This document shows positions 1 to 64,000 of a stretch of 64,000 nt of DNA, in pieces; position 1 is the first letter of the stretch; every line of letters starts with the position of its first letter. The stretch is taken from positions 1 to 64,000 of the forward strand of contig CAMFSU010000039.1 in assembly GCA_945983355.1 (NCBI GenBank), read 5' to 3'. The DNA is from an uncultured Clostridia bacterium (GTDB lineage Bacteria > Bacillota > Clostridia > Oscillospirales > Acutalibacteraceae). The notes below the pieces were generated by a model. The model made no database searches. It saw only the letters and a list, made by a program, of their open reading frames with translations, and was not told the DNA's origin. A program made the position numbers and the translations under genes.

Positions 1-2244
1 AACTCCATCAAGATCATCGGAGACTACACAGACAAGTATGTCCAGGCTTATTTCCAGTATGACTCCAAGAAGACAGGCGGTATCACCGTATCCCACCTGC
101 GCTTTGGCGACAAGCCGATTAAGAGTCCCTATTACATCAATAAGGCTGACTTCGTTGCCTGCCACACCCCGTCCTATGTAATTAAGGGCTACAAGATGGT
201 TAACGACGTAAAGCCTGGCGGCGTATTCCTTATCAACTGCCAGTGGACTCCCGAGGAGTTAAATAAGCATATGCCCGCCGAAGCTAAGCGTTACATAGCT
301 AAGAATAACATTCAGCTTTACACCGTTAACGCTATCGACATTGCCGCCGAAATCGGTCTCGGCAAGCGTACAAATACCGTTCTTCAGTCCGCTTTCTTCT
401 CTCTTTCAAAGGTTCTGCCTGAGGAAGAGGCTATCGGCTATATGAAAGAGAAAGCCCAGAAGTTCATGAAGAAGGGTAAAGAAATCGTTGAAATGAACGA
501 AAAGGCAATCGACGCAGGTGCTACCGCTTATGTTAAGATTGATGTTCCGGCAAGTTGGGCTAACGCTGTTGATGAAGCAGCTGCTGCTAACAGCGCTGAC
601 ACCTCTAAGCTTGTTAAGATGGTTGACGGCATTATGAAGCCGGTTGGTCTTATGAACGGTGACTCTCTCCCCGTTTCTGCATTTATCGACCACGCTGACG
701 GTACATTTGAACAAGGCGCTTCTGCTTTTGAAAAGCGCGGCGTTGCTGTTATGGTTCCCGAATGGAACAATGAAACCTGTATCGGTTGTAACAAGTGCGT
801 ATTCGTATGTCCTCACGCTACTATCCGTCCTTTCGCTCTTTCTGCTGAAGAATTAGCTGCTGCTCCTGCTAACACCAAGGTTGCAGTTAAGGAAAAGATG
901 GCTACCAACAAGGGCTATTCTTACGCTCTTACCGTTTCTCCGCTTGACTGTATGGGTTGCGGCGTTTGTATTGGCGAATGTCCCACCAACTCACTCAAGA
1001 TGGTTTCACAAGAATCTCAACTTGCTGAGCAAGATGTATTTGATTACTGCGTAGCAAACGTTACCGAAAAAGAAGGTATCGCAAGCGATGCTAACCTCAT
1101 CACTTCACAATACAAGAAGCCATTGCTTGAATTCTCGGGCTCTTGCGCTGGTTGTGCTGAAACTGCTTACGCTCGTATCGTTACTCAGCTCTTCGGTGAC
1201 AAGATGTACATCTCTAACGCAACAGGTTGTTCATCAATTTGGGGCGGTCCTGCTGCTACATCTCCTTACACCACCGACGCTAAGGGTCACGGTCCTGCTT
1301 GGGCTAACTCACTCTTCGAAGACAATGCTGAACACGGCTTTGGTATGTACCTTGGTCAAAAGGCACTTCGCGACGGTTTAATGGCTCAGGTAAAAGAAAT
1401 GGCTGAATCTGATAAGGCATCTGCTGAATTCAAGGCCGCTGCTGATGCATTCTTTGCAACTGCTGACGACACCAATAAGAACGCTGCTGCTACTGCTGCT
1501 CTTATTGCTGAAATCGAAAAAGCTGCTGCTGCAGGTTGCCCCACAGCTCCCGCTATCCTTGAAAAGAAAGAATACCTCGCTAAGAAGTCTATCTGGATCT
1601 TCGGTGGTGACGGTTGGGCATACGACATCGGCTTCGGCGGTGTTGATCACGTTCTTGCTACCGGTGAAAATGTAAACATTATGGTATTCGATACCGAAGT
1701 TTACTCTAACACAGGCGGTCAGGCATCTAAGGCCTCCAACATTGGTCAGGTTGCTCAGTTCGCCGCTGCTGGTAAAGCAATCAATAAGAAGAGTCTTGCT
1801 GAAATTGCAATGTCTTACGGTTATGTATACGTAGCACAGGTTGCTATGGGTGCTGACCCCAACCAGACACTTAAAGCAATTAAGGAAGCAGAAGCTTATA
1901 ACGGTCCTTCAATCATCATCTGCTACTCACCTTGCGAAATGCACTCTATCAAGGGTGGTATGGTTAACTGCCAGAACGAAATGCGCAAGGCCGTTGCTGC
2001 AGGTTATTGGGATATGTTCCGTTACAACCCTGCTCTTAAAGCAGAAGGTAAGAATCCCTTCTCACTCGACAGCAAGCCCGCTACTGCTGATTATAAGGAA
2101 TTCATCCTTAACGAAGCTCGTTACTCTTCACTTACCCGTTCATTCCCAGAACGCGCTGAAGAACTCTTCGAACAAGCAAGCGAAGCTGCAAAAGCTCGTC
2201 GTGCTCACCTTGAAAAATTGGTTGAGCTTTACGGCAAGCAATAA
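1..2244 (+). CDS. nifJ: Pyruvate:ferredoxin (flavodoxin) oxidoreductase, 3' part
   Basis: The reading frame is open from base 1, so the 5' end lies outside the window; about 747 residues of a family that is usually near 1,170 remain. The product decarboxylates pyruvate to acetyl-CoA, CO2 and reduced ferredoxin, the central step of clostridial fermentation in the cytoplasm. Visible parts are two ferredoxin-type 4Fe-4S motifs (CIGCNKCVFVCP and CMGCGVCIGECP) and the C-terminal thiamine diphosphate domain with SGSCAGCAET and the GDGWAYDIG and NTGGQ segments. Codon use is strongly biased (many GCT, AAG, ATC), as expected for very high expression. It ends before two hairpin terminators. Identification is secure. 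Confidence 0.95.
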   Translation, partial: NSIKIIGDYTDKYVQAYFQYDSKKTGGITVSHLRFGDKPIKSPYYINKADFVACHTPSYVIKGYKMVNDVKPGGVFLINCQWTPEELNKHMPAEAKRYIAKNNIQLYTVNAIDIAAEIGLGKRTNTVLQSAFFSLSKVLPEEEAIGYMKEKAQKFMKKGKEIVEMNEKAIDAGATAYVKIDVPASWANAVDEAAAANSADTSKLVKMVDGIMKPVGLMNGDSLPVSAFIDHADGTFEQGASAFEKRGVAVMVPEWNNETCIGCNKCVFVCPHATIRPFALSAEELAAAPANTKVAVKEKMATNKGYSYALTVSPLDCMGCGVCIGECPTNSLKMVSQESQLAEQDVFDYCVANVTEKEGIASDANLITSQYKKPLLEFSGSCAGCAETAYARIVTQLFGDKMYISNATGCSSIWGGPAATSPYTTDAKGHGPAWANSLFEDNAEHGFGMYLGQKALRDGLMAQVKEMAESDKASAEFKAAADAFFATADDTNKNAAATAALIAEIEKAAAAGCPTAPAILEKKEYLAKKSIWIFGGDGWAYDIGFGGVDHVLATGENVNIMVFDTEVYSNTGGQASKASNIGQVAQFAAAGKAINKKSLAEIAMSYGYVYVAQVAMGADPNQTLKAIKEAEAYNGPSIIICYSPCEMHSIKGGMVNCQNEMRKAVAAGYWDMFRYNPALKAEGKNPFSLDSKPATADYKEFILNEARYSSLTRSFPERAEELFEQASEAAKARRAHLEKLVELYGKQ

Positions 2245-2258
2245 TCAGTAATATAATT

Positions 2259-2290
2259 AAAGCCACCGAGAAATCGGTGGCTTTTCCTTT
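2259..2290 (+). terminator. Intrinsic terminator of the PFOR gene
   Basis: A 10-bp GC-rich stem (AAGCCACCGA / TCGGTGGCTT) with a GAAA loop is followed by a T-rich tract, 15 bases after the PFOR stop codon. Confidence 0.85.
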
Positions 2291-2298
2291 TATAACAA

Positions 2299-2330
2299 AA
2301 ACAGCAGGAAAAATTCCTGCTGTTTTATTT
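2299..2330. terminator. Bidirectional terminator between PFOR and glnA
   Basis: The stem AACAGCAGGAA / TTCCTGCTGTT is flanked by A and T runs on both sides. It can therefore stop the convergent glnA transcript as well as PFOR read-through. Confidence 0.8.
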
Positions 2331-2338
2331 TTGTGAAA

Positions 2339-3763
2339 TTATAAATTATAATACTTATCAAATTCAGCGGGGTGTGGAATTGCCGCAAGCTGACGGCATT
2401 CCTCACGCTTGGATTTAATAAAGTTTTTAATAAGCTCTTCGGGGAATACACCGGCTTCTGTAAGATAAGCGTGGTCGGCTTCAAGCGCATCAAGAGCGGC
2501 ATCCAAAGAAGTGGGCAAGCCCTGAAGCTTGGCCTTTTCCTCTTCAGGAAGATGATATAAATTCACATCATAAGGACCCCAACCGTTTTCGTGTGGGTCG
2601 ATTTTATTTTTAATACCGTCAAGACCTGCCATAAGAATCGCTGCATAGCAGAAATACGGGTTGCAGGTAGCATCGGGGTTGCGAAGCTCGAAACGGCGCT
2701 TGTCGGGGCTCTTTGCATAAGCAGGAATTCTGATAACCGCACTTCTGTTAGAGGTTGCATAGCCAACAGTAACGGGGGCTTCGAAGCCGGGCACAAGGCG
2801 CTTAAACGAGTTTGTGCTGGGGTTAGTTAAAGCACAAAGAGATGCAATGTGCTTTAAAAGACCGCCCATAAAGTAATGTGCTGTTTGGCTTAAATGAGAA
2901 TAACCGTTGTCATCCGAAAATACGGGCTGACCGTCCTTCTTCAAGAGCATATGCACATGCATACCCGAGCCGGCTTCGCCATAAATCGGCTTTGGCATAA
3001 AGGTTGCGGTTTTGCCGTGCTTTAATGCGGTGTTATGAATGATATATTTAATCATCATTGTGGCATCAGCCATTTTTACAACCTCATCAAGCTGTGGCTC
3101 GATTTCAAACTGACCTGATGCGGCAACCTCAGGGTGATGATAGTTAATGCTTATGCCCATATCGGCCATATGCATACACATTTCACTGCGGCATTCGTAA
3201 GAAACATCAAACGGCTTTGCAATGTGGTAATTCTTTTGTTTTTGAACAATAACACCCTTGCCTTCGCAGTCGCTGTTCCAATAAGACTGCTTTGCATCAA
3301 CCGATGCGCCGATATAATTACCGTCAACGCCCCAAGTTACCTCATCAAAAAGGTAAAACTCAAACTCGGGCAAAATAAGCATTTCATCAGCAATACCGCT
3401 TGCCTTCATATAATCAACAGCTGCGCGGATAATATTGCGAGGATATTGTGCTAACGGGCGGTTTTGCGGATTATCAATAATCATTGCGTTACCTGTCATA
3501 GACAAGGTCGGCACATCACAAAACGGGTCAATAAGTGCAGTATCAGGGTCTGGTATAAATACCATATCGCTTTTTTCAACCACAGCATAGCCATAGTTAG
3601 AGGCGTCAAAACCAATACCGCTTTTCATTGTGTCTTCCGAAAAGTTTTGTGCGGGAATGGTTACGTGACGGTATTGACCGTTAATGTCAACCATCTTAAA
3701 GTCAACCATTTTAATATCATTTTCTTTGATAATAGCAAGAATATCCTGCACGCTTTTTGCCAT
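2339..3763 (-). CDS. glnA: Glutamine synthetase, type I
   Basis: Makes glutamine from glutamate, ammonia and ATP in the cytoplasm. Family motifs are clear: the beta-grasp start (KMVDIN), the ATP-binding GSGMHVHMLL, the glutamate-binding NRSAVIRIP, and NLYHLPEEE, which aligns with the adenylylation-site region NLYDLPPEE of I-beta enzymes. The 474 residues are also closer to the I-beta length than to the usual ~443 of Firmicute I-alpha forms. The start is at 3763 because AAGGA lies 11 bases before it, whereas the earlier ATG at 3775 overlaps this ribosome site. The gene sits directly against the left end of the mobile element. Before integration it probably followed guaA by 34 nt. Confidence 0.95.
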   Translation of the reverse strand: MAKSVQDILAIIKENDIKMVDFKMVDINGQYRHVTIPAQNFSEDTMKSGIGFDASNYGYAVVEKSDMVFIPDPDTALIDPFCDVPTLSMTGNAMIIDNPQNRPLAQYPRNIIRAAVDYMKASGIADEMLILPEFEFYLFDEVTWGVDGNYIGASVDAKQSYWNSDCEGKGVIVQKQKNYHIAKPFDVSYECRSEMCMHMADMGISINYHHPEVAASGQFEIEPQLDEVVKMADATMMIKYIIHNTALKHGKTATFMPKPIYGEAGSGMHVHMLLKKDGQPVFSDDNGYSHLSQTAHYFMGGLLKHIASLCALTNPSTNSFKRLVPGFEAPVTVGYATSNRSAVIRIPAYAKSPDKRRFELRNPDATCNPYFCYAAILMAGLDGIKNKIDPHENGWGPYDVNLYHLPEEEKAKLQGLPTSLDAALDALEADHAYLTEAGVFPEELIKNFIKSKREECRQLAAIPHPAEFDKYYNL

Positions 3764-3797
3764 AATCAGCACCATCCTTGTAAAATTTATTTACTGT

Positions 3798-3810
3798 TTA
3801 CTCCCACTCT
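3798..3810 (-). other. Left attachment site (remnant of the original guaA 3' end)
   Basis: On the minus strand this reads AGAGTGGGAGTAA, i.e. Glu-Trp-Glu-stop, the same peptide end as intact guaA but with GAG instead of GAA as the last codon. It matches the right att copy in 12 of 13 bases. It marks the displaced original end of guaA, 34 nt upstream of the glnA start. Confidence 0.8.
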
Positions 3811-3851
3811 TTTGACCGTAGTGTAAACACCGTGATTTTGGGTATTTTCGG

Positions 3852-3871
3852 CACTGTTTTGTGCCTTTTCG
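3852..3871 (+). other. Small hairpin in the glnA leader / left element end
   Basis: GGCACTGTTTTGTGCC forms a short stem followed by TTTT on the plus strand. It lies in the ~200-nt leader that the outward minus-strand promoter would give to glnA. Its role is not known. Confidence 0.35.
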
Positions 3872-3911
3872 ACTCACAAATCCGCATCGTCTCCTCAGTC
3901 TACAAGGAATG

Positions 3912-3939
3912 TGTAGTCAAAATTGTAGTCAGTGACTAC
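3912..3939. repeat. Integrase arm-type repeats, left end
   Basis: Two direct TGTAGTCA copies 12 bp apart; the second also begins the palindrome GTAGTCAGTGACTAC. The same pair with 11-bp spacing lies just inside the right end. Such end-proximal direct repeats are typical of tyrosine integrase or Xis binding sites. The role is inferred. Confidence 0.6.
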
Positions 3940-3986
3940 CAGTCAAACACAATCAAGAATAAGTGGTTCAATGTACTTTTTAATGT

Positions 3987-4015
3987 ATTATACCACAAAG
4001 CAAAAAGACTTGCAA
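3987..4015 (-). promoter_or_regulatory. Outward-facing sigma-70 promoter directed at glnA
   Basis: On the minus strand: -35 TTGCAA, 17-bp spacer, -10 TATAAT with a TG-like extension. It lies inside the element about 180 bp from its left edge and reads through the att site into glnA, with no open minus-strand gene in between. Confidence 0.65.
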
Positions 4016-4066
4016 GTACATATGCTTTTTGTAATAAAAAGTTCGAATGTTTATGCCGCAAATAGC

Positions 4067-4095
4067 TTGCTTTAGCTGTCAAAATATGGTATAAT
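4067..4095 (+). promoter_or_regulatory. Sigma-70 promoter of the left leader RNA
   Basis: -35 TTGCTT, 17-bp spacer, -10 TATAAT. The predicted transcript starts near 4102 and meets a terminator after about 75 nt, so it makes a short RNA or an attenuated leader for the genes that follow. Confidence 0.7.
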
Positions 4096-4101
4096 ATAAG
4101 T

Positions 4102-4185
4102 AACAAATAAATAGGATTACATATTGACCTACCGACCTACATACCGACCCTTTCAAGGGTTTAGTATGTGGGTCTTTTTTTGTTT
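4102..4185 (+). ncRNA. Putative short leader RNA ending in a strong hairpin terminator
   Basis: The hairpin at 4134-4174 pairs GACCTACATAC with GTATGTGGGTC (one G-U) around an inner ACCCTTTCAAGGGT stem and is followed by seven T. With the promoter just upstream this defines an RNA of about 75 nt. The repeated ACCTACCGACC-type motif inside it recurs before the xis-int genes. It may be a small RNA or an attenuator; no family was recognised. Confidence 0.5.
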
Positions 4186-4360
4186 TTTACTCGTTTTATT
4201 CTGGCAACGAGTTTTCCTATAATTCTTCCTTAATTAAATTTCTCCAAGTCCACCTTTGCCGAGCCAGACGGCAAGTACATACATCGGTGGATGTGTGTTT
4301 CCTCATCTTTCTTTCATTCCTTTCAAGGCACCGTTAGGGGGTCGGTGCCGCTACATAATT
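4186..4360 (+). other. Structured leader before the first cargo gene
   Basis: No gene is seen. Three potential hairpins follow each other: ACTCGTT / AACGAGT near 4189-4214, a nested CCACC-TTGCCG / CGGCAA-GGTGG at 4250-4291, and GGCACCG / TCGGTGCC at 4327-4349 just upstream of the ribosome site of the 64-residue gene. The arrangement suggests regulation in the 5' leader. Confidence 0.4.
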
Positions 4361-4380
4361 TTTAAAAGGAGATTTTATGT

Positions 4381-4575
4381 ATGATACGAGTTTTGTTACA
4401 GACATTCAGGGATGGTCGGTCGGTGTATCCAAATCATCCTCAGACCGAAGAGGAGTTGATTGAGCTTCAAGTCCCCGCAGGCTATGAATGCATCCTTATC
4501 CATAAGGTTGCGAAGGATACCTTCAATGTATGTCTAATCCAAAAAGAATTTGAAGGAGAGGTAATTGTATTATGA
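4381..4575 (+). CDS. Small hypothetical protein (64 aa)
   Basis: Not recognised. AAAAGGAG ends nine bases before the ATG, giving a good start. An alternative ATG at 4377 in another frame yields only 28 codons. The stop overlaps the next gene's start in an ATGA junction, so the two are translationally coupled. The product is short, soluble and without clear motifs. It is the first gene behind the leader RNA of the element's left end. Confidence 0.6.
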   Translation: MIRVLLQTFRDGRSVYPNHPQTEEELIELQVPAGYECILIHKVAKDTFNVCLIQKEFEGEVIVL

Positions 4576-4856
4576 CAGATAAAACCATAAAAGACCTGTT
4601 CTACGGTAATTTGAGTTTGTTTGACCGACCGATGAGAAAAAGCGACGAGTATAACCAGTCATTACACGATGAAGCCGAAGCACGAGAGGCTCTCGATGCG
4701 GTCCTGAACGATGAGCAAAAGAAACTTCTCAACATTTATGTAGATAAGTGCGGAACCATGTCCTGTCATCTGGAATACTCCGCATTCCTTGTCGGTTTCA
4801 AAACTGGCACAAGACTACTCGCGGAAGCACTCTTCGATAGAGGCAACGAAATGTAA
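4572..4856 (+). CDS. DUF6809-like protein
   Basis: A 94-residue helical protein whose start (KDLFYGNLSLFDRP) and later GFKTGTRLLAEALF segment resemble the DUF6809 family, small proteins frequent in clostridial mobile elements and of unknown function. It is coupled to the preceding gene through ATGA. Family placement is from recalled pattern similarity; no function can be assigned. Confidence 0.65.
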   Translation: MTDKTIKDLFYGNLSLFDRPMRKSDEYNQSLHDEAEAREALDAVLNDEQKKLLNIYVDKCGTMSCHLEYSAFLVGFKTGTRLLAEALFDRGNEM

Positions 4857-4916
4857 GACAAGTTCTATTTTTAGTATTCCATTAGGGTATAACCCAGTGG
4901 TTAAATGAAAAAGGTG

Positions 4917-4976
4917 ACCCAAAAGTTTGTTTTTCTGCTTTTGTAACATTCCATAATAAAATGAGACCTTTTGGGT
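4917..4976. repeat. Inverted repeat upstream of the serine recombinase
   Basis: ACCCAAAAG and CTTTTGGGT, a perfect 9-bp inverted pair 42 bp apart, lie between the DUF6809-like gene and the recombinase start. This could be an operator or a recombination subsite for the enzyme encoded next door. Confidence 0.45.
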
Positions 4977-4992
4977 TAGAAAGGAAAAGTGT

Positions 4993-5562
4993 ATGAAGAT
5001 AGGATACATTCGTGTAAGTACGGTTGAGCAGAATGAAGCCCGCCAAGAAGTTCTGATGGAACAACTCGGTGTTGAACGAGTGTTTATAGATAAGCAGACT
5101 GGTACGAATACAAACCGCCCTGCTCTGAAAGAACTAATGGAGTTCGTTCGCGAGGGCGACTGTGTTGTAGTCGAAAGCATTTCAAGATTTGCAAGGTCTG
5201 CCAAAGACCTGCTTGTGCTTGTTGATGAACTCACGAAGAAGAAAGTCAATTTCATCTCACAGAAAGAAGCAATTGACTTTTCTACACCAGTCGGCTCCTG
5301 TATTTTAGGAATTTTCGGTTCTATATACGAACTGGAAGTTTCTTCCCTCCATCAGAGACAAGCCGAAGGCATCGCTATAGCAAAGGCGAATGGAAAATAC
5401 CTCGGTAGAAAACCGATTGAGCACCCAGACTTCGAAAAAGTGGTTAAGGTTTGGCGAAATGGTGATATTACTGCTGTTGAAGCAATGAAACGGTTAGGAG
5501 GTATGAAACCCACCACTTTTTACAGAAAGGTGAAGAAATATGAAATATGTAAAAATTGTTAG
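4993..5562 (+). CDS. Serine recombinase (resolvase/invertase family)
   Basis: A small serine recombinase of 189 residues, the length of DNA invertases and resolvases. The N-terminal catalytic domain has the nucleophile in YIRVST (Ser9), the arginine-rich SISRFARS segment and LGIFGSIYELE. The C-terminus (DITAVEAMKRLGGMKPTTFYRKV) is a resolvase-type helix-turn-helix. The usual FER..I.ER stretch before RQ-EGI is diverged to LEVSSLHQRQAEGI. It probably resolves multimers or inverts a local segment; no pair of invertible repeats was found. It overlaps the next gene by 23 bases, so the two are likely co-expressed. Confidence 0.9.
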   Translation: MKIGYIRVSTVEQNEARQEVLMEQLGVERVFIDKQTGTNTNRPALKELMEFVREGDCVVVESISRFARSAKDLLVLVDELTKKKVNFISQKEAIDFSTPVGSCILGIFGSIYELEVSSLHQRQAEGIAIAKANGKYLGRKPIEHPDFEKVVKVWRNGDITAVEAMKRLGGMKPTTFYRKVKKYEICKNC

Positions 5563-6115
5563 CATCGTTGCCTTAATCGTCGTTATCGCACTCTCTGTTA
5601 TCGTTACGAAGCATCAAAGCACCTCTGGGTGCAGTATTGCGACAAAATGCTCCCAAGAAGCCCGTGAGTTCATCGTAAACAAGTTCGGCGAGGTAAATAG
5701 CATCGAAGAACTGTTGACGAATATAGATGCTTTTATCTGCACGAGAACATATACCCCAAAGCAGTATTATGATGTTGTTCAGACCTTCGATATCGATGAT
5801 TTTATATCCAATGATTGCAACGGTTTGTGCTTTGATTGGTCTTGCTTTACGGCTATCGTTGTTCGTGAGGTCACAAACATTAAGGGCTGGGATGCAACTC
5901 CACTGGTTGCTGAAGCAAAAAGCACGGTCGGAGAGGATGCTCATGCCTTCAATTTCATCCTTGTTGGCGATAAAACTTATTTTTTGGACACAACAAACGA
6001 TAATACCCGATACCAGAAGGGCAAACAACCTATCGGCTTTGTCGATATCGGTTCAATGAGCAAGGAAGAATATGCCTTAAAGTATCTTAATTACGAAATT
6101 TTCCAGTACCATTGA
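5540..6115 (+). CDS. Membrane-anchored transglutaminase-like protein
   Basis: Residues 5-23 form one hydrophobic N-terminal segment (signal anchor), so the rest is probably extracytoplasmic. The C-terminal half has the cysteine-histidine-aspartate arrangement of the transglutaminase-like fold: GLCFDWSCF (Cys97), AHAFNFI (His135) and FLDTTND (Asp150). Family members cleave or cross-link peptides, but the substrate cannot be inferred here. The gene starts inside the recombinase gene and is followed by a small membrane protein. It is an unusual cargo type for a short mobile element. Confidence 0.7.
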   Translation: MKYVKIVSIVALIVVIALSVIVTKHQSTSGCSIATKCSQEAREFIVNKFGEVNSIEELLTNIDAFICTRTYTPKQYYDVVQTFDIDDFISNDCNGLCFDWSCFTAIVVREVTNIKGWDATPLVAEAKSTVGEDAHAFNFILVGDKTYFLDTTNDNTRYQKGKQPIGFVDIGSMSKEEYALKYLNYEIFQYH

Positions 6116-6129
6116 AAAAGGAGGGTGCT

Positions 6130-6471
6130 ATGAGTGCATTAATCGCATCATTTCTTCTCGTAATATCAAACCTCTATATGTTAAGCACTCAAAAAAGTGC
6201 CATCTATCTTGTGATTATATTGGTGTCTATGTTTTGCTTCATTTCTTCTGCCTGTTCGTTGGACAAACCATCGCAACCGACAATTGCATTCGTCAATTCA
6301 ATCGTATTTAGTGCCGTGACGGGCATTTTGATTAGTAGCCATATCCTCTACGGAAACCAAGTCCTCGATTATCTTCTCTTGACAGGCGAGGTTTCTATTC
6401 TATTGCTTTTGAGTGTTTTTGAAATTTTCGAACCCTCCGACGTCGCATCGGAGGGTTCCATTATTTCTTGA
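6130..6471 (+). CDS. Small membrane protein, unknown
   Basis: About 113 residues with three to four hydrophobic segments (near residues 2-18, 25-42, 54-74 and 80-96). No family was recognised. The ATG at 6130 follows AAAGGAGGG at good spacing; the in-frame TTG at 6112 overlaps the preceding stop and lacks a site. The last dozen codons coincide with a GC-rich terminator-like hairpin. It probably shares a transcript with the transglutaminase-like gene. Confidence 0.6.
   Translation: MSALIASFLLVISNLYMLSTQKSAIYLVIILVSMFCFISSACSLDKPSQPTIAFVNSIVFSAVTGILISSHILYGNQVLDYLLLTGEVSILLLLSVFEIFEPSDVASEGSIIS
6430..6470 (+). terminator. Terminator-like hairpin inside the 3' end of the membrane-protein gene
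   Basis: GAACCCTCCGA pairs perfectly with TCGGAGGGTTC over a 7-nt loop, followed by a modest T-rich stretch. The stem encodes the EPSDVASEG tail of the protein, so the terminator and coding end overlap. Confidence 0.6.
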
Positions 6472-6533
6472 AAAAATATCGGCAATCTAGGATACTTCAG
6501 TATCACTTTTGAAAGATATTGGAGGAAATTAAA

Positions 6534-6884
6534 ATGAGTAAAATTTCTTACGGCAGCATTATATTCGCACACATCCCAGAGGTTGAGCATAATCCTCATC
6601 AAACACACGGTTCGCATTATTACATAGTGCTTTCGAACCCAAAGGCTTGTGCATTTTCGCCCGTTGTTCAGGCAGTCCCATTTTCAAGCAACATCAATCG
6701 CAGGTTGCCCGTTCAAATCGAGGTCAGTGCTCCTTGCTTCCCCCGCAAGAGTTTTGCCTTGGCAGAGCAACTCACCTTGCTTCCCAAGAACCTACTTGAA
6801 CAAGGTCGCTACTGCGGAACATTGGATGCGGTTCAAATGAAACGATTGCAAGATGCTATTAAAATTCAATTATCGCTCGACTAA
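6534..6884 (+). CDS. PemK/MazF-like endoribonuclease toxin
   Basis: 116 residues with the MazF/PemK fold pattern: an N-terminal YGSIIFAHIPEVEHNPHQTHGSHYYIVLSN strand-loop region, a conserved LPVQIEV strand, the ALAEQLTLL segment and a C-terminal helix ending in IKIQLSLD. Such toxins cut mRNA at short sites. The ATG at 6534 follows GGAGG; the TTG upstream is less likely. No cognate antitoxin (short AbrB-, RHH- or Phd-like gene) lies directly beside it, so it may be solitary or paired with an unrecognised small protein. Confidence 0.85.
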   Translation: MSKISYGSIIFAHIPEVEHNPHQTHGSHYYIVLSNPKACAFSPVVQAVPFSSNINRRLPVQIEVSAPCFPRKSFALAEQLTLLPKNLLEQGRYCGTLDAVQMKRLQDAIKIQLSLD

Positions 6885-6886
6885 AC

Positions 6887-6918
6887 AAAAGAAGCACGGT
6901 CCGCGCCGTGCTTCTTTT
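6887..6918. terminator. Bidirectional terminator between the MazF-like gene and the acidic protein gene
   Basis: GAAGCACGG / CCGTGCTTC with a 6-nt loop, flanked by AAAA and TTTT. It serves both convergent transcripts. Confidence 0.85.
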
Positions 6919-6919
6919 A

Positions 6920-7396
6920 TTATTCATTAGGGTCAACAAACTCAACATTGAGTGTCCAACCTTCTGAGAAAGGACTATAAGGCTCAAAGTCTTCAATGAA
7001 GTCTTTAATTAAAGGCAATTCATCAAGGTCGTTTGCATCCCATTCATCTAATTCGTCCTCGTCTGCATCCGTTAAACCGAAGAACTCTAATGCATGCTCG
7101 TCACCGTCGGCAACAAGGTCGTTCAACTCATACGGGTCCATCTCAGCTTCGCCTTGGCATTCCAAAACATATTCATCGCCGTTATCGATACCCATACTGA
7201 TTTCCTCGTCCTCGATTTCTTCGTATGCTCTTTGAAGAGCATCTTGAAGTTCAGGCACGGTATTAAGCGGGGTTTTGTTTTTGATTGCATTCTGGTATGC
7301 AATCGCTTCCTCTTCGGTAAGTTCGATTTCCCAATCAATCCAGTCGCTGCTGTCGCATTTACCGAATGTTACTCCATATCTAATTTCAACTGTCAT
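6920..7396 (-). CDS. Highly acidic protein at the end of the methyltransferase/nuclease cassette
   Basis: No family recognised. In the longest frame of 161 residues I count 49 Asp/Glu against 7 Lys/Arg, with acidic runs such as DADEDELDEWDANDLDE, giving a strong negative charge like DNA-mimic proteins. The ATG at 7396 sits eight bases after GGAG; an earlier ATG at 7405 touches the site. The gene begins 19 bases after the nuclease stop, so it should be on the same mRNA. It might be an inhibitor or immunity protein for the nuclease, or an anti-restriction protein; this is inference from charge and position only. Confidence 0.65.
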   Translation of the reverse strand: MTVEIRYGVTFGKCDSSDWIDWEIELTEEEAIAYQNAIKNKTPLNTVPELQDALQRAYEEIEDEEISMGIDNGDEYVLECQGEAEMDPYELNDLVADGDEHALEFFGLTDADEDELDEWDANDLDELPLIKDFIEDFEPYSPFSEGWTLNVEFVDPNE

Positions 7397-7415
7397 AATT
7401 TTCATCTCCGATAAC

Positions 7416-7913
7416 TTATAATTTTGGAATTAGGGTTGAAAAATCAATATTCTTAGCCCCGACTGACCATTTGCCAACTTGCATCTGCTTTAACTGTTTT
7501 CCATCTCCAAAGCTAAGCAAATCAGTTCTACCAAAATTATTTAAAATTTTATTTAAACTTCCGAGACCTGATGAAGAAAGTAGAAATGCCTCGATGGGGT
7601 CGCATAATTTGCAATATGCCCAAAGTTGACCTAAATCGTGTAGATTAAGTTGGGTTTTCTTTGCTTCGATGAAAACGATGCTTGGTCTCTTGTTTTTGAT
7701 TACAATTCCGAGAACATCGATTTGGATATCAAGCCCAACTGTTTGTGGATAGTTGTCTAATACACCATATTTTTCAAGAAAAGTGTCAAGAGTCTGGGCA
7801 TGAGAATCCACCGTAATAATAGTTGCCCCCTTGTACTTGTCTTCCAAATAGGTTTGCAGCCAATACCGCATTGGTTCATATAGTTCGAATTCTTTTTGTA
7901 CATTACTCGCCAT
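7416..7913 (-). CDS. PD-(D/E)XK-fold nuclease, probable restriction subunit
   Basis: A 165-residue protein with a readable PD-(D/E)XK core: Asp66 in QIDVLGI, then a strand ending in Glu83 and Lys85 (VFIEAKK), followed by the helix TQLNLHDLGQLWAY whose Gln96 fits the conserved helix residue of many restriction-type nucleases. Its start lies inside the end of the preceding LAGIDADG-like gene (11-base overlap in another frame), which implies coupled translation and possibly a stable complex. It has no obvious DNA-recognition domain, so specificity may come from its partner. The nuclease activity is inferred from the motif. Confidence 0.75.
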   Translation of the reverse strand: MASNVQKEFELYEPMRYWLQTYLEDKYKGATIITVDSHAQTLDTFLEKYGVLDNYPQTVGLDIQIDVLGIVIKNKRPSIVFIEAKKTQLNLHDLGQLWAYCKLCDPIEAFLLSSSGLGSLNKILNNFGRTDLLSFGDGKQLKQMQVGKWSVGAKNIDFSTLIPKL

Positions 7914-8772
7914 AGCCCAAGAACCTCGCTAAATCTGTCCACGAATCAAAATGTCTGCCTCTGATTTCCTCAGGAAGAGATGCATCCGACTCACAAGGGT
8001 GGATTGGTTTGTTTCCTCTTCTAATGGTTTTCTCCCAATAGAATTTATGAGTGTCGCTTGCAAGTGAGTTCATCAACTCTTCACTGTATTTTTCGAGTGC
8101 ATCCTGCTTGTGTTTTATGTTAAATCCAATCACAAGAAATTCATTGGCATACACTTTGATTTGGTGCTCTTTTTTCCAGAAATAGGGTTTTCCTGCATTG
8201 TATTTGGCTAATTTGCCATCTCTGAAATTAGGATGACCAAAGTCTATGGTTTGAACTGGCACACCAACATCTTTAAGCATATTGGCGATATCGATAACCA
8301 TATACCAGTTTTGAGGTATCTCGATATAAACTCTATGTGCACCTTCTTGACCAAAAGCAAGGTTGCTTTTTCGTATGTACCCAGTAACATCAGCAATGCC
8401 TCGCAACAAAGCCCGTTTCTGGTCTGTTGTAATAGTGAAGAGTTCTGGACTCATTCTCATAGTGGAGTGGTGCCGTCCGCCACCTATTAATCGCAAAAGT
8501 TCTCTCATCACATACTCATCATTAGACTTTGTGAAGGAAAGTTTTGTGGAGTGAGTGGTTTCCGTTACCATAAGATTATATCCTATTAACGGTTCAACGA
8601 TAGAACGAATATCTACAACACTCGCTTTAACATAGATGGCAACATCCTTAAAATCGTCTGTGTAAAGATTTTTGTAGGGTATGTCAATCACTACTGTGGT
8701 CGTAGTGTTGCCCCTTTGGATTTCTCCATTTCCCAATATCATTCCTATTAGGTAGGACATTTCTGCATTCAT
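7903..8772 (-). CDS. LAGIDADG-fold protein with degenerate active sites, possible specificity subunit
   Basis: 289 residues with two LAGIDADG-like helices: YLIGMILGNGEI at residues 7-18 and KRALLRGIADVTGYIRK at 119-135, as in single-chain homing endonucleases. The catalytic acid positions look lost (GDG is GNG in the first; the second D of DAD is T in DVTG), so it may bind DNA without cutting. The C-terminus (GRHFDSWTDLARFLGYGE) is outside that fold. It lies between a methyltransferase and a PD-(D/E)XK nuclease, which it overlaps, and is not inside an intron or intein. The reading as a recognition subunit is inference. Confidence 0.6.
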   Translation of the reverse strand: MNAEMSYLIGMILGNGEIQRGNTTTTVVIDIPYKNLYTDDFKDVAIYVKASVVDIRSIVEPLIGYNLMVTETTHSTKLSFTKSNDEYVMRELLRLIGGGRHHSTMRMSPELFTITTDQKRALLRGIADVTGYIRKSNLAFGQEGAHRVYIEIPQNWYMVIDIANMLKDVGVPVQTIDFGHPNFRDGKLAKYNAGKPYFWKKEHQIKVYANEFLVIGFNIKHKQDALEKYSEELMNSLASDTHKFYWEKTIRRGNKPIHPCESDASLPEEIRGRHFDSWTDLARFLGYGE

Positions 8773-8822
8773 TTTATCTTCTTCCTTTACAATGAATATC
8801 CGTGTTAATGGTGCTTAATGGG

Positions 8823-10934
8823 TTATTTTTCTCCCAAATCATCATAAATCTTATCGGCTATTGCTTTTGCCATAAGAGGTGGAACAGCATTACCGATTTG
8901 GGTGCGAATGTAGACCTTTGACCCGATAAACACAAATCTATCATCAAATGATTGAATTCGTGCCGCCTCTCTCGGTGTAATTGCCCTATGAAGATACGGG
9001 TGATTGTTTGTGCCATTGGATGAAGCATCAAATCGTGTATCTATCGTTGGCGATGCTATATCCCATTTTAGTCTGCCCCAAGTACCGCTGAATTGTTGGT
9101 TTCCTGTCAGTTCCTGCGGCAAAAATTCTTTTCCGCACTCTGGGGGAATCATCTGTAATTTTTTGATTGCTATTTCCGCATGGTTTGAAGCCTTATGATT
9201 ATATAACTTCGTACTTCCTTGCCTCATCATTCTTTGATATTCGCTTGTAGGTTCCGTAATATAATCTTGCTCAAAATCGCCTTCGCCAGAATTCAGATAA
9301 GACAAGTCAAAAATCGCATCTCTCACAGTAACAACCGTATCACAAGTAGGAATAGGAAGAGAGATTTCTCTGTGTTTGGAGCATATAAAGATAGCCCTTT
9401 GCCGTGTTTGCGGAACTCCAAAATCAGATGCGGTCAGTACACCATAGGACACGAAGTACCCCATTTGTTTAACCTTTTCAATAATTTGATTCTTAAACCA
9501 ACCAGCAGAAGTTGATAATAGTGCTTTTACATTTTCAATGACAAAAACCTCAGGTTGTAACTCGGCAACAATATTAAGGTATTCGTTAAACAAAAAGTTT
9601 CGTGGGTCATCAAGACCTAGTTTTTTTCCTTTGAGAGAAAAGCCCTGACAAGGTGGTCCACCTATAATCATATTGACAGCCTTTTCTTTGCTCAATTCAA
9701 TAATTCTTCTTCTAACGGCACAATCGGTAATGTCGCCAGACACCGTTTCGGTATTTGGCATATTGTATTTGAATGTTTCTAATGCCTTCTCGTTGAAATC
9801 CAAAGCAACTGCCGTTTTAAAATGCGGGTTCTTTTCCATTCCGTAGGACATTCCACCTGCCCCACTAAATAAATCAAGAATACGAAATTCTTCTATTTTA
9901 GGTGTGTTCAGTTTTTTGTTTTTAATCAAAATTCTTTTAAACACCTCTTTACCATTTATTGTGGGCTTGAACAAATCGTATTCATTATCCGAACCATGAT
10001 TCGCCTCGCCAACAATTTCAAATTGTTCGCTATTATATCTGTTAACGATAGTAATAGGAACTGCCATTATTCCTGCATAGTCACAAGGAATATCATTTAT
10101 TGTCTTAATATGAATGGCATCATAATTGTCATACTTTGGATGCTCTTTCGGGTCATATTTCTTTGTCAAAGGCAATTCAATGTGTCGTCTATCGTTATCA
10201 AGATTTGTTAGCCACATCGCATTCCCTAAACTTCTCCATTTTTGTCCTGATTCATCTACCCAATATCGAGTTGAACGAGGCTCAGATGACTGGGGTACAC
10301 GGAATTTCATTTCCCCAAATTGATATCCAGTCCATACTTCATTATTTTGGAGAAGAGGAAAAATTTCTTTATAGGTAAGTGCATTTTGATTTCCTATCAA
10401 AAGAAAATTTTTCTTATATTTCATTATTTCAGAAACGATTTCTTTAAATAGCGAAAAAGGAGGGTTGGTAACCACTATATCTGCTTCTTTAAGATATCTA
10501 ATGCATTCAGGGCTTCTGAAATCTCCGTCCCCTTTAAGTCGTTTGATAATCCTATTTTGTTGCAAAAACAGTGTAACATATTCATCGGATAATTCCACAT
10601 TTCCATCACACACATAGGTCACATCGAGCACATATCCATTTTCGGGACACAGCGGTTTACTTTCATCATCAAACAAATTAATTTGAGTTGCAATTACTTT
10701 TGATGACTTATAGGATGTGCAGATTAATCTTTGTAGACCAAGAGAATTGAAATTTCTTAAAAAGAACCTACAAAAATTAGATTCAAAAGGGTCGTCACAA
10801 TTACACAACACAGTCTTACCCTTAAACTGTTCCTTATAATGCAAGACCTCTTTTTCAATAGTTTCATAGGTGGTATAGAATTCATCGTCCTTCGCCTTTT
10901 TGGCGGCTTGAAGATTAGTATTTTTGTTGCCCAT
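8823..10934 (-). CDS. Fused DNA methyltransferase: EcoRI-type adenine plus C5-cytosine domains
   Basis: About 703 residues in two methyltransferase halves. Residues 1-340 resemble the EcoRI adenine-methylase family: GNKNTNLQAAKKAKDDEFYTT start, NPPF catalytic motif near 157-160 and the WLTNLDNDRR segment. Residues 350-703 form a complete Dcm-type enzyme: DLFSGAGG (motif I, ~354), GGPPCQGFS with the catalytic Cys (IV, ~425), ENV (VI), QTRQR (VIII), RAITPREAARIQSF (IX) and QIGNAVPP (X). It would place both N6-methyladenine and 5-methylcytosine marks. The ATG at 10934 lies after AAAGG; an ATG six codons earlier has no site. It is the first large gene of the cassette and is expected to protect self DNA. 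Confidence 0.9.
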   Translation of the reverse strand: MGNKNTNLQAAKKAKDDEFYTTYETIEKEVLHYKEQFKGKTVLCNCDDPFESNFCRFFLRNFNSLGLQRLICTSYKSSKVIATQINLFDDESKPLCPENGYVLDVTYVCDGNVELSDEYVTLFLQQNRIIKRLKGDGDFRSPECIRYLKEADIVVTNPPFSLFKEIVSEIMKYKKNFLLIGNQNALTYKEIFPLLQNNEVWTGYQFGEMKFRVPQSSEPRSTRYWVDESGQKWRSLGNAMWLTNLDNDRRHIELPLTKKYDPKEHPKYDNYDAIHIKTINDIPCDYAGIMAVPITIVNRYNSEQFEIVGEANHGSDNEYDLFKPTINGKEVFKRILIKNKKLNTPKIEEFRILDLFSGAGGMSYGMEKNPHFKTAVALDFNEKALETFKYNMPNTETVSGDITDCAVRRRIIELSKEKAVNMIIGGPPCQGFSLKGKKLGLDDPRNFLFNEYLNIVAELQPEVFVIENVKALLSTSAGWFKNQIIEKVKQMGYFVSYGVLTASDFGVPQTRQRAIFICSKHREISLPIPTCDTVVTVRDAIFDLSYLNSGEGDFEQDYITEPTSEYQRMMRQGSTKLYNHKASNHAEIAIKKLQMIPPECGKEFLPQELTGNQQFSGTWGRLKWDIASPTIDTRFDASSNGTNNHPYLHRAITPREAARIQSFDDRFVFIGSKVYIRTQIGNAVPPLMAKAIADKIYDDLGEK

Positions 10935-11020
10935 AATAATAGCCTTTCTCATACAAAATTCGTAAGAATATCTTATTCTCCATCATCAGCATACAAAAAA
11001 CAATGTCCCATAAAACGGAC

Positions 11021-11227
11021 TTATGCATCAACACTCTCACAAATGTCGCAGAGGTCAACTTCAAGCCTCTCGCAAATGTCCAAAAGGGTAGTAAGAGACA
11101 CGGGCTCGTCTTTATTCAACTTGGTAGCGGTGGCGGTTGAATAGTTGCACATCTTACGGAGTTCCGCCTTGCTAATCTTACGGTCGATAAGGATTTTGAA
11201 AAGTTTTGCATACGAAATAGCTTTCAT
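11021..11227 (-). CDS. Small Cro/C1-type HTH regulator
   Basis: 68 residues, essentially one helix-turn-helix domain of the Cro/C1 (HTH_26) type: YAKLFKILIDRKISKAELRK, then the recognition region NYSTATATKLNKDEPVSLTTLLDICERLEVDLCDI. AGAGGTG gives a clear start. It precedes the methyltransferase by 86 bases on the same strand and its promoter contains palindromes, so it probably controls itself and the cassette in the manner of a restriction-modification controller protein. Confidence 0.85.
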   Translation of the reverse strand: MKAISYAKLFKILIDRKISKAELRKMCNYSTATATKLNKDEPVSLTTLLDICERLEVDLCDICESVDA

Positions 11228-11240
11228 AATTTTTCACCTC

Positions 11241-11286
11241 TTGGTATGATTAATGCCATTATACCATTTTTTATGGCATTTATCAA
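11241..11286 (-). promoter_or_regulatory. Promoter and palindromic operator of the methyltransferase/nuclease cassette
   Basis: Minus strand: -35 TTGATA, 17-bp spacer, -10 TATAAT. The -10 and spacer are spanned by the inverted repeat AATGCCAT / ATGGCATT (11252-11280), and a second pair TGGTAT / ATACCA overlaps the start-proximal side. Palindromes over the core promoter suggest autorepression by the small HTH protein encoded immediately downstream. Confidence 0.7.
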
Positions 11287-11536
11287 CCGTTTTCGAGAAA
11301 ATGTCGAGAAAAAGTTCGATTTTCGCTTTTTCTTGATTCCCGATAGATGTTATTTTATAATTAAATCGTCCTCCGAAAAAGTGGATATATATGGATATGA
11401 AACAGTAACTCTTGCCAGTGCAGGTTTTGCTGTTTCTTTTTTGTGCCGTTTTCAACTTTAAAAGTTCAAATCAAGTGGTTTTTACACCAACTCTTTCATC
11501 AGAATGATATTTGCAGCGATTTTATCTTTAAAAGTC
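11287..11536. other. Intergenic spacer with palindrome copy 1
   Basis: No gene is supported. It contains one full TTTTCAACTTTAAAAGTTCAAA palindrome at 11449-11470 and a partial one (ATCTTTAAAAGTCAAAA) near 11524-11540. Confidence 0.5.
11449..11470. repeat. Dispersed palindrome TTCAACTTTAAAAGTTCAAA, copy 1
   Basis: First of several copies in the element's intergenic DNA. Others are at 11614-11636, 13895-13918, 13967-13990 and 14157-14177, with a partial copy at 11524-11540. All have a central CTTTAAAAGTT-like core. Confidence 0.65.
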
Positions 11537-11683
11537 AAAAATCAATAGAAATTTTGCTCGCCGCCCCACGGAATTCCGCCACCAGAGCGAAAAGCTCTTA
11601 AAAAAATAGACCATTTTCAACTTTAAAAGTTCAAAATGGTCATTTTTATTATTTTGCGAATAAATTACATTCTATTGATTTTT
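11537..11683. repeat. 147-bp segment bounded by a perfect 14-bp inverted repeat
   Basis: AAAAATCAATAGAA at 11537 and its exact complement at 11670-11683 enclose a GAGC-GAAAA-GCTC hairpin and a palindrome copy. It could be a miniature transposable element remnant or a structured RNA end. It abuts the stop codon of the next gene. Confidence 0.5.
11609..11646. terminator. Bidirectional terminator built on palindrome copy 3
   Basis: GACCATTTTCAACTTT pairs with AAAGTTCAAAATGGTC with one mismatch. On the minus strand it is followed by a run of T, placing a terminator ~40 bp after the minus-strand hypothetical gene; the plus side is also T-rich. Confidence 0.65.
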
Positions 11684-12177
11684 TATTGCAGCTCAACGGC
11701 GGCTCCCATCAGGAAGACAGTATATAAAATAGTCAATACCATTTGAATGCTGTTGGTATTGATATCAAGTTGATAGGTAAGACACGGGCGAAGAAGTACC
11801 TTCTGCTTTTCTTTTAATTCTCCGAACCCACCGACCGATAGTGCCGACATAGTTGTTTGCAGTAATTCATCCATATCGTGCCCCATATTCATATTCAATA
11901 TATCCTCGATACGAGTGATATAGTGTATGTCGTCTGGGTCTGAATGCTCTAATAGAATTCTCGTGAGTTTTCCTGCAAGAAAGCATTCGCATATCATTCT
12001 ACCGCCGTTACTCATTTCAGGTCTATCACAATTATAGGCATAAAGCATTCTTTTCTGTGTATAAAAGTCTGCGAAGCTTTGCAATGTGGGGTTCTCAAAG
12101 GTCTGTTGGTCGGTTAGTCCCATCTCCTCAAAAAAATATTTTTTTAACTGCTCAAAATAGTCGTTATTTTTCCCCAT
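11683..12177 (-). CDS. Hypothetical protein (164 aa)
   Basis: Not recognised. The sequence is soluble and mainly helical until a hydrophobic tail (IQMVLTILYTVFLMGAAVEL) that could be a membrane or packing helix. Three cysteines occur, two of them in MICECFL. It has its own promoter, with -35 TTGTAC and -10 TAAAAT on the minus strand, is transcribed away from the replication gene, and ends at a terminator hairpin. No ribosome site better than AAAGAGG before the ATG is visible. Confidence 0.55.
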   Translation of the reverse strand: MGKNNDYFEQLKKYFFEEMGLTDQQTFENPTLQSFADFYTQKRMLYAYNCDRPEMSNGGRMICECFLAGKLTRILLEHSDPDDIHYITRIEDILNMNMGHDMDELLQTTMSALSVGGFGELKEKQKVLLRPCLTYQLDINTNSIQMVLTILYTVFLMGAAVELQ

Positions 12178-12214
12178 TTTTTATACCTCTTTTTTCTGTT
12201 GATTTTGGGTACTT

Positions 12215-12243
12215 ATTTTAGCGTACTTTGACGGTAAGTACAA
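12215..12243 (-). promoter_or_regulatory. Promoter of the 164-residue hypothetical gene
   Basis: Minus strand -35 TTGTAC, 17-bp spacer, -10 TAAAAT. The region has several GTAC-containing repeats. Confidence 0.55.
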
Positions 12244-12638
12244 GGCCGTTTTGTATTCTCGGATAAGTAGGTCGTCGGTTGGCTAAAAAACGATTAAAAA
12301 TTTTATATATTTTTTGAGACGAATTAAAAATTTTTACAAACGATGTTGGATTAAAATGCTATCGTTTTGACCTGTTTTGAGTATGTTATGGTATTATTCT
12401 CGGATAAGAGAGCTTAAGGAGGCAAACGATTTTGAAATCGTCCGAAAACAAAAGTGTATTTTTTTAATTACCATGTTTGAGTAACATTTTTGGAATTTCG
12501 CATTTTTGGCAGGCGGCAATGATTGAGAAATATGAGAGAAAAGATATGTCTTGGTATAGGTATAAATATGGTCATTAAGACACATATTTTGACACAGTAC
12601 AAAACACATATATGGGCAATTTGGGTGCCGCACAGGTA
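12244..12638. other. AT-rich region with repeats upstream of the replication gene (possible origin)
   Basis: No gene is supported. It holds a 14-bp direct repeat, TATTCTCGGATAAG, at 12254 and 12395; near-repeats CGATTAAAAATTTTATA and CGAATTAAAAATTTTTA between them; and a palindrome ACGATTTTGAAATCGT at 12427. Position next to a replication initiator gene fits an origin, but no nick site could be assigned. Confidence 0.4.
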
Positions 12639-12667
12639 TTGACAAAATTTAATTTATGTCTTACACT
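12639..12667 (+). promoter_or_regulatory. Promoter of the replication gene
   Basis: -35 TTGACA, 17-bp spacer, -10 TACACT, about 30 bp before the start codon. Confidence 0.75.
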
Positions 12668-12699
12668 TTATCACTTTTAATTTAAAGGAGGTGATAAAT

Positions 12700-13701
12700 A
12701 TGTTAGATAGCATCAGAGTGTCAGTGCCTATAAAAATCGAACCCAGCGACTACACAATAGACTGGGAGGCGGGCATAGATGAAGGTGTGCCTTATATCGA
12801 TAAACTCGTCAGACTGCCAAATGGTGCAACCGTGTATATGAAATATCGATACACACAGTTGTTGACCTTGTATTTCTCGGCATCAAAGGTTCAGAACGGA
12901 AGCAATGCGATTGCATACGATTTTGAACGACGGAACGTCGTGAAAAATGCCATACTAAAACTGCTCGAAGATGAACTTGGTATCACACATCTCAAACTCA
13001 CGGACTTTCTCGTCTGCCGTTTAGACCTGAACCGTGATTTTGTTTATGAAAAAGAAAAAACCGCAACCGAAGTTGCGGAGTTCTCGAACAAGATTTTGCC
13101 GTTGGGCTATGAAAATAGAAAAGACTACGACACAGGATTAACTTCTCAGACACGAAAAGGTAGAGGGCTTCGTGTTTACCGCAAAGATAAAGATAAAAGA
13201 AATCCCGCATCAGAACCGACAGTTCGGTTCGAGTTTCAGTTAGACAAAAAATCAGTTACTCGTTTTTTCGGTCACCGACCAACCCTCAACGAAGTTTTAT
13301 CTAATCAAGTTTCGATAGAAAAGGTCTGGAACAAAGCGATTTCAAGATATGCCCTTGACAAGGCAATCCTTACTGCCGCCGAACTCCAAAAGGTTTCGCT
13401 ATCAAACCTTACCCCTATGCAACAAAGCACCCTGCATCAAATGAATTATGCTCCTTGTTTTAGCGATAAGAAGCAGAGGACCAGACAACTTGCAGTAATC
13501 CGCAAGTTGAAGGAAATGGAAATATGCCCATATTCCTGCGAGGTTCCAATTGATTTAAGATTAAGTGTTTGCAGCACGATAATGAAAATACGAAGAAAGA
13601 AGATATTAACCAATGAAAGAAGCAAACATATTTTATTGTCAGAAGTTATATTACGAGATACCAACTGTAAAGTCAAGAAATGGTATCTCGATAGTTCCTA
13701 A
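12700..13701 (+). CDS. Replication initiator-like protein (gpII/X or Rep_trans type)
   Basis: 333 residues resembling rolling-circle replication proteins of the phage gene II/X type: the beta-strand RLDLNRDF, a long KILPLGYENRK helix-strand, LRVYRKDK, and VRFEFQLDKKSVTRFF near the middle. Such proteins nick one strand at an origin; relatives (MobT/Rep_trans) also act as relaxases in mobilizable elements. The ATG at 12700 is chosen because AAGGAGGTGAT ends four bases before it. An upstream GTG in the same frame is part of that site. The catalytic tyrosine cannot be assigned with certainty. It lies between the AT-rich spacer and the xis-int block. Confidence 0.65.
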   Translation: MLDSIRVSVPIKIEPSDYTIDWEAGIDEGVPYIDKLVRLPNGATVYMKYRYTQLLTLYFSASKVQNGSNAIAYDFERRNVVKNAILKLLEDELGITHLKLTDFLVCRLDLNRDFVYEKEKTATEVAEFSNKILPLGYENRKDYDTGLTSQTRKGRGLRVYRKDKDKRNPASEPTVRFEFQLDKKSVTRFFGHRPTLNEVLSNQVSIEKVWNKAISRYALDKAILTAAELQKVSLSNLTPMQQSTLHQMNYAPCFSDKKQRTRQLAVIRKLKEMEICPYSCEVPIDLRLSVCSTIMKIRRKKILTNERSKHILLSEVILRDTNCKVKKWYLDSS

Positions 13702-13937
13702 ACTCTATAACATACACTCACTTCGTTTTACGGATTACAAACGAAGGGGTCATATTTTACTCAAACCGAGGCTATTTTCTTCCAAATCTTTTACTTTTTC
13801 AAAGAAATGGAATGATGATAGTCTGCTTTGCTATACCCATTATTAAAAAATCTAATCCGTCATCGCTCACTTAATTCGAAGAAAATTTTATCGCTTTTTG
13901 AATTTTAAAAGTTCAAATTTAATACCGTTTTCAAAAA

Positions 13938-13962
13938 CACCTTATAAAAGGTGCTTTTTTTA
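13938..13962 (+). terminator. Short terminator after the replication gene
   Basis: A 6-bp stem CACCTT / AAGGTG with a tight loop, followed by CTTTTTTT. Confidence 0.55.
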
Positions 13963-13966
13963 TATG

Positions 13967-13990
13967 TTTTTCAACTTTAAAAGTTCAAAA
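13967..13990. repeat. Dispersed palindrome, copy 5
   Basis: TTTTCAACTTTAAAAGTTCA-type copy between the short terminator and the xis-int leader. Confidence 0.6.
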
Positions 13991-14236
13991 GTGCCGTTTT
14001 TTCATTTTTGTATTTTTGGTATCTATTTTTTTCTCGATGTTTTTCCTCGAAAAAAATTTTTTCGTCAAGTTGCACGAAATTTAATATGCAAATTGCACTG
14101 AAATAGCCATAAAATTTCCAACCCAATAAATTCACATTTTCAAATTTTTGGGCATTCTGAACTTTAAAAATTCAAAAGGGCTATTTTTTTGATTTTTTGC
14201 CATTTTTGCCTGATTTTATGCGGGTTTTCGGGGGTA

Positions 14237-14265
14237 TTGACTTCCGAAAAATTATCGCTTATACT
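14237..14265 (+). promoter_or_regulatory. Promoter of the xis-int leader
   Basis: -35 TTGACT, 17-bp spacer, -10 TATACT. The predicted start is near 14272. Confidence 0.75.
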
Positions 14266-14271
14266 ATCGTC

Positions 14272-14452
14272 ACAGCAACATCAAAGCCACTGTGGACAAG
14301 AAAGAATAATAACGATTGATGAGGAAAGTTGCCTATGCAAAATTGAAGACCGAATACTGAAAAAACCAACGGCATTATTATACCAATATTGTCTTTATAT
14401 CAGCATCCGTATCTCTTTTTTGCATAGAAAGAGGTGCGGATGTTTTGTTTTA
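14272..14452 (+). ncRNA. Putative attenuated leader RNA upstream of xis-int
   Basis: About 180 nt from the promoter to a two-part hairpin, CATCCG / CGGATG enclosing CTCTTT / AAAGAG, followed by a T-rich tract (14403-14452). Transcription into xis and int would need read-through. No known riboswitch class was recognised. The layout parallels the left-end leader RNA. Confidence 0.5.
14403..14452 (+). terminator. Leader terminator upstream of xis-int
   Basis: The stem is CATCCG / CGGATG with an inner CTCTTT / AAAGAG and then TTTTGTTTTAT. It lies inside the leader, before any recognisable gene, as expected of an attenuator. Confidence 0.65.
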
Positions 14453-14501
14453 TACAAGTGGCTTGACCCACCTACCCTCAAACCGAAAGGAGGTTATACC
14501 A

Positions 14502-14543
14502 ATGAGCAAAGTGAAACACTTGCACTGGTTGATACGAAGATAA
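14502..14543 (+). CDS. Putative leader peptide MSKVKHLHWLIRR (13 aa)
   Basis: An ATG seven bases after a full AAAGGAGG site opens a 13-codon frame, followed by stem-forming CCGACC/GGTCGG repeats and then xis. The strong site on so short a frame, in the leader of the recombination genes, suggests regulatory translation. It could also be chance. It is basic and contains His, Trp and Arg codons. Confidence 0.4.
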   Translation: MSKVKHLHWLIRR

Positions 14544-14544
14544 G

Positions 14545-14692
14545 TACCGACCTACAAACCAACCCATCCATAACAGAAAGTTTATGGATAATTCCAAGCA
14601 TTTTTAAACAACAATGGTTTTACAATCTGAAAATATAGACATTGAACATACATACCGACTTATTTGCAGTATTCGCAGGTCGGTCGGTAGGT
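14545..14692. repeat. ACCTACCGACC-type repeats before xis
   Basis: TACCGACCTACAAACC at 14545, CATACCGACT at 14651 and the complementary AGGTCGGTCGGTAGGT at 14677; the last two can pair into a hairpin. The same motif is found in the left leader RNA at 4126-4150, linking both ends of the element. Confidence 0.55.
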
Positions 14693-14700
14693 GAAAATGA

Positions 14701-14716
14701 AAGGAGTGAAATGTAA
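14701..14716 (+). promoter_or_regulatory. Ribosome site followed by a start-stop (ATG TAA)
   Basis: AAGGAG, four bases, then ATG directly followed by TAA, 35 bases before the xis start. A minimal start-stop can hold an initiating ribosome on the leader. Functional use is not proven. Confidence 0.35.
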
Positions 14717-14751
14717 AACCGAAAAATTAATTTTAAGAAGGGGGCATTTAA

Positions 14752-14961
14752 ATGTCTAATACTATTCAAAAGCCTACGGGCGAAACTCTATTTATCAAAG
14801 CATCCGAAGTTGCAATCGTGATGGATGTATCTCGTGCCTATGCATATCGCATTGTAAAGCAGCTAAACGAAGAACTGGCTGCAAAAGGCATTTTAACTAT
14901 CGATGGTCGTACAAACCGTAAGTATTTCTATGAGAGACTTTACGGCACGGTATCGGCATAA
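14752..14961 (+). CDS. Xis-like winged/HTH DNA-binding protein
   Basis: 69 residues. The core FIKASEVAIVMDVSRAYAYRIVKQLNEELAAKG is a helix-turn-helix followed by a beta-wing (ILTIDGRTNRKYFYERLYG), the pattern of small proteins found just upstream of Tn916-family integrases. It probably binds the element ends and directs excision. Start after GGGGG at proper spacing. It ends 13 bases before the integrase start, so both are on one transcript behind the attenuator-like leader. Confidence 0.8.
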   Translation: MSNTIQKPTGETLFIKASEVAIVMDVSRAYAYRIVKQLNEELAAKGILTIDGRTNRKYFYERLYGTVSA

Positions 14962-14974
14962 GGGGGGCAGGACG

Positions 14975-16093
14975 ATGAGTGAATATCGTAGCCTTGTAAA
15001 AAAAGATGGCGACAAATATCGTGTGTTTTACAGTTATATTTCTCCAAAAGACGGAAAAAGGCATCGCACCTGCAAGCGAGGTTTCAAACTAAAAAAGGAT
15101 GCAGACAAATGGGTTAAATATGACCTTCCTAATATTATCAAGCAACTCGAACATGTTGAGACACTTGACGAGAACTTAACTATGGGAGAATTGATTGACA
15201 AATACAAGCATCACATCTCACTTCGATTAAAACCTACAACTATCGCCACCAAGGAGCACATTATCGATAAGAAAATACTCCCTTTTTTCAAGGATAAGGT
15301 CGTTTATAAGATATCGGTAAAAGATGTCGAATCGTGGCACGATGAATTACTTATAGCAGAAAGCAGGAGCGGTAATAAATACTCTCCCACTTATCTTCGC
15401 ACCATTAACAATCAATTGTCGGCAATTTTAAACTATGCTGTTCGTAAACATGGTTTAAAACATAACCCAATGAATGATGCCGAAACAATTGGCTGTCACG
15501 AAGGCGACGAGCGAGATTTTTGGGAAGTGGAAGAATATCTAAAATTTAGAGATGCTATCTCAGACAAACCTATTTTCTACTATGCCTATGAAGTGCTTTT
15601 TTGGTGCGGGTTAAGACTTGGTGAGATGCAGGCATTAACCGCAGAAGACATTGATTTTGAAGCAATGACACTTCGAGTGGATGAAAGTTATGCCCGTTTA
15701 AACAAGCAAGATATCATTAGTGGCCCTAAAACAAAAACCAGCAAGAGAACCATTGCCATCCACGACGATTTGGCACTCGAACTAAAAGAGTATCTGGAAA
15801 GTCTTGGTCCAATCGACCAAAAAGCGAGGATTTTCCCAGTTTCCAAATCTGGAATGCACCACGAAATGGAACGAGGATGTAAATTGTCTGGGGTAAAGAA
15901 GATTACCATACACGGACTTCGACATTCGCATATTTCTATGTTAATGGAAATTGGTGTGCCTGTGGTTGCTATTGCTCCACGAGTTGGTCAAAAGCGAACT
16001 TCAATGACAATGCACTACGGACATCAATATAAGAAACGAGCCCGTGAAATCGCTAACAACATTAATGAAATGGCAGGTAAACAAAGTGTCTAA
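14975..16093 (+). CDS. int: Tyrosine integrase
   Basis: 372 residues in the usual three-part layout: an N-terminal arm-binding domain (YRVFYSYISPKDGKRHR), a SAM-like core-binding domain, and a catalytic domain with the first Arg in WCGLRLGEMQAL, Lys in KTKTSKRTIA, HGLRHSH box and the tyrosine in MTMHYGHQY. It catalyses integration at the 3' end of guaA and excision with the Xis-like partner. The ATG at 14975 follows AGGGGGGC. An upstream in-frame GTG lies inside the Xis gene and is not needed. Confidence 0.95.
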   Translation: MSEYRSLVKKDGDKYRVFYSYISPKDGKRHRTCKRGFKLKKDADKWVKYDLPNIIKQLEHVETLDENLTMGELIDKYKHHISLRLKPTTIATKEHIIDKKILPFFKDKVVYKISVKDVESWHDELLIAESRSGNKYSPTYLRTINNQLSAILNYAVRKHGLKHNPMNDAETIGCHEGDERDFWEVEEYLKFRDAISDKPIFYYAYEVLFWCGLRLGEMQALTAEDIDFEAMTLRVDESYARLNKQDIISGPKTKTSKRTIAIHDDLALELKEYLESLGPIDQKARIFPVSKSGMHHEMERGCKLSGVKKITIHGLRHSHISMLMEIGVPVVAIAPRVGQKRTSMTMHYGHQYKKRAREIANNINEMAGKQSV

Positions 16094-16409
16094 AAAAAAT
16101 TGCGACAAAAAACAAAGATGGCGATGTATAACGGTTAGTTTCCGTGTATCGCCACAAGAAAACGAAACCATCAATACGATGGCAAAAACCTCTGGGCTGA
16201 CCAAACAAGAATATTGCACAAGACGATTGCTTTGCACGGATGTTGTAGTTCATCCAAACATACGAGTGCAAAAGTATCTTCGTGATTATCTTGTCGGTCT
16301 TACAGAGGAACTGAAACGACTGGAACAGATTGACCAGTCTACGGATGTGCTCGAAAACATCAAATATCTGTTGGAGTTTATTGAGAAACTTTCTTCAACA
16401 GACGACTAA
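16086..16409 (+). CDS. MobC-like relaxosome/mobilization protein
   Basis: About 107 residues with a ribbon-helix-helix start typical of MobC-type accessory proteins: ITVSFRVSPQENETINTMAKTSGLTKQEYCTRRLL, followed by a coiled C-terminal helix (LTEELKRLEQIDQ). Such proteins bind oriT and help a relaxase. A GTG overlapping the integrase end by 8 bases follows GGCAGG and is preferred; ATG codons at 16068 and 16044 are alternatives. No large Mob relaxase is encoded nearby, so it may work with the gpII/X-like protein or in trans. Confidence 0.75.
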   Translation: MSKKNCDKKQRWRCITVSFRVSPQENETINTMAKTSGLTKQEYCTRRLLCTDVVVHPNIRVQKYLRDYLVGLTEELKRLEQIDQSTDVLENIKYLLEFIEKLSSTDD

Positions 16410-16421
16410 CTCATACAAAAG

Positions 16422-16448
16422 GGTGCTCCGTCGTGAAAGCGGAGCACC
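16422..16448. other. GC-rich hairpin after the MobC-like gene
   Basis: GGTGCTCCG / CGGAGCACC with a 9-nt loop. No T-tract follows on either strand, so it is a weak or non-canonical terminator or an RNA stabilising end. Confidence 0.5.
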
Positions 16449-16484
16449 GAAAAAACAAAACACATAATTGAAAGGAATATTTAT

Positions 16485-16787
16485 ATGAGAAAAACTATCT
16501 TTAAACATTTGTTTAGAACAGGTAAAAACGAGTATCAGATGAAACGATACTACATAGACAAAGACGGCGACTTATTGGTGGAGGTAACCCACTATAAAAA
16601 GTCTTACCGAAAAGGTCATACATATTTCAAAAAATGCGAGCAATATGGTGTGTATAGCACTGTATCTGATTTTAAACTTGATGTTGTGCAGGCTTTGGAG
16701 GACAACAACAAACTTGCAAAAGACCTACATAAAGCTATGAAAATATTGCCACAATTAACCGAAAGTATTTATTTTGAAAGGAGATAA
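16485..16787 (+). CDS. Hypothetical protein (100 aa)
   Basis: Not recognised. A basic, Tyr- and Lys-rich N-terminal half (MKRYYIDKDGDLLVEVTHYKK) predicts beta strands, and the second half is helical. AAAGGAATATTTATATG gives a reasonable start. It is followed after five bases by another gene of unknown function, so they likely form a pair downstream of the mobilization gene. Confidence 0.55.
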   Translation: MRKTIFKHLFRTGKNEYQMKRYYIDKDGDLLVEVTHYKKSYRKGHTYFKKCEQYGVYSTVSDFKLDVVQALEDNNKLAKDLHKAMKILPQLTESIYFERR

Positions 16788-16792
16788 TACAT

Positions 16793-17149
16793 ATGAAATG
16801 TAATACAGGTAAAATAAAGAAGCAAAGAGATGTTGATGGAACCATATATAAGTCAATGAGTTATAACGACTTGGTTATTAATGCGATTGCAGTTTCCGAA
16901 GGAAACTTACCATATCTTCCAGAAGGAACACGATTACTAATTGTGAAAAGCAAGATGGATGTCATTTTCGGAGAAGTTGATATATTCTTTTTCCTCGATG
17001 TAAACTCCATTCCTTCTTTTAAGCGATTGTCAGCAGGAGAAAATGTATTATCACCCATAACTCTCCCTTTGCTAAATAAGTATGGTGTAACAAAAGAGCA
17101 ATTTATTAAAGATTTTAATGATAAAGGTTTGGTGGTAATCCCAAACTGA
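16793..17149 (+). CDS. Hypothetical protein (118 aa)
   Basis: Not recognised. It starts after AAAGGAGATAATACAT, immediately behind the 100-residue gene. The chain mixes predicted strands (RLLIVKSKMDVIFGEVDIFFFLDV) and a C-terminal helix (LPLLNKYGVTKEQFIKDFNDK). It is the last gene of the element and ends 15 bases before a terminator. Confidence 0.55.
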   Translation: MKCNTGKIKKQRDVDGTIYKSMSYNDLVINAIAVSEGNLPYLPEGTRLLIVKSKMDVIFGEVDIFFFLDVNSIPSFKRLSAGENVLSPITLPLLNKYGVTKEQFIKDFNDKGLVVIPN

Positions 17150-17161
17150 CTAAAAGCATAA

Positions 17162-17195
17162 AAAGATGCTCTGCCGTAAAAAGCAGAGCATCTCT
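17162..17195 (-). terminator. Terminator at the right end of the element
   Basis: AGATGCTCTGC / GCAGAGCATCT with an 8-nt loop. The T-tract follows on the minus strand (TTTTTAT), so it stops guaA transcription just inside the element, cutting guaA off from the former downstream gene glnA. Confidence 0.75.
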
Positions 17196-17205
17196 TAAAA
17201 TGAAG

Positions 17206-17224
17206 TGTAGTCAAAGTGTAGTCA
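17206..17224. repeat. Integrase arm-type repeats, right end
   Basis: Two TGTAGTCA direct repeats 11 bp apart, matching the left-end pair. Confidence 0.6.
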
Positions 17225-17282
17225 GTGGTAAAAACGGGAACTCAAAAAGCCCGTAAAATCAAGGGTTTTCGAGGATACCTTA

Positions 17283-17295
17283 TTATTCCCACTCT
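17283..17295 (-). other. Right attachment site within the guaA 3' end
   Basis: TTATTCCCACTCT on the plus strand, encoding the last residues (Glu-Trp-Glu) and stop of guaA. The element supplies an intact end, with GAA replacing the GAG codon seen in the left copy. Confidence 0.8.
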
Positions 17296-18284
17296 ATCGT
17301 GCCTGTGGGTTTGGGTGTAAGGTCCATAAGCACGCGGTTTATGCCCTCAACCTCGTTTATAATGCGGTTGGTAATCTTGTGCAAAACGGGATACGGAATT
17401 TCCTCAACGGTGGCGGTCATAGCATCAACCGTGTTTACTGCACGGATAATTGCCGGCCAGCCCTCATATCTGCCCTCATCCTTAACGCCAACGCTTTTAA
17501 TGTCGGGTATAACAACAAAATATTGCCAAACCTTTTCGGCTAAACCGCAAAGGTCGAATTCTTCCCTTAAAATTGCGTCTGCCTCGCGCAAAGCGTTTAA
17601 TCTGTCGCGGGTAATTGCGCCAAGACATCTAACGCCTAAACCGGGGCCCGGGAAGGGTTGACGGTAAACCATAGCGTGTGGAAGACCTAACGCCTCGCCA
17701 ACAACACGAACCTCATCTTTAAACAAAAGCTTCAACGGCTCAACCAATTCAAAGTTTAAATCTTCGGGCAAACCACCAACATTGTGGTGAGATTTTACCG
17801 CTTTTTTACCTTCGGCTTGTTTAATGCTTTCTAAAATATCGGGGTAAATTGTGCCTTGTGCAAGGAAAGAAATGTCATCAAGCTTTCTTGCCTCGTCAGC
17901 AAAGACATTTATAAATTCAGCACCGATAATTTTGCGCTTTTTTTCGGGGTCGCTGACATTTTCGAGCAGATTTAAAAAACGGTCAGTGGCGTCAACATAA
18001 ATTAAGTTGGCGTCCATTTCATCCTTAAATATTTTTACAACATTCTTGGATTCATCCTTACGCATTAAACCGTGGTTTACGTGAACACAAACAAGCTGTT
18101 TGCCAATGGCTTTAACCAAAAGGGCCGCAACAACCGATGAATCAACACCGCCTGAAAGTGCCAAAAGCACCTTCTTGTTGCCAACCTGTTTGCGAATTTC
18201 TTTTATTTGTTCATCAATAAATGCATTTGCAAGATCAAAATTTGTGATTCTTTGCATATTTTCAGGGCGGACATTATTTGACAT
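17283..18284 (-). CDS. guaA: GMP synthase ATP-pyrophosphatase subunit (no glutaminase domain)
   Basis: 333 residues covering only the ATP-PPase and dimerization parts of GMP synthase. The P-loop-like [16 protein letters not shown] is at residues ~41-56; [13 protein letters not shown] and the C-terminal KPTGTIEWE are present. The N-terminal class I glutamine amidotransferase (about 190 residues in most bacteria) is absent, as in archaeal two-subunit enzymes, so a separate glutaminase or free ammonia must supply nitrogen for XMP to GMP conversion. No such subunit is in the window. The 3' end is the integration site of the mobile element. It is 27 bases behind the CofE-like gene, probably one operon. 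Confidence 0.93.
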
Positions 18285-18311
18285 TTAAATTACCTCTCTT
18301 AACGGGACAAA

Positions 18312-19502
18312 TCAGTTTGTATAATTATCAAAATAGCCCTGAACCAAAATAACAGGGGTTCCCTTATCACCCGAACCGGAGGTAAGGTCGCAAAGTGAAC
18401 CGATAAGGTCGGTCAAGCGGCGTGGAGTTGTACCCTGTGCTGCCATATTGCCAACCAAATTATCCTTCTTTGCCTTAATGCTATTGGAGATTGCGGTTTT
18501 AAGTTCTTCACCCGATAAGTTCTTAAAGTCATTATCGGCAAGATATTTAAGCTTAATTTCGTTAGGTGTGCCTTCAAGTCCTTCGGTATATGCGGGGGAT
18601 ACACAAGGGTCTGCAAGCTCCCATATTTTGCCTTGTGGGTCCTTAAATGCACCGTCACCGTAAACCATAACTTCAATATGCTTGCCGGTTTTTTCAAGGA
18701 AAAGTGACTGAATTTCAACAACTAAATCCTGACATTCGTTTGGGAAAAGCTTAATTGTATCTTCAGTAGATTTATTAGAGCCCAAAAGACCGTACTTAGT
18801 ATTATAGCCGCTGCCGTCAACCGATTTATTCAAAATTTCATCGATACCGTACACAATTTTTGCACCGCCTTCTTTTAAAAGACGCTTTGTGCGAGCACGG
18901 GTGTGAATATCACAAGCGAGAACACAGTCAGTATAATTTAAAATTGCTTTTGCCTGGTTAGCAAAAATAATTTCAACCTCACAACCACATTCTTCAATAA
19001 GCTCTTTATAATAGCCAACATAATCAACGCCTGTGAATTTAAGGGGATGCACACCGAAAACCTCACGATAGCGTTCAAGAGACAAAACATCTGCATAGGG
19101 GTTAATGCCCGCTGCATCAAGCTTGTCCCAATCGGCAAGTTCATTTCCAACCTCATCAGATGGATAGCTTAACATTAGAACAATTTTTTTGGCACCCTTT
19201 GCAATACCCTTTAAGCAAATTGCAAAACGGTTTCTTGACAAAATCGGGAAAATAACACCGATTGTATTGTCACCAAATTTTTCTTTAACATCCTTTGCTA
19301 TTGCATCAATTGTTGCATAGTTGCCTTGGGCACGGGCAACGATTGATTCGGTCATAGCAACGACATCACGGTCGCGAAGCTCAAAGCCCTCGCTGTCACA
19401 CGCTTCTAAAACGCTGTTTGTTACAATTTGAGCCAAATCATCGCCTTGGCGGATAATTGGGCAACGAATGCCACGGGATACTGTACCGACTTTTCTTTCC
19501 AT
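18312..19502 (-). CDS. F420-0:gamma-glutamyl ligase (CofE) family protein
   Basis: 396 residues with the CofE-family start (PIIRQGDDLAQIV, then DVVAMTESIVARAQGNYA), which in F420-producing organisms adds glutamate to F420-0. Fermenting Clostridia generally lack F420 biosynthesis, and no other F420 gene is in the window, so the true acceptor is probably different. It forms a likely operon with guaA and, before integration of the element, glnA. The glutamate-handling theme of those neighbours is suggestive but not proof. Family is confident, substrate unknown. Confidence 0.8.
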   Translation of the reverse strand: MERKVGTVSRGIRCPIIRQGDDLAQIVTNSVLEACDSEGFELRDRDVVAMTESIVARAQGNYATIDAIAKDVKEKFGDNTIGVIFPILSRNRFAICLKGIAKGAKKIVLMLSYPSDEVGNELADWDKLDAAGINPYADVLSLERYREVFGVHPLKFTGVDYVGYYKELIEECGCEVEIIFANQAKAILNYTDCVLACDIHTRARTKRLLKEGGAKIVYGIDEILNKSVDGSGYNTKYGLLGSNKSTEDTIKLFPNECQDLVVEIQSLFLEKTGKHIEVMVYGDGAFKDPQGKIWELADPCVSPAYTEGLEGTPNEIKLKYLADNDFKNLSGEELKTAISNSIKAKKDNLVGNMAAQGTTPRRLTDLIGSLCDLTSGSGDKGTPVILVQGYFDNYTN

Positions 19503-19627
19503 TGATTTTCACCTTAAATCTAAAAAAATCATAACACTAATTTGTTACAAGCTATTTTACCACATTTGTATCTTGAAATCTACATTTTTTTATAATTTTT
19601 TGAAGATTTTTTACTATAAATGCTTGT

Positions 19628-19656
19628 TCTATTTTAGGACAAGGGTTGCATAGGTT
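19628..19656 (+). promoter_or_regulatory. Possible sigma-E-type promoter of spoIIIA
   Basis: TCTATTT, 14-bp spacer, CATAGGTT, resembling the mother-cell sigma-E pattern (ATATT / CATACA-T), 18 bp before the spoIIIAA start. This is known to be the regulator of the operon in Bacillus; the match here is only moderate. Confidence 0.4.
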
Positions 19657-19673
19657 TTATTGAGGTGATTTTT

Positions 19674-20594
19674 TTGATTTTAGACGAATCACTAATAAGC
19701 ATACTTTATGCTCTACCTTTAAAAATTCGACAGCCACTTTATCATCTTTCGCCCGATTTTCAAAACAGTATTTCAGAAATTCGGCTTAGAAAAAATTTGC
19801 CTGTTGCCCTAACTGTTTATGACAAAACCCTTTTCTTAAAGCCGAACGGACAAACCTCTTTACTATATACAAACGACCTTTTAATTTGCGATGAAGATAC
19901 CTTAACGGAATGCTTTAATCTTTTATGCGAGGGCTCGGTTTTTGCACACGAAAAAGAGCTTTCACAGGGGTTTATCATAATGCAAAACGGTTGCCGTGCG
20001 GGTGTTTGCGGTAATTTGAGCGGTGGCATAATGCAGGATATAACCTCACTTAATTTACGCATAAGCCGTGAGGTTAAGGGCTGTGCCAACACTGTTTTGC
20101 AGAATTTTAGGTATGGCGGACTTTTAATTGCAGGCCCGCCCGCAAGCGGCAAAACTACCCTGCTTCGTGACCTTGTGCGACAGCTTTCAAGCAAAGAGGG
20201 GCAAAAGCTTTACCGCACCGCAGTAATTGACACCCGTGGTGAAATTTCGGGCGGCTGTCAGCTTGATTTAGGGCTTTCGACCGATATTTTAAACTGCAAC
20301 GATAAGGCAAAAGGAATTGAAATTGCGCTTCGCACTATGTCCCCTGATTTTATTGCTTTTGACGAAATTGGAAATTTAGACGAGCTTTATGCCGTCAGCC
20401 AAAGCTTTTTATCGGGTGTAAGCATTATCACAACCGCCCACATTGAAAACCTTTTCGACCTTAAAAGCCGCGAAATTACAAGCCGCCTTTTAAAAAGCGG
20501 TGCAATAAAGCAGGTTGCGTTAATGCCACGAAAAATTGGCGATGAAATTAAAATTATTTCAGTTGAGGAGCTTTTTAATGACAGCTTTATTTAA
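19674..20594 (+). CDS. spoIIIAA: Stage III sporulation protein AA (ATPase)
   Basis: 306 residues, similar to the family length of ~307. It is a secretion-type ATPase with Walker A GPPASGKTT and the Walker B-type FIAFDEIGN, and it is expected to energise the SpoIIIA-SpoIIQ channel between mother cell and forespore from the mother-cell cytoplasm. A TTG at 19674, five bases after TGAGGTGA, is the likely start; the GTG at 19665 is part of that site. First gene of an eight-gene operon. Confidence 0.95.
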   Translation: MILDESLISILYALPLKIRQPLYHLSPDFQNSISEIRLRKNLPVALTVYDKTLFLKPNGQTSLLYTNDLLICDEDTLTECFNLLCEGSVFAHEKELSQGFIIMQNGCRAGVCGNLSGGIMQDITSLNLRISREVKGCANTVLQNFRYGGLLIAGPPASGKTTLLRDLVRQLSSKEGQKLYRTAVIDTRGEISGGCQLDLGLSTDILNCNDKAKGIEIALRTMSPDFIAFDEIGNLDELYAVSQSFLSGVSIITTAHIENLFDLKSREITSRLLKSGAIKQVALMPRKIGDEIKIISVEELFNDSFI

Positions 20595-20997
20595 AATTTT
20601 AGGGCTTTTACTGATTTTGGTTGTTTCTACCGCAGTCGGCTTTTTAAAGGCATTTTCACTTAAAGAACGGCTTAACAATCTTATTGAAATAAAAAAAGGG
20701 CTTTTTTTACTTAAAGAACGGCTTCGTTTACACAGCGGCAACAAAGAACAGCTTTTGTATCAATGCATTGGTAAAACCGTTGACTGTTTAAAAGGTGATG
20801 ACCTTGAACTTTGGAACGAATTTTCACTAAGCTTCGGTCTTGGTGACACCGAAACCGAATTCAAGCGGTGCGAAAGCTATATTACGCTTTTTGAAAGCAA
20901 AATTTCGGAGGCAGAAAGCGCCTTTAACGAACAGCAAAAGCTTTATAAATGTCTCGGCTTTTTGTGCGGTGTATTTATTTGTATTTTTCTTTTATAG
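20578..20997 (+). CDS. spoIIIAB: Stage III sporulation protein AB
   Basis: 139 residues, with an N-terminal hydrophobic segment (ALFKILGLLLILVVSTAVGF) and a C-terminal one (CLGFLCGVFICIFLL) flanking a helical domain with KERL repeats, as in SpoIIIAB/GspF-like proteins. It is somewhat shorter than the Bacillus protein (~171). The ATG at 20578 overlaps the spoIIIAA end by 17 bases and follows GAGGAG. Confidence 0.85.
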   Translation: MTALFKILGLLLILVVSTAVGFLKAFSLKERLNNLIEIKKGLFLLKERLRLHSGNKEQLLYQCIGKTVDCLKGDDLELWNEFSLSFGLGDTETEFKRCESYITLFESKISEAESAFNEQQKLYKCLGFLCGVFICIFLL

Positions 20998-21006
20998 GTG
21001 ATTTTT

Positions 21007-21201
21007 ATGGATGTGGATTTTATATTTAGAATTGCCGCTATCGGCATTATTGTAACGGTGTTAAATCAGGTGCTTATACGCTCTGGCCGTGAGGAACAGG
21101 CAATGCTGACAACACTTGCGGGGCTTGTTGTGGTGCTTTTAATGGTGGTAAACGCTGTTGCCGACCTTTTTACAACCGTAAAGGATTTATTTGGGCTTTA
21201 A
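21007..21201 (+). CDS. spoIIIAC: Stage III sporulation protein AC
   Basis: 64 residues, two membrane helices, family-like segments (DFIFRIAAIGIIVTVLNQVLI and MLTTLAGLVVVLLMVV). It is part of the channel complex in the mother-cell membrane engulfing the forespore. Start after TAGGTGAT. Confidence 0.92.
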   Translation: MDVDFIFRIAAIGIIVTVLNQVLIRSGREEQAMLTTLAGLVVVLLMVVNAVADLFTTVKDLFGL

Positions 21202-21203
21202 AA

Positions 21204-21590
21204 ATGGATATTTTTAAAATTATCATAATTTGTATTGTCAGCACTGTGCTTTGTGTGGTTTTGCGCCCTTACAAAAGTGAATATTCGGTTTTAATTGCAA
21301 TTTTAACTGCTGTTTTGGTGCTTATTTTCGTTTTAAAATCGCTAATTTCCCCTCTTAATTTAATTGCCGATAAAATAACTTCGGCAGGGGTTGAAATTAA
21401 ATATTTTAAGGTTGCGCTTAAAGCGGTTGGTATTGGCTATGTAACAAGCTTTGCGTCGGACATTTGCAAGGATGCGGGACAAACCTCGCTATCCTCTCTT
21501 TGCGAAACGGCGGGCAAATGTGCAATTTTTGTTTTGTCGGTGCCCCTTTTGATAAGCGTTTGCGATATGGCATTGGGGTTTATAAAATGA
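21204..21590 (+). CDS. spoIIIAD: Stage III sporulation protein AD
   Basis: 128 residues with four hydrophobic segments and the family signature GIGYVTSFASDICKDAGQTSL. It begins two bases after spoIIIAC and overlaps spoIIIAE by ATGA, so translation is coupled along the operon. Confidence 0.92.
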   Translation: MDIFKIIIICIVSTVLCVVLRPYKSEYSVLIAILTAVLVLIFVLKSLISPLNLIADKITSAGVEIKYFKVALKAVGIGYVTSFASDICKDAGQTSLSSLCETAGKCAIFVLSVPLLISVCDMALGFIK

Positions 21591-22702
21591 TTAAACGAAT
21601 AATTTTAATTTTTTTGATTTTTATATGCTTTATAACCACCGCTTCTGCCGAAGAAACGGACCTTTACAAAGACCAGTTGCAAATTAGCGGGGCGAATGAC
21701 CTTTACGATTATGTACCCGACGATACTAAGGAATATTTAAACGAATTTTCGATTGATTTTAATGACAGCGATTGGGTAAATGCCTTAACAACCGAAAACG
21801 CTTTTTTACATATTTTCGGTTTTATAAAAAGCGGCGCAAAAGCACCCTTTAAAGCTTTTGGCATAATTTTAGCACTCATTTTTTTAGCATCGGTTATGGA
21901 AAGCTCGCTTTCTGCCGACGCCCAAAACACCGTTACCTATGTAACGCTTTTAGCAGTATCGGTGGCACTTTTAAACCCAATTTATTCGGTTATTACTGCA
22001 TCGGTTGAGGTGTTAAAGGGCTGCTCTTTTTTTATGACAGCGTTTATCCCCGTTTTCGCGACAATTCTTGCGGCATCGGGCAAACCGCTGACCTCCGCTT
22101 CTATGAGCGGTGTTTTGCTTATTTCGGCTAATTTTGTAACATATATCGCAAACTTTGCGGTAATCCCTTTAATGAGCGGTCACCTTTCTTTAAGTATTGC
22201 GTCTTCGGTGTCACCTCTGCTCCAAAACACAAATTTAGCAAACACAATAAAGAAAATATCCCTGTGGGTTATGGGGTTTATTTCCACCCTATTTATCGGC
22301 ATTTTAAGTATTCAAACCGCTGTAAATTCATCAGCCGACACCCTTTCGGTCAAAACCGCAAAATTTATTGTGGGCTCTACCGTTCCGGTTGCGGGCGGAG
22401 TTTTAGCCGAAGCACTTACCACTGTTACCGCATCCCTTAACCTTTTAAAATCATCGGTTGGCATTTGGGGTGTTTTAATTTGTGCTTTAACCTTTTTGCC
22501 CCTTGTAATCGAGCTGTTACTTTGGCGGGTTTGCCTTTGGGGACTTGCCTTTTTTGGTGATACCTTTTCGCTTTCAAAAATATCCAACCTTTTAAAAAGC
22601 GTCGATTCGGTTTTAAGTGTGCTTGTCGGCATTGTGCTTTTAAGCTTTGCAATGTTTACAATTTCGCTTACAGTTGTTATTTTGGGCGGTAAGGCAGTAT
22701 GA
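21587..22702 (+). CDS. spoIIIAE: Stage III sporulation protein AE
   Basis: 371 residues with a signal-like N-terminus (RIILIFLIFICFITTASAEE) and about seven membrane segments, as expected for this largest integral component of the channel. The ATG at 21587 forms an ATGA junction with spoIIIAD; the longer upstream frame lies within spoIIIAD and is not used. Confidence 0.92.
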   Translation: MIKRIILIFLIFICFITTASAEETDLYKDQLQISGANDLYDYVPDDTKEYLNEFSIDFNDSDWVNALTTENAFLHIFGFIKSGAKAPFKAFGIILALIFLASVMESSLSADAQNTVTYVTLLAVSVALLNPIYSVITASVEVLKGCSFFMTAFIPVFATILAASGKPLTSASMSGVLLISANFVTYIANFAVIPLMSGHLSLSIASSVSPLLQNTNLANTIKKISLWVMGFISTLFIGILSIQTAVNSSADTLSVKTAKFIVGSTVPVAGGVLAEALTTVTASLNLLKSSVGIWGVLICALTFLPLVIELLLWRVCLWGLAFFGDTFSLSKISNLLKSVDSVLSVLVGIVLLSFAMFTISLTVVILGGKAV

Positions 22703-23130
22703 ACTATTTAAACTCTTTTTTTATGTCCTTTTGCGTGTCGGCAATATTTATTGGCGGTATATTTATAATTTGTCCAAACGGCAAAATGTCAAAGCCAATT
22801 AAATATATTTTGTGCCTTATTTTTACCATAATTATTATTGCAAGCGTTAGCAAAATAAACCCCGATTTTGATTTGCCCTATTTCGAAAGTCAAATATCAG
22901 AGCAAAATTCCGATAAGCTTCAAATACAGTCAGCAGAATATGTTTGGGGTGCTTGCTTGAATGCGGCAAATATAAAATTTACAAAAATTACGGTTTGTAC
23001 TAATAAAACACAAAACAACAGCATAGTAATTAGTAAGGTTATGATATTTTCAAACGAAAGCAAAGAAAACATTTTAAACGCACTTGGCGATTTGGCAAAG
23101 GCGGTAGAGGTTGAAATTATAAATGAATGA
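22699..23130 (+). CDS. spoIIIAF: Stage III sporulation protein AF
   Basis: 143 residues: two N-terminal membrane helices (FFMSFCVSAIFIGGIFII and IKYILCLIFTIIIIASV) and a soluble domain, like SpoIIIAF. ATGA overlap with spoIIIAE; sequence conservation is weak, so placement also relies on operon order. Confidence 0.8.
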   Translation: MNYLNSFFMSFCVSAIFIGGIFIICPNGKMSKPIKYILCLIFTIIIIASVSKINPDFDLPYFESQISEQNSDKLQIQSAEYVWGACLNAANIKFTKITVCTNKTQNNSIVISKVMIFSNESKENILNALGDLAKAVEVEIINE

Positions 23131-23656
23131 TGTCATTAAAAAATATGTAAAAATTTTCAAAAACCCAAAGTCGCTAATCATTATTGGAATAATCGGTATT
23201 GCGCTGATTTTTTTGTCAAGCTTTGGAAATGATACCGAAAAAGCCAAAACCCCAACCGACAATTTTTCGGTTAATGAATATAAAAGCGCCCTTGAAAAAG
23301 ACATAAAAAAGCTTGTGGTTGGCATAACAGGAAGCCGACGGGTTACGGTGGTAATCACCCTTGAAAGCAGTGTGAATTACAATTATGCCGAAATTACCGA
23401 ATCATTAAACGAAGAAAAAAACGACCAAAATAGTGATGAGCAAAAAAGCGAACAAAAGCAGGAATATATAACCGTTAAAAATGCCGACGGCAGCGAAACC
23501 GCAATTTTAATTTCAAAGCAAATGCCCGAAATTAGAGGTGTTGCCATTGTGTGTCAGGGCGGCGACAACGCCCTTTTAAATGAAAAAATTCAAAACGCCG
23601 TTACATCGGCTTTGAATATAACAAGTAAACGAGTATTTATCGCAGGAGGAAACTGA
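23123..23656 (+). CDS. spoIIIAG: Stage III sporulation protein AG
   Basis: 177 residues with one membrane helix (SLIIIGIIGIALIFLSSF) and a ring-building-motif domain. The segments IKKLVVGITGSRRVTVVITLE and GVAIVCQGGDNALLNEKIQNAVTSAL are characteristic. It forms the large ring of the feeding-tube-like channel. It overlaps spoIIIAF by eight bases. Confidence 0.92.
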   Translation: MNDVIKKYVKIFKNPKSLIIIGIIGIALIFLSSFGNDTEKAKTPTDNFSVNEYKSALEKDIKKLVVGITGSRRVTVVITLESSVNYNYAEITESLNEEKNDQNSDEQKSEQKQEYITVKNADGSETAILISKQMPEIRGVAIVCQGGDNALLNEKIQNAVTSALNITSKRVFIAGGN

Positions 23657-23657
23657 T

Positions 23658-24185
23658 ATGAAAAAAGGTAAGGTTTTGGGTAAGGGACAAATAGTTGTCG
23701 GGGTGATGGTGTTAGCACTTGCCGCGGCAATTTGGCTTAACACCAAATATTTACCAACCAGCACCAAATATTTGGGCGAATCGGCCTATGTTGATAATAA
23801 AACCGAAAGCAATGCCACACAGACTGCCACAAAACCCGAGGATTATTTTGCCACCGCTAAAAATGAGCGCAAAGAGGTAAGAGAGGATGCACTCGAAGAG
23901 GTAGAAGAAATTTTAAAGGACAGTAAATTATCTGATGCCGACAAAAAAGACACCCTTGAAAAACTGCAAAAAATAACCCAAAACACCGCAAAAGAGGTAA
24001 ATATCGAAAACCTGCTTAAAGCCAAGGGCTTTACACAGGCGCTTGCTATTATTGGGGACAATGAAATAAATATCATTGTAAAGTCCGACGGGCTTACCAC
24101 CGCAAATACAATGCAAATTCAGGATATTGTGACAAGTCAAACCGATATTCCGCTTTCTAAAATTAAAATTATTCCAATAAAATAA
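23658..24185 (+). CDS. spoIIIAH: Stage III sporulation protein AH
   Basis: 175 residues: one N-terminal membrane helix (GQIVVGVMVLALAAAIWLNTKY), an acidic linker and a C-terminal RBM/YscJ-like domain that pairs with SpoIIQ in the intermembrane space. Start after AGGAGG, one base after spoIIIAG. Last gene of the operon. Confidence 0.92.
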   Translation: MKKGKVLGKGQIVVGVMVLALAAAIWLNTKYLPTSTKYLGESAYVDNKTESNATQTATKPEDYFATAKNERKEVREDALEEVEEILKDSKLSDADKKDTLEKLQKITQNTAKEVNIENLLKAKGFTQALAIIGDNEINIIVKSDGLTTANTMQIQDIVTSQTDIPLSKIKIIPIK

Positions 24186-24193
24186 AAATTGTG

Positions 24194-24221
24194 TTGTGTT
24201 ATGAAAAATTTGTGTTATAAT
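24194..24221 (+). promoter_or_regulatory. Promoter of the Asp23-family gene
   Basis: -35 TTGTGT, 16-bp spacer, -10 TATAAT, 66 bp before the start codon. It separates this vegetative gene from the sporulation operon. Confidence 0.65.
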
Positions 24222-24287
24222 AGGTATAAGGGCAAGGTGTTTATTGCCAATATGTCTTATAAGAAGTTTTATACGGAGGTTACACAA

Positions 24288-24638
24288 ATGGCAGATAATG
24301 CAACAAAACTTTCAATAAATACAGAAGTTTTAAGAAAAATGGCTGAAATCGCAACACTTGAGGTTGACGGTGTTGCCGCTATTGCTAAAAAGAATTATGA
24401 CCTTAAAGATGCCGTAAAGGTTAAAAGCCCGCTTCAAGGCATTAAAATTGAAAGCGTTAACGGTGCACTTGAAATTGGCATTTTTATAACCGTTAAAAAA
24501 GAGGCCAAGGTAAAAGAGGTTGCCGAAAAGGTACAACAAAACGTTAAAGAAAAAATTCAAACAATGACCAATACCGCCGTTACAAAGGTAAATGTTGTTG
24601 TGGCTGACATTGTTTTTGAACAAACCGAATCGGAATAA
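24288..24638 (+). CDS. Asp23/Gls24 family envelope stress protein
   Basis: 116 residues. The family pattern is clear: INTEVLRKMAEIATLEVDGVAAIA, then a GIKIE...LEIGIFITVKKEAKVKEVAEKVQQNVKEKIQTM block with alternating strands and a long helix. In Firmicutes such proteins (YqhY/YloU) lie under the membrane and affect envelope and fatty-acid homeostasis. The ATG after CGGAGG is used; upstream ATGs have no site. Own promoter and a shared terminator downstream. Confidence 0.88.
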   Translation: MADNATKLSINTEVLRKMAEIATLEVDGVAAIAKKNYDLKDAVKVKSPLQGIKIESVNGALEIGIFITVKKEAKVKEVAEKVQQNVKEKIQTMTNTAVTKVNVVVADIVFEQTESE

Positions 24639-24653
24639 TACCAACAAATTTAA

Positions 24654-24686
24654 AACCCACTGTGCATAACACAGTGGGTTATTTTT
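24654..24686. terminator. Bidirectional terminator, Asp23 gene / trkH
   Basis: AACCCACTGTG / CACAGTGGGTT, 5-nt loop, followed by ATTTTTT on the plus strand and an A/T-rich tract on the other. Confidence 0.85.
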
Positions 24687-26143
24687 TATGCTTTTGCGCG
24701 TTTTTTAATCCAAATGGATGGTGAAAACAGCACTAAAAGTGGGAAAATTTCAAGGCGGCCAAGCAGCATTGCAAAGGATAATGCAATTTTTGAAATGTTG
24801 GAGAATATTCCATAATTACCTATTGGGCCAACAAGCGACAGGCCTGGACCGACATTATTAAAGCAGGCCGCTACCGCCGACATACTTGTTTCAAAATCAA
24901 AGGGTTCAAACAACAAAATAAAGAAAATTATTACAAAGCAAATAAAGTATATTGCAAAATAAACCAAAACACCTGTTAAGGTATCATTATCAACCCTTTT
25001 GCCCTCAAATCTAACTGTTTCGGTTGAACGGGGGTGTATGGTGTGCTTTAAACTTGAAATTGCGCGTTTTATTAAGAGTATTATTCTTGAAACCTTAATA
25101 CCGCCCGCTGTTGAGCCCGCACAAGCACCAATGAACATTAAAACAAACAAAATACCCTTGGATAAACCGGGCCATAAATTAAAGTCTGTTGTGGCATAAC
25201 CCGTGGTTGTCATAATTGATGACACCTGGAAAGCAGCATTTCGTACCGCTTCAGCGAAGTTTGATGACATATTATAAATGTTATAAGTAATAAGCGCTGT
25301 TGCGCCAAAGAATAAGCCAACATAAGACCACAGCTCTTCACTTTTAATAGCTAAACGGAGTCTGCCCACAAGCAAAAGATAATAAATGTTGAAGTTTATA
25401 CCGAAAAGCAGCATAAATACAGTTATCACCCATTGTAAATAAGGACTGTATGACGCAATACTGTCATTTTTAACACCGAAACCGCCTGTACCCGCTGTGC
25501 CAAAGCTATGAACTATTGCCTCATAAAGCGGCATATCGCCACAAACCAAAAACACAATCTCACAAACAGTTAAAGCAACATAAATTAGGTAAAGTGCCTT
25601 TGTCATATCGCGAAGCTTCGGGGTGAGCTTGCCCATTGTCGGACCCGGCATTTCAGCACGGATTATGTGAATTGACCGTCCCGAATCGGTTGGCAAAAGT
25701 GCAACCACAAGCACAAGAATACCCATACCGCCAACCCAGTGGGTTAAGCTTCGCCACATTGCAATACCCTTTGAAAGCCCTTCCACATTTGAAAGTATTG
25801 TAGCGCCCGTTGTAGTAAACCCGCTCACAGTTTCAAAAAAAGCATCGATATAATTGGGAATTTCACCGCTTATAACAAAGGGTAACGCACCCACTGCAGA
25901 AATAACTATCCAAGAAAGCGCCACAATAACAAAACCCTCTTTCGCAAAAAAGGTCTTGTTTCGGGGTTTGTTTAAAAGCGTTAGCGCAAATCCCAAAGTC
26001 AGTGCCACTGCCATTGTAGTTAAAAAGGCAGTGACAATATTAAACTCGTGGTAAATTAGTGAACATACAAGCGGGAAAAGCATTATCCCTGCTTCAAGCT
26101 TTAAAATTTGCCCGAGCATATAAAAAACCATTTTACGATTCAT
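24686..26143 (-). CDS. trkH: TrkH-type potassium channel subunit
   Basis: 485 residues with about ten to twelve membrane segments. Four P-loop regions carry the filter glycines: SGFTTTGATI, GTAGTGGFG, SIMTTTGYAT and ACFNNVGPGL. It translocates K+ through the membrane and is gated by the RCK protein encoded just upstream (trkA, 7-base gap). A GGMGILVLVVALLPTDSGR segment is typical of TrkH. Confidence 0.93.
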   Translation of the reverse strand: MNRKMVFYMLGQILKLEAGIMLFPLVCSLIYHEFNIVTAFLTTMAVALTLGFALTLLNKPRNKTFFAKEGFVIVALSWIVISAVGALPFVISGEIPNYIDAFFETVSGFTTTGATILSNVEGLSKGIAMWRSLTHWVGGMGILVLVVALLPTDSGRSIHIIRAEMPGPTMGKLTPKLRDMTKALYLIYVALTVCEIVFLVCGDMPLYEAIVHSFGTAGTGGFGVKNDSIASYSPYLQWVITVFMLLFGINFNIYYLLLVGRLRLAIKSEELWSYVGLFFGATALITYNIYNMSSNFAEAVRNAAFQVSSIMTTTGYATTDFNLWPGLSKGILFVLMFIGACAGSTAGGIKVSRIILLIKRAISSLKHTIHPRSTETVRFEGKRVDNDTLTGVLVYFAIYFICFVIIFFILLFEPFDFETSMSAVAACFNNVGPGLSLVGPIGNYGIFSNISKIALSFAMLLGRLEIFPLLVLFSPSIWIKKRAKA

Positions 26144-26150
26144 AATTTTA

Positions 26151-27509
26151 TCACCTTATAATGTCAGACAAATTATTTATTCGCTGGTTTGCGGCAAGAA
26201 TTACAACCTTATCGCCTGATAAAAGCACATCCTCACCGGAGGGGATAATTGTTTTTCTGTCACGAATAATGCCCGCAATGAGTATATTTTCTTTAAGCTT
26301 TAATTCCTTAAACGCAACATTTAAAAAATCAAGCCCGTCTTTAACGGTAAATTCCAACGCCTCAACCATATCATCCATAAGCTTATAAAGGGTTTCTACA
26401 CTGCTGTCCTTTGAATTTTCAAGCGCACGCGCATAACCAACAACAATGTTTGAAATTGTCTTTCTTGGCGACACGACAGTATCAAGTCCCCAATGCTCTG
26501 CAAGGGGTATAAGCTCCTGTCGGTTTATTTTTGTAATAACCTTGGGAACATTTTTAGAAGAAGCGTACGAAGAAATAAGAATATTAAGCTCATCCAAACC
26601 TGTTAAAGAAACAACTGCATCAACGGTTGATATACCTTCTTCAATTAAAAGTTCTTGTGAAGAACCGTCGCCGTTAACCACAAGTGCTTTTGGCAGCTCG
26701 GTGCTTATTTCTTCACATTTTTGACGGTTTTTATCGATAATTGTAACACTATTACCGATTTGGCACAGTTTTTTTGCAAGATAAACTGCCGTTTTACTTG
26801 CGCCTAAAATCATAACCTTTTTAATTGCGGTACGTTTTATGCCAAGCTCGTTAAAGAAGTGCAAAATTTCATTTACCGAGCCCGTAACACCGATTTTATC
26901 CCCTGCCATAAGGGTAAAATCACCGTGTGGGATATATGCCTCTTCGCCGCGCTGTACAGCACCTATAAGAAATTTAGATTTAAACTTATTTCGAAGCTCA
27001 TAAATTTTAAGACCATCTAAAACCGAATCCTCTTTGATTTTAAATTCCACAATTTCAAAATTTCTAACCGAAAACGGCTCGATTTTATAAGCAGAAGGAA
27101 GCTTTAAAGCATTAAAAAGCTCGTGAGATGCCATAAGCTCGGGGTTGATGATAAGTGAAATTTCGAGATTTTGGCGTAAAAATGCCAAGCTTTTGTCGTT
27201 ATATTCAGGATTTCTGACACGGGCAACTGTGTTTTTTGTGCCCATACGCTTTGCCAAAAAGCAACTAAGCATATTTATTTCATCAGAATCGGCGGTGGAA
27301 ATAATTAAGTCGTTATTTTTAGCGTTTGCCTCGCTTAAAATATCGCTGTCGGCACCGTTACCGCAAACACCGATAACATCATATATATTAGTTAATTTTT
27401 GAATTACTTCAGGATTAGTATCAATAGCGGTTACATCGTGACCTTCAGCAACTAAATTTGCCAAAATGGTTGTGCCGATTTTACCGCAACCGTTTACAAT
27501 TATTTTCAT
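26151..27509 (-). CDS. trkA: Trk potassium uptake regulator TrkA
   Basis: 452 residues made of two RCK repeats, each an NAD-binding Rossmann domain (first MKIIVNGCGKIGTTILANLV; second VMILGASKTAVYLAKKL) plus a TrkA_C domain. Cytoplasmic gating subunit for TrkH. The two-fold internal duplication and length match TrkA rather than the single-repeat KtrA. Promoter TTGAAT-17-TAAAAT lies directly upstream and diverges from the ktr promoter. Confidence 0.93.
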   Translation of the reverse strand: MKIIVNGCGKIGTTILANLVAEGHDVTAIDTNPEVIQKLTNIYDVIGVCGNGADSDILSEANAKNNDLIISTADSDEINMLSCFLAKRMGTKNTVARVRNPEYNDKSLAFLRQNLEISLIINPELMASHELFNALKLPSAYKIEPFSVRNFEIVEFKIKEDSVLDGLKIYELRNKFKSKFLIGAVQRGEEAYIPHGDFTLMAGDKIGVTGSVNEILHFFNELGIKRTAIKKVMILGASKTAVYLAKKLCQIGNSVTIIDKNRQKCEEISTELPKALVVNGDGSSQELLIEEGISTVDAVVSLTGLDELNILISSYASSKNVPKVITKINRQELIPLAEHWGLDTVVSPRKTISNIVVGYARALENSKDSSVETLYKLMDDMVEALEFTVKDGLDFLNVAFKELKLKENILIAGIIRDRKTIIPSGEDVLLSGDKVVILAANQRINNLSDIIR

Positions 27510-27541
27510 ACCGTTCTCCCTTTAAATTAAACTATAAAATC

Positions 27542-27570
27542 ATTTTACCACTTCCCCGCCCTTAATTCAA
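27542..27570 (-). promoter_or_regulatory. trkA-trkH promoter
   Basis: Minus strand -35 TTGAAT, 17-bp spacer, -10 TAAAAT. Its -35 is one arm of an inverted repeat (ATTCAATA-N10-TATTGAAT, 27565-27590) whose other arm is the -35 of the ktr promoter. Confidence 0.7.
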
Positions 27571-27584
27571 TATTTTTTATTTTA

Positions 27585-27613
27585 TTGAATTTGTGAAAAT
27601 TTTATAGTATAAT
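27585..27613 (+). promoter_or_regulatory. ktrB-ktrA promoter
   Basis: -35 TTGAAT, 17-bp spacer, -10 TATAAT. It diverges from the trkA promoter. Confidence 0.75.
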
Positions 27614-27643
27614 AACTTTAAGTTATCATATGGAGGTGATATT

Positions 27644-28978
27644 ATCAAACGAAAAGGAATAAACCACCTGCAAATAATCGCACTTGGTTATTTTTTAATT
27701 GTCTTTGTGGGCACTGTTCTTTTAATGTTGCCTGTTTCAACTAAAAACGGTGATTCTCCCACCCTTTTAACCGCCGCTTTCACCTCTGTTTCGGCATCCT
27801 GTGTAACAGGACTTGTTGCCCAAAATACCGCAACCTATTGGTCGCTTTTCGGGCAGATAGTTATCTTGGTGCTTATACAGCTTGGCGGTCTTGGTTATAT
27901 GACCATTGCCACCTTTTTTTACCGTTTGGTAATTCGCAAAAAGGGGCTTCGTGAAAAGGTTATAATGGCCGAAACCATAAATACCACCCGCCTCAACAAT
28001 TTTTCGGGTCTAATTAAAAAAATCATACTTGGTACATTTTTATTCGAGGGTGCTGGTGCGGCGCTTTTATCTATAAGCTTTATTAAACACTTCGGTGTGG
28101 CTAAGGGTATTTATTTTGCGGTTTTCCATTCGATTTCGGCCTTTTGCAATGCGGGCTTTGACCTTTTGGGCGAAAACACACCCTTTGTTTCGCTTATGGA
28201 TTTTAGCGGTGATTATATCGTAATTTTAACAATTTCTGCCCTTATCATCATAGGCAGTCTTGGTTTTTTGGTGTGGGACGATATCACAGTCAAGCATTTT
28301 CGCCTTAAAAACCTTAATTTACACAGCAAAATTGTGCTTTTAGTATCGGGCGTTCTTTTGCTTTCGGGCACGGTGCTTTTCTTTATTTTTGAATATAACA
28401 ATCTTTTAAAAGATATGCCATTTGGGCAAAAGATTTTAAATGCATTTTTTGCATCGGTCACACCCCGTACTGCCGGCTTTAACAGTATTGATATGGCAAC
28501 CCTTTCACCTTCGTCGGTACTGCTTACCATTTTTCTTATGTTTATCGGTGGCAGCTCGGGCTCGACTGCGGGCGGTGTTAAAACAACCTCAATTTTTGTT
28601 ATTGTTGCTTTTGCATTTTCAACCATTCGCGGCAATGATGAGGTTGCGGTTTTCGGCAAAACCATTAAGACCGAATTTCTTAAAAAAGCAATTTTAATTA
28701 TAACCATCAATATGGCGCTTATTATTGTTGCAACACTTATTATATGCGGGGTTGACAATGTGCCCCTGTCAAATGCCTTACTTGAAACCGTTTCAGCCAT
28801 GAGCACCGTTGGTTTAACCGCAGGTATTACCACCACGCTTTCAGCGGCTTCAAAGGTTGCTCTTATGTTTTTAATGTTCTGCGGTAGGGTTGGCAGTGTT
28901 TCCTTTGCAAGTGCACTGCTTGAAAAACGGGTTAACCCGCCAATTTCTTACCCTGCGGAATCAATAACAGTAGGTTAA
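27644..28978 (+). CDS. ktrB: KtrB-type potassium channel subunit, non-canonical start
   Basis: 444 residues if started at 27644, giving the KtrB-like beginning (M)KRKGINHLQIIALGYFLIVFVGTVLLMLP. No ATG, GTG or TTG exists for this N-terminus: a full GGAGGTGAT site is followed by ATT (27641) and ATC (27644). The first ordinary start (GTG 27707) would remove most of the first membrane helix. Filter regions SVSASCVTG, SISAFCNAGFD, SVTPRTAGFN and SAMSTVGLT are intact. It pairs with ktrA 19 bases downstream as the second K+ uptake system of the locus. Confidence 0.85.
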   Translation: MKRKGINHLQIIALGYFLIVFVGTVLLMLPVSTKNGDSPTLLTAAFTSVSASCVTGLVAQNTATYWSLFGQIVILVLIQLGGLGYMTIATFFYRLVIRKKGLREKVIMAETINTTRLNNFSGLIKKIILGTFLFEGAGAALLSISFIKHFGVAKGIYFAVFHSISAFCNAGFDLLGENTPFVSLMDFSGDYIVILTISALIIIGSLGFLVWDDITVKHFRLKNLNLHSKIVLLVSGVLLLSGTVLFFIFEYNNLLKDMPFGQKILNAFFASVTPRTAGFNSIDMATLSPSSVLLTIFLMFIGGSSGSTAGGVKTTSIFVIVAFAFSTIRGNDEVAVFGKTIKTEFLKKAILIITINMALIIVATLIICGVDNVPLSNALLETVSAMSTVGLTAGITTTLSAASKVALMFLMFCGRVGSVSFASALLEKRVNPPISYPAESITVG

Positions 28979-28997
28979 TTATTTGAAGGAGAAAATT

Positions 28998-29648
28998 ATG
29001 AAATCATTTTTAATTATTGGTATGGGCTCACTTGGACACCATTTAGTTGCCGAGCTTGATAAACAAAACTGCGAAATTATGGCAACCGATATAAACGAAG
29101 CAAAGCTTGAGGGACTTAAAACAGATTTTAAAAATGTTGTTTCTACCCCCGTTTGCGACTGTACAAACCGCGCCGTATTACAGGGGCTTGGTGTTGAAGA
29201 TTTTGATGTTTGCTTTGTTTGTATTGAAGATTATTTTCAGGCCTGCCTTGAAATTACTGACCTTTTAAAAGAGCTTGGCGCTAAAAAGGTTTACAGCACC
29301 GCAAACCGCGATATTGAAGAAAAGTTTTTACTTCGCAGTGGGGCTGACCGCATAATTTATCCCGAGCGTGATATTTGCAGTAAAATTGCAAGGGTTGAAT
29401 GCTCACAAAATGTGTTTGATTATATAAACCTTGCCGATAACTATTCAATTTTTGAAATTGAAGCCCCTAAAAAATGGCAGGGCAAAAATGTTATCGAGCT
29501 TGATATCCGCAACAAATACAATGTAAATATTGTTGCATTTAAAAGCGGTGACAAAATTTTGCCCTTTAATGCAGAATATATCTTTAATGAAAAAGACCAT
29601 CTTTTAGTGCTTGGTTATATCGATGATTTAAAGAAAATTACTAAATAG
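28998..29648 (+). CDS. ktrA: KtrA-type RCK potassium uptake regulator
   Basis: 216 residues, a single RCK unit: Rossmann domain (FLIIGMGSLGHHLVAEL, then MATDIN) and a C-terminal TrkA_C domain. Forms the cytoplasmic gating ring for KtrB; in Firmicutes this family binds ATP/ADP and c-di-AMP. The ATG at 28998 lies after AAGGAG; an in-frame TTG upstream has none. Confidence 0.92.
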   Translation: MKSFLIIGMGSLGHHLVAELDKQNCEIMATDINEAKLEGLKTDFKNVVSTPVCDCTNRAVLQGLGVEDFDVCFVCIEDYFQACLEITDLLKELGAKKVYSTANRDIEEKFLLRSGADRIIYPERDICSKIARVECSQNVFDYINLADNYSIFEIEAPKKWQGKNVIELDIRNKYNVNIVAFKSGDKILPFNAEYIFNEKDHLLVLGYIDDLKKITK

Positions 29649-29650
29649 CA

Positions 29651-29684
29651 AAAAGCATCTTCCAAAAGGAAGATGCTTTTAATT
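29651..29684. terminator. Bidirectional terminator, ktrA / dnaJ
   Basis: AAAAGCATCTTCC / GGAAGATGCTTTT around AAAA, with A and T runs on both flanks. Confidence 0.88.
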
Positions 29685-30842
29685 TTAATCAAAAAAATCT
29701 TTAATTTTATCCATAAAGCTTTTTTGAGTTTTATAATTTTTGTCGCTTGAAAGCTTTTCAAAATCCATAAGCTTTTCTTTTTGCTCTTTTGAAAGGTTTT
29801 TGGGAATTTCAACCACAATTTTTACATATTGGTCGCCCTTGCCCGAATAGTTAAGGCGTTGTATACCCTTACCCTTAAGTTTGAACTCATCACCCGGCTG
29901 TGTGCCCTCGTGAATGGTGAATTTAACCTTTCCGTCAAGGGTTGGAACAGTTATATCGGCACCCAAGGCCGCCTGTGCAAAGGTGATGGGTATTTCGCAA
30001 TAAACATCATAACCGCTGCGGTTAAAAATGGGGTGTGGGCGCACATTAACATTTATTCTAAGGTCGCCCGAGGGACCGCCGTTTACACCGCTGTCACCCT
30101 TGCCACGCATATTTATAACCTGACCGTCATCAATGCCTGCGGGAATTTCAACAACCTCTTCAACAGTGTGGCGAATTCTGCCCTTGCCGTTACATTTTTG
30201 GCAGGGGTTTTCAATTACCTTGCCTTTGCCGTTACAGTGACTGCAAACAGTTTGGGTTTGGAAAACACCAAACGGGGTGCGCTGTGCCGAGGTTACCCTA
30301 CCGCTACCGTTACAAACGGGACAGGTTTTAGTGGTTGTACCCTTTTTAGCACCGCTGCCGCCACATTCGTCACAGGTATCAATTTTAGTAACCTTAACGG
30401 TCTTTTTACAGCCCTTTGCCGCCTCTTCAAAAGAAATATTAACTGCGGCAGAGGCATCGTTACCACGCTTTTGAGCATTTGGGTTTGACCGTCTTCCGCC
30501 ACCGCCGAAGCCGCCGCCAAAGAACGAGCCGAAAATATCACCCAAATCGCCAAAGTCGCCAAAGTCACCGTTAAAGCCGCCGCCGTAACCGCCGCCTGCA
30601 CCAAAGTTAGGGTCAACACCTGCGTGACCAAATTGGTCATAGCGTGAGCGTTTTTCCTTGTCGGACAGCACCTCGTATGCCTCGTTAACCTCTTTAAAGG
30701 ATTTTTCCGCCTGTGCGTCCCCCGGGTTTAAGTCGGGGTGGTATTTTTTTGCGGCTTTTCTATATGCTTTTTTTAGCTCATCATCAGAGGCCGACCTGTC
30801 AACCCCTAAGACCTCATAATAATCTCTTTTATTATCAGCCAA
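29685..30842 (-). CDS. dnaJ: Chaperone protein DnaJ
   Basis: 385 residues: J domain with HPD ([11 protein letters not shown], ~res 33-43), Gly/Phe-rich linker (residues ~75-120, many GGGFGGG), four CxxCxGxG zinc-binding repeats ([32 protein letters not shown]), and the C-terminal peptide-binding domain. It stimulates DnaK's ATPase in the cytoplasm. It lies 175 bp after dnaK, with a structured repeat in between. Confidence 0.97.
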
Positions 30843-30894
30843 AATAAATTCTCCTAAAAATCGTTGCTTTGCAACGCTTAAAATAATATGTAAT

Positions 30895-30995
30895 AAGTAA
30901 TAGTGAATAGGTTATGTGTTTTGCAAAGCAAAACGATATATATCGTCCGCAAGCGGACACCTTACCTATTCACTCTTCACTATTACCTTTTCACT
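30895..30995. repeat. Palindromic intergenic repeat between dnaK and dnaJ
   Basis: Arms AGTGAATAGGT and ACCTATTCACT enclose smaller hairpins (TTTTGCAAAGCAAAA, CGATATATATCG, GTCCGCAAGCGGAC). The right arm GACACCTTACCT..TTCACTCTTCACT recurs at 59420-59456. It has no coding capacity and looks like a MITE-like family inserted inside the heat-shock operon. Confidence 0.6.
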
Positions 30996-32862
<1,867 letters not shown>

Positions 32863-32878
32863 TTAATATATAAATGTT

Positions 32879-33370
32879 TTAATTTGCTACTTGAACCATT
32901 GCAGGTCTTATAACTGTCGAGCCGATTTTATAGCCCTTTTGCAAAACCTGTGTAATGGTGTTTTCAGCGACTGTGTCATCCTCAATGTGCATTACTGCCT
33001 CATGAAGCTCGGGGTTAAAGGTGTCGCCAACCTTTGCAATTTCTTCAATACCTAAATTGACTGCAACCCCCTCGAACTGCTTAACAATCATTTCAATACC
33101 TTTGATATAATCCTCGCTTCCCTTTTCGGAAAGTGCGGCGCGGTCAATGTTGTCTAAAATTGGTAAAAGCTGTTTTATAAGCCCTGCCTTTGCAAATTCG
33201 GCAACGGTCAGCTTTTCGCGTTCGGTGCGCTTTTTGAAATTATCAAATTCAGCGGCGGTGCGAAGAAGTAAATCATTTTTAATTTCAAGCTCGGCCTTTA
33301 AATTTTCAATTTCTATGTCTTTTTTGTTCTTTTTCTTTTCTGTTTTAACGGTGTCTTTATTCTCGTCCAC
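32879..33370 (-). CDS. grpE: Nucleotide exchange factor GrpE
   Basis: 163 residues: an acidic/basic N-terminal stretch, a long coiled-coil (IENLKAELEIKNDLLLRTAAEFDNFKKRTERE) and a C-terminal beta domain ending IGSTVIRPAMVQVAN. Releases ADP from DnaK. The start is a GTG eight bases after GGAGG, just behind the hrcA stop. Confidence 0.95.
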   Translation of the reverse strand: MDENKDTVKTEKKKNKKDIEIENLKAELEIKNDLLLRTAAEFDNFKKRTEREKLTVAEFAKAGLIKQLLPILDNIDRAALSEKGSEDYIKGIEMIVKQFEGVAVNLGIEEIAKVGDTFNPELHEAVMHIEDDTVAENTITQVLQKGYKIGSTVIRPAMVQVAN

Positions 33371-33374
33371 TTAA

Positions 33375-34403
33375 TCAATCCTCCATATCCTTTTGCGCCT
33401 CATAAATAAGTGCGCCAAGATTTTTTGCAATATATTCAATATTGGGGATAATGCGTTCATACGAAATTCGTTTAGGGGCTAAAACCGCAATATATCCACG
33501 ATATTTATCAAAGCTGTTAAAGCTTGCGGCGATTATACTGCCGTCACCCAAAAAGCTGTAACCGCTTTCACTGCCGAAAATTACACCGTCGCCAACCCGT
33601 TCAAACATTGAGATAATTGGGTCACGGCTTTCAATAAGTGACAAAATTTGTCGTGCGTTTTCTTCGTTTCCGCTTATGTCATAAAGCTTAGAAAGTCCGC
33701 TTAAATCAACCGAAACATTTTCAATTTCGCTAACCGTTTCAAAAACTGCGGTTATAAGCGGCATTAAGCTGAAAGCGTCAAGCCCTGACATAGCAATTAT
33801 GCTTTGCATATAGCCCTTTGTGAGCTCGCTTATTTGCTTTCGTTTGATTTTTTGGTCAACAATTTCATAAAAGCGATCCAAAAGCTCTTCGCCAAGATTT
33901 TGCGAAAGTCGCACAATTCGGTTTCGTGTTCGGCCATCGTTGGTAATCACAAGCAGCATTACCGAATTTCGACTAACCCTTAAGCACTCAACCCGCTTTA
34001 CGACCGCCGCGTTATTGGTCATAAGACAGCTTATTACCGGAAAGCCCGTCATATCTGAAAGTATTTTGCCCACCGCAGAGGGTATTTTTTCGGGTGTTTC
34101 GGTAATTTTTTCAAAAGCGGCATCTATAAATGCCTTGTCTTCATCCGAAATTTCGCCCGTTGGCATCAGCTTTGAAACATAAAGCTTAAAACCGCTACTT
34201 GTAGGTATTCTACCCGCCGAGGTGTGCGGTTGCTCCAAAAGGCCAAGCTCACACAGCTCGCTCATTTCATTGCGAAGTGTTGCGGACGAGGGGGCGTTTT
34301 CAATCAGCTCGGTCAAAATTTTAGAGCCCACCGGTTCGCCGGTTTCAATATATGCCTTAACAATGGCCTTTAAAACTGCTTGTTTACGGGGGGTTAGCTC
34401 CAA
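33375..34403 (-). CDS. hrcA: Heat-inducible transcription repressor HrcA
   Basis: About 342 residues: N-terminal winged helix (LTPRKQAVLKAIVKAYIETGEPVGSKIL, SSATLRNEMSELCELGLLEQPHTSAGRIPT) then the HrcA dimerization domain. It represses its own operon by binding CIRCE. A TTG at 34403, eight bases after AAGGGAG, is preferred over the GTG at 34412 that overlaps this site. First gene of hrcA-grpE-dnaK-dnaJ. Confidence 0.95.
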   Translation of the reverse strand: MELTPRKQAVLKAIVKAYIETGEPVGSKILTELIENAPSSATLRNEMSELCELGLLEQPHTSAGRIPTSSGFKLYVSKLMPTGEISDEDKAFIDAAFEKITETPEKIPSAVGKILSDMTGFPVISCLMTNNAAVVKRVECLRVSRNSVMLLVITNDGRTRNRIVRLSQNLGEELLDRFYEIVDQKIKRKQISELTKGYMQSIIAMSGLDAFSLMPLITAVFETVSEIENVSVDLSGLSKLYDISGNEENARQILSLIESRDPIISMFERVGDGVIFGSESGYSFLGDGSIIAASFNSFDKYRGYIAVLAPKRISYERIIPNIEYIAKNLGALIYEAQKDMED

Positions 34404-34424
34404 AATTTTCACTCCCTTTCTTTT

Positions 34425-34451
34425 TTAGCACTCTCACCTATCGAGTGCTAA
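34425..34451. promoter_or_regulatory. CIRCE operator
   Basis: Exact consensus inverted repeat TTAGCACTC-N9-GAGTGCTAA, placed between the hrcA promoter and start codon. Bound by HrcA at normal temperature. Confidence 0.98.
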
Positions 34452-34458
34452 CAACCTT

Positions 34459-34486
34459 ATTATATCCTCATTTTTCCATTTGTCAA
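34459..34486 (-). promoter_or_regulatory. hrcA operon promoter
   Basis: Minus strand -35 TTGACA, 16-bp spacer, -10 TATAAT, immediately upstream of CIRCE. Confidence 0.85.
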
Positions 34487-34553
34487 TAGTTTTTTTGAAA
34501 AATAATTTGACTTTCCCTGACTTTTTTACAAATTGTTCATATTTTAACAATCG

Positions 34554-34582
34554 TTGCACCATTTATGCATTCGTGTTATAAT
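34554..34582 (+). promoter_or_regulatory. Promoter of the DUF2927 lipoprotein gene
   Basis: -35 TTGCAC, 17-bp spacer, -10 TATAAT, 43 bp before the start codon. Confidence 0.7.
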
Positions 34583-34625
34583 AAGTATACGGTACACTTA
34601 TTACATATTAAGGAAGTGTTTTTTT

Positions 34626-35342
34626 ATGAAGCGTTTATTTTGTGTAATTTTTGCATTGTTATTGCTGCTTACGGGTTGCTCTGCCGCACCCGATGATAAC
34701 GGCACACCCTCAAACACCGATTCGGGCGAGCACAGCGCTTATTACGCTGACAGGGTAAGCGTTGATAAAATGGCTTATTATTTTAATGATGTTTGCTTTG
34801 GTAACGAGTATGGTGCAGCAAAGAACATAATCACAAAATGGCAGGACCCCATTATGCTATATATTGACGGTGTTGCCTCTATGGGCGATTATGAGGTTTT
34901 AAATGATTTTATTGATTTTTTAAATGATATTGACGGTTTCCCCGGGATAATGGAAATTCACGATAAGTCCCAAGCAAATTTAGTTATTCATTTTTACGGT
35001 CTTGCCGAGTTTAAAAATGAGGTGGATGTGTCAAATGCAGTCGGTCTTGCCACCTATAATTTCAACAACGATACGGGTGTTATAACCGATGGTGATGTTT
35101 ACATCTGCACTGACGAGCCCGAAAGCGAGCGCAAATCAATCATTTTAGAGGAAATGTATCAAGTGCTTGGCCCAACGAAAGACACCCTTGTAAGAAAGGA
35201 CAGTATAATTTATCAGCGAGGCAATGCACCACAGCTTTCAAAAGAAGACAAAAGTATAATATCCTTGCTTTATAGCAGTCGCATAACCCCCGGTATGAGC
35301 ATGGCCGAAAGCGAAGAAATTATTAGAGAAATTTATTACTAA
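34626..35342 (+). CDS. DUF2927-type lipoprotein
   Basis: 238 residues with a lipoprotein signal peptide and lipobox (LLLLLTGCSAA), so it should be anchored outside the membrane. The body resembles DUF2927: ITKWQDPIMLYIDG and later ILEEMYQVLGPTKDTLVRKDSIIYQRG. These have a metalloprotease-like look in some families, but here no HExxH is present. Function unknown. The ATG at 34626 after AAGGAAG gives the correct signal peptide. Confidence 0.75.
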   Translation: MKRLFCVIFALLLLLTGCSAAPDDNGTPSNTDSGEHSAYYADRVSVDKMAYYFNDVCFGNEYGAAKNIITKWQDPIMLYIDGVASMGDYEVLNDFIDFLNDIDGFPGIMEIHDKSQANLVIHFYGLAEFKNEVDVSNAVGLATYNFNNDTGVITDGDVYICTDEPESERKSIILEEMYQVLGPTKDTLVRKDSIIYQRGNAPQLSKEDKSIISLLYSSRITPGMSMAESEEIIREIYY

Positions 35343-35348
35343 AATTAA

Positions 35349-35383
35349 AACCGCGGTAGAAAATCTACCGCGGTTGTTTGTTA
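35349..35383 (+). terminator. Terminator of the DUF2927 gene
   Basis: Strong 12-bp stem AACCGCGGTAGA / TCTACCGCGGTT, loop AAA, then GTTTGTT. Confidence 0.8.
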
Positions 35384-35393
35384 TATTTAAAAT

Positions 35394-35447
35394 ACACTAT
35401 TTGAATATAAATAGAGTGTTACATATCATTTTTACGTGATATGTAAC
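35394..35447 (-). terminator. Hairpins at the 3' end of the first rlmD-type gene
   Basis: GTTACATATCA / TGATATGTAAC (11-bp arms) spans the stop codon, and the adjacent ACACTCTATTT / AAATAGTGT is followed on the minus strand by ATTTTAA. Confidence 0.55.
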
Positions 35448-36573
35448 AGATAACCTCTATATGCTCGGTATGGGGGAACATATCAACAGGTTGGATTTTG
35501 CGCACCTTATATCCTTTTCGTGTTAAAAACGAAAGGTCGCGTGCCAATGTTTCAGGGTTGCAGGAAATATAAACCACCTTTTCGGGTGAAAGGGTGATGA
35601 GCGAACGCAAAAATTCCAAGCTTGCCCCTGCACGTGGCGGGTCCATTATAACAAGGTCGACAGTTTCGCCTGTGACAGCAAGATTTGTCATAAATTTACC
35701 CGCATCATCCTCATAAAATTCAATGTTATCAACATCATTTAGCTTTGCATTAACCTTTGCATCCTTTACCGCATCGGCGTTAAGCTCGACACCAATTACA
35801 CGCTTTGCTTTATCAGATGCCAAAATGCCAATTGTACCTGTGCCGCAATAAGCGTCTATCACCGTTTCGCTGCCATTTAAGTTTGCAAATTCAAGCGCCT
35901 TGCCGTAAAGCACAGCCGTTTGGGTGGGATTTACCTGATAAAATGCTTTTGGCGAAATGCGAAAGCGTTTGCCCATAAGCTCGTCTTCGATATATCCATC
36001 ACCATAAAGCACCCTTGTTTCATTTCCAAGCACAAGGGATGTGCGTTTATTATTTACATTTTGAACTATTGTAGTAATTTCGCTATGTCGTGAAAGCAAA
36101 GCATTTACAAACTTGCTTTCGTTTGGGAAATCGGCAGTGCCCGTTACAAGCACCACCATAATTTGACCCAGCGTAAAACTGCGTTTTATAAGCACATGGC
36201 GAAGAAAACCTTTAAATGTGTTATCATCAAAGGTTTTAAGTTTAAAGCTTTTTAAAAGTTTTCTTATAGTTACAATTATTTCGTCAGCGGTTTTATCCTC
36301 TATCATACACTCATCAACAGGCACAATATTGTGTGTTGATGACTGATATACACCCGACAAAATCTTACCATTTTTGGTGGTGAACGCCGCCTGTACTTTA
36401 TTGCGGTAATGGTATGGGTTTTCCATACCTATAATTTCGTTAATGTGGTGATACCGACCAAGCAATTTAATGCACTTAACCTGCTTAAAACTCAACTGCC
36501 TTTCATAAGGCAAGTTTTGAAGCTGACATCCACCGCATTTTTTGTAATTAGGACATTTTATATGCTCTGTCAT
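35419..36573 (-). CDS. 23S rRNA (uracil-5-)-methyltransferase, RlmD/RumA family, no TRAM domain
   Basis: 384 residues. The N-terminal iron-sulfur cluster cysteines are in CPNYKKCGGCQLQN. The methyltransferase domain has DAYCGTGTIGI (SAM binding), DPPRAG, and the nucleophile in YISCNPETLARDL. It methylates C5 of a uridine, in relatives U1939 or U747 of 23S rRNA. The usual N-terminal TRAM domain is missing, unlike the paralogue 0.9 kb upstream. Start after TTGGAG. Confidence 0.9.
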   Translation of the reverse strand: MTEHIKCPNYKKCGGCQLQNLPYERQLSFKQVKCIKLLGRYHHINEIIGMENPYHYRNKVQAAFTTKNGKILSGVYQSSTHNIVPVDECMIEDKTADEIIVTIRKLLKSFKLKTFDDNTFKGFLRHVLIKRSFTLGQIMVVLVTGTADFPNESKFVNALLSRHSEITTIVQNVNNKRTSLVLGNETRVLYGDGYIEDELMGKRFRISPKAFYQVNPTQTAVLYGKALEFANLNGSETVIDAYCGTGTIGILASDKAKRVIGVELNADAVKDAKVNAKLNDVDNIEFYEDDAGKFMTNLAVTGETVDLVIMDPPRAGASLEFLRSLITLSPEKVVYISCNPETLARDLSFLTRKGYKVRKIQPVDMFPHTEHIEVICYISRKNDM

Positions 36574-36598
36574 AATTTCTCCAATAAATTATTTCAAA

Positions 36599-36931
36599 TC
36601 AGCAAAGCTCAATTCCGACAACGCCGTATTTTTTCTGCTTGTCCAAAGAATAATACTGCTCCATATCCGAGGGCTTTGCCGTGTCTATATCATCCGTCGT
36701 ATAACCGCATTTTAAAAGAGGTAGCACATTATATAAATCTTCAAAGCTATCAAATAAATGTAGCATCTTAACCGTTTTGGTTAGCTCCTCACCCGTGGCA
36801 TTGTTTGTAAAAACAATGTTGTCTCCCGTTTTAATTTGCTGCCGCTTTTCATCATATAAGCGAAGCTCTATTGTCTTTTCGCCACTTTTAATCTTTTCAA
36901 AAGGGGCGGCGTGAAGGTTCATATAGTGCAT
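36599..36931 (-). CDS. ASCH-domain protein
   Basis: 110 residues. MNLHAAPFEKIKSGEKTIELRLYDEKRQQIKTGDNIVF is the ASCH fold start (related to PUA), with the GEKTIELR strand that lines the proposed RNA/nucleoside pocket. Some family members are RNA-binding or act on modified cytidines. It lies between two rRNA methyltransferase genes on the same strand, which fits RNA metabolism. The ATG at 36931 follows AAGGAG; the GTG four codons earlier overlaps it. Confidence 0.82.
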   Translation of the reverse strand: MHYMNLHAAPFEKIKSGEKTIELRLYDEKRQQIKTGDNIVFTNNATGEELTKTVKMLHLFDSFEDLYNVLPLLKCGYTTDDIDTAKPSDMEQYYSLDKQKKYGVVGIELC

Positions 36932-36955
36932 AAGTTTACACACTCCTTGTTGCTT

Positions 36956-37309
36956 TTAATTGGATTTTTTCTTTTCTTTGACAGTTGTTATGGATGCTAT
37001 GAGTTTTCTTCGAATTGTCCCGCATTTATTTACAAGCGCTTTATATGTATTCTCATCCATACTATTAACCTTGAAAAGAATTTCAAGCCAATATTCAGTT
37101 TCGTAACACTCTTTAAGAGCGATTTCTAATTTGTTAACAAAATCAGCGTTACTCTGTGCATATTTTGCTTCATGTGTATTCGCACCTATTGAGGAGCAGG
37201 AGCGCAACAGTTGATTAACAAACACCGCACGCCCTTTTATACTATCACAAATTGCGGTCATTTCAACAATGAGTTCCACCGCCAATTCTTTAATCGTTTT
37301 TTCGTTCAT
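36956..37309 (-). CDS. Four-helix bundle (23S rRNA IVS-type) protein
   Basis: 117 residues of the S23/IVP family: LAVELIVEMTAICDSIKGRAVFVNQLLRSCSSIGANTHEAKYAQSNADFVNKLEIALKECYETEYWLEIL is the typical run of helices. Some members are encoded in 23S rRNA intervening sequences; others, like this one, are free-standing and of unknown role, possibly RNA binding. The ATG after AGAAAGGA is chosen. The longer frame upstream runs through the GCGATATA repeats and is not coding. Confidence 0.85.
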   Translation of the reverse strand: MNEKTIKELAVELIVEMTAICDSIKGRAVFVNQLLRSCSSIGANTHEAKYAQSNADFVNKLEIALKECYETEYWLEILFKVNSMDENTYKALVNKCGTIRRKLIASITTVKEKKKSN

Positions 37310-37314
37310 ATTTT

Positions 37315-37520
37315 TCCTTTCTGCGATATACTCGCAAAGCTCGTGCGATATATTTGTATGCCAAATGCGATATAACCTCATCTCATTCGGTTGCGATATG
37401 ATATAAATTCCTTTCCTCATCCCGCAGGGATATATCGCGCCTTTGGTATATCGCATCCCGCAGGGATATATCGCAAATTCCGTCAGGAATTTATATCGCT
37501 GCGAAGTTGTCTTCGCAAAA
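37315..37520. repeat. Cluster of GCGATATA-type palindromic repeats
   Basis: Repeated GCGATATA / TATATCGC words are combined with small hairpins (CCCGCAGGG twice, TTCCTGACGGAA-like). The two GGGATATATCGC units near 37425 and 37455 are near-identical. The array runs into the last codons of the downstream-ending rlmD gene. Similar palindromic elements lie at 30895 and 59340. Confidence 0.65.
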
Positions 37521-38844
37521 CCGCAACAACTTCGCAATGCGAAGTTCTTGGGAATAAATCAGCCGGGGTATATTCCTCTAATTTATACCCCTCTTCAGAG
37601 AAGATTTTAATATCACGTGCAAAGGTTGCGGGGTCGCAAGAAATATAAACCACTCTTTCGGGACAAAAATCGTTTGCAATAATTTTAATAAGCTCGCTGT
37701 CACAGCCCTTTCTTGGTGGGTCAACAATTACTGTGTCGGGCTTAATGTTTTCACATTTAAGTTGCTCGGCGGCGGCTTTGGCATCACCGCAAATAAACCT
37801 TGCGTTTTCTATACCGTTTTCTTTGGCATTAAATTCGGCATCCTTTACCGCTTCGGGAATAATTTCAACACCAATTACCGATTTTGCACCCTTTGCCATT
37901 GAAAGCCCGATTGTACCGGCCCCGCAGTAAAGGTCAATAATATTCTTACCCTGTGGCTTTGCATATTCGGCGGCTTTGTTATAAAGCTTTTCGGCCATAA
38001 CGGTGTTAACCTGATAAAAAGACAATGGCGATAATCTAACCTTAACCCCCGCCAAAATGTCGGTAATATAATCACTGCCGTAAAGGGTTTTGCAGTTGTC
38101 CCCCAAAATTACATTGGTGTTTTGCTTGTTTATGTTAAGCACAACGCTTTTAAGCCCATCACCACAAATTGCTTTCAGTTTATCTATAATAATTTCGCTT
38201 TTTGGCAAATTATCACCGTTTATAACAAAGCAAACCATTATTTCGTTTGTTTTTTCGCCCTTGCGGATATAAAGGTGGCGAACAAGCCCCTGATGCTTTT
38301 CTTCATTATAAATGCTTATGTTATATTCTTTAATAAAATTGGTAACAGCTTTTGAAATTTCGCTAAAAACAGGTGGTTGCAAAAGGCAGTCGCCACACTC
38401 GATAATGCGGTGCGAATGAAAAGCGTAAAAGCCCACTCCCCCATTTTCACTTATTGGGTATTGCGCTTTGTTGCGGTAGCGGTCGCATTTATCGTATAAA
38501 ATCGGTTGCGGCTCTAAATTCACACCGCCAATGCGCTTTACCGTTTCCCTTACTTTGTTTGATTTAAGTGATAGCTCGGCCTCGTAATTTATATGCCTAA
38601 AAACACAGCCGCCGCAACGGTTAAAGCTTTGGCAGTCATTTTCAATTCTCGCTTTTGACGGGGTGATTATTTCCATTACCTTGCCGTAAGCGTAATTCTT
38701 TTTAACCTTAAGGGCTTTAACTTTTACAATGTCGCCCACAGCAGTAAGAGGTACAAAAACCGCCATACCGTCCACCTTACCGACGCCGCTTCCTTCGTTT
38801 GTGACATCAACGATTTCCATAATAAATTCATCATTTTTACGCAA
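37483..38844 (-). CDS. rlmD: 23S rRNA (uracil-5-)-methyltransferase RlmD, with TRAM domain
   Basis: About 453 residues: N-terminal TRAM domain (FIMEIVDVTNEGSGVGKVDGMAVFV), cluster cysteines in CQSFNRCGGCVFRH, SAM motif DLYCGAGTIGLS, DPPRKG, and nucleophile YISCDPATFARD. The start is a TTG (38844) or GTG (38850) behind AAAGGTGG. The C-terminus LRRQLRSDINS is extended by a few residues encoded in the GCGATATA repeat, suggesting that the repeat inserted at or replaced the original stop. Confidence 0.92.
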   Translation of the reverse strand: MRKNDEFIMEIVDVTNEGSGVGKVDGMAVFVPLTAVGDIVKVKALKVKKNYAYGKVMEIITPSKARIENDCQSFNRCGGCVFRHINYEAELSLKSNKVRETVKRIGGVNLEPQPILYDKCDRYRNKAQYPISENGGVGFYAFHSHRIIECGDCLLQPPVFSEISKAVTNFIKEYNISIYNEEKHQGLVRHLYIRKGEKTNEIMVCFVINGDNLPKSEIIIDKLKAICGDGLKSVVLNINKQNTNVILGDNCKTLYGSDYITDILAGVKVRLSPLSFYQVNTVMAEKLYNKAAEYAKPQGKNIIDLYCGAGTIGLSMAKGAKSVIGVEIIPEAVKDAEFNAKENGIENARFICGDAKAAAEQLKCENIKPDTVIVDPPRKGCDSELIKIIANDFCPERVVYISCDPATFARDIKIFSEEGYKLEEYTPADLFPRTSHCEVVAVLRRQLRSDINS

Positions 38845-38908
38845 TTTCACCCCACCTTTCTTATTTTAAAAAAGTATACCATAAATCCCCTAAAAATACA
38901 ATAATTCA

Positions 38909-39772
38909 TCACTTATTCGAAACCTTCTTCTTATACTCAGACGGTGTCATATTCATATGCTTTTTATAAAGCCGAAAAAAGTTAGAATAATTTTGAAAAC
39001 CCACCCTAAGATACGCCTGCTCAATCGGGGTATTAACCCGAATCAAATCGTTAAAAGCCGAAATTCGACGGAAAATTACGTAATTCCACACCGTTACACC
39101 CACCTGTTCCTTAAACAGACGCGATATATAAAATTTATCCACAAAAAACTCTTTTGCAATCTCTTCCAAGCTTATATCCGTATGGAATTTTTGGTTAATA
39201 TAAGCAATTACATTATTTATAATTTTGTTATCGACCGACTTGGTTTTTTCAACCGTAGAGTCCCCTATTATTTTTCTGATTTTAGATAAAATTTCAACCA
39301 TTTTGCATTGTGAAACTAATTTATCGGTATCGGTCGGTTTCTTAACAAGCTCCAATAATTCCAACAGTAACACGTCAATTTTATCTTTTTCTATTAATTC
39401 TTTCGGTATTTTGTTATCATAACCGTCCTCACGTTTATAAAACGGTTCAAAGAACGCTTCACCCACCGAACCGAAATTTTCTAATAAACTACTGTTAAAG
39501 TAAAGCACCAAGCGTTCATGATATTTTCCATCCTCAACAACGCAATGATATAATTCCGACGGCTTTAGTAATATAAGGTCGCCGTCCTTTATATCATATT
39601 TTTTACCTTCGATTTTAATTTCTCCAATACCTTTTATAAAATAAATAAATGAAAAGTCAACGTCATAGTGAAGATATTGCGTTGTGGACTTACCTGCAAA
39701 CTCACCAATTGTATAATGCAATCTAAAGCCCGTATTACCGTCGTATAATTCCTTAATATAATTTTCATTCAT
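38909..39772 (-). CDS. AraC-family transcriptional regulator
   Basis: 287 residues: N-terminal cupin-like sensor (DVDFSFIYFIKGIGEIKIEGKKYDIKDGDLILLKPSELYHCV) and two C-terminal HTH motifs (ISLEEIAKEFFVDKFYISRLFKEQVG; IEQAYLRVGFQNYSNFFRLYKKHMNMTPSEY). Likely controls the divergent MFS transporter gene in response to a small molecule. The intergenic region has CAATATTG-type repeats suitable for its binding. Confidence 0.9.
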   Translation of the reverse strand: MNENYIKELYDGNTGFRLHYTIGEFAGKSTTQYLHYDVDFSFIYFIKGIGEIKIEGKKYDIKDGDLILLKPSELYHCVVEDGKYHERLVLYFNSSLLENFGSVGEAFFEPFYKREDGYDNKIPKELIEKDKIDVLLLELLELVKKPTDTDKLVSQCKMVEILSKIRKIIGDSTVEKTKSVDNKIINNVIAYINQKFHTDISLEEIAKEFFVDKFYISRLFKEQVGVTVWNYVIFRRISAFNDLIRVNTPIEQAYLRVGFQNYSNFFRLYKKHMNMTPSEYKKKVSNK

Positions 39773-39789
39773 ATTAACACTCCAACAGT

Positions 39790-39857
39790 TTTATATCAAT
39801 ATTGTACATATTTTTGCCAATATTGTCAATTGTATATTCAATATTTACTCGTATAAT
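39790..39857. promoter_or_regulatory. AraC/MFS divergent control region
   Basis: A plus-strand promoter (-35 TTGTAT at 39830, -10 TATAAT at 39852, 16-bp spacer) is preceded by three CAATATT-containing repeats, near 39797, 39818 and 39838. These are candidate regulator sites. Confidence 0.5.
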
Positions 39858-39891
39858 ATAGTGGACTTAAAATTAAAAAAGGATGATAAGA

Positions 39892-41093
39892 ATGGTAGAT
39901 AAGAAAAAAGCCCGTAGTTTGGCAGTACTTTTACTGTAACTTATATGGCGAGCTACATAACACGAATTAATTTCGGCGCCATTATTTCAGAAATTGAAGC
40001 CCAAACCGGCATAGCACGCACCCTGCTTTCCATGTCGGTTACCGGTGGCTTTATTACATACGGTGTCGGTCAAATAGTAAGTGGCATTTGCGGCGACTAT
40101 TTTTCCCCTAAAAAACTTGTAAGCTTAGGACTTGCCGCTTCAGTAGCAATGAACTTGCTTATGATGATAAGCAGCAACCCTTATGTTATGCTCATTATAT
40201 GGTGTGTAAACGGTTTTGCACAAGCATTTATGTGGCCGCCGATTGTTAAAATTATGGTTGAGGTTTTTTCTGAAGAATATTATAAAAAAATGGCCGTCAG
40301 AATATCTTGGGCGAGCTCGTACGGTACCATTGCAATTTACCTTATAGCCCCTTTAATTATAACCCTTTTAAATTGGCGGTTTGTTTTTCTTTTTTCTGCA
40401 ATATGCGGTATTATTACCATATTCTTATGGAACAAATTTGCCGTGGATATTGACCGCACTAAAAAAGTTAAAGCAACAACACAAACAAACAAAAATGCAA
40501 ACTATTTGCTTTTAACCCCTGTCGTAATAGGTATTATGATTGCAATTATTTTACAGGGTATGCTTCGTGATGGCGTTACAACCTGGATGCCCACCTATAT
40601 TGACGAGGTTTACCATTTAGGCACCGCCGTTTCAATTTTAACCGGCATTGTTATGCCCTTATTCAGTATCGGCTGCACACAAATCACCTCTAAGCTGTAC
40701 CGCCACAAAATTAAAAATCCCGTTACCTGCTCGGTTATTATGTTTGTAATCGGCAGTGCGGTTTCAGTAACCCTTTATTTATGTTCGGGTGCCAACGCAA
40801 TTATTTCCGTTTTATGCTCGGCAACACTTACAGGTGCTATGCACGGCGTATCATCAATGCTTACCGCTATGGTACCGCCATACTTTAAAAAGCACGGCAA
40901 CGTCTCCACCGTTACAGGTGTTTTAAATGCCTGCGCATACGTAGGTAGCGGTATTTCAACCTTCGGAATAGCAATACTTTCCGAAAACTTCGGTTGGCAA
41001 ATGAACATACTTATATGGTGCTTAATTACTATATTAGGAACAATAATATGCTTCGCTTGTATTAAACCATGGAAAAATAAATTTCAAATATAA
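39892..41093 (+). pseudogene. MFS transporter with a frameshift in the first membrane helix
   Basis: The natural start is the ATG at 39892 after AAAAGGATG; it encodes MVDKKKARSLAVLLL and then hits TAA. In the next frame, VTYMASYITRINFG continues the same first helix through ~382 residues with eleven more membrane segments, including SRP/OPA-like TWMPTYIDEVYHLG and GSGISTFGIAILS. One missing base near 39936 (CTGTAAC for CTGGTAAC) explains it. Internal initiation at 39945 would lose half of helix 1. Could be a real inactivation or a sequence error. Substrate unknown. Confidence 0.75.
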
Positions 41094-41138
41094 AAAATCG
41101 CTATACACATTTAAATAATGTGTATAGCGATTTTATTT
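41094..41138. terminator. Bidirectional terminator, MFS / ACT gene
   Basis: AAATCGCTATACACATT / AATGTGTATAGCGATTT, 17-bp stem with A and T flanks. Confidence 0.9.
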
Positions 41139-41569
41139 TAGTTTATACCTAATTTTTCCTCGGTTGCAACGATAATGTCGTTTTTTTGCAAAAGGGCTAC
41201 AACCTCGTCCGCTTCAGCAAGCTGTAAAATCATATAAGCGTTTTCATCAGCGTGACCGAAAATTGAATACATATAGCTAACATCGACATTAGCGTTTGCC
41301 AAAACCCGTAAAAGTGTGTTAAGACCACCCGAAACATTGGGCACTGCAACTGCCAAAACATCAGTTGTGGTGGCAATGGCGCCGTTTTCCTTTAAAACGG
41401 TTAATGCTTTTTCAGTGTCATCAGCAATAATGCGAAGAAGACCATAGTCAGTGGTTTCAGCAATATTTAAGGCACGAAGGTCAATTTTATTATCAGCCAA
41501 AAGCTGTGTAATTTCCAAAAGGCGACCTGCCCTGTTTTCCAAAAATACGGTAATTTGTTTAATTGCCAT
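41138..41569 (-). CDS. ACT-domain protein
   Basis: 143 residues with two ACT-type halves: IKQITVFLENRAGRLLEITQLLADNKIDLRALNIAET and VPNVSGGLNTLLRVLANANVDVSYMYSIFG. ACT domains bind amino acids. Directly downstream of paaK and iorBA, it probably senses an aromatic amino acid for that pathway. GGAGGG precedes the ATG. Confidence 0.9.
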   Translation of the reverse strand: MAIKQITVFLENRAGRLLEITQLLADNKIDLRALNIAETTDYGLLRIIADDTEKALTVLKENGAIATTTDVLAVAVPNVSGGLNTLLRVLANANVDVSYMYSIFGHADENAYMILQLAEADEVVALLQKNDIIVATEEKLGIN

Positions 41570-41581
41570 TATAATTCCCTC

Positions 41582-42883
41582 CTATATCTTGCGCTTGTCA
41601 ATTACGCGAACTGCCTTGCCTTCACTTCTGGCAATTGACTTTGGCTCAACAAGGCGAACCTTTGCGTAAATACCAAGCATTGCTTTAAGGGCTGAAACAA
41701 GCTCTTTTTCCATTTCGGTAATATGACCAAGTGAGTCAGAGAAGATTTCGGGTGTCATTTCAACCAAAACCTCAATAGTGTCGCTGTGGTTTACACGGTC
41801 AACAACAATTTGATAATTTGCGGGATAGCCGTTTTCTAAAAGCACCGCCTCGATTTGTGACGGGAATACATTAACGCCCTTAACAATAAGCATATCGTCG
41901 CTTCTGCCCATTGGCTTGTGCATTTTAACAAGGGTACGACCGCAGGAGCATTTTTCACGGCTTAAAACGGTAATATCCTTTGTGCGATAGCGAAGAAGCG
42001 GGAAGGCTTCCTTGGTAATTGAAGTGAATACCAGCTCACCCTGACTGCCCTCGGGTAAAACCTCCAAAGTGTCGGGGTCGATAATTTCAGCAATAAAGTG
42101 GTCCTCGTTAATGTGCATACCTGTTTGTTCGCTACATTCAAAGGCAACACCGGGGCCGCTTGTTTCGGTAAGACCGTAAATATCATACGCTTTAAGACCT
42201 AATTGCGCTTCAATATCGTGGCGCATTTCTTCGCTCCACGCTTCAGCGCCAAAAATACCTGCTTTTAGCTTAATTTGGTCCCTAAGACCACGTTCGTGGA
42301 TGCTTTCTGCCAAATATTCGGCATAGGATGGGGTGCAGCAAATAATGGTTGCGCCCAAATCTGTCATAAACTGTAACTGTCTGTCGGTATTGCCCGAAGA
42401 CATTGGAAGAGTAAGACAACCTACCTTGTGACTGCCTCCGTTCATACCGGGGCCGCCTGTGAAAAGACCATAACCGTAAGCAACCTGACAAACATCCTCG
42501 TTAGTTCCGCCTGCCGCAACAATAGCACGGGCACAGCAATCCTCCCACAAATCAACGTCGTGTTGGGTATAAAACGCAACCACACGCTTGCCTGTAGTAC
42601 CCGAGGTTGACTGAATTCTCACACAATCAGCTAGGGGCTTTGCCAAAAGACCGTAAGGATATGCCTCTCGCAAATCGTCCTTTGTTAAAAACGGAAGCTT
42701 ATGTAAATCTTCAATACCCTTAATATCATCGGGTGTAACACCCTTTTCTTCCATCTTTTTGCGGTAATATGGCACGTTATCCCAAACGTGCTTTACCTGG
42801 GCCACAAGTCGTTCGTTTTGAAGTGCAACCATTTCCTCGCGACTGGCACACTCCATATCCTTTTGATAATATCTCTCTGCCAT
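41582..42883 (-). CDS. paaK: Phenylacetate-CoA ligase family enzyme
   Basis: 433 residues of the adenylate-forming superfamily: the phosphate-binding IQSTSGTTGKRVV, YDIYGLTETSGPG and the C-terminal hinge RSDDMLIVKGVNVFPSQIE. It activates an aryl acetate with ATP and CoA. In fermenting anaerobes with IorAB it can also run in reverse, turning aryl-acetyl-CoA from indolepyruvate-type oxidation into acid. Four-gene block with iorA, iorB and the ACT gene. Confidence 0.9.
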   Translation of the reverse strand: MAERYYQKDMECASREEMVALQNERLVAQVKHVWDNVPYYRKKMEEKGVTPDDIKGIEDLHKLPFLTKDDLREAYPYGLLAKPLADCVRIQSTSGTTGKRVVAFYTQHDVDLWEDCCARAIVAAGGTNEDVCQVAYGYGLFTGGPGMNGGSHKVGCLTLPMSSGNTDRQLQFMTDLGATIICCTPSYAEYLAESIHERGLRDQIKLKAGIFGAEAWSEEMRHDIEAQLGLKAYDIYGLTETSGPGVAFECSEQTGMHINEDHFIAEIIDPDTLEVLPEGSQGELVFTSITKEAFPLLRYRTKDITVLSREKCSCGRTLVKMHKPMGRSDDMLIVKGVNVFPSQIEAVLLENGYPANYQIVVDRVNHSDTIEVLVEMTPEIFSDSLGHITEMEKELVSALKAMLGIYAKVRLVEPKSIARSEGKAVRVIDKRKI

Positions 42884-42889
42884 TTTAAA

Positions 42890-43462
42890 TTACGCCTCTC
42901 TACCTAATAAGAATGCTTTCTTATTTAGCTCTAAAAACTTGGGTGGCACGCTTTGCTCAATAGCTGTCATCCATTCTTCTATTGTAAAGTCAAAATATTT
43001 TGACAATTTACCCATAAGCACAATATTAACCGCCTTTGAGTTACCTGCCGCTTCCGCAAGCGATAAAGCATCAAAAGCATTTAAATCAACACCAAGGTTT
43101 TTGATTTTTGCCTCTAATTCGGTTGGATATTCGCAAGCACCGATAATAACAGGCATTGGGTTTACCTGTTGGGTGTTGGTAATCATTTTACCGCCTTGCT
43201 TTAAATATTCAACCCAACGAGCCGCCTCTAACATCTCGAAAGAAACGATATAATCGGCCTCGCCCTTATCAATAACGGGGGAATAAACCTTGTCGCCATA
43301 TCTAACATAGGTTACAACACTTCCGCCGCGTTGGCTCATACCGTGAACCTCGCTAACCTTAACATCATAGCCCTTTGATAAAAGAATTCGGCCCAAAAGC
43401 TTACTTGCAAGTAATGTACCCTGTCCGCCAACGCCGACAATCATAATATTTTTTGTTTGCAT
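42890..43462 (-). CDS. iorB: Indolepyruvate:ferredoxin oxidoreductase, beta subunit
   Basis: 190 residues of the 2-oxoacid oxidoreductase gamma/beta type: IMIVGVGGQGTLLASKLLGRILL, VHGMSQRGGSVVTYVRYG. It partners IorA in oxidative decarboxylation of aryl pyruvates to aryl-acetyl-CoA with reduction of ferredoxin. It starts five bases behind iorA. Confidence 0.93.
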   Translation of the reverse strand: MQTKNIMIVGVGGQGTLLASKLLGRILLSKGYDVKVSEVHGMSQRGGSVVTYVRYGDKVYSPVIDKGEADYIVSFEMLEAARWVEYLKQGGKMITNTQQVNPMPVIIGACEYPTELEAKIKNLGVDLNAFDALSLAEAAGNSKAVNIVLMGKLSKYFDFTIEEWMTAIEQSVPPKFLELNKKAFLLGREA

Positions 43463-43467
43463 TGCCT

Positions 43468-45210
43468 TTACGCCTCCTTCACATTTTCGAAAACATCAAA
43501 CTTGCACATTTGCGAGCATACGCCACAGCCGGTGCAAAGGGTGTTATCAATTTTAACCTTGCCGTCAATTACGCTGATTGCAGGACAACCGATTCTCATA
43601 CAAGATTTACAACCAATACACTTATCGGTATTTACCTTAATAGGTCCGGCATGCTTAACATATTTTAAAAGCGCACAAGGACGGCGTGAAATAATAACGC
43701 TTGGCTCTTCTTTTTGAAGCTCCTCTTTAATAACAGTATCACATTCAGAAAGATTATATGGGTCAACCACGCGAACGCTGTTAATACCAACACTTCTGCA
43801 AAGGGCTTCTAAATCAATTTTACTTGCGGGGTCGCCCTTTAAGTTGTAACCTGTGGTGGGGTTTTGCTGGTGACCTGTCATACCTGTAATTGAGTTGTCA
43901 AGTATAATAACAGTTGAATTTGAGCCGTTATATGCGATATTTATAAGACCTGTAACACCCGAATGCATAAAGGTAGAGTCACCTATAACTGCAACTGTGT
44001 TTTTATCGGTAGCACCGTCGTTTGCCTTGTTAAAGCCGTGAATAGAAGATACCGAAGCACCCATACAAATAGTGCTGTCAATAGCGGTAAGGGGAGCAAC
44101 TGCACCAAGTGTGTAGCAACCAATATCACCCATAACGGTGAGTTTGTTTTTCTTTAATGTATAGAACAAACCGCGGTGTGGGCAACCCGCACACATAACG
44201 GGTGGGCGCATTGGAATATTTTCAGAAAGGGCAACACCCTTTGGTGCTTCTCCACCCAATTTTTCAGCCACAAGGTTTTGACTGAATTCGCCAATATTAC
44301 CGAAAATTTCTTTGCCGGCAACATTAACGCCAATGTTTTTGCAGTGGGTTTCAATAATACCGTCAAGCTCTTCCACAACAATTACATTTTTAACTGTTTT
44401 TGCAAAATCTTTAATTTTGTTAATTGGAAGCGGGTTAATCATACCAAGCTTTAACACAGGGTATTTATCGCCGAAAACTTCCTTAACATACTGATAGCTT
44501 GTTGAAGAGGTAATAATACCAACGGTATTGTCGCTTCCCTCTTCGGTTCTGTTAAACCAAGCGGTTTCAGCATAAGCTATTAAATCAAGTGTGCGCTGTT
44601 CAACAATGGGGTGGCGCTTTTTAGCGTTGCCGGGCATCATTATGTATTTTTCGCCGTTTTTAACATATTCCTTTTGGGCGATTTCTAAACGTTCGCTTTC
44701 CTCAATAACGCTTTGAGAGTGAGCAACACGGGTACACATTTTTATAAAAATAGGTGTGTCAAACTTTTCGGAAATTTCAAACGCTTCTTTAACAAAAGCA
44801 ATAGATTCGGCACTATCGCTTGGCTCTAACATCGGGATTTTTGATGCAATTGCATAATGGCGAGAATCCTGCTCGTTTTGAGAGGAATGCATACCCGGGT
44901 CATCAGCAACACCGATAATAAGACCTGCATTAACACCTGTGTAAGCAACTGTGAAAAGTGGGTCAGCCGCTACATTTACACCAACATGCTTCATACCGCA
45001 AAAGCTGCGCTTACCCGCAAGGCAGGCACCGAAAGCCGTTTCTAATGCAACCTTTTCATTAGGCGCCCATTCTGCATATATTTCATTGTATTTTGCGGCA
45101 TACTCAGTAATTTCGGTACTGGGTGTGCCGGGATAACTTGACACAAACGAACAGCCCGCTTCGTAAAGACCGCGCGCCACCGCCTCGTTTCCAAGCATAA
45201 GTTTTTTCAT
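43468..45210 (-). CDS. iorA: Indolepyruvate:ferredoxin oxidoreductase, alpha subunit
   Basis: 580 residues: pyrimidine-binding domain (GNEAVARGLYEAGCSFVSSYPGTPSTEI), TPP-binding domain (GDIGCYTLG, GDSTFMHSGVTGLINIAYN), and a C-terminal 2[4Fe-4S] ferredoxin domain (CIGCKSCMRIGCP; CTGCGVCSQMCKF). Handles transaminated aromatic amino acids in peptide fermentation. The ATG at 45210 follows CGAGGTG. It has its own promoter that overlaps the terminator of the upstream symporter gene. Confidence 0.95.
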   Translation of the reverse strand: MKKLMLGNEAVARGLYEAGCSFVSSYPGTPSTEITEYAAKYNEIYAEWAPNEKVALETAFGACLAGKRSFCGMKHVGVNVAADPLFTVAYTGVNAGLIIGVADDPGMHSSQNEQDSRHYAIASKIPMLEPSDSAESIAFVKEAFEISEKFDTPIFIKMCTRVAHSQSVIEESERLEIAQKEYVKNGEKYIMMPGNAKKRHPIVEQRTLDLIAYAETAWFNRTEEGSDNTVGIITSSTSYQYVKEVFGDKYPVLKLGMINPLPINKIKDFAKTVKNVIVVEELDGIIETHCKNIGVNVAGKEIFGNIGEFSQNLVAEKLGGEAPKGVALSENIPMRPPVMCAGCPHRGLFYTLKKNKLTVMGDIGCYTLGAVAPLTAIDSTICMGASVSSIHGFNKANDGATDKNTVAVIGDSTFMHSGVTGLINIAYNGSNSTVIILDNSITGMTGHQQNPTTGYNLKGDPASKIDLEALCRSVGINSVRVVDPYNLSECDTVIKEELQKEEPSVIISRRPCALLKYVKHAGPIKVNTDKCIGCKSCMRIGCPAISVIDGKVKIDNTLCTGCGVCSQMCKFDVFENVKEA

Positions 45211-45232
45211 TGATTTGCACCTCGGTTTTTGC

Positions 45233-45249
45233 TGTGATATAACATCACA
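45233..45249. promoter_or_regulatory. Inverted repeat in the iorA leader
   Basis: TGTGATATAACATCACA, arms TGTGAT / ATCACA, sits between the iorA -10 and start codon. A candidate operator; the regulator is unknown. Confidence 0.45.
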
Positions 45250-45265
45250 ATTTAATATATAGTTC

Positions 45266-45294
45266 ATTATAAAGCATATCTATAACAAAAGCAA
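45266..45294 (-). promoter_or_regulatory. iorA promoter
   Basis: Minus strand -35 TTGCTT, 17-bp spacer, -10 TATAAT. The -35 lies in the terminator stem of the preceding gene. Confidence 0.75.
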
Positions 45295-45327
45295 GACGGG
45301 AATTATTAAATTTCTCGCCTTGCTTTA
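45289..45327 (-). terminator. Terminator of the symporter gene
   Basis: AAAGCAAGGCGAGAAA pairs with TTCCCGTCTTGCTTT with small mismatches, followed by TTGTTA on the minus strand. Confidence 0.65.
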
Positions 45328-45340
45328 AACTCTAAATTTG

Positions 45341-46906
45341 TTACTTTTCTTCCAAGGCGCGCTTAGCCGAAACGGTAACCTCTACATCATAACCTGCAAA
45401 TTTATTGTCAACATCCTGCGGCTTAGTTTTTTGTGTAAGCAAGCTAATAATCGGTACAATAATAAGACCGCCAACCATTGCAAACACACCTGAATGTAAT
45501 GAGGTTTTAAATATAAAGCCCAAAACATCACCCGAAAGAGCAATAACACCCAAGGATTTAAGCAGCTGGATTAATGTTACGCCAACACCAAACCCGAAGG
45601 ATGTCCAAACAGCTGCACGGGTTGTTTTTTTCCAATAAAGACCGTATAAAAACGGTGCTAAGAATGAGCCCGCCAAGGCACCCCAAGAAACGCCCATCAT
45701 TTGAGCAATAAACATTGACTTTGACCAAATAGAGTCTTTAAGAATAGCGATAACTGCCGAAAGAACAATAAAGAAAACGATAAGCAGACGCATTACCAAA
45801 AGCTTTTTCTTTTCAGCAACATTCTTTTTTTCTTCGGGGATGATAACATCCAAGGTAAGAGTTGATGCCGAGGTCAAAACAAGAGATGAAAGTGTAGACA
45901 TTGAAGCAGAGAGCACCAACACAATAACAATGCCGATTATGTAGGGTGAAAGATTTGAAAGCATTGTGGGAACAATGGTATCAAACTTACCGCCTGTTGC
46001 GGCAAAGGCCTCGTCACTGACAAAAAGCTTGCCGTAACCACCAAGGAAGTAGCAACCGCCTGCAACAATAGTTGCAAATACTGTTGAAATAATAGTTCCC
46101 TTTTTAATTGCGGCTTCGTTAGAAATTGCATAGAATTTACCAACCATTTGAGGAAGTCCCCAAGTGCCCAGTGAGGTTAAAAGAACAACTACAAAAAGGA
46201 ACACAGGGTCAGGACCCATAAAGGAAGCATATTCCCAGCCACTTTTTTCTGCCAAAAGCTCGGTAGATTTCATAAAGCCGCCGTTTTGATTAAGCACGGC
46301 AAAAATTACAGCAACAATACCAACAAGCATTACAATGCCCTGAATAAAATCGTTGATGGCAGTAGCCATATATCCGCCGAAAATTACATAAACACCTGTG
46401 AGTGCCGCCATTACAACAATGCACACCCAATAAGGAATTTCAAATGCAATATTAAAAAGACTGGAAAGACCGTTATAAAGCGATGCGGTATATGGAATAA
46501 GGAAAACAAACACAATAAACGATGCCGCAATTTTCAGCACTTTGGAATCATAACGCTTTTGGAAAAAGTCAGGCATTGTTTTTGAGTTTAAATGCTGTGT
46601 CATAACACGTGTGCGTCGACCCAAAATATTCCAAGCAAGAAGTGAACCGATAAACGCATTACCAAGACCAATCCAAGTGGACGCAAGGCCAAAGTTCCAA
46701 CCAAACTGACCCGCATAGCCAACGAAAATTACCGCCGAAAAGTACGAGGTGCCATAGGCGAATGCCGTAAGCCACGGGCCGACATTACGGCCACCTAAAA
46801 CAAAGCCGTTAACATCGGTTGCGTGCTTTTTACAATAAACACCAACTGTAACCATTGCTGCGAAAAAAACAAAAACCAATATTGCGGTAAAAATTTCTGC
46901 TGTCAT
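45341..46906 (-). CDS. Sodium:solute symporter (SSS family)
   Basis: 521 residues with about 13 membrane helices. Family features include FVLGGRNVGPWLTAFAYGTSYFSAVIFVGYAGQFGWNFG, and LVLSASMSTLSSLVLTSASTLTLDVI near the sodium site. It imports an organic solute with Na+. Following an acyl-CoA ligase gene and preceding the ior-paaK block, its substrate may be a carboxylate or aromatic acid (inference). Confidence 0.88.
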   Translation of the reverse strand: MTAEIFTAILVFVFFAAMVTVGVYCKKHATDVNGFVLGGRNVGPWLTAFAYGTSYFSAVIFVGYAGQFGWNFGLASTWIGLGNAFIGSLLAWNILGRRTRVMTQHLNSKTMPDFFQKRYDSKVLKIAASFIVFVFLIPYTASLYNGLSSLFNIAFEIPYWVCIVVMAALTGVYVIFGGYMATAINDFIQGIVMLVGIVAVIFAVLNQNGGFMKSTELLAEKSGWEYASFMGPDPVFLFVVVLLTSLGTWGLPQMVGKFYAISNEAAIKKGTIISTVFATIVAGGCYFLGGYGKLFVSDEAFAATGGKFDTIVPTMLSNLSPYIIGIVIVLVLSASMSTLSSLVLTSASTLTLDVIIPEEKKNVAEKKKLLVMRLLIVFFIVLSAVIAILKDSIWSKSMFIAQMMGVSWGALAGSFLAPFLYGLYWKKTTRAAVWTSFGFGVGVTLIQLLKSLGVIALSGDVLGFIFKTSLHSGVFAMVGGLIIVPIISLLTQKTKPQDVDNKFAGYDVEVTVSAKRALEEK

Positions 46907-46926
46907 TTTAAACCCTTCTTTTTAAT

Positions 46927-48561
46927 TTAACTGTTTATTTGTGCTTCGACAAGACTTACCTTGCAGTATTTTTCACGAAGCACGGGTTTTTCAATTTTGC
47001 CTGTGGGATTGCGGGGAACCTTGTCAAAAATAATCTTTCTCGGTCTTCTGTAACGGGGAAGCTCTTTGCAAAATTCGGTAATTTCATCCTCTGTACAGGT
47101 AATGCCCTCTTTAATTTCAATAATAGCGGCGGCAATTTCGCCAAGGCGGGCATCGGGAAGACCTATAACCGCAACATCCTTTATCTTGTCAAATTTTCTA
47201 AGCTCATCCTCAATTTGAACAGGATAAAGGTTTTCACCGCCCGAAATTACAACATCCTTTTTTCTGTCAACAAGGTAAATAAAACCATCCTCATCAACCT
47301 TTGCCATATCACCTGTGAAAAGCCAACCGTCCTTTAAAATTTCGTTGGTGGCTTCTTCGTTTTTATAATAACAGTCCATAACACCTGGGCCCTTGACTGC
47401 CAATTCACCAACATCACCCTGTGCTACCTCGTTGCCGTTTTCGTCAACGATTTTTACCTCCCAAAGATAACCGGCCTTACCGATAGCACCAACCTTATGT
47501 ACATTTTCAACACCAAGATGCACACAACCGGGGCCGATAGATTCGCTCAAACCGTAGTTTGTGTCATATTGATGATTTGGGAAATGCTTGAGCCAACGCT
47601 TAATAAGTGAGGGGGGAACTGGCTGTGCGCCGATATGCATTAAGCGCCATTGCGAAATGAGATAATCCTGAAGATTTATTTTGCCCGATTCAATAGCATC
47701 AAGGATATCCTGTGCCCAAGGCACCAGAAGCCAAACAATTGTGCATTTTTCTTCGGTCACGGTGCGAAGTATCCATTCGGGCTTAACACCGCGAAGAAGT
47801 ACCGCCTTGCTGCCCGACAAAAGTGAGCCAAACCAGTGCATTTTAGCACCCGTATGGTAAAGTGGCGGAATGCAAAGAAAAACATCATCGCGCGTTTGCG
47901 AGTGATGGTTTTGCTCGGTATAACAAGATGCAACAAGTGCACGGTGGCGGTGAAGAATTGCCTTTGGAAAACCGGTTGTACCCGACGAAAAATAAATTGC
48001 ACCAAAGTCATCTTCATTAAGTAAAACTGCGGGCGCTTGGGTAGAGCAATAGTTCATAAGCCGTACGCCATCTTCAGCATAATCGGGCTTACCCTTACCT
48101 ATAAAGAACATTGTTTTAATTTTGGGAAGCTGGTCATAAACAGTGTCCATACGGCCGATAAATTCAGGACCAAAAACCAAAACCGAACAATCTGCCAAAT
48201 CAAGACAATATTTAATTTCTTCACCCGAATATCTGAAATTAAGGGGTACTGCAATGCAGCCCGCCTTTAAAATGCCAAAATAAATGGGCAACCATTCAAG
48301 CGAATTCATTAAAAGAATTGCAACCTTTGTACCCCGCTGGAAGCCACGGCTTAAAAGTAAATTAGCAAAGCGGTTTGCCTTACGGTCAAATTCTGCCCAA
48401 GTTAACTCTCTTCTATACGGTGCATCAATGGCGCTTTCGATAAGACTTGCCTCTCGCCAGGTGACCGCTTTGTCACGGTCTTCCGATGGGTTAACCTCTA
48501 CCAAAGCAACCTCACCGCCGTAAAGTCTTGCATTTCTTTCCAAAAAGTCTGCAATAACCAT
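46927..48561 (-). CDS. Acyl-CoA synthetase (class I adenylate-forming)
   Basis: 544 residues: the AMP-binding signature IYFSSGTTGFPKAILHRHR, NYGLSESIG, GELAVKGPGVMDCYYK, and C-terminal RKKDVVISGGENLYPVQIE with the catalytic lysine near NPTGKIEKP. It activates a medium- or aryl-chain acid to CoA thioester. First gene of a unit with the SSS symporter (20-base gap), so uptake and activation of the same acid is plausible. AGGAGG precedes the ATG. Confidence 0.9.
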   Translation of the reverse strand: MVIADFLERNARLYGGEVALVEVNPSEDRDKAVTWREASLIESAIDAPYRRELTWAEFDRKANRFANLLLSRGFQRGTKVAILLMNSLEWLPIYFGILKAGCIAVPLNFRYSGEEIKYCLDLADCSVLVFGPEFIGRMDTVYDQLPKIKTMFFIGKGKPDYAEDGVRLMNYCSTQAPAVLLNEDDFGAIYFSSGTTGFPKAILHRHRALVASCYTEQNHHSQTRDDVFLCIPPLYHTGAKMHWFGSLLSGSKAVLLRGVKPEWILRTVTEEKCTIVWLLVPWAQDILDAIESGKINLQDYLISQWRLMHIGAQPVPPSLIKRWLKHFPNHQYDTNYGLSESIGPGCVHLGVENVHKVGAIGKAGYLWEVKIVDENGNEVAQGDVGELAVKGPGVMDCYYKNEEATNEILKDGWLFTGDMAKVDEDGFIYLVDRKKDVVISGGENLYPVQIEDELRKFDKIKDVAVIGLPDARLGEIAAAIIEIKEGITCTEDEITEFCKELPRYRRPRKIIFDKVPRNPTGKIEKPVLREKYCKVSLVEAQINS

Positions 48562-48575
48562 TTTATTCCTCCTAA

Positions 48576-48618
48576 AACACTTTAACGATTTAACACTTTA
48601 ACATTTTAACACTTTAAA
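48576..48618. repeat. Three 16-bp tandem repeats between divergent genes
   Basis: AACACTTTAA with 5-base spacers, starting at 48576, 48592 and 48608. Exactly 16-bp period, in the shared upstream region of the acyl-CoA synthetase gene and the lipoprotein gene. Confidence 0.7.
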
Positions 48619-48651
48619 GCGTTGGTGTCAAGTGTATATTTAAAAAAAATG

Positions 48652-48680
48652 TTGTTTTTGCATTTATATGTTGGTATAAT
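48652..48680 (+). promoter_or_regulatory. Promoter of the transglutaminase-like lipoprotein gene
   Basis: -35 TTGTTT, 17-bp spacer, -10 TATAAT. Confidence 0.65.
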
Positions 48681-48712
48681 TATATTGTAATAATTTTGAA
48701 AAGGGTGTTTAT

Positions 48713-50164
48713 ATGTTTAAAAAGACAATTTGTTGCTTACTTGTTGCAATAATTTTAATAACTCTTTCGGGCTGTTTTGAAGCTAAAAAGCCCGAATTTC
48801 CAAGCTTTGATCAAAGCACCACCTCATTGCCGGACAGCAGTGCTTCAAGCAATACCACAACCGAAAGTGATAAAAACACCACCACCTCTAAACCAACGCA
48901 GAGCAAACCCACACAAAGTAAACCGTCACTGAGCAAGCCCACCCAAAACACCTCTGGCGGTGTGGTGATTGAAAAGCCAACACAAACCGTAACAAGCGAA
49001 AACACATCGGTTTCCTCCCCTACAATTGAGGCGCCCGTTGTACCCAACACGCCCCACACCCCATTATCAAAGGATAAATATTATCAATATTTAACACTTG
49101 ATGAAAAGGGCAAAGAAATTTATAAGAAAATTTCCACCGCCATTGAAACAACCCAAAATGTTGTTAATTTAAAAGACTTTAAGGTGGATTTTGACACCGT
49201 TTGGCAAATATATCAAAAGCTTATTACCGACAACCCGCAGTATTTTTGGGTTTCAAAATTTATTACCTACACCGAAACCACAGAAAACGGGCAAAGTATG
49301 TTGGTCGATTTTTATATTTCCTATACCGACGGCGATGTAACCGACACCTTTGATGACAAAAGTCAGCTTATTGTGGTTGCCAACCGCCAAAAAATTCAAA
49401 ACCAAATTGATAATGTAAACCAAAAAATTAAAGCTATACTTTCAAGCATCCCCGCAAATGCGCCTGTAATTAATAAAGAAAAGCTTATACACGATGCGGT
49501 ACTTAAAGCTGTTTCTTATGATTACGATGCCGTTAACAAAGCACCTTCCAAAAATAATTACCCTCGTGTGTGGGATATTTACGGCGCACTTTGTAATCAA
49601 AAAGCCGTGTGTGAAGGGTATTCAAAATTATTTCAATATTTGTGCTATCAGGTTGGTATAAATTCAACCTTTGTGCATGGCACAAGCGAAAACCAACCGC
49701 ACGCGTGGAACACCGTAAACCTTGACGGCGGTTGGTATCATATAGACACCACTTGGGACGATGCTTCAGACAGCGGTATGCCGTTATATGATTATTTTAA
49801 TCTTACTAGCGAAGAAATTTGTGCCGACCACACAATTGACCAAAAAGACATTGCTGTACCCACCGCAACCGCTACTGAATATAGCTTTACAAATACCTTT
49901 GGTATGAAGCTAAAAAATCTTACATCTGCACCGCTTAATTACCAAAAGGCGATTGATTATGCTGTTCAGTTTGACAGCCCATATCTTTATATTATGGTGG
50001 ACCAACAAAATATAAGCCATGCTTACAGTAATTATTTGATGATGTATTTTTGGGGTCCTAACAGTGAAGTGAGACAATATATAAAAAATAAAGGTTACCA
50101 GCTTTCTTTTGAAGAAAACACAATAACCTATACCGACAGTTGTATATTCATAAAGCGAAAATAA
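48713..50164 (+). CDS. Transglutaminase-like lipoprotein
   Basis: 483 residues: lipobox LSGCF at the end of the signal peptide, then a Ser/Thr/Pro-rich linker with SKPTQ repeats (residues ~45-115), and a transglutaminase-like domain with VCEGYSKLFQYLC (catalytic Cys), HAWNTVNLDGGWYHIDTTWDD (His and Asp). A surface-anchored cysteine peptidase or cross-linker acting at the cell wall. C-terminal 100 residues are a separate beta domain. Confidence 0.88.
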   Translation: MFKKTICCLLVAIILITLSGCFEAKKPEFPSFDQSTTSLPDSSASSNTTTESDKNTTTSKPTQSKPTQSKPSLSKPTQNTSGGVVIEKPTQTVTSENTSVSSPTIEAPVVPNTPHTPLSKDKYYQYLTLDEKGKEIYKKISTAIETTQNVVNLKDFKVDFDTVWQIYQKLITDNPQYFWVSKFITYTETTENGQSMLVDFYISYTDGDVTDTFDDKSQLIVVANRQKIQNQIDNVNQKIKAILSSIPANAPVINKEKLIHDAVLKAVSYDYDAVNKAPSKNNYPRVWDIYGALCNQKAVCEGYSKLFQYLCYQVGINSTFVHGTSENQPHAWNTVNLDGGWYHIDTTWDDASDSGMPLYDYFNLTSEEICADHTIDQKDIAVPTATATEYSFTNTFGMKLKNLTSAPLNYQKAIDYAVQFDSPYLYIMVDQQNISHAYSNYLMMYFWGPNSEVRQYIKNKGYQLSFEENTITYTDSCIFIKRK

Positions 50165-50166
50165 AT

Positions 50167-50200
50167 AAAAACGGCTCGATTAATCATCGAGTCGTTTTTT
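50167..50200. terminator. Bidirectional terminator
   Basis: AAAACGGCTCGAT / ATCGAGTCGTTTT, with T6 after. It serves the lipoprotein gene and the convergent ClC gene, whose last codons it overlaps. Confidence 0.85.
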
Positions 50201-51388
50201 AGTTTTCTTTTCGGTGTAAAGCCCAATATTAAATGTTAAAATTCTTGAAAGCACTGCCGCCAAGGCAAAGTACCCTGCACCGCCAATGCCAAAAAATTCA
50301 AGCCCCAGCATAAAGGCCGCGGCGGTGCATTTTGTGGCACCTCCAAAAAGTACTACCGTGCCGACAGCCGCAGAAAAGGTTGGTGAAATTCCCAATAAAG
50401 TACCCAATGCCGCGCCCAAGGTTGCGCCCACAAAAAGTGCGGGGACAATTTCACCACCCTTAAAGCCCGCAGCATTTGTAATGGCGGTAAATATAATTTT
50501 AAAGGCAAAAGCCAAATAACACACAGTGCCCGTTTTTAAAACATTTTCGATTATATGCATACCGCCGCCGTTATAGTCGTTATTGCCAACAAGCAGCGTT
50601 AAACCAATTATTAAAACACCGCCAACCACGATTCGAAGATATGCATTTTTGAAAAGCTTTTTAAATAAATCGGCAATAAAACGAAGCGCCAAACAAAACA
50701 GCATTGTAACCACCGAACAAGCAACGATAAGCGCAACAACCTTTAAAACCGAAATTGCATTAAATTTCGGTAATGGCGGCAAGCCAAATCTTTCGGGGTG
50801 AACGCCTAAAAGCTTTGCTACTGCAAACGCACCAAAGCTTGATACCACAAGGGGTAACACCGATTTGAAATAAAACCTTCGGCTTATATAAATAATTTCA
50901 AGCCCAAACGCCAGGGCAGTTAGGGGCACGGTGAAAACCGATGAAAACATAGCCGTCATACCGCAAAGCAGTAATATTTTTAACTTTTCATCCTTTAATT
51001 TTAAAGTGTTAGCGATGGGTGAAGCAATGCCGCTGCCTATTTGCAGGGCTGCACCCTCCTTTCCGGCCGAGCCACCAAAAAACTGTGTAATGGCTGTGCC
51101 GACGAAAACCGCAACCGAAAGTAAAAATGGGCTTTTACCGCCATTTTTGACAGCCGAAAAAACCGTGTGTATATTTTGCTTTTCAACCTTTAATACCTTA
51201 AAAAGCGAAACAGTTAAAAGACCGCCGAGCGGTAAGATATAAACGAGCCAATTATACTGTCCAAAAACACCGTTTGCAAATTTTAAGGTATGCGCAAACA
51301 AAGCGCCCACACCGCCGCACAAAACGGCAGTTATAACAGCACCTAAAAGCAAAAGTGCGTATTCTTTTTTAGCGTTTGTTTTCTGCAT
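50180..51388 (-). CDS. ClC-family anion channel/transporter
   Basis: 402 residues with about ten hydrophobic helices. The filter-type segment GGSAGKEGAALQIGSGIA holds the gating glutamate position (GKEGA for the canonical GREGP), and FGGATKCTAAAFMLGLE is in the C-terminal half. No CBS domains. It transports chloride or a related anion; assignment to the Cl-, H+-exchange or fluoride subgroup cannot be made by eye. Confidence 0.85.
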   Translation of the reverse strand: MQKTNAKKEYALLLLGAVITAVLCGGVGALFAHTLKFANGVFGQYNWLVYILPLGGLLTVSLFKVLKVEKQNIHTVFSAVKNGGKSPFLLSVAVFVGTAITQFFGGSAGKEGAALQIGSGIASPIANTLKLKDEKLKILLLCGMTAMFSSVFTVPLTALAFGLEIIYISRRFYFKSVLPLVVSSFGAFAVAKLLGVHPERFGLPPLPKFNAISVLKVVALIVACSVVTMLFCLALRFIADLFKKLFKNAYLRIVVGGVLIIGLTLLVGNNDYNGGGMHIIENVLKTGTVCYLAFAFKIIFTAITNAAGFKGGEIVPALFVGATLGAALGTLLGISPTFSAAVGTVVLFGGATKCTAAAFMLGLEFFGIGGAGYFALAAVLSRILTFNIGLYTEKKTKKRLDD

Positions 51389-51455
51389 TTTAAACTTCCC
51401 CTGTCTTTACAAATGAAATTTTACCACTCTTCCAAGTCATTTGCAACCTTATCTA

Positions 51456-51484
51456 TTGAGAAAAATTTTATTTTATGCTACAAT
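51456..51484 (+). promoter_or_regulatory. Promoter of the MFS-GH2 operon
   Basis: -35 TTGAGA, 17-bp spacer, -10 TACAAT, 29 bp before the start codon. Confidence 0.7.
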
Positions 51485-51512
51485 TAACTAAACAAATTAT
51501 AGGAGGATTTTT

Positions 51513-52802
51513 ATGAAAACAAAGCTCCCCCCTCGTTTTTGGTGTGCTATCACCCTGTTTTCACTTATCGGACAGGTTGCGTGGGTAGTTGAAAATATGT
51601 ATTTTAATGTTTTCATTTACAAAATGTTCAACGCCTCGGCCGATGATATCGCCCTAATGGTTGGCGCTTCCGCAGTTGCCGCTACCGTAACAACAGTGTT
51701 TATGGGCGCCCTTTCCGACCGCATTGGCAAACGCAAGCTTTTTATTTGCGGCGGTTATATTTTATGGGGCATTTCAATTTTCAGTTTTGTGCTTATTAAA
51801 GCCGATATTATTTCCCCGCTTTTCCCGTCGGTCACCGCAATTTCTTCGCTTTGTGTTACATTGGTTATAATTTTAGACTGCGTTATGACTTTTTTCGGCT
51901 CTACCGCAAACGATGCCGCCTTTAACGCATGGCTTACCGATTCAACCGATTCTTCCAACCGCGGTGCAGTTGAGGGCATAAACGCCATGATGCCGCTTGT
52001 TGCAATTTTGGTGGTTTTCGGCGGTTTTATGTTTTTTGATTTAGAAAATCCGCAAAGCTGGTCGCTTATTTTTACCATTATCGGCACTGTTGTTTTAGTT
52101 ATTGGTGTTTTGGGCATTTTTCTTATTAAGGACACACCCATCGAAAAGCCAGAGCAAAGCTATTTAAAATGTATTTTTTACGGCTTTATGCCAAAAACAA
52201 TTAAAAACAATCTTTCGCTTTATTTAACCCTTGCGGCATTTGTTGTGTTTAACATTTCAATTCAAATTTTTATGCCTTATTTAATTATTTATTATGAAAA
52301 ATCTCTCGGAATGACCGACTATGTTTTCATAATGGCACCCGCAATTATAGTTGCCGCCGTTGTAACTGCCTTTTGGGGCAGAGTTTACGATAAAAAGGGC
52401 TTTAATTTTTCATCCGCAATTGCAATTTTGTCACTTTGCATTGGTTATATCATTTTGTTTTTCACAAAAACCACTCTGCCTGTATTTATCGGCTCACTCT
52501 TTATGATGTGCGGTTACCTTTCAGGTATGGCGGTTTTCGGTGCAATGATTAGGGACAACACCCCTGAAAATAAAGCAGGTATGTTCCAAGGTCTTCGCAT
52601 TTTTTCACAGGTTTTAATACCCGGTATTGTTGGCCCTGCTATCGGCTCTGCCGTGCTTAAAAATGCCGAAACCGTTTTAAATAACGACGGTACAACCTCG
52701 TTTTTGCCAAACGAAAATATCTTTTTGGCGGCTCTTGTTGCCGTGTTACTGCTTATCCCCTTTTTATTCGTTATAAAAAAGAAAAAGGAACTGATTAAAT
52801 GA
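51513..52802 (+). CDS. MFS transporter
   Basis: 429 residues with twelve membrane segments. MGALSDRIGKRKLFICGGYILWG is the loop 2-3 motif, and the segments around GRVYDKKGFNFSSA repeat it in the second half. Coupled by ATGA to a glycoside hydrolase gene, so it probably imports the same oligosaccharide or glucuronide (GPH-like). Confidence 0.88.
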   Translation: MKTKLPPRFWCAITLFSLIGQVAWVVENMYFNVFIYKMFNASADDIALMVGASAVAATVTTVFMGALSDRIGKRKLFICGGYILWGISIFSFVLIKADIISPLFPSVTAISSLCVTLVIILDCVMTFFGSTANDAAFNAWLTDSTDSSNRGAVEGINAMMPLVAILVVFGGFMFFDLENPQSWSLIFTIIGTVVLVIGVLGIFLIKDTPIEKPEQSYLKCIFYGFMPKTIKNNLSLYLTLAAFVVFNISIQIFMPYLIIYYEKSLGMTDYVFIMAPAIIVAAVVTAFWGRVYDKKGFNFSSAIAILSLCIGYIILFFTKTTLPVFIGSLFMMCGYLSGMAVFGAMIRDNTPENKAGMFQGLRIFSQVLIPGIVGPAIGSAVLKNAETVLNNDGTTSFLPNENIFLAALVAVLLLIPFLFVIKKKKELIK

Positions 52803-54493
52803 AGCAAAAATTTGCGACCCTTTACACCCCGTTTGAAAAAGATTTGAATATAGATATGCCTTGGGATGAATACCCACGACCACAGCTTGTGCGTGACAGC
52901 TTTATAAATCTTAACGGCAGGTGGAATTTAGAAATTAACCGCGGCGGCAAAATCGTTAAAAGCGGTGAAATTATTGTACCCTTTCCCCTTGAAAGTCGGC
53001 TATCAAACTTTGAATTTTTAAAAAAGAAAAATGATATTTTAATTTACACAAAAAACTTTAACCTTAACAAAACCGACAAAACCGCGCTTTTGCATTTCGG
53101 TGCGGTTGACCAAGAGTGTAAGGTTTTTGTAAACGATAATTTTATCGGTGAAAACATTGGCGGTTATCTTCCCTTTTCGTTTGATATAACCGCCCACCTT
53201 AAAGATGGCGAAAACACTTTAAGGGTTGAGGTTATAGACCGACTCGATACAGATTTAGCATCCGGCAAGCAATGTAAAAAGCGTGGCGGTATGTGGTACA
53301 CCGAAACCAGCGGTATTTGGCAAACCGTATGGCTTGAACAAGTGCCGAAAAATTATATTAAAAACATTAAAGTAACACCTAACCTTTCTGGCTTTGAAAT
53401 TAAGGTTTTGGGCGGTGAAGAGCATAAAACCCTTAAAATAGATGGTGAAAGCTTTAATTTTACAGGCGATACCGCAAATATTGAAATTAAAAACCCAATA
53501 AATTGGTCACCCGAAAACCCGCATCTTCATCACTTTACATTAAAGTCGGGCGAGGATGAAATCAAGTCCTACACAGCGCTTCGCACGGTTGAAATAAATG
53601 GTGATAAAATTTTACTAAACGGTAAGCCATACTTTTTCCACGGGCTTTTGGACCAAGGTTATTTTAGTGACGGTATTTACACCCCCGCCACCCCAAAGGC
53701 GCTTGAAAACGATGTTTTAAAAATGAAGGAGTGTGGCTTTAACACACTTCGCAAGCATATTAAAATTGAGCACGAGCTATTTTATTATTACTGCGATAAG
53801 CACGGTATGGTGGTTTTTCAAGACCTTGTAAACAACGGTAAATACAGCTTTTTAATTGACACCGCTTTGCCGACAGTTGCATTTAAAAAAGGCATTACCC
53901 ATAAGGCAACACCCTTTCGCCGTGAACAATTTATTAAAAATTCGCTTGACACCATAAACCTTTTATATAACCACCCCTGTGTCTGCTATTACACCCTTTT
54001 TAACGAGGGTTGGGGGCAATTTTCAACTGATGAAATGTTTGATTTGATGAAAAGCACCGACGCAACACGCGTGTGGGATGCAACTTCGGGTTGGTTTCAA
54101 ACAAATAAAAGCGATGTTTTAAGCGAGCATATTTATTTTAAGCCCTTAAAGCTTAAAAACGATGGGCGACCGCTTGTTTTATCAGAATTTGGGGGCTATT
54201 CCTCCAAAATAGAGGGGCACGTGTTTAACATAAAAAACACATATGGCTATAGGTTTTTTGCCGACAATGAGGAATTTAAAAAAGCACTTTTAAAGCTTTA
54301 TTATAATGAGGTTATCCCCCAGATTAAACAAAACGGACTTTGCGCTACAATTTTAACACAGGTAAGCGATGTCGAGGATGAAACCAACGGGCTTTTAACC
54401 TACGACCGACAGGTTTTAAAGGTGTGCGAAAATGAAATGAGAGATTTAGCAAACACCCTTAAAACCGAATATGAAAATTACTTAAATAAATAA
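52799..54493 (+). CDS. Glycoside hydrolase family 2
   Basis: 564 residues: sugar-binding domain, immunoglobulin-like domain and TIM barrel. Catalytic residues: acid/base in LFNEGWGQF and nucleophile in VLSEFGGYS. Specificity may be beta-galactosidase, glucuronidase or mannosidase. No signal peptide, so it is cytoplasmic and acts on a sugar imported by the preceding transporter. ATGA overlap with it. Confidence 0.9.
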   Translation: MKQKFATLYTPFEKDLNIDMPWDEYPRPQLVRDSFINLNGRWNLEINRGGKIVKSGEIIVPFPLESRLSNFEFLKKKNDILIYTKNFNLNKTDKTALLHFGAVDQECKVFVNDNFIGENIGGYLPFSFDITAHLKDGENTLRVEVIDRLDTDLASGKQCKKRGGMWYTETSGIWQTVWLEQVPKNYIKNIKVTPNLSGFEIKVLGGEEHKTLKIDGESFNFTGDTANIEIKNPINWSPENPHLHHFTLKSGEDEIKSYTALRTVEINGDKILLNGKPYFFHGLLDQGYFSDGIYTPATPKALENDVLKMKECGFNTLRKHIKIEHELFYYYCDKHGMVVFQDLVNNGKYSFLIDTALPTVAFKKGITHKATPFRREQFIKNSLDTINLLYNHPCVCYYTLFNEGWGQFSTDEMFDLMKSTDATRVWDATSGWFQTNKSDVLSEHIYFKPLKLKNDGRPLVLSEFGGYSSKIEGHVFNIKNTYGYRFFADNEEFKKALLKLYYNEVIPQIKQNGLCATILTQVSDVEDETNGLLTYDRQVLKVCENEMRDLANTLKTEYENYLNK

Positions 54494-54494
54494 C

Positions 54495-54522
54495 AAAAAG
54501 CTCCGATTTATCGGAGCTTTTT
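54495..54522. terminator. Bidirectional terminator, GH2 / DUF898 genes
   Basis: AAAAAGCTCCGA / TCGGAGCTTTTT with a TTTA loop. Confidence 0.88.
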
Positions 54523-54534
54523 ACTTTATAATTT

Positions 54535-56004
54535 TTATGAAATTTTTACTGTAATATTTTTTTCGGTGATTTCGTAATCAAATGTCCAATCACTATGGGT
54601 TTCACTCTTAGAACCGCTTTGGGTATCAAGTGTATAACCATCACCTAAAAACAAGGATGCATAAGCACCTGATACTACCGCTTCAGCTTCATCGTCAGTA
54701 ACCTTAGCCCTATTAACAGTTATAACGATTTCGTCTATATAACCATAATCGTCTTTGGTAAGTGCTGCTTCTATTATGCCGCCCTTTGAATTTTTGTATT
54801 CAAGTACTGCGCCATCAACACCGCTTGCAACCTCTTGCACAGTAAAGTTGGCTTTTTCAGCATAATAATTTAAGTTTTCATAAAATGTGGCATAATTTAC
54901 ATCTACGGTATCCGTTACTCCACCCATAACAGCAGGTAAACGGCCGGGGCCACCAAATGAACTCTCGCTTAAAATGAACGCACCAACGATACCGCCAAGG
55001 ATAATGCCGCCAAGCACTACCAAACCTGCAACTATTGCAAGCACCCAGATAAGCCATTTCTTTGACTTGGTGCTAACGGGCTTAATTGCTTTAAGCTTTC
55101 TTGCCAAAACGGTGCAGTCGAAAATGAGCGTGTTTTCTTCATCGTTAAATTCATAATCGCACTCGTTAAGAATATCAGCAAATCTTAAAGCGTTTTCAAG
55201 CTTTACTATATCCTGTTCGGCAAGACCTTCATTTGCTTCCTTAAGCATTTGTGCCTTAATGTTTTCAAGCTGTGCACTGTCACCGCTTTGAAGCATTACA
55301 GCATCGGTATGAATTTGTGTCTTGTAATTTGCCTTTGCTGTAATAGCAGCAGGGGTTTTATTTTCATCCAATGTATGCTCGGTTTCCCATTTAAGATATT
55401 TAACAGGTAAGAACCAAGCAAAAATACCGCAAGTAACGGTTGTTAAAAGTCCCCAAAGCAATTCTTTAAGGAATAAGTCGCCAATAGTGCCGTCAAAGGT
55501 TAAACGGCGCGAGTCAACAACTGTGTGCTGTGTCCACCAGCACTTCATAATAATGCTTGACCAAGCAATACCAACAAATGGTACCATTGTTGCAAGGTAT
55601 GATAAAATTCTTGTTACAAAATAATCGCCGACAGTACCGTCAAAATAGCTGTTGTTGTCGGGCTCGCCTTCAAAGAAGGTGCGTTCACTAAACCATTGCT
55701 TTAACCTTACATCAAGCCAAAAAACATAAATACCGCAGGTAACCCAGCTTAAAAGAAGCCAAATTATGTATTTAACGAAAAGGTCACCGCCCTTGCCGTC
55801 AAAGCGCATACGCTTGCCTGAAATTACGGTGTGTGAGCAAAGCCACTTGTGAAACCAACATTTAAGCCAAGGATATGCAATGCCGAAGGTGGCTGACGTG
55901 CCAAGCGAAACTGCAATGTTGCGGATAATATATCCCCAATAACCGCCGTCATAGTACGAGCCGTCTTCGCCAACAATAATATTATTTGTATTTTCGTTTG
56001 CCAT
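54535..56004 (-). CDS. DUF898 membrane protein with three repeats
   Basis: 489 residues. Three copies of the YjgN/DUF898 module: KRMRFDGKGGDLFVKYIIWLLLSWVTCGIYVFWL, NSYFDGTVGDYFVTRILS, and RRLTFDGTIGDLFLKELLWGLLTTVTCGIF, each with two helices. Then a cytoplasmic linker, another helix (WVLAIVAGLVVLGGIILGGIVG) and an extracytoplasmic ~120-residue domain. Function unknown. Confidence 0.88.
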   Translation of the reverse strand: MANENTNNIIVGEDGSYYDGGYWGYIIRNIAVSLGTSATFGIAYPWLKCWFHKWLCSHTVISGKRMRFDGKGGDLFVKYIIWLLLSWVTCGIYVFWLDVRLKQWFSERTFFEGEPDNNSYFDGTVGDYFVTRILSYLATMVPFVGIAWSSIIMKCWWTQHTVVDSRRLTFDGTIGDLFLKELLWGLLTTVTCGIFAWFLPVKYLKWETEHTLDENKTPAAITAKANYKTQIHTDAVMLQSGDSAQLENIKAQMLKEANEGLAEQDIVKLENALRFADILNECDYEFNDEENTLIFDCTVLARKLKAIKPVSTKSKKWLIWVLAIVAGLVVLGGIILGGIVGAFILSESSFGGPGRLPAVMGGVTDTVDVNYATFYENLNYYAEKANFTVQEVASGVDGAVLEYKNSKGGIIEAALTKDDYGYIDEIVITVNRAKVTDDEAEAVVSGAYASLFLGDGYTLDTQSGSKSETHSDWTFDYEITEKNITVKIS

Positions 56005-56081
56005 TGCCTAAACCTCCTAAAAATATTCTATTCTAAATATACTACAAAAATGTATAAATTTCAACATTAAAAATGCATAAA

Positions 56082-56113
56082 AAAGAAGGCATTTTTTAGA
56101 TGCCTTCTTTAAA
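56082..56113 (-). terminator. Terminator of the AGCS gene
   Basis: AAAGAAGGCAT / ATGCCTTCTTT, followed on the minus strand by TTTATGC. Confidence 0.8.
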
Positions 56114-56121
56114 TATACGAT

Positions 56122-57645
56122 TTAATTTTCTGCATTATCCTTAAAATTCAGAATTGGTGCTTCATTCTTGCCCTTAATATTTCTGTTTATGTAATTCTTT
56201 GTAATTTTAATAACCATAGGCAACATAACCAGAACGCCGATAAGGTTGGGTATCATCATAAGACCGTTGAAGGTGTCGGAAATATCCCAAGCAAGAGAAG
56301 AGGTAAGCACTGCGCCAAAAATAACCGTAATAACGTGAATAATACGGAAAATGAATGTTGTTTTTGCGCCAAAAAGGTATTCCCACGCTTTTGAACCATA
56401 ATGCGACCAACCAAGAACGGTGGTAAACGCAAAGAGGAACATTGCAATAGCAATAAACTTTTGACCGATATCGCCCCAAGGGAATACAGCGTTAAATGCG
56501 CCGCCAACCAAGGTTGCATCGGTAAGACCTACGGCAAGCTCGCCTGTTTCGATGTTGAATACACCTGTTGTAAGACCGCCAGAGGTAAGCACAACCAAAG
56601 CGGTCATTGTGCAAACAACCATTGTGTCGGCAAAAACTTCGAATATGCCCCACATACCCTGCTTAACGGGTTCTTTAATATTAGAATTAGAGTGTACCAT
56701 AACAGATGAACCAAGACCTGCTTCGTTTGAGAAAACACCGCGCTTAAAGCCGTTGGTCATAGCAACTATAACACCGCCGATACCACCGCCAACAAATGCT
56801 TCGGGCTTAAATGCGTTTACAAAAATTGCCTTGAAGGCAGGAATGATAGCGTTGTAGTTAACACCAATAATTACAAGTGAGCCCAAAACGAAAAGCACAA
56901 CCATAAAGGGCACGATTTTTTCAGCAACCGATGCAATTCTTTTAAGACCGCCCAAGGTGATAAGTGCGGTAAGCGCCATAATAACAACACCAATGAGGAT
57001 GTTGTAAAGCGAAACATCGCCAAACACATTTATAGAAGAAAGCGCGTTAACATCAAAAGCAACTGCAACATTGGCAACAATTTTGTTTACCTGACCCATT
57101 GAACCGATACCGAAGGATGCAAGCATTGTAAAAATACAGAAAAGCACAGCCAAAACCTTGCCAATCCATTTGCAACCCTTTTTACCGCCAAGACCATCGG
57201 CAAGATAGTACATAGCACCGCCCGACCATTCGTCGTTAGCATTTTTGCGGCGGAAATACATACCCAAAACATTTTCGGCATAGTTTGTCATCATACCGAA
57301 GAATGCGGCAACCCACATCCAGAAAACTGCACCTGCACCGCCGACACAAATTGCCGCAGCAACGCCGGCAATGTTGCCTGTACCAACAGTTGCGGCAAGG
57401 GCTGTACAAAGCGCCTGAAACGGCGAAATTGCACCCTTTTCCTTTGCGTGACCGATAACGTCCTTTTTAAAAAGACTGCCGATAGTGTTTTTCCACCAGT
57501 GACCAATATGTGTAACCTGGAAAAACTTTGTGCACAAGGTAACAATAATACCTGTACCGATGAGTAGTGCCAAGCCAAAAATTCCCCAAACGACGCCGTT
57601 AATTTCGCCGTTGACTGCTTCAACACCCTTTAAAAACTGTTCCAT
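56122..57645 (-). CDS. Alanine/glycine:cation symporter (AGCS family)
   Basis: 507 residues, about eleven membrane helices. Family segments: VSPFQALCTALAATVGTGNIAGVAAAI, FFGMMTNYAENVLGMYFRRK, and GLGSSVMVHSNSNIKEPVKQGMWGIFEVFADTMVVCTMTALVVL. Imports alanine or glycine with Na+ or H+. The leader has a glycine riboswitch followed by a terminator, so glycine is the likely substrate. Confidence 0.95.
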   Translation of the reverse strand: MEQFLKGVEAVNGEINGVVWGIFGLALLIGTGIIVTLCTKFFQVTHIGHWWKNTIGSLFKKDVIGHAKEKGAISPFQALCTALAATVGTGNIAGVAAAICVGGAGAVFWMWVAAFFGMMTNYAENVLGMYFRRKNANDEWSGGAMYYLADGLGGKKGCKWIGKVLAVLFCIFTMLASFGIGSMGQVNKIVANVAVAFDVNALSSINVFGDVSLYNILIGVVIMALTALITLGGLKRIASVAEKIVPFMVVLFVLGSLVIIGVNYNAIIPAFKAIFVNAFKPEAFVGGGIGGVIVAMTNGFKRGVFSNEAGLGSSVMVHSNSNIKEPVKQGMWGIFEVFADTMVVCTMTALVVLTSGGLTTGVFNIETGELAVGLTDATLVGGAFNAVFPWGDIGQKFIAIAMFLFAFTTVLGWSHYGSKAWEYLFGAKTTFIFRIIHVITVIFGAVLTSSLAWDISDTFNGLMMIPNLIGVLVMLPMVIKITKNYINRNIKGKNEAPILNFKDNAEN

Positions 57646-57670
57646 TTAAAAAACTCCCTTTTAAAAAATA

Positions 57671-57701
57671 AAGCCGAACTGAAAAACAGTTCGGCAAAAG
57701 T
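57671..57701 (-). terminator. Riboswitch expression-platform terminator
   Basis: GCCGAACTG / CAGTTCGGC, then TTTATTTTTT on the minus strand, between the glycine aptamer and the AGCS start. Confidence 0.85.
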
Positions 57702-57720
57702 ACAAAAAAGAAAAAATCAA

Positions 57721-57842
57721 CCTTTGTCCTTTTGCCTGAGAGATTAGCGGTTAAAAACCGCCTTGCCCCTTCGGCATCTGATTTAACAGAATTCTCCAAA
57801 GTGCTATCAGTTCACAGTCGTTTATACTTCTGCAAACCTCAC
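57721..57842 (-). promoter_or_regulatory. Glycine riboswitch (single aptamer)
   Basis: On the minus strand GGAGAATTC, GATGCCGAAGGGGCAAGGC, CTAATCTCTCAGGCAAAAGG, ACAAAGG match the glycine aptamer consensus; the P1 stem is CTTTG / CAAAG. Upstream sequence to ~57842 (GCTATGTGAGGTTTGCAG) may be the ghost aptamer or a leader stem. It controls the AGCS symporter gene. Confidence 0.93.
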
Positions 57843-57864
57843 ATAGCTTATTCAGTTCCCAATA

Positions 57865-57892
57865 AGTATAACACATATTTTACAAATTTCAA
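57865..57892 (-). promoter_or_regulatory. AGCS/riboswitch promoter
   Basis: Minus strand -35 TTGAAA, 16-bp spacer, -10 TATACT, just upstream of the riboswitch. Confidence 0.7.
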
Positions 57893-57912
57893 CACTTTTT
57901 TAAAATTTTTTA

Positions 57913-57941
57913 TTGACATATAAAAAATTTGGTAGTATTCT
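57913..57941 (+). promoter_or_regulatory. gdhA promoter
   Basis: -35 TTGACA, 17-bp spacer, -10 TATTCT, 43 bp before the gdhA start. Confidence 0.6.
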
Positions 57942-57984
57942 TAAAAAATAATAAATATATATATTAAGAAAAGGAGATACATAT

Positions 57985-59337
57985 ATGCTTAAATCAGAAT
58001 ACCTTAAAAAAGTATATGCCGATGTTGAAGCACGCAACCCCGGCGAAAAAGAGTTCCACCAAACAGTTTATGAAGTTTTATCTTCTATTGAACCTGTTGT
58101 AGAATCTAACCCCGAATATGAAAAGTGGGGCATTATTGAAAGAATGGTTGAACCCGAAAGACAAATTATGTTCCGCGTTTCTTGGGTTGACGATAACGGC
58201 AAGGTGCACGTAAACCGTGGCTTCCGCGTTCAGTTTAACTCTGCTATCGGTCCTTACAAGGGCGGTCTTCGTTTCCACCCAACAGTAAATGCCAGCATTA
58301 TTAAGTTCCTCGGTTTTGAACAAACCTTTAAAAACTCTCTTACCAGTCTTCCTATGGGCGGCGGTAAGGGCGGCAGCGACTTTGACCCCCGCGGCAGAAG
58401 TGACGGCGAAATTATGCGTTTCTGCCAAAGCTTTATGACCGAGCTTTCAAAGCATATCGGTGCTAATTTAGACGTTCCCGCAGGTGACCTTGGCGTTGGT
58501 GCTCGCGAAATTGGTTATCTTTACGGTCAATACAAGCGCCTTCGCAACGAATTTACAGGCGTTTTAACAGGTAAGGGCCTTGCTTACGGCGGTTCTCTTA
58601 TCCGCCCCGAAGCTACCGGCTTTGGCGCTGTTTATTATGTTGACGAAATGCTTAAATCCTTTGGCGATACTATTAAAGGCAAAACCTTTGCTGTTTCGGG
58701 CTTTGGTAATGTTGCTTGGGGTACCGTTAAAAAGATTACCGAGCTTGGCGGTAAGGTTGTTACAATTTCAGGTCCTGACGGTTATGTTTACGACGAAGAC
58801 GGTATCAACACCGATGAAAAGATTGAATTTATGCTTTCAATGCGTTCTTCCGGTCACGACAAGGTTAAGGATTATGCTGACAAATTCGGCGTTCCTTACT
58901 TTGAAGGTCAAAAGCCATGGGGTGTAAAGGTTGACATTGTTATGCCTTGCGCTACCCAAAACGAAGTTGACGTTAAAGAAGCTGAACAAATCATTGCTAA
59001 CGGCGTTAAATATTATGTAGAGGTTTCAAATATGCCTTCTACCAACGAAGCAATCGCACTCTTCAAAGAAAACGGTGTTATTGTTGCTCCTTCAAAAGCA
59101 GTTAATGCCGGCGGCGTTGCAGTTTCAGGCCTTGAAATGAGCCAAAACTCAATGCGTTACAGCTGGACCGCTGAAGAAGTTGACGCTAAATTAAAGCAAA
59201 TTATGAAGAACATCTACAGCGCTTCTTTGGATGCTGCTGAAAGATACGGTATGAAGGGCGATCTCGTTGCAGGCGCAAATATTGCCGGCTTTGAAAAGGT
59301 TGCAAACGCTATGCTCGCACAAGGCGTTGCGTACTAA
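57985..59337 (+). CDS. gdhA: NADP-type glutamate dehydrogenase
   Basis: 450 residues, the length of hexameric bacterial GDH. PMGGGKGGSDFDPRGRSDGEIMRFCQSFMTEL contains the catalytic lysine, AGDLGVGAREIGYL follows it, and FAVSGFGNVAWG is the nucleotide-binding motif. Interconverts 2-oxoglutarate plus ammonia and glutamate in the cytoplasm. Strong AAAAGGAG site and biased codon use indicate high expression. Confidence 0.95.
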   Translation: MLKSEYLKKVYADVEARNPGEKEFHQTVYEVLSSIEPVVESNPEYEKWGIIERMVEPERQIMFRVSWVDDNGKVHVNRGFRVQFNSAIGPYKGGLRFHPTVNASIIKFLGFEQTFKNSLTSLPMGGGKGGSDFDPRGRSDGEIMRFCQSFMTELSKHIGANLDVPAGDLGVGAREIGYLYGQYKRLRNEFTGVLTGKGLAYGGSLIRPEATGFGAVYYVDEMLKSFGDTIKGKTFAVSGFGNVAWGTVKKITELGGKVVTISGPDGYVYDEDGINTDEKIEFMLSMRSSGHDKVKDYADKFGVPYFEGQKPWGVKVDIVMPCATQNEVDVKEAEQIIANGVKYYVEVSNMPSTNEAIALFKENGVIVAPSKAVNAGGVAVSGLEMSQNSMRYSWTAEEVDAKLKQIMKNIYSASLDAAERYGMKGDLVAGANIAGFEKVANAMLAQGVAY

Positions 59338-59339
59338 TT

Positions 59340-59456
59340 CGTAATTCATAATGCGTAATGCGTAATTAACGCACTCAACGAAAGTTGGGTGCGTTTTTTA
59401 TATCCGTCGGCTTGCCGACACCTTACCTCTTCACTATTCACTTTTCACTCTTCACT
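59340..59456. repeat. Intergenic repeat similar to that at 30895
   Basis: AATTCATAATGCGTAATGCGTAATT at the left, GTCGGCTTGCCGACACCTTACC and a TTCACT-rich run at the right, shared with the repeat between dnaK and dnaJ. An intact terminator-like stem lies between them. Confidence 0.6.
59368..59400 (+). terminator. gdhA terminator
   Basis: AACGCACTCAAC / GTTGGGTGCGTT around GAAA, followed by TTTTA. Embedded in the intergenic repeat. Confidence 0.85.
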
Positions 59457-59484
59457 AAAAAAGCACCCCGCAGGGTGCTTTTTG
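59457..59484 (-). terminator. Terminator of the LtaS-like gene
   Basis: AAAAAGCACCC / GGGTGCTTTTT around CGCA, at the 3' end of the minus-strand gene. Confidence 0.85.
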
Positions 59485-59486
59485 TT

Positions 59487-61544
59487 TTACTGATTATTTA
59501 TGCTTTCCATTGCGAAGCGATAAAAGTCCTCGTTCATAATGTCAAGCGATACTGTATAGCGTGATTTTGTCACAGCAATGCAATAGTCCAAATGCTCCTT
59601 ACGGTTGGCCTCGGGCATATTGTTTGCTGTCTCTAACCACTCGGCCTTGCCTGTTTGAGCATTATATTTTACAAACTTTGTCACAAAACTTTTGTTATAA
59701 AGCATTGCTATGGGTGTGTTTTCTGAAAAAATGTCAGTGCCGGGTAAAAGGCGTGAATCATATTCCATACCGAAAAGGTTTAACACAGTCGGTAAAATAT
59801 CAACATTGCAGCAAGGGTCGTCAACCTTGACAGTTTCCATGCCTGCGCAGTACATTATACAGGTTGATTTAAACTTTTCAAAGTCTTGTTCAACCGATTT
59901 ACCCGCAAGCGAATTAAGATGATTATCCGCCAAATAGTAAGGATAATGGTCACCGATAATAACTATCATTGTTTTATCAAGCTTGCCCGCCGCTTCTAAC
60001 CTTTCAAGCAAATAGGTCATTGCCTTTTCAAGCTCGTAATTAGCGGAAAGATAATATTTAGCGCCCATTGTTAATTCACGTTCGCCCAAAAGTTCGTTTA
60101 CCGTTTGATAATTTTTAACAGCAATGGGGTTAGCGGTAGAATATGGGCCGTGACCCGAGAAGGTCATATAATAAGCGTGAAACCTATCTTGGTTTATATA
60201 GTCGTCAATAGACTGCTCCATCATTTCGAGGTCGGACGACGGCCACGAGGTTGTAAAGGTCATGCCGTTTGCGCCGCCCATAAAGCGAAGACTTGAATAA
60301 CCAAGGTTTTTATGTGTGCGGTTGCGTTGATAATAATATCCCCTAAAATTATGGAAAGCGTGGGTTTTAACCCCAATGCCTTCAAACATATTGCCAAGCG
60401 CAAACGGAACCAACTTGTTTTGTGACTGCACAAAGCTGACCGCTGATGAGTTGGCGTTTGCAATGCGCGAAACATCAGGCCAAAGGCCTGTCATAAAGGC
60501 ATATTCACCGTTTGTGGTGGTGTTTTTGTAGGAATTATAGAAATTGTTAAGCACAATGCCGCCCTGACTCATTTTATAAAGGGTGGGGGTAACAACAGGG
60601 TCAATGGCATAATTTGAAAATGCCTCGGCACAGATGTAAATAAGGTTATAATCTTTAAGTGCGCCTGTGTATTCGTTTTTGTTTGTGCCGTTAAGGGACG
60701 CAAAATAATCGCAAAGCTGTTGCTTGCCGCTATCATTAGTGGTGCCCTTTAATGCGGCAAAGTCAAGCCCTTCAATTACATTTGGTGTGGTATCAATCGA
60801 GGGCTCCTCAGGTGCATCGGGAATAACAATAGTCGGTTTTTCTTCTGCACCGCCGCCAAAGAATTTGTGCCCAAGCTCAACAAGTGAATTTGTTAAAACA
60901 CCCAAACGGTCAGATGCGGTATCGGTATCGATATAGCTTGAGGTATAGGCATAATAGGGTGAATAGTCGCCTTTGCCGAAAGGCAAAAGAAGTGCCACTG
61001 CCAAAAGCCACAAAATAACTGTTTTTACAAGAGATACAATGTGCATTTTCCAGTTAAAACCATCAAACAGCTTTTTGGGGGCGCAGTAACAATAAACTGC
61101 AACCGCAACAACAGGCAAAAGGCAAAGCAATATCCAACCGATAGAATCCTTTATAGTGTCCCACAGTGCCCAGCCGAAATCCTCCATAGCGTCGGCGCCA
61201 AGTCCCATCATCGAAACTGAGAAAAGCGAGCCGAAAATGCGGTAATATACAAGCTGACTTACATAAAAGGCAAAGGGAAGCACCATTACGACAGGGGTTA
61301 AAATGCGGTTTAACTTTTGCTTAAACCAACCTGTAAGTGTGGCTAAAAACATTGCCACAGCAGGTAAGAAAAGCAAAAAGTAAAAGGTCATATCCTTAAA
61401 GCCGATTTGTGTGCGAAGCAAAAGCTCCCAATATAAAAGCGCCACAAAATAAATTGCGGCATAGCGAAATGTTGCAATAAGCTGTTCTTTAATTTCCTTA
61501 GTCGGTTTAAGGCGAACTAAATAGCTGATTAGTAATCCTCTCAT
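59487..61544 (-). CDS. LTA synthase/sulfatase family membrane enzyme
   Basis: 685 residues: four to five N-terminal membrane helices (to ~residue 200), then an extracellular alkaline-phosphatase-fold domain. Metal/nucleophile region NLIYICAEAFSNYA and KNTTTNGEYAFMTG (threonine nucleophile), later MIVIIGDHYPYYL. Relatives polymerise glycerol phosphate (LtaS) or transfer phosphoglycerol or phosphoethanolamine to envelope polymers. The exact acceptor is unknown. Confidence 0.85.
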   Translation of the reverse strand: MRGLLISYLVRLKPTKEIKEQLIATFRYAAIYFVALLYWELLLRTQIGFKDMTFYFLLFLPAVAMFLATLTGWFKQKLNRILTPVVMVLPFAFYVSQLVYYRIFGSLFSVSMMGLGADAMEDFGWALWDTIKDSIGWILLCLLPVVAVAVYCYCAPKKLFDGFNWKMHIVSLVKTVILWLLAVALLLPFGKGDYSPYYAYTSSYIDTDTASDRLGVLTNSLVELGHKFFGGGAEEKPTIVIPDAPEEPSIDTTPNVIEGLDFAALKGTTNDSGKQQLCDYFASLNGTNKNEYTGALKDYNLIYICAEAFSNYAIDPVVTPTLYKMSQGGIVLNNFYNSYKNTTTNGEYAFMTGLWPDVSRIANANSSAVSFVQSQNKLVPFALGNMFEGIGVKTHAFHNFRGYYYQRNRTHKNLGYSSLRFMGGANGMTFTTSWPSSDLEMMEQSIDDYINQDRFHAYYMTFSGHGPYSTANPIAVKNYQTVNELLGERELTMGAKYYLSANYELEKAMTYLLERLEAAGKLDKTMIVIIGDHYPYYLADNHLNSLAGKSVEQDFEKFKSTCIMYCAGMETVKVDDPCCNVDILPTVLNLFGMEYDSRLLPGTDIFSENTPIAMLYNKSFVTKFVKYNAQTGKAEWLETANNMPEANRKEHLDYCIAVTKSRYTVSLDIMNEDFYRFAMESINNQ

Positions 61545-61626
61545 AAAATACTCCTAAAAAATATTCCAAACAATTATAACACCTTTAAATGCAAAAATCA
61601 ATCAATTTCGACAATATTCACACCAC

Positions 61627-61655
61627 TTGCCAATTTTATTTAAAAATGGTATAAT
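61627..61655 (+). promoter_or_regulatory. Promoter of the FkbM gene
   Basis: -35 TTGCCA, 17-bp spacer, -10 TATAAT. Confidence 0.75.
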
Positions 61656-61679
61656 TCAAAGGTTGAAAGGCGGTTTTTT

Positions 61680-62708
61680 ATGGAACAAGAGCTTTGGCAA
61701 TATTTAAAACAAACCACAAAACCCATTGTGCTTTATGGTATGGGTAACGGCGCGGATAAAATTATAAATGTTTTAAATGAAAAGGGTATTGAATTCAAAG
61801 GCGTTTTTGCAAGTGACGGCTTTGTTAGAAATAAGCTTTTTCACGGGCACAAAATTTCAAGCTATGCCGAACTTAAACAAAAATTCGGCGATATGATTGT
61901 GCTTTTGTGCTTTGGCTCAAGCCTTCCAGATGTTATAGAAAACATCTTAAAAATTTCGGCCGAGCAAGAGCTTTACGCCCCCGAGGTGCCCGTAATTGGC
62001 GGCGGACTTTTTGATTATGACTTTTTACACAAAAATGCTGAAACGCTAAAATGGGTTTATGACCGCTTGGCCGATGATGCCTCCCGCAAAGCCTTTGAAA
62101 ATATAATTTATTATAAATTAAGCGGTAAAATAAATTATCTCCTTGAATGTGAGGTTTCACAAGACGAGCCGTATAATTCGTTTTTAAAGTTAAATAAGGA
62201 CAGCTTTTTAGACCTTGGCGCTTATAACGGTGACACGGCACTTGATTTTGCGAAGAGATGCCCAAATTATAACAGCATAACCGCGGTCGAGCCCGACAAA
62301 AAAACCTTTAAAAAGCTTTTAAAAAACACCGAACACCTTAAAAATTTCACACCCATAAATGCCTGCATTTCGGATAAATGCGAAACGGTTAATTTTAAAA
62401 TGCTAGGCGGTAGAAATTCGGTTTTGGGTGACGGCAAGGATGAAATCGAAGCACTGACAGTCGATTCTTTAAACCTTAACCCCACTTATATTAAAATGGA
62501 TGTTGAGGGCCAAGAAGTTGCCGCAATAAATGGCGCGAAGCAAACCATTTTAAACCATAAACCCAAAATGCTAATATCGGCATACCACCGCACCGACGAT
62601 TTAATAACCATTCCAAAAGCGGTTTTTGATATTAGAGATGATTATAAAATCTATATCCGCCACTTTTCATATATTCCCGCTTGGGACACGAATTTTTATT
62701 TTATATAA
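61680..62708 (+). CDS. FkbM-family methyltransferase
   Basis: 342 residues. The C-terminal domain has SFLDLGAYNGDTALDFAKR (SAM-binding motif I), ITAVEPDKKTF, and IKMDVEGQEVAAINGAKQTI, the FkbM signature. An N-terminal ~150-residue domain with IVLYGMGNGADKIINVL looks like a nucleotide-binding or PglD-like fold. Probably O-methylates a glycan or small molecule. Single gene with its own promoter. Confidence 0.85.
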   Translation: MEQELWQYLKQTTKPIVLYGMGNGADKIINVLNEKGIEFKGVFASDGFVRNKLFHGHKISSYAELKQKFGDMIVLLCFGSSLPDVIENILKISAEQELYAPEVPVIGGGLFDYDFLHKNAETLKWVYDRLADDASRKAFENIIYYKLSGKINYLLECEVSQDEPYNSFLKLNKDSFLDLGAYNGDTALDFAKRCPNYNSITAVEPDKKTFKKLLKNTEHLKNFTPINACISDKCETVNFKMLGGRNSVLGDGKDEIEALTVDSLNLNPTYIKMDVEGQEVAAINGAKQTILNHKPKMLISAYHRTDDLITIPKAVFDIRDDYKIYIRHFSYIPAWDTNFYFI

Positions 62709-62711
62709 AAC

Positions 62712-62740
62712 AAAACCTCGACCAAAAGTCGAGGTTTTAA
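62712..62740. terminator. Bidirectional terminator, FkbM / ribF
   Basis: AAAACCTCGAC / GTCGAGGTTTT around CAAAA, overlapping the ribF stop. Confidence 0.88.
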
Positions 62741-63573
62741 TTTTCTAAATCCTTTGCAATTTGCTTTTTAAGTTCTTCCAAAGAATTAAATTTCTTTTCA
62801 TCCCTTAAAAACTTTATTGGGGTGATTTTAACATTTTTACCGTATAAATCACCCGAAAAGTCTTTGATATATGTTTCGCTTATGACAAAATCGGTTTCAT
62901 AGGTCGGCCTAATGCCGATATTAGTTATACCGTCAAAGCTTTTGCCGTCAAACTCCACCTTTGTTTTATAAACACCAAAGCGAAGCTTTACTAAATCTTT
63001 TGGGTAATTTTGGTTAATAGTGGGAAAACCGATTGTTCTGCCACGCTTATCACCCGACAAAACCTCACCCTCAAAGCAAAACAGCTTATACAAAAATTGA
63101 TTGGCTTTTTCAATTTCGCCGTTTTTAAGCAAAGCCCTTATGTATGAAGAAGAAAGGGTTTCGCCATTTTCTAAAAGGTAAGATGGCATAACCTTAAGCT
63201 CAATACCGTTTTTATTACAAAAATCAGCAAGTATATCGGTATTTCCCCCACCGTTTTTACCGAAATGGTAATTGAAACCACAGGAAATATAAAGAGCCCC
63301 TATTTCATCCTTTAAAAAGCTTAAAAATTGGAGCGGGGCGGTGTTTTTGACCTGATGAAAGTCAAGGGTAACAATTTCATCAAAGCCAAGCTCTTTTAAA
63401 TATTTACACTTATCTTCAAAGGTGTAAATTAGCTCAACATTACCGCTAATAAGCATTTTGGGTGGCATTTCAAAGGTTACAGCCACCTTTTTAAAGCCGT
63501 TTGGTAAATCACACACACCGCGGTGCGCAAAATGAAGCCCGTCAAAAGTTCCTAAAGCAACTGCGGTTTTCAT
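62737..63573 (-). CDS. ribF: Riboflavin kinase / FAD synthetase
   Basis: 278 residues: N-terminal nucleotidyltransferase domain (ALGTFDGLHFAHRGV, the HxGH-like motif; ISCGFNYHFGKNGGGNT; SSSYIRALLKNGEIEKANQFL) and C-terminal riboflavin kinase (GDKRGRTIGFPTINQNY). Converts riboflavin to FMN and FAD. Three bases behind truB, the conserved truB-ribF order. Slightly short (family ~305). Confidence 0.93.
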   Translation of the reverse strand: MKTAVALGTFDGLHFAHRGVCDLPNGFKKVAVTFEMPPKMLISGNVELIYTFEDKCKYLKELGFDEIVTLDFHQVKNTAPLQFLSFLKDEIGALYISCGFNYHFGKNGGGNTDILADFCNKNGIELKVMPSYLLENGETLSSSYIRALLKNGEIEKANQFLYKLFCFEGEVLSGDKRGRTIGFPTINQNYPKDLVKLRFGVYKTKVEFDGKSFDGITNIGIRPTYETDFVISETYIKDFSGDLYGKNVKITPIKFLRDEKKFNSLEELKKQIAKDLEN

Positions 63574-63576
63574 TTT

Positions 63577-64000
63577 TTACACCTCCGGATAATTTACTAT
63601 ACACTTAATAGCTATTTGCTGTTTTTGACAGTCGGCATAGCCGATGCCTAAAAATTGGTTTTTATATTTTATGCGAAAAAGCTCGTTTTCTTTAAAATCA
63701 TCAACACCCAGTCGGCCAAAATCAAGCTGACCGCCGTTGCAAAAACGAACTGCTTGGTTTTTGGTAACGCTTAACGCCCGCAAATGAGAAACCGCAACCT
63801 CTTCATTTAAAAGATAATTGCCAATGTTTTCTTCATTTATATTATCAAGCAAAATGCACTTTTCGATATCAAAGCCCGAGGTCATAACACGGTTAAGCTC
63901 GCTTAAGGTTGCACCGCAGCCAAGGGCGTTTCCGATATCACGCGCAAGCGACCTTATATATGTACCCTTTGAAACATGGCAAAGCATTGTAAAGCAGTTT
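63577..64000 (-). CDS. truB: tRNA pseudouridine-55 synthase TruB, C-terminal part
   Basis: The frame is open to the window end, so the N-terminal half with the catalytic Asp is outside. Visible parts are CHVSKGTYIRSLARDIGNALGCGATLSELNR and a C-terminal PUA-like domain. Makes pseudouridine at position 55 of tRNA. Identification rests on the SKGTYIRSLARDIG motif and the neighbour ribF. Confidence 0.93.
   Translation of the reverse strand, partial: NCFTMLCHVSKGTYIRSLARDIGNALGCGATLSELNRVMTSGFDIEKCILLDNINEENIGNYLLNEEVAVSHLRALSVTKNQAVRFCNGGQLDFGRLGVDDFKENELFRIKYKNQFLGIGYADCQKQQIAIKCIVNYPEV

Follow-up and report, generated by a model that had tools for sequence, protein, structure and literature searches.

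The window, a 64,000-nucleotide stretch of DNA from an uncultured Clostridia bacterium, carries a conserved module composed of a methyltransferase gene and two further genes, lag and nuc, and this module has the appearance of a compact, mobile system for DNA defence in bacteria. We consider it likely that this is a Type II-like restriction-modification system in which Lag reads and Nuc cuts as one enzyme, while two methyltransferases guard opposite strands of an asymmetric site.

The module lies within a run of five open reading frames (ORFs) at positions 6920 to 11227, ordered HTH, methyltransferase, lag, nuc and acidic on the minus strand (Table 1). All five genes had been named in a preliminary description of this DNA, which also placed the start of the nuclease gene within the end of the LAGLIDADG-like gene; the two share 11 bases (7903-7913). 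The acidic gene, described as lying 19 bases farther on, begins only 10 bases from the nuc stop codon by its coordinates. The palindrome-covered promoter was likewise found, with the arms of an inverted repeat across a TTGATA-17-TATAAT sequence; this promoter is the top-scoring of 23 sites in 6400-11700, a region whose shuffles average 16.3 sites. A PemK-like gene faces the acidic gene, and the terminator-like stem occupies the gap that separates the two.

Table 1. Features of the locus and of its flanks (positions in the window)
Feature	Position	Strand	Details
HTH_26 Cro/C1-type regulator	11021-11227	-	68 aa; Pfam E 2.8e-13
Fused m6A (EcoRI-type) + m5C methyltransferase	8823-10952	-	709 aa; Pfam
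lag, LAGLIDADG-fold protein lacking catalytic acids; putative recognition subunit	7903-8772	-	289 aa
nuc, PD-(D/E)XK nuclease, proposed cleavage subunit	7416-7913	-	165 aa
Acidic protein, close 3' of nuc, same strand	6920-7405	-	161 aa; pI 4.05
Sigma-70-type promoter TTGATA-17-TATAAT, extended -10	11258-11286	-	11/12 matches
Inverted repeat spanning promoter	11247-11285		13-nt arms, 92% complementary, 13 nt apart
Terminator-like stem-loop	6887-6918		14 pairs, 4-nt loop

Searching with lag alone returned 43 distinct genome loci. In every one of them, nuc directly follows lag on its 3' side, with overlapping frames, and a DNA methyltransferase gene precedes lag; when all 48 related loci are counted, lag and nuc are adjacent and overlapping in 48. 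Since nuc stands beside lag in 43/43 genome loci, their association goes beyond chance. Queries with nuc also led to the same eight records as queries with lag, namely, 2 plasmids, 2 phages and 4 viral contigs. The co-occurrence of homologues, which the preliminary description had proposed as its own test, is thus seen in all 43 genome loci for lag, nuc and the methyltransferase, and the gene content of these 43 loci, with methyltransferases and a nuclease together, supports the restriction-modification identity that it had suggested. The restriction-modification reading and the lag/nuc partnership are supported; the five-part cassette is not, given the distribution of its two outer genes.

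The acidic protein (30% D+E) has no relative near lag in any of the 48 loci; over the whole stretches of 46 loci, only the window's own copy was found, and there was no match among 50,697 phage records. We therefore rejected it as a member of the module, and its suggested role as a brake is without comparative support because the protein was not found in the related loci and the phage records. The HTH gene was detected in 11 of the 57 loci scanned, the window included, with several contigs ending too early to show it, and is an optional member of the system. The inverted repeat at the window promoter may serve as an operator for the HTH protein, which would probably repress the common promoter at this locus. 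Among seven other loci checked, weaker repeats precede the HTH gene in L044 (10-nt arms, one mismatch) and L028 (6-nt arms), and none was found in the remaining five. A small upstream HTH gene and an inverted repeat over the promoter are features that the window shares with the controller (C) proteins of restriction-modification systems.

The methyltransferase of the window is, as previously proposed, a fused m6A and m5C enzyme: Pfam identifies EcoRI_methylase at residues 13-346 (E 1.4e-120) and DNA_methylase at residues 356-703 (E 2.7e-69) in one ORF. Both types are present in 38 of the 43 genome loci, as one ORF in 15 and as two ORFs in 23, counts in which the ORF is short in L031 and L021 is cut by the end of its contig. 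The other five loci carry a TaqI-like m6A enzyme with PF01555 (n = 3), PF01555 at a contig edge (n = 1) or an m5C enzyme at a contig edge (n = 1). Within the m5C half, region 181-300, which we take to be the recognition region, has a mean column identity of about 0.71 versus 0.72 overall (43 rows).

Methyltransferase pairs non-homologous to that of the window were found as well. In six loci (L041-L043 and L077-L079), an N6_Mtase/Eco57I and PF01555 pair lies beside lag and nuc, and no m5C relative was found in the available stretches. The viral locus L080 encodes EcoRI-type m6A and m5C enzymes, yet its Lag groups within the other branch; a split of Lag that sets this methyltransferase type apart was recovered in 0% of 200 bootstrap trees. 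It seems that the methyltransferases were exchanged at this locus. Its m5C enzyme is 70% identical to that of the window, and the locus also holds a relative of the m6A half at 58%; a scan of viral contigs for the m6A half came back empty, as the exact patterns used miss this L080 copy.

The preliminary description had left two roles for the double methylase, protection of two sites or of both strands of one. The latter is favored because unrelated methyltransferases also come paired: two are still present in loci where neither is related to the enzymes of the window, as would be expected if each guarded one strand of one site. It is unlikely that the methylase modifies two independent sites, of which Lag and Nuc restrict just one, although 23/38 loci encode the m6A and m5C halves in two ORFs and EcoRI-type methylases elsewhere stand alone, next to an EcoRI-type nuclease or a DUF262 gene. 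We infer that the double methylase guards both strands of a single site.

Neither Lag nor Nuc of the window could be assigned by sequence searches against Pfam, PADLOC, NCBIfam, PHROGs and PDB sequences, which gave no match or E values of at least 0.05; PDB profile searches returned nothing for Nuc and a single chance-like match (E 0.2) for Lag. PADLOC profiles did not match either protein of the window (E up to 1) or those of L005, L042 and L054 (E up to 0.01). In Pfam scans of relatives, matches were weak only: DUF2525 (n = 3, best E 0.0017), Hom_end (n = 2, 0.0039) and LAGLIDADG_3 (n = 1, 0.048) for 15 Lag rows, and DUF7194 (n = 4, 0.0025), YhcG_C (n = 3, 0.024), DUF4468 (n = 2) and UPF0102 plus three others (n = 1 each) for 35 Nuc rows, with these last matches all at 0.021 or weaker.

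In AlphaFold2 models, Lag adopts a two-domain LAGLIDADG fold, with the motif helices ending at residues 15 and 130. At the first catalytic position, the 54 aligned Lag rows have N (49), K (2), G (2) or R (1), and at the second, T (51), I (2) or A (1), so that neither D nor E occurs at either position in any row. The C-terminal tail is conserved (HP.E.....P..IRG.H), and the possible contact residues R134, N137, R147, Y149, H203 and Q204 are kept in 52/54 rows, being lost only in two from m5C-only loci. The AlphaFold2 model of Nuc has a PD-(D/E)XK nuclease fold, with modest fold scores, and the D...(D/E)xK signature of that superfamily; its motif, D66/E83/K85/Q96, is intact in 35/35 rows. A single nuclease domain fills the 165 residues of the model, with no evident recognition domain.

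These features bear on what Lag does. It is quite improbable that Lag is a WhiA-like transcription regulator, controlling the system through its LAGLIDADG fold, and that Nuc restricts by itself and recognizes its own target. G174, where lag is retained without nuc beside it, speaks for such a division (the order of G174 is represented by three genomes only), but it leaves Nuc to recognize DNA when its whole length is taken up by one nuclease domain. The overlap of lag and nuc in 48/48 loci also speaks against it, as does the fact that no plasmid, phage or viral record was found with just one of the two, and a separate HTH regulator is already present in 11/57 loci. The LAGLIDADG fold might instead mark Lag as a free-standing homing endonuclease that invaded a restriction-modification operon, a very doubtful proposal given catalytic positions that are acid-less in 54/54 rows and a gene that stays between the methyltransferase and nuc in 43/43 genome loci. 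It is just as hard to credit that Nuc, a PD-(D/E)XK fold next to an m5C methyltransferase, is a Vsr-like nuclease that repairs T:G mismatches after m5C deamination with the aid of Lag, since six loci pair lag and nuc with a complete non-m5C pair and Pfam scans of Nuc and its relatives gave no Vsr family match. We rejected all three as main readings.

The most likely role of Lag is the one originally suggested, a LAGLIDADG-fold protein that supplies recognition to the nuclease with which it occurs. Lag, with both catalytic acids lost, would bind one asymmetric DNA site and hold Nuc, which would perform the cutting. As Nuc provides the sole type of active site, cleavage would probably be carried out by a Nuc dimer or between two Lag-Nuc units. 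At this site, the m6A half may modify an adenine of one strand, with the m5C half acting on a cytosine of the opposite one, and the host would therefore be protected.

On balance, we lean toward the view that Lag and Nuc are the first restriction endonuclease family with a nuclease-dead LAGLIDADG reader and a separate minimal PD-(D/E)XK cutter. The family would be naturally modular: in bacteria, archaea, plasmids and phages, it would have partnered with two or more unrelated pairs of methyltransferases, with the site apparently kept, and would include a remoter branch with a single m5C methyltransferase and a changed reading surface. Among the papers listed by full-text searches of the open-licence PMC literature, we found no description of such a system. 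The LAGLIDADG fold is a principal scaffold of designed meganucleases. If correct, the proposed pairing would show how defence came to make use of a selfish endonuclease fold, would provide a ready-made split nuclease and would account for a mobile defence module in which PADLOC profiles detect the methyltransferase only. As one nuclease family is paired with unrelated methyltransferases, the idea of the same site with different guardians is directly testable.

Among known proteins, Lag has its fold in common with the LAGLIDADG homing endonucleases (I-Tsp061I, I-DmoI and PI-SceI) but differs in its lack of catalytic acids, its methyltransferase neighbors and its conserved C-terminal tail. WhiA presumably resembles Lag in lacking the acids; Lag adjoins methyltransferase genes and has the tail. 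The m6A half belongs to the EcoRI family, whereas the EcoRI-type nuclease gene is absent here and the m5C half, lag and nuc are added. In MhoVII of Mycoplasma hominis (PMC12898733), a non-palindromic site is likewise protected by two methyltransferases fused into one, as we propose for the window; there, both halves are m6A enzymes and one restriction enzyme gene, likened to FokI, is present. In the Type IIS enzymes PaqCI and FokI, by comparison, recognition and cleavage are not divided between separate proteins as they are here, where the recognition fold is LAGLIDADG. PaqCI was considered as a candidate LAGLIDADG reader; its recognition domain is compared with that of FokI in PMC10201449, where a term search for "LAGLIDADG" gave no hit. 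That domain is not among the fold matches listed for Lag, which proves nothing. The catalytic classes of Type II enzymes named in a main review are PD-D/EXK, HNH and GIY-YIG, with LAGLIDADG not among them (PMC4081073). Type IIT enzymes are defined there by two different catalytic sites, and in general a pair of methyltransferases, either separate or joined, goes with them, each acting on its own strand (PMC4081073). The nearest known kind is that of the split Type II enzymes, e.g., the Type IIT/heterodimeric BspD6I (BstNBI), BtsI and BsrDI. Their large subunit also cuts one strand, whereas here it is a LAGLIDADG fold devoid of catalytic acids, so that one kind of active site, that of Nuc, is left.

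Queried alone against the genome collection, the LAGLIDADG-fold protein (lag, the proposed recognition subunit) returned 43 loci, by record title from Bacillota, Bacteroidota, Spirochaetota, Elusimicrobiota, Thermodesulfobacteriota, Melainabacteria and Thermoplasmatota; most are metagenome bins, and individual host assignments may therefore be wrong. The PD-(D/E)XK nuclease gene (nuc) lay downstream of lag in all 43, truncated by the contig end in L033. Upstream of lag, m6A and m5C methyltransferases were both present in 38 (fused into a single ORF in 15, split over two ORFs in 23), m5C only in 1, whose contig begins there, and other methyltransferases in 4. By mechanical ORF calling, the lag and nuc frames overlapped in 48/48 loci (L003 to L050). 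These do not count as independent observations, since L046 duplicates L045 exactly and five more sets are 95.7 to 99.7% alike. The reverse search with nuc recovered the same 2 of 72,556 plasmids, 2 of 50,697 phages and 4 viral contigs as lag. The family is rare, occurring in 2 of 60 relatives and, across the phylum, in 4 of 398 genomes (the window's genome counted in both), and in 2 of 341 in the class of genome G037. The HTH_26 protein was found at 11 of 57 loci, one of them TaqI-like (L077).

The modules of L003 and L004, in Desulfobulbaceae and Clostridiales metagenome bins, are 97.7% alike, a likeness that would reflect recent transfer or a binning error; their m6A half is just 59% like the window's, against ~80% for m5C, lag and nuc, and a swap of that half is possible. 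L048 and L049 come from two gut phages assigned to Ca. Heliusvirales; in both, the module is close to one end, and in L049 an excisionase gene adjoins it. Over 6 kb, L049 and the Ruminococcus torques locus L005 are 97% alike, suggesting a prophage at L005.

Lag itself very probably has no nuclease activity. In the structure model, its LAGLIDADG-motif helices end at residues 15 and 130; the first position is N in 49, K in 2, G in 2 and R in 1 of 54 rows, the second is T in 51, I in 2 and A in 1, and neither is ever D or E in these rows. Judging from the first aligned residues, residue 15 would lie opposite the catalytic aspartates of I-DmoI and PI-SceI, provided that no gap intervenes. Six residues chosen after inspecting the alignment (R134, N137, R147, Y149, H203 and Q204) are retained in 52/54 rows, among them that of L055, whose identity is 30%; solely the two m5C-only rows lack them.

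The methyltransferases have alternatives. At six loci (L041 to L043 and L077 to L079), N6_Mtase/Eco57I (TaqI-like) and PF01555 N6_N4_Mtase genes replace the EcoRI-type and m5C pair; L040 has a PF01555 gene at its contig edge, and no m5C relative was found in the stretches examined of these seven loci. The PF01555 proteins carry SPPY, which is typical of m4C enzymes. In the lag tree (50 rows), 39 EcoRI-type plus m5C rows form one starred side (100/99), and L080, which has such a pair, groups with TaqI-like rows (85/87 and 90/60, not starred), an apparent exchange. Of 200 bootstrap trees, 0% had the EcoRI-type label as one side of a branch, but a split of the label does not follow from the starred branches alone, the bootstrap had not settled, and long branches meet. 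The L080 m5C shares 70% identity with that of the window, and the presumed recognition stretch of m5C shows about the same conservation as m5C overall (mean column identity, 0.71 versus 0.72; 43 rows). The simplest reading is that both pairs would protect one and the same site. Retention of the six lag residues is in keeping with this.

The m6A half of the window's methyltransferase is variable at amino acids 81 to 140 (mean column identity, 0.30 to 0.34 versus 0.63 for the whole half). In L059 and L060, on Lactobacillaceae plasmids, an EcoRI-type m6A methyltransferase adjoins a DUF262 gene. A second branch keeps the gene order: in L054 and L056, a lone m5C methyltransferase precedes a 463- to 464-aa LAGLIDADG-like lag relative with a C-terminal extension, then a nuc-like gene (191 to 196 aa) whose likeness to nuc is weak. 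Their lag group with L055 aligns at hhalign E 1.3e-35; L055 encodes PF01555 and lag but no nuc, and L057 is decayed.

An accessory protein of 144 to 151 aa with a GYLxSPGR-like motif (24 to 64% identity between loci) is encoded near lag and nuc in both methyltransferase types; in L080 it is followed by a NOV_C domain within one ORF. Its own part had no significant Pfam match (four scanned) and no PADLOC match (two scanned).

In the window, the five minus-strand genes, the lag/nuc overlap and the palindrome-covered promoter of the preliminary description are all present; the spacing from nuc to the acidic gene, given there as 19 bases, is 10. The genes are presumably transcribed as a single unit that starts with the promoter at 11286 and ends with a terminator-like stem. 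A mobile element likely carries them, because resolvase, PemK-like, integrase and NikA-like genes accompany the operon between two housekeeping genes. Two copies of a 15-nt direct repeat (14/15 alike, 13.3 kb apart) separate these housekeeping genes from the element's genes; they could be attachment sites or a chance match. The region 12691-13701 is flanked on either side by copies of an A+T-rich repeat around AACTTTAAAAGTT, six in all, which may serve as iterons or as arm sites for a recombinase.

Coordinates of features in the window and at related loci
Feature	Location	Remark
Glutamine synthetase gene	2342-3775	Flanks operon region on one side
15-nt direct repeat	3920-3934, 17213-17227
Serine resolvase	4993-5562	Between the housekeeping genes
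PemK/MazF-like toxin gene	6519-6884	Faces operon, stem in between
Terminator-like stem	6887-6918
Fused methyltransferase	8823-10952 (-)
A+T-rich repeat	11437-11470, 11507-11540, 11602-11635, 13884-13917, 13956-13989, 14143-14176
Tyrosine integrase	14903-16090	Between the housekeeping genes
NikA-like mobilisation gene	16044-16406	Between the housekeeping genes
GMP synthase gene	17286-18284	Flanks operon region on other side
Glycine riboswitch	57714-57809	Minus strand
Accessory GYLxSPGR-like protein	L028:2793-3224, L041:2810-3241, L044:5532-5981, L077:7153-7605, L078:7374-7820, L079:5199-5645, L080:2868-3278
m5C, lag relative, nuc-like gene	L054:4295-7417, L056:4431-7478
m6A methyltransferase and DUF262 gene	L059:1934-4106, L060:802-2981

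By gene content, the module is a Type II restriction-modification system, and it is a real, widespread and mobile variant. According to a Type II review (PMC4081073), Type IIT systems generally use two methyltransferases on an asymmetric site, one mark per strand. Since the methyltransferases recur here as non-homologous pairs, the recognition site would likewise be asymmetric, each strand bearing one methyl mark. Lag would read the site and position nuc, and two nuc molecules would be needed to cut the two strands, because there is only one kind of active site; the HTH_26 protein would delay or damp expression. The proposed nuc pair resembles PaqCI, in which two nuclease domains come together on the same DNA (PMC10201449).

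In the Type II review, the main catalytic themes are PD-D/EXK, HNH and GIY-YIG, and the word LAGLIDADG has 0 occurrences (PMC4081073). Among the matches listed in the open-licence LAGLIDADG literature, none was a restriction enzyme that reads its site with a LAGLIDADG fold, and the variant with lag and nuc is apparently undescribed so far. Lag plus nuc falls outside the Type IIT definition of "two catalytic sites" and is therefore not classed there; as proposed, its mode of action would resemble that of BspD6I and BtsI, which are split enzymes.
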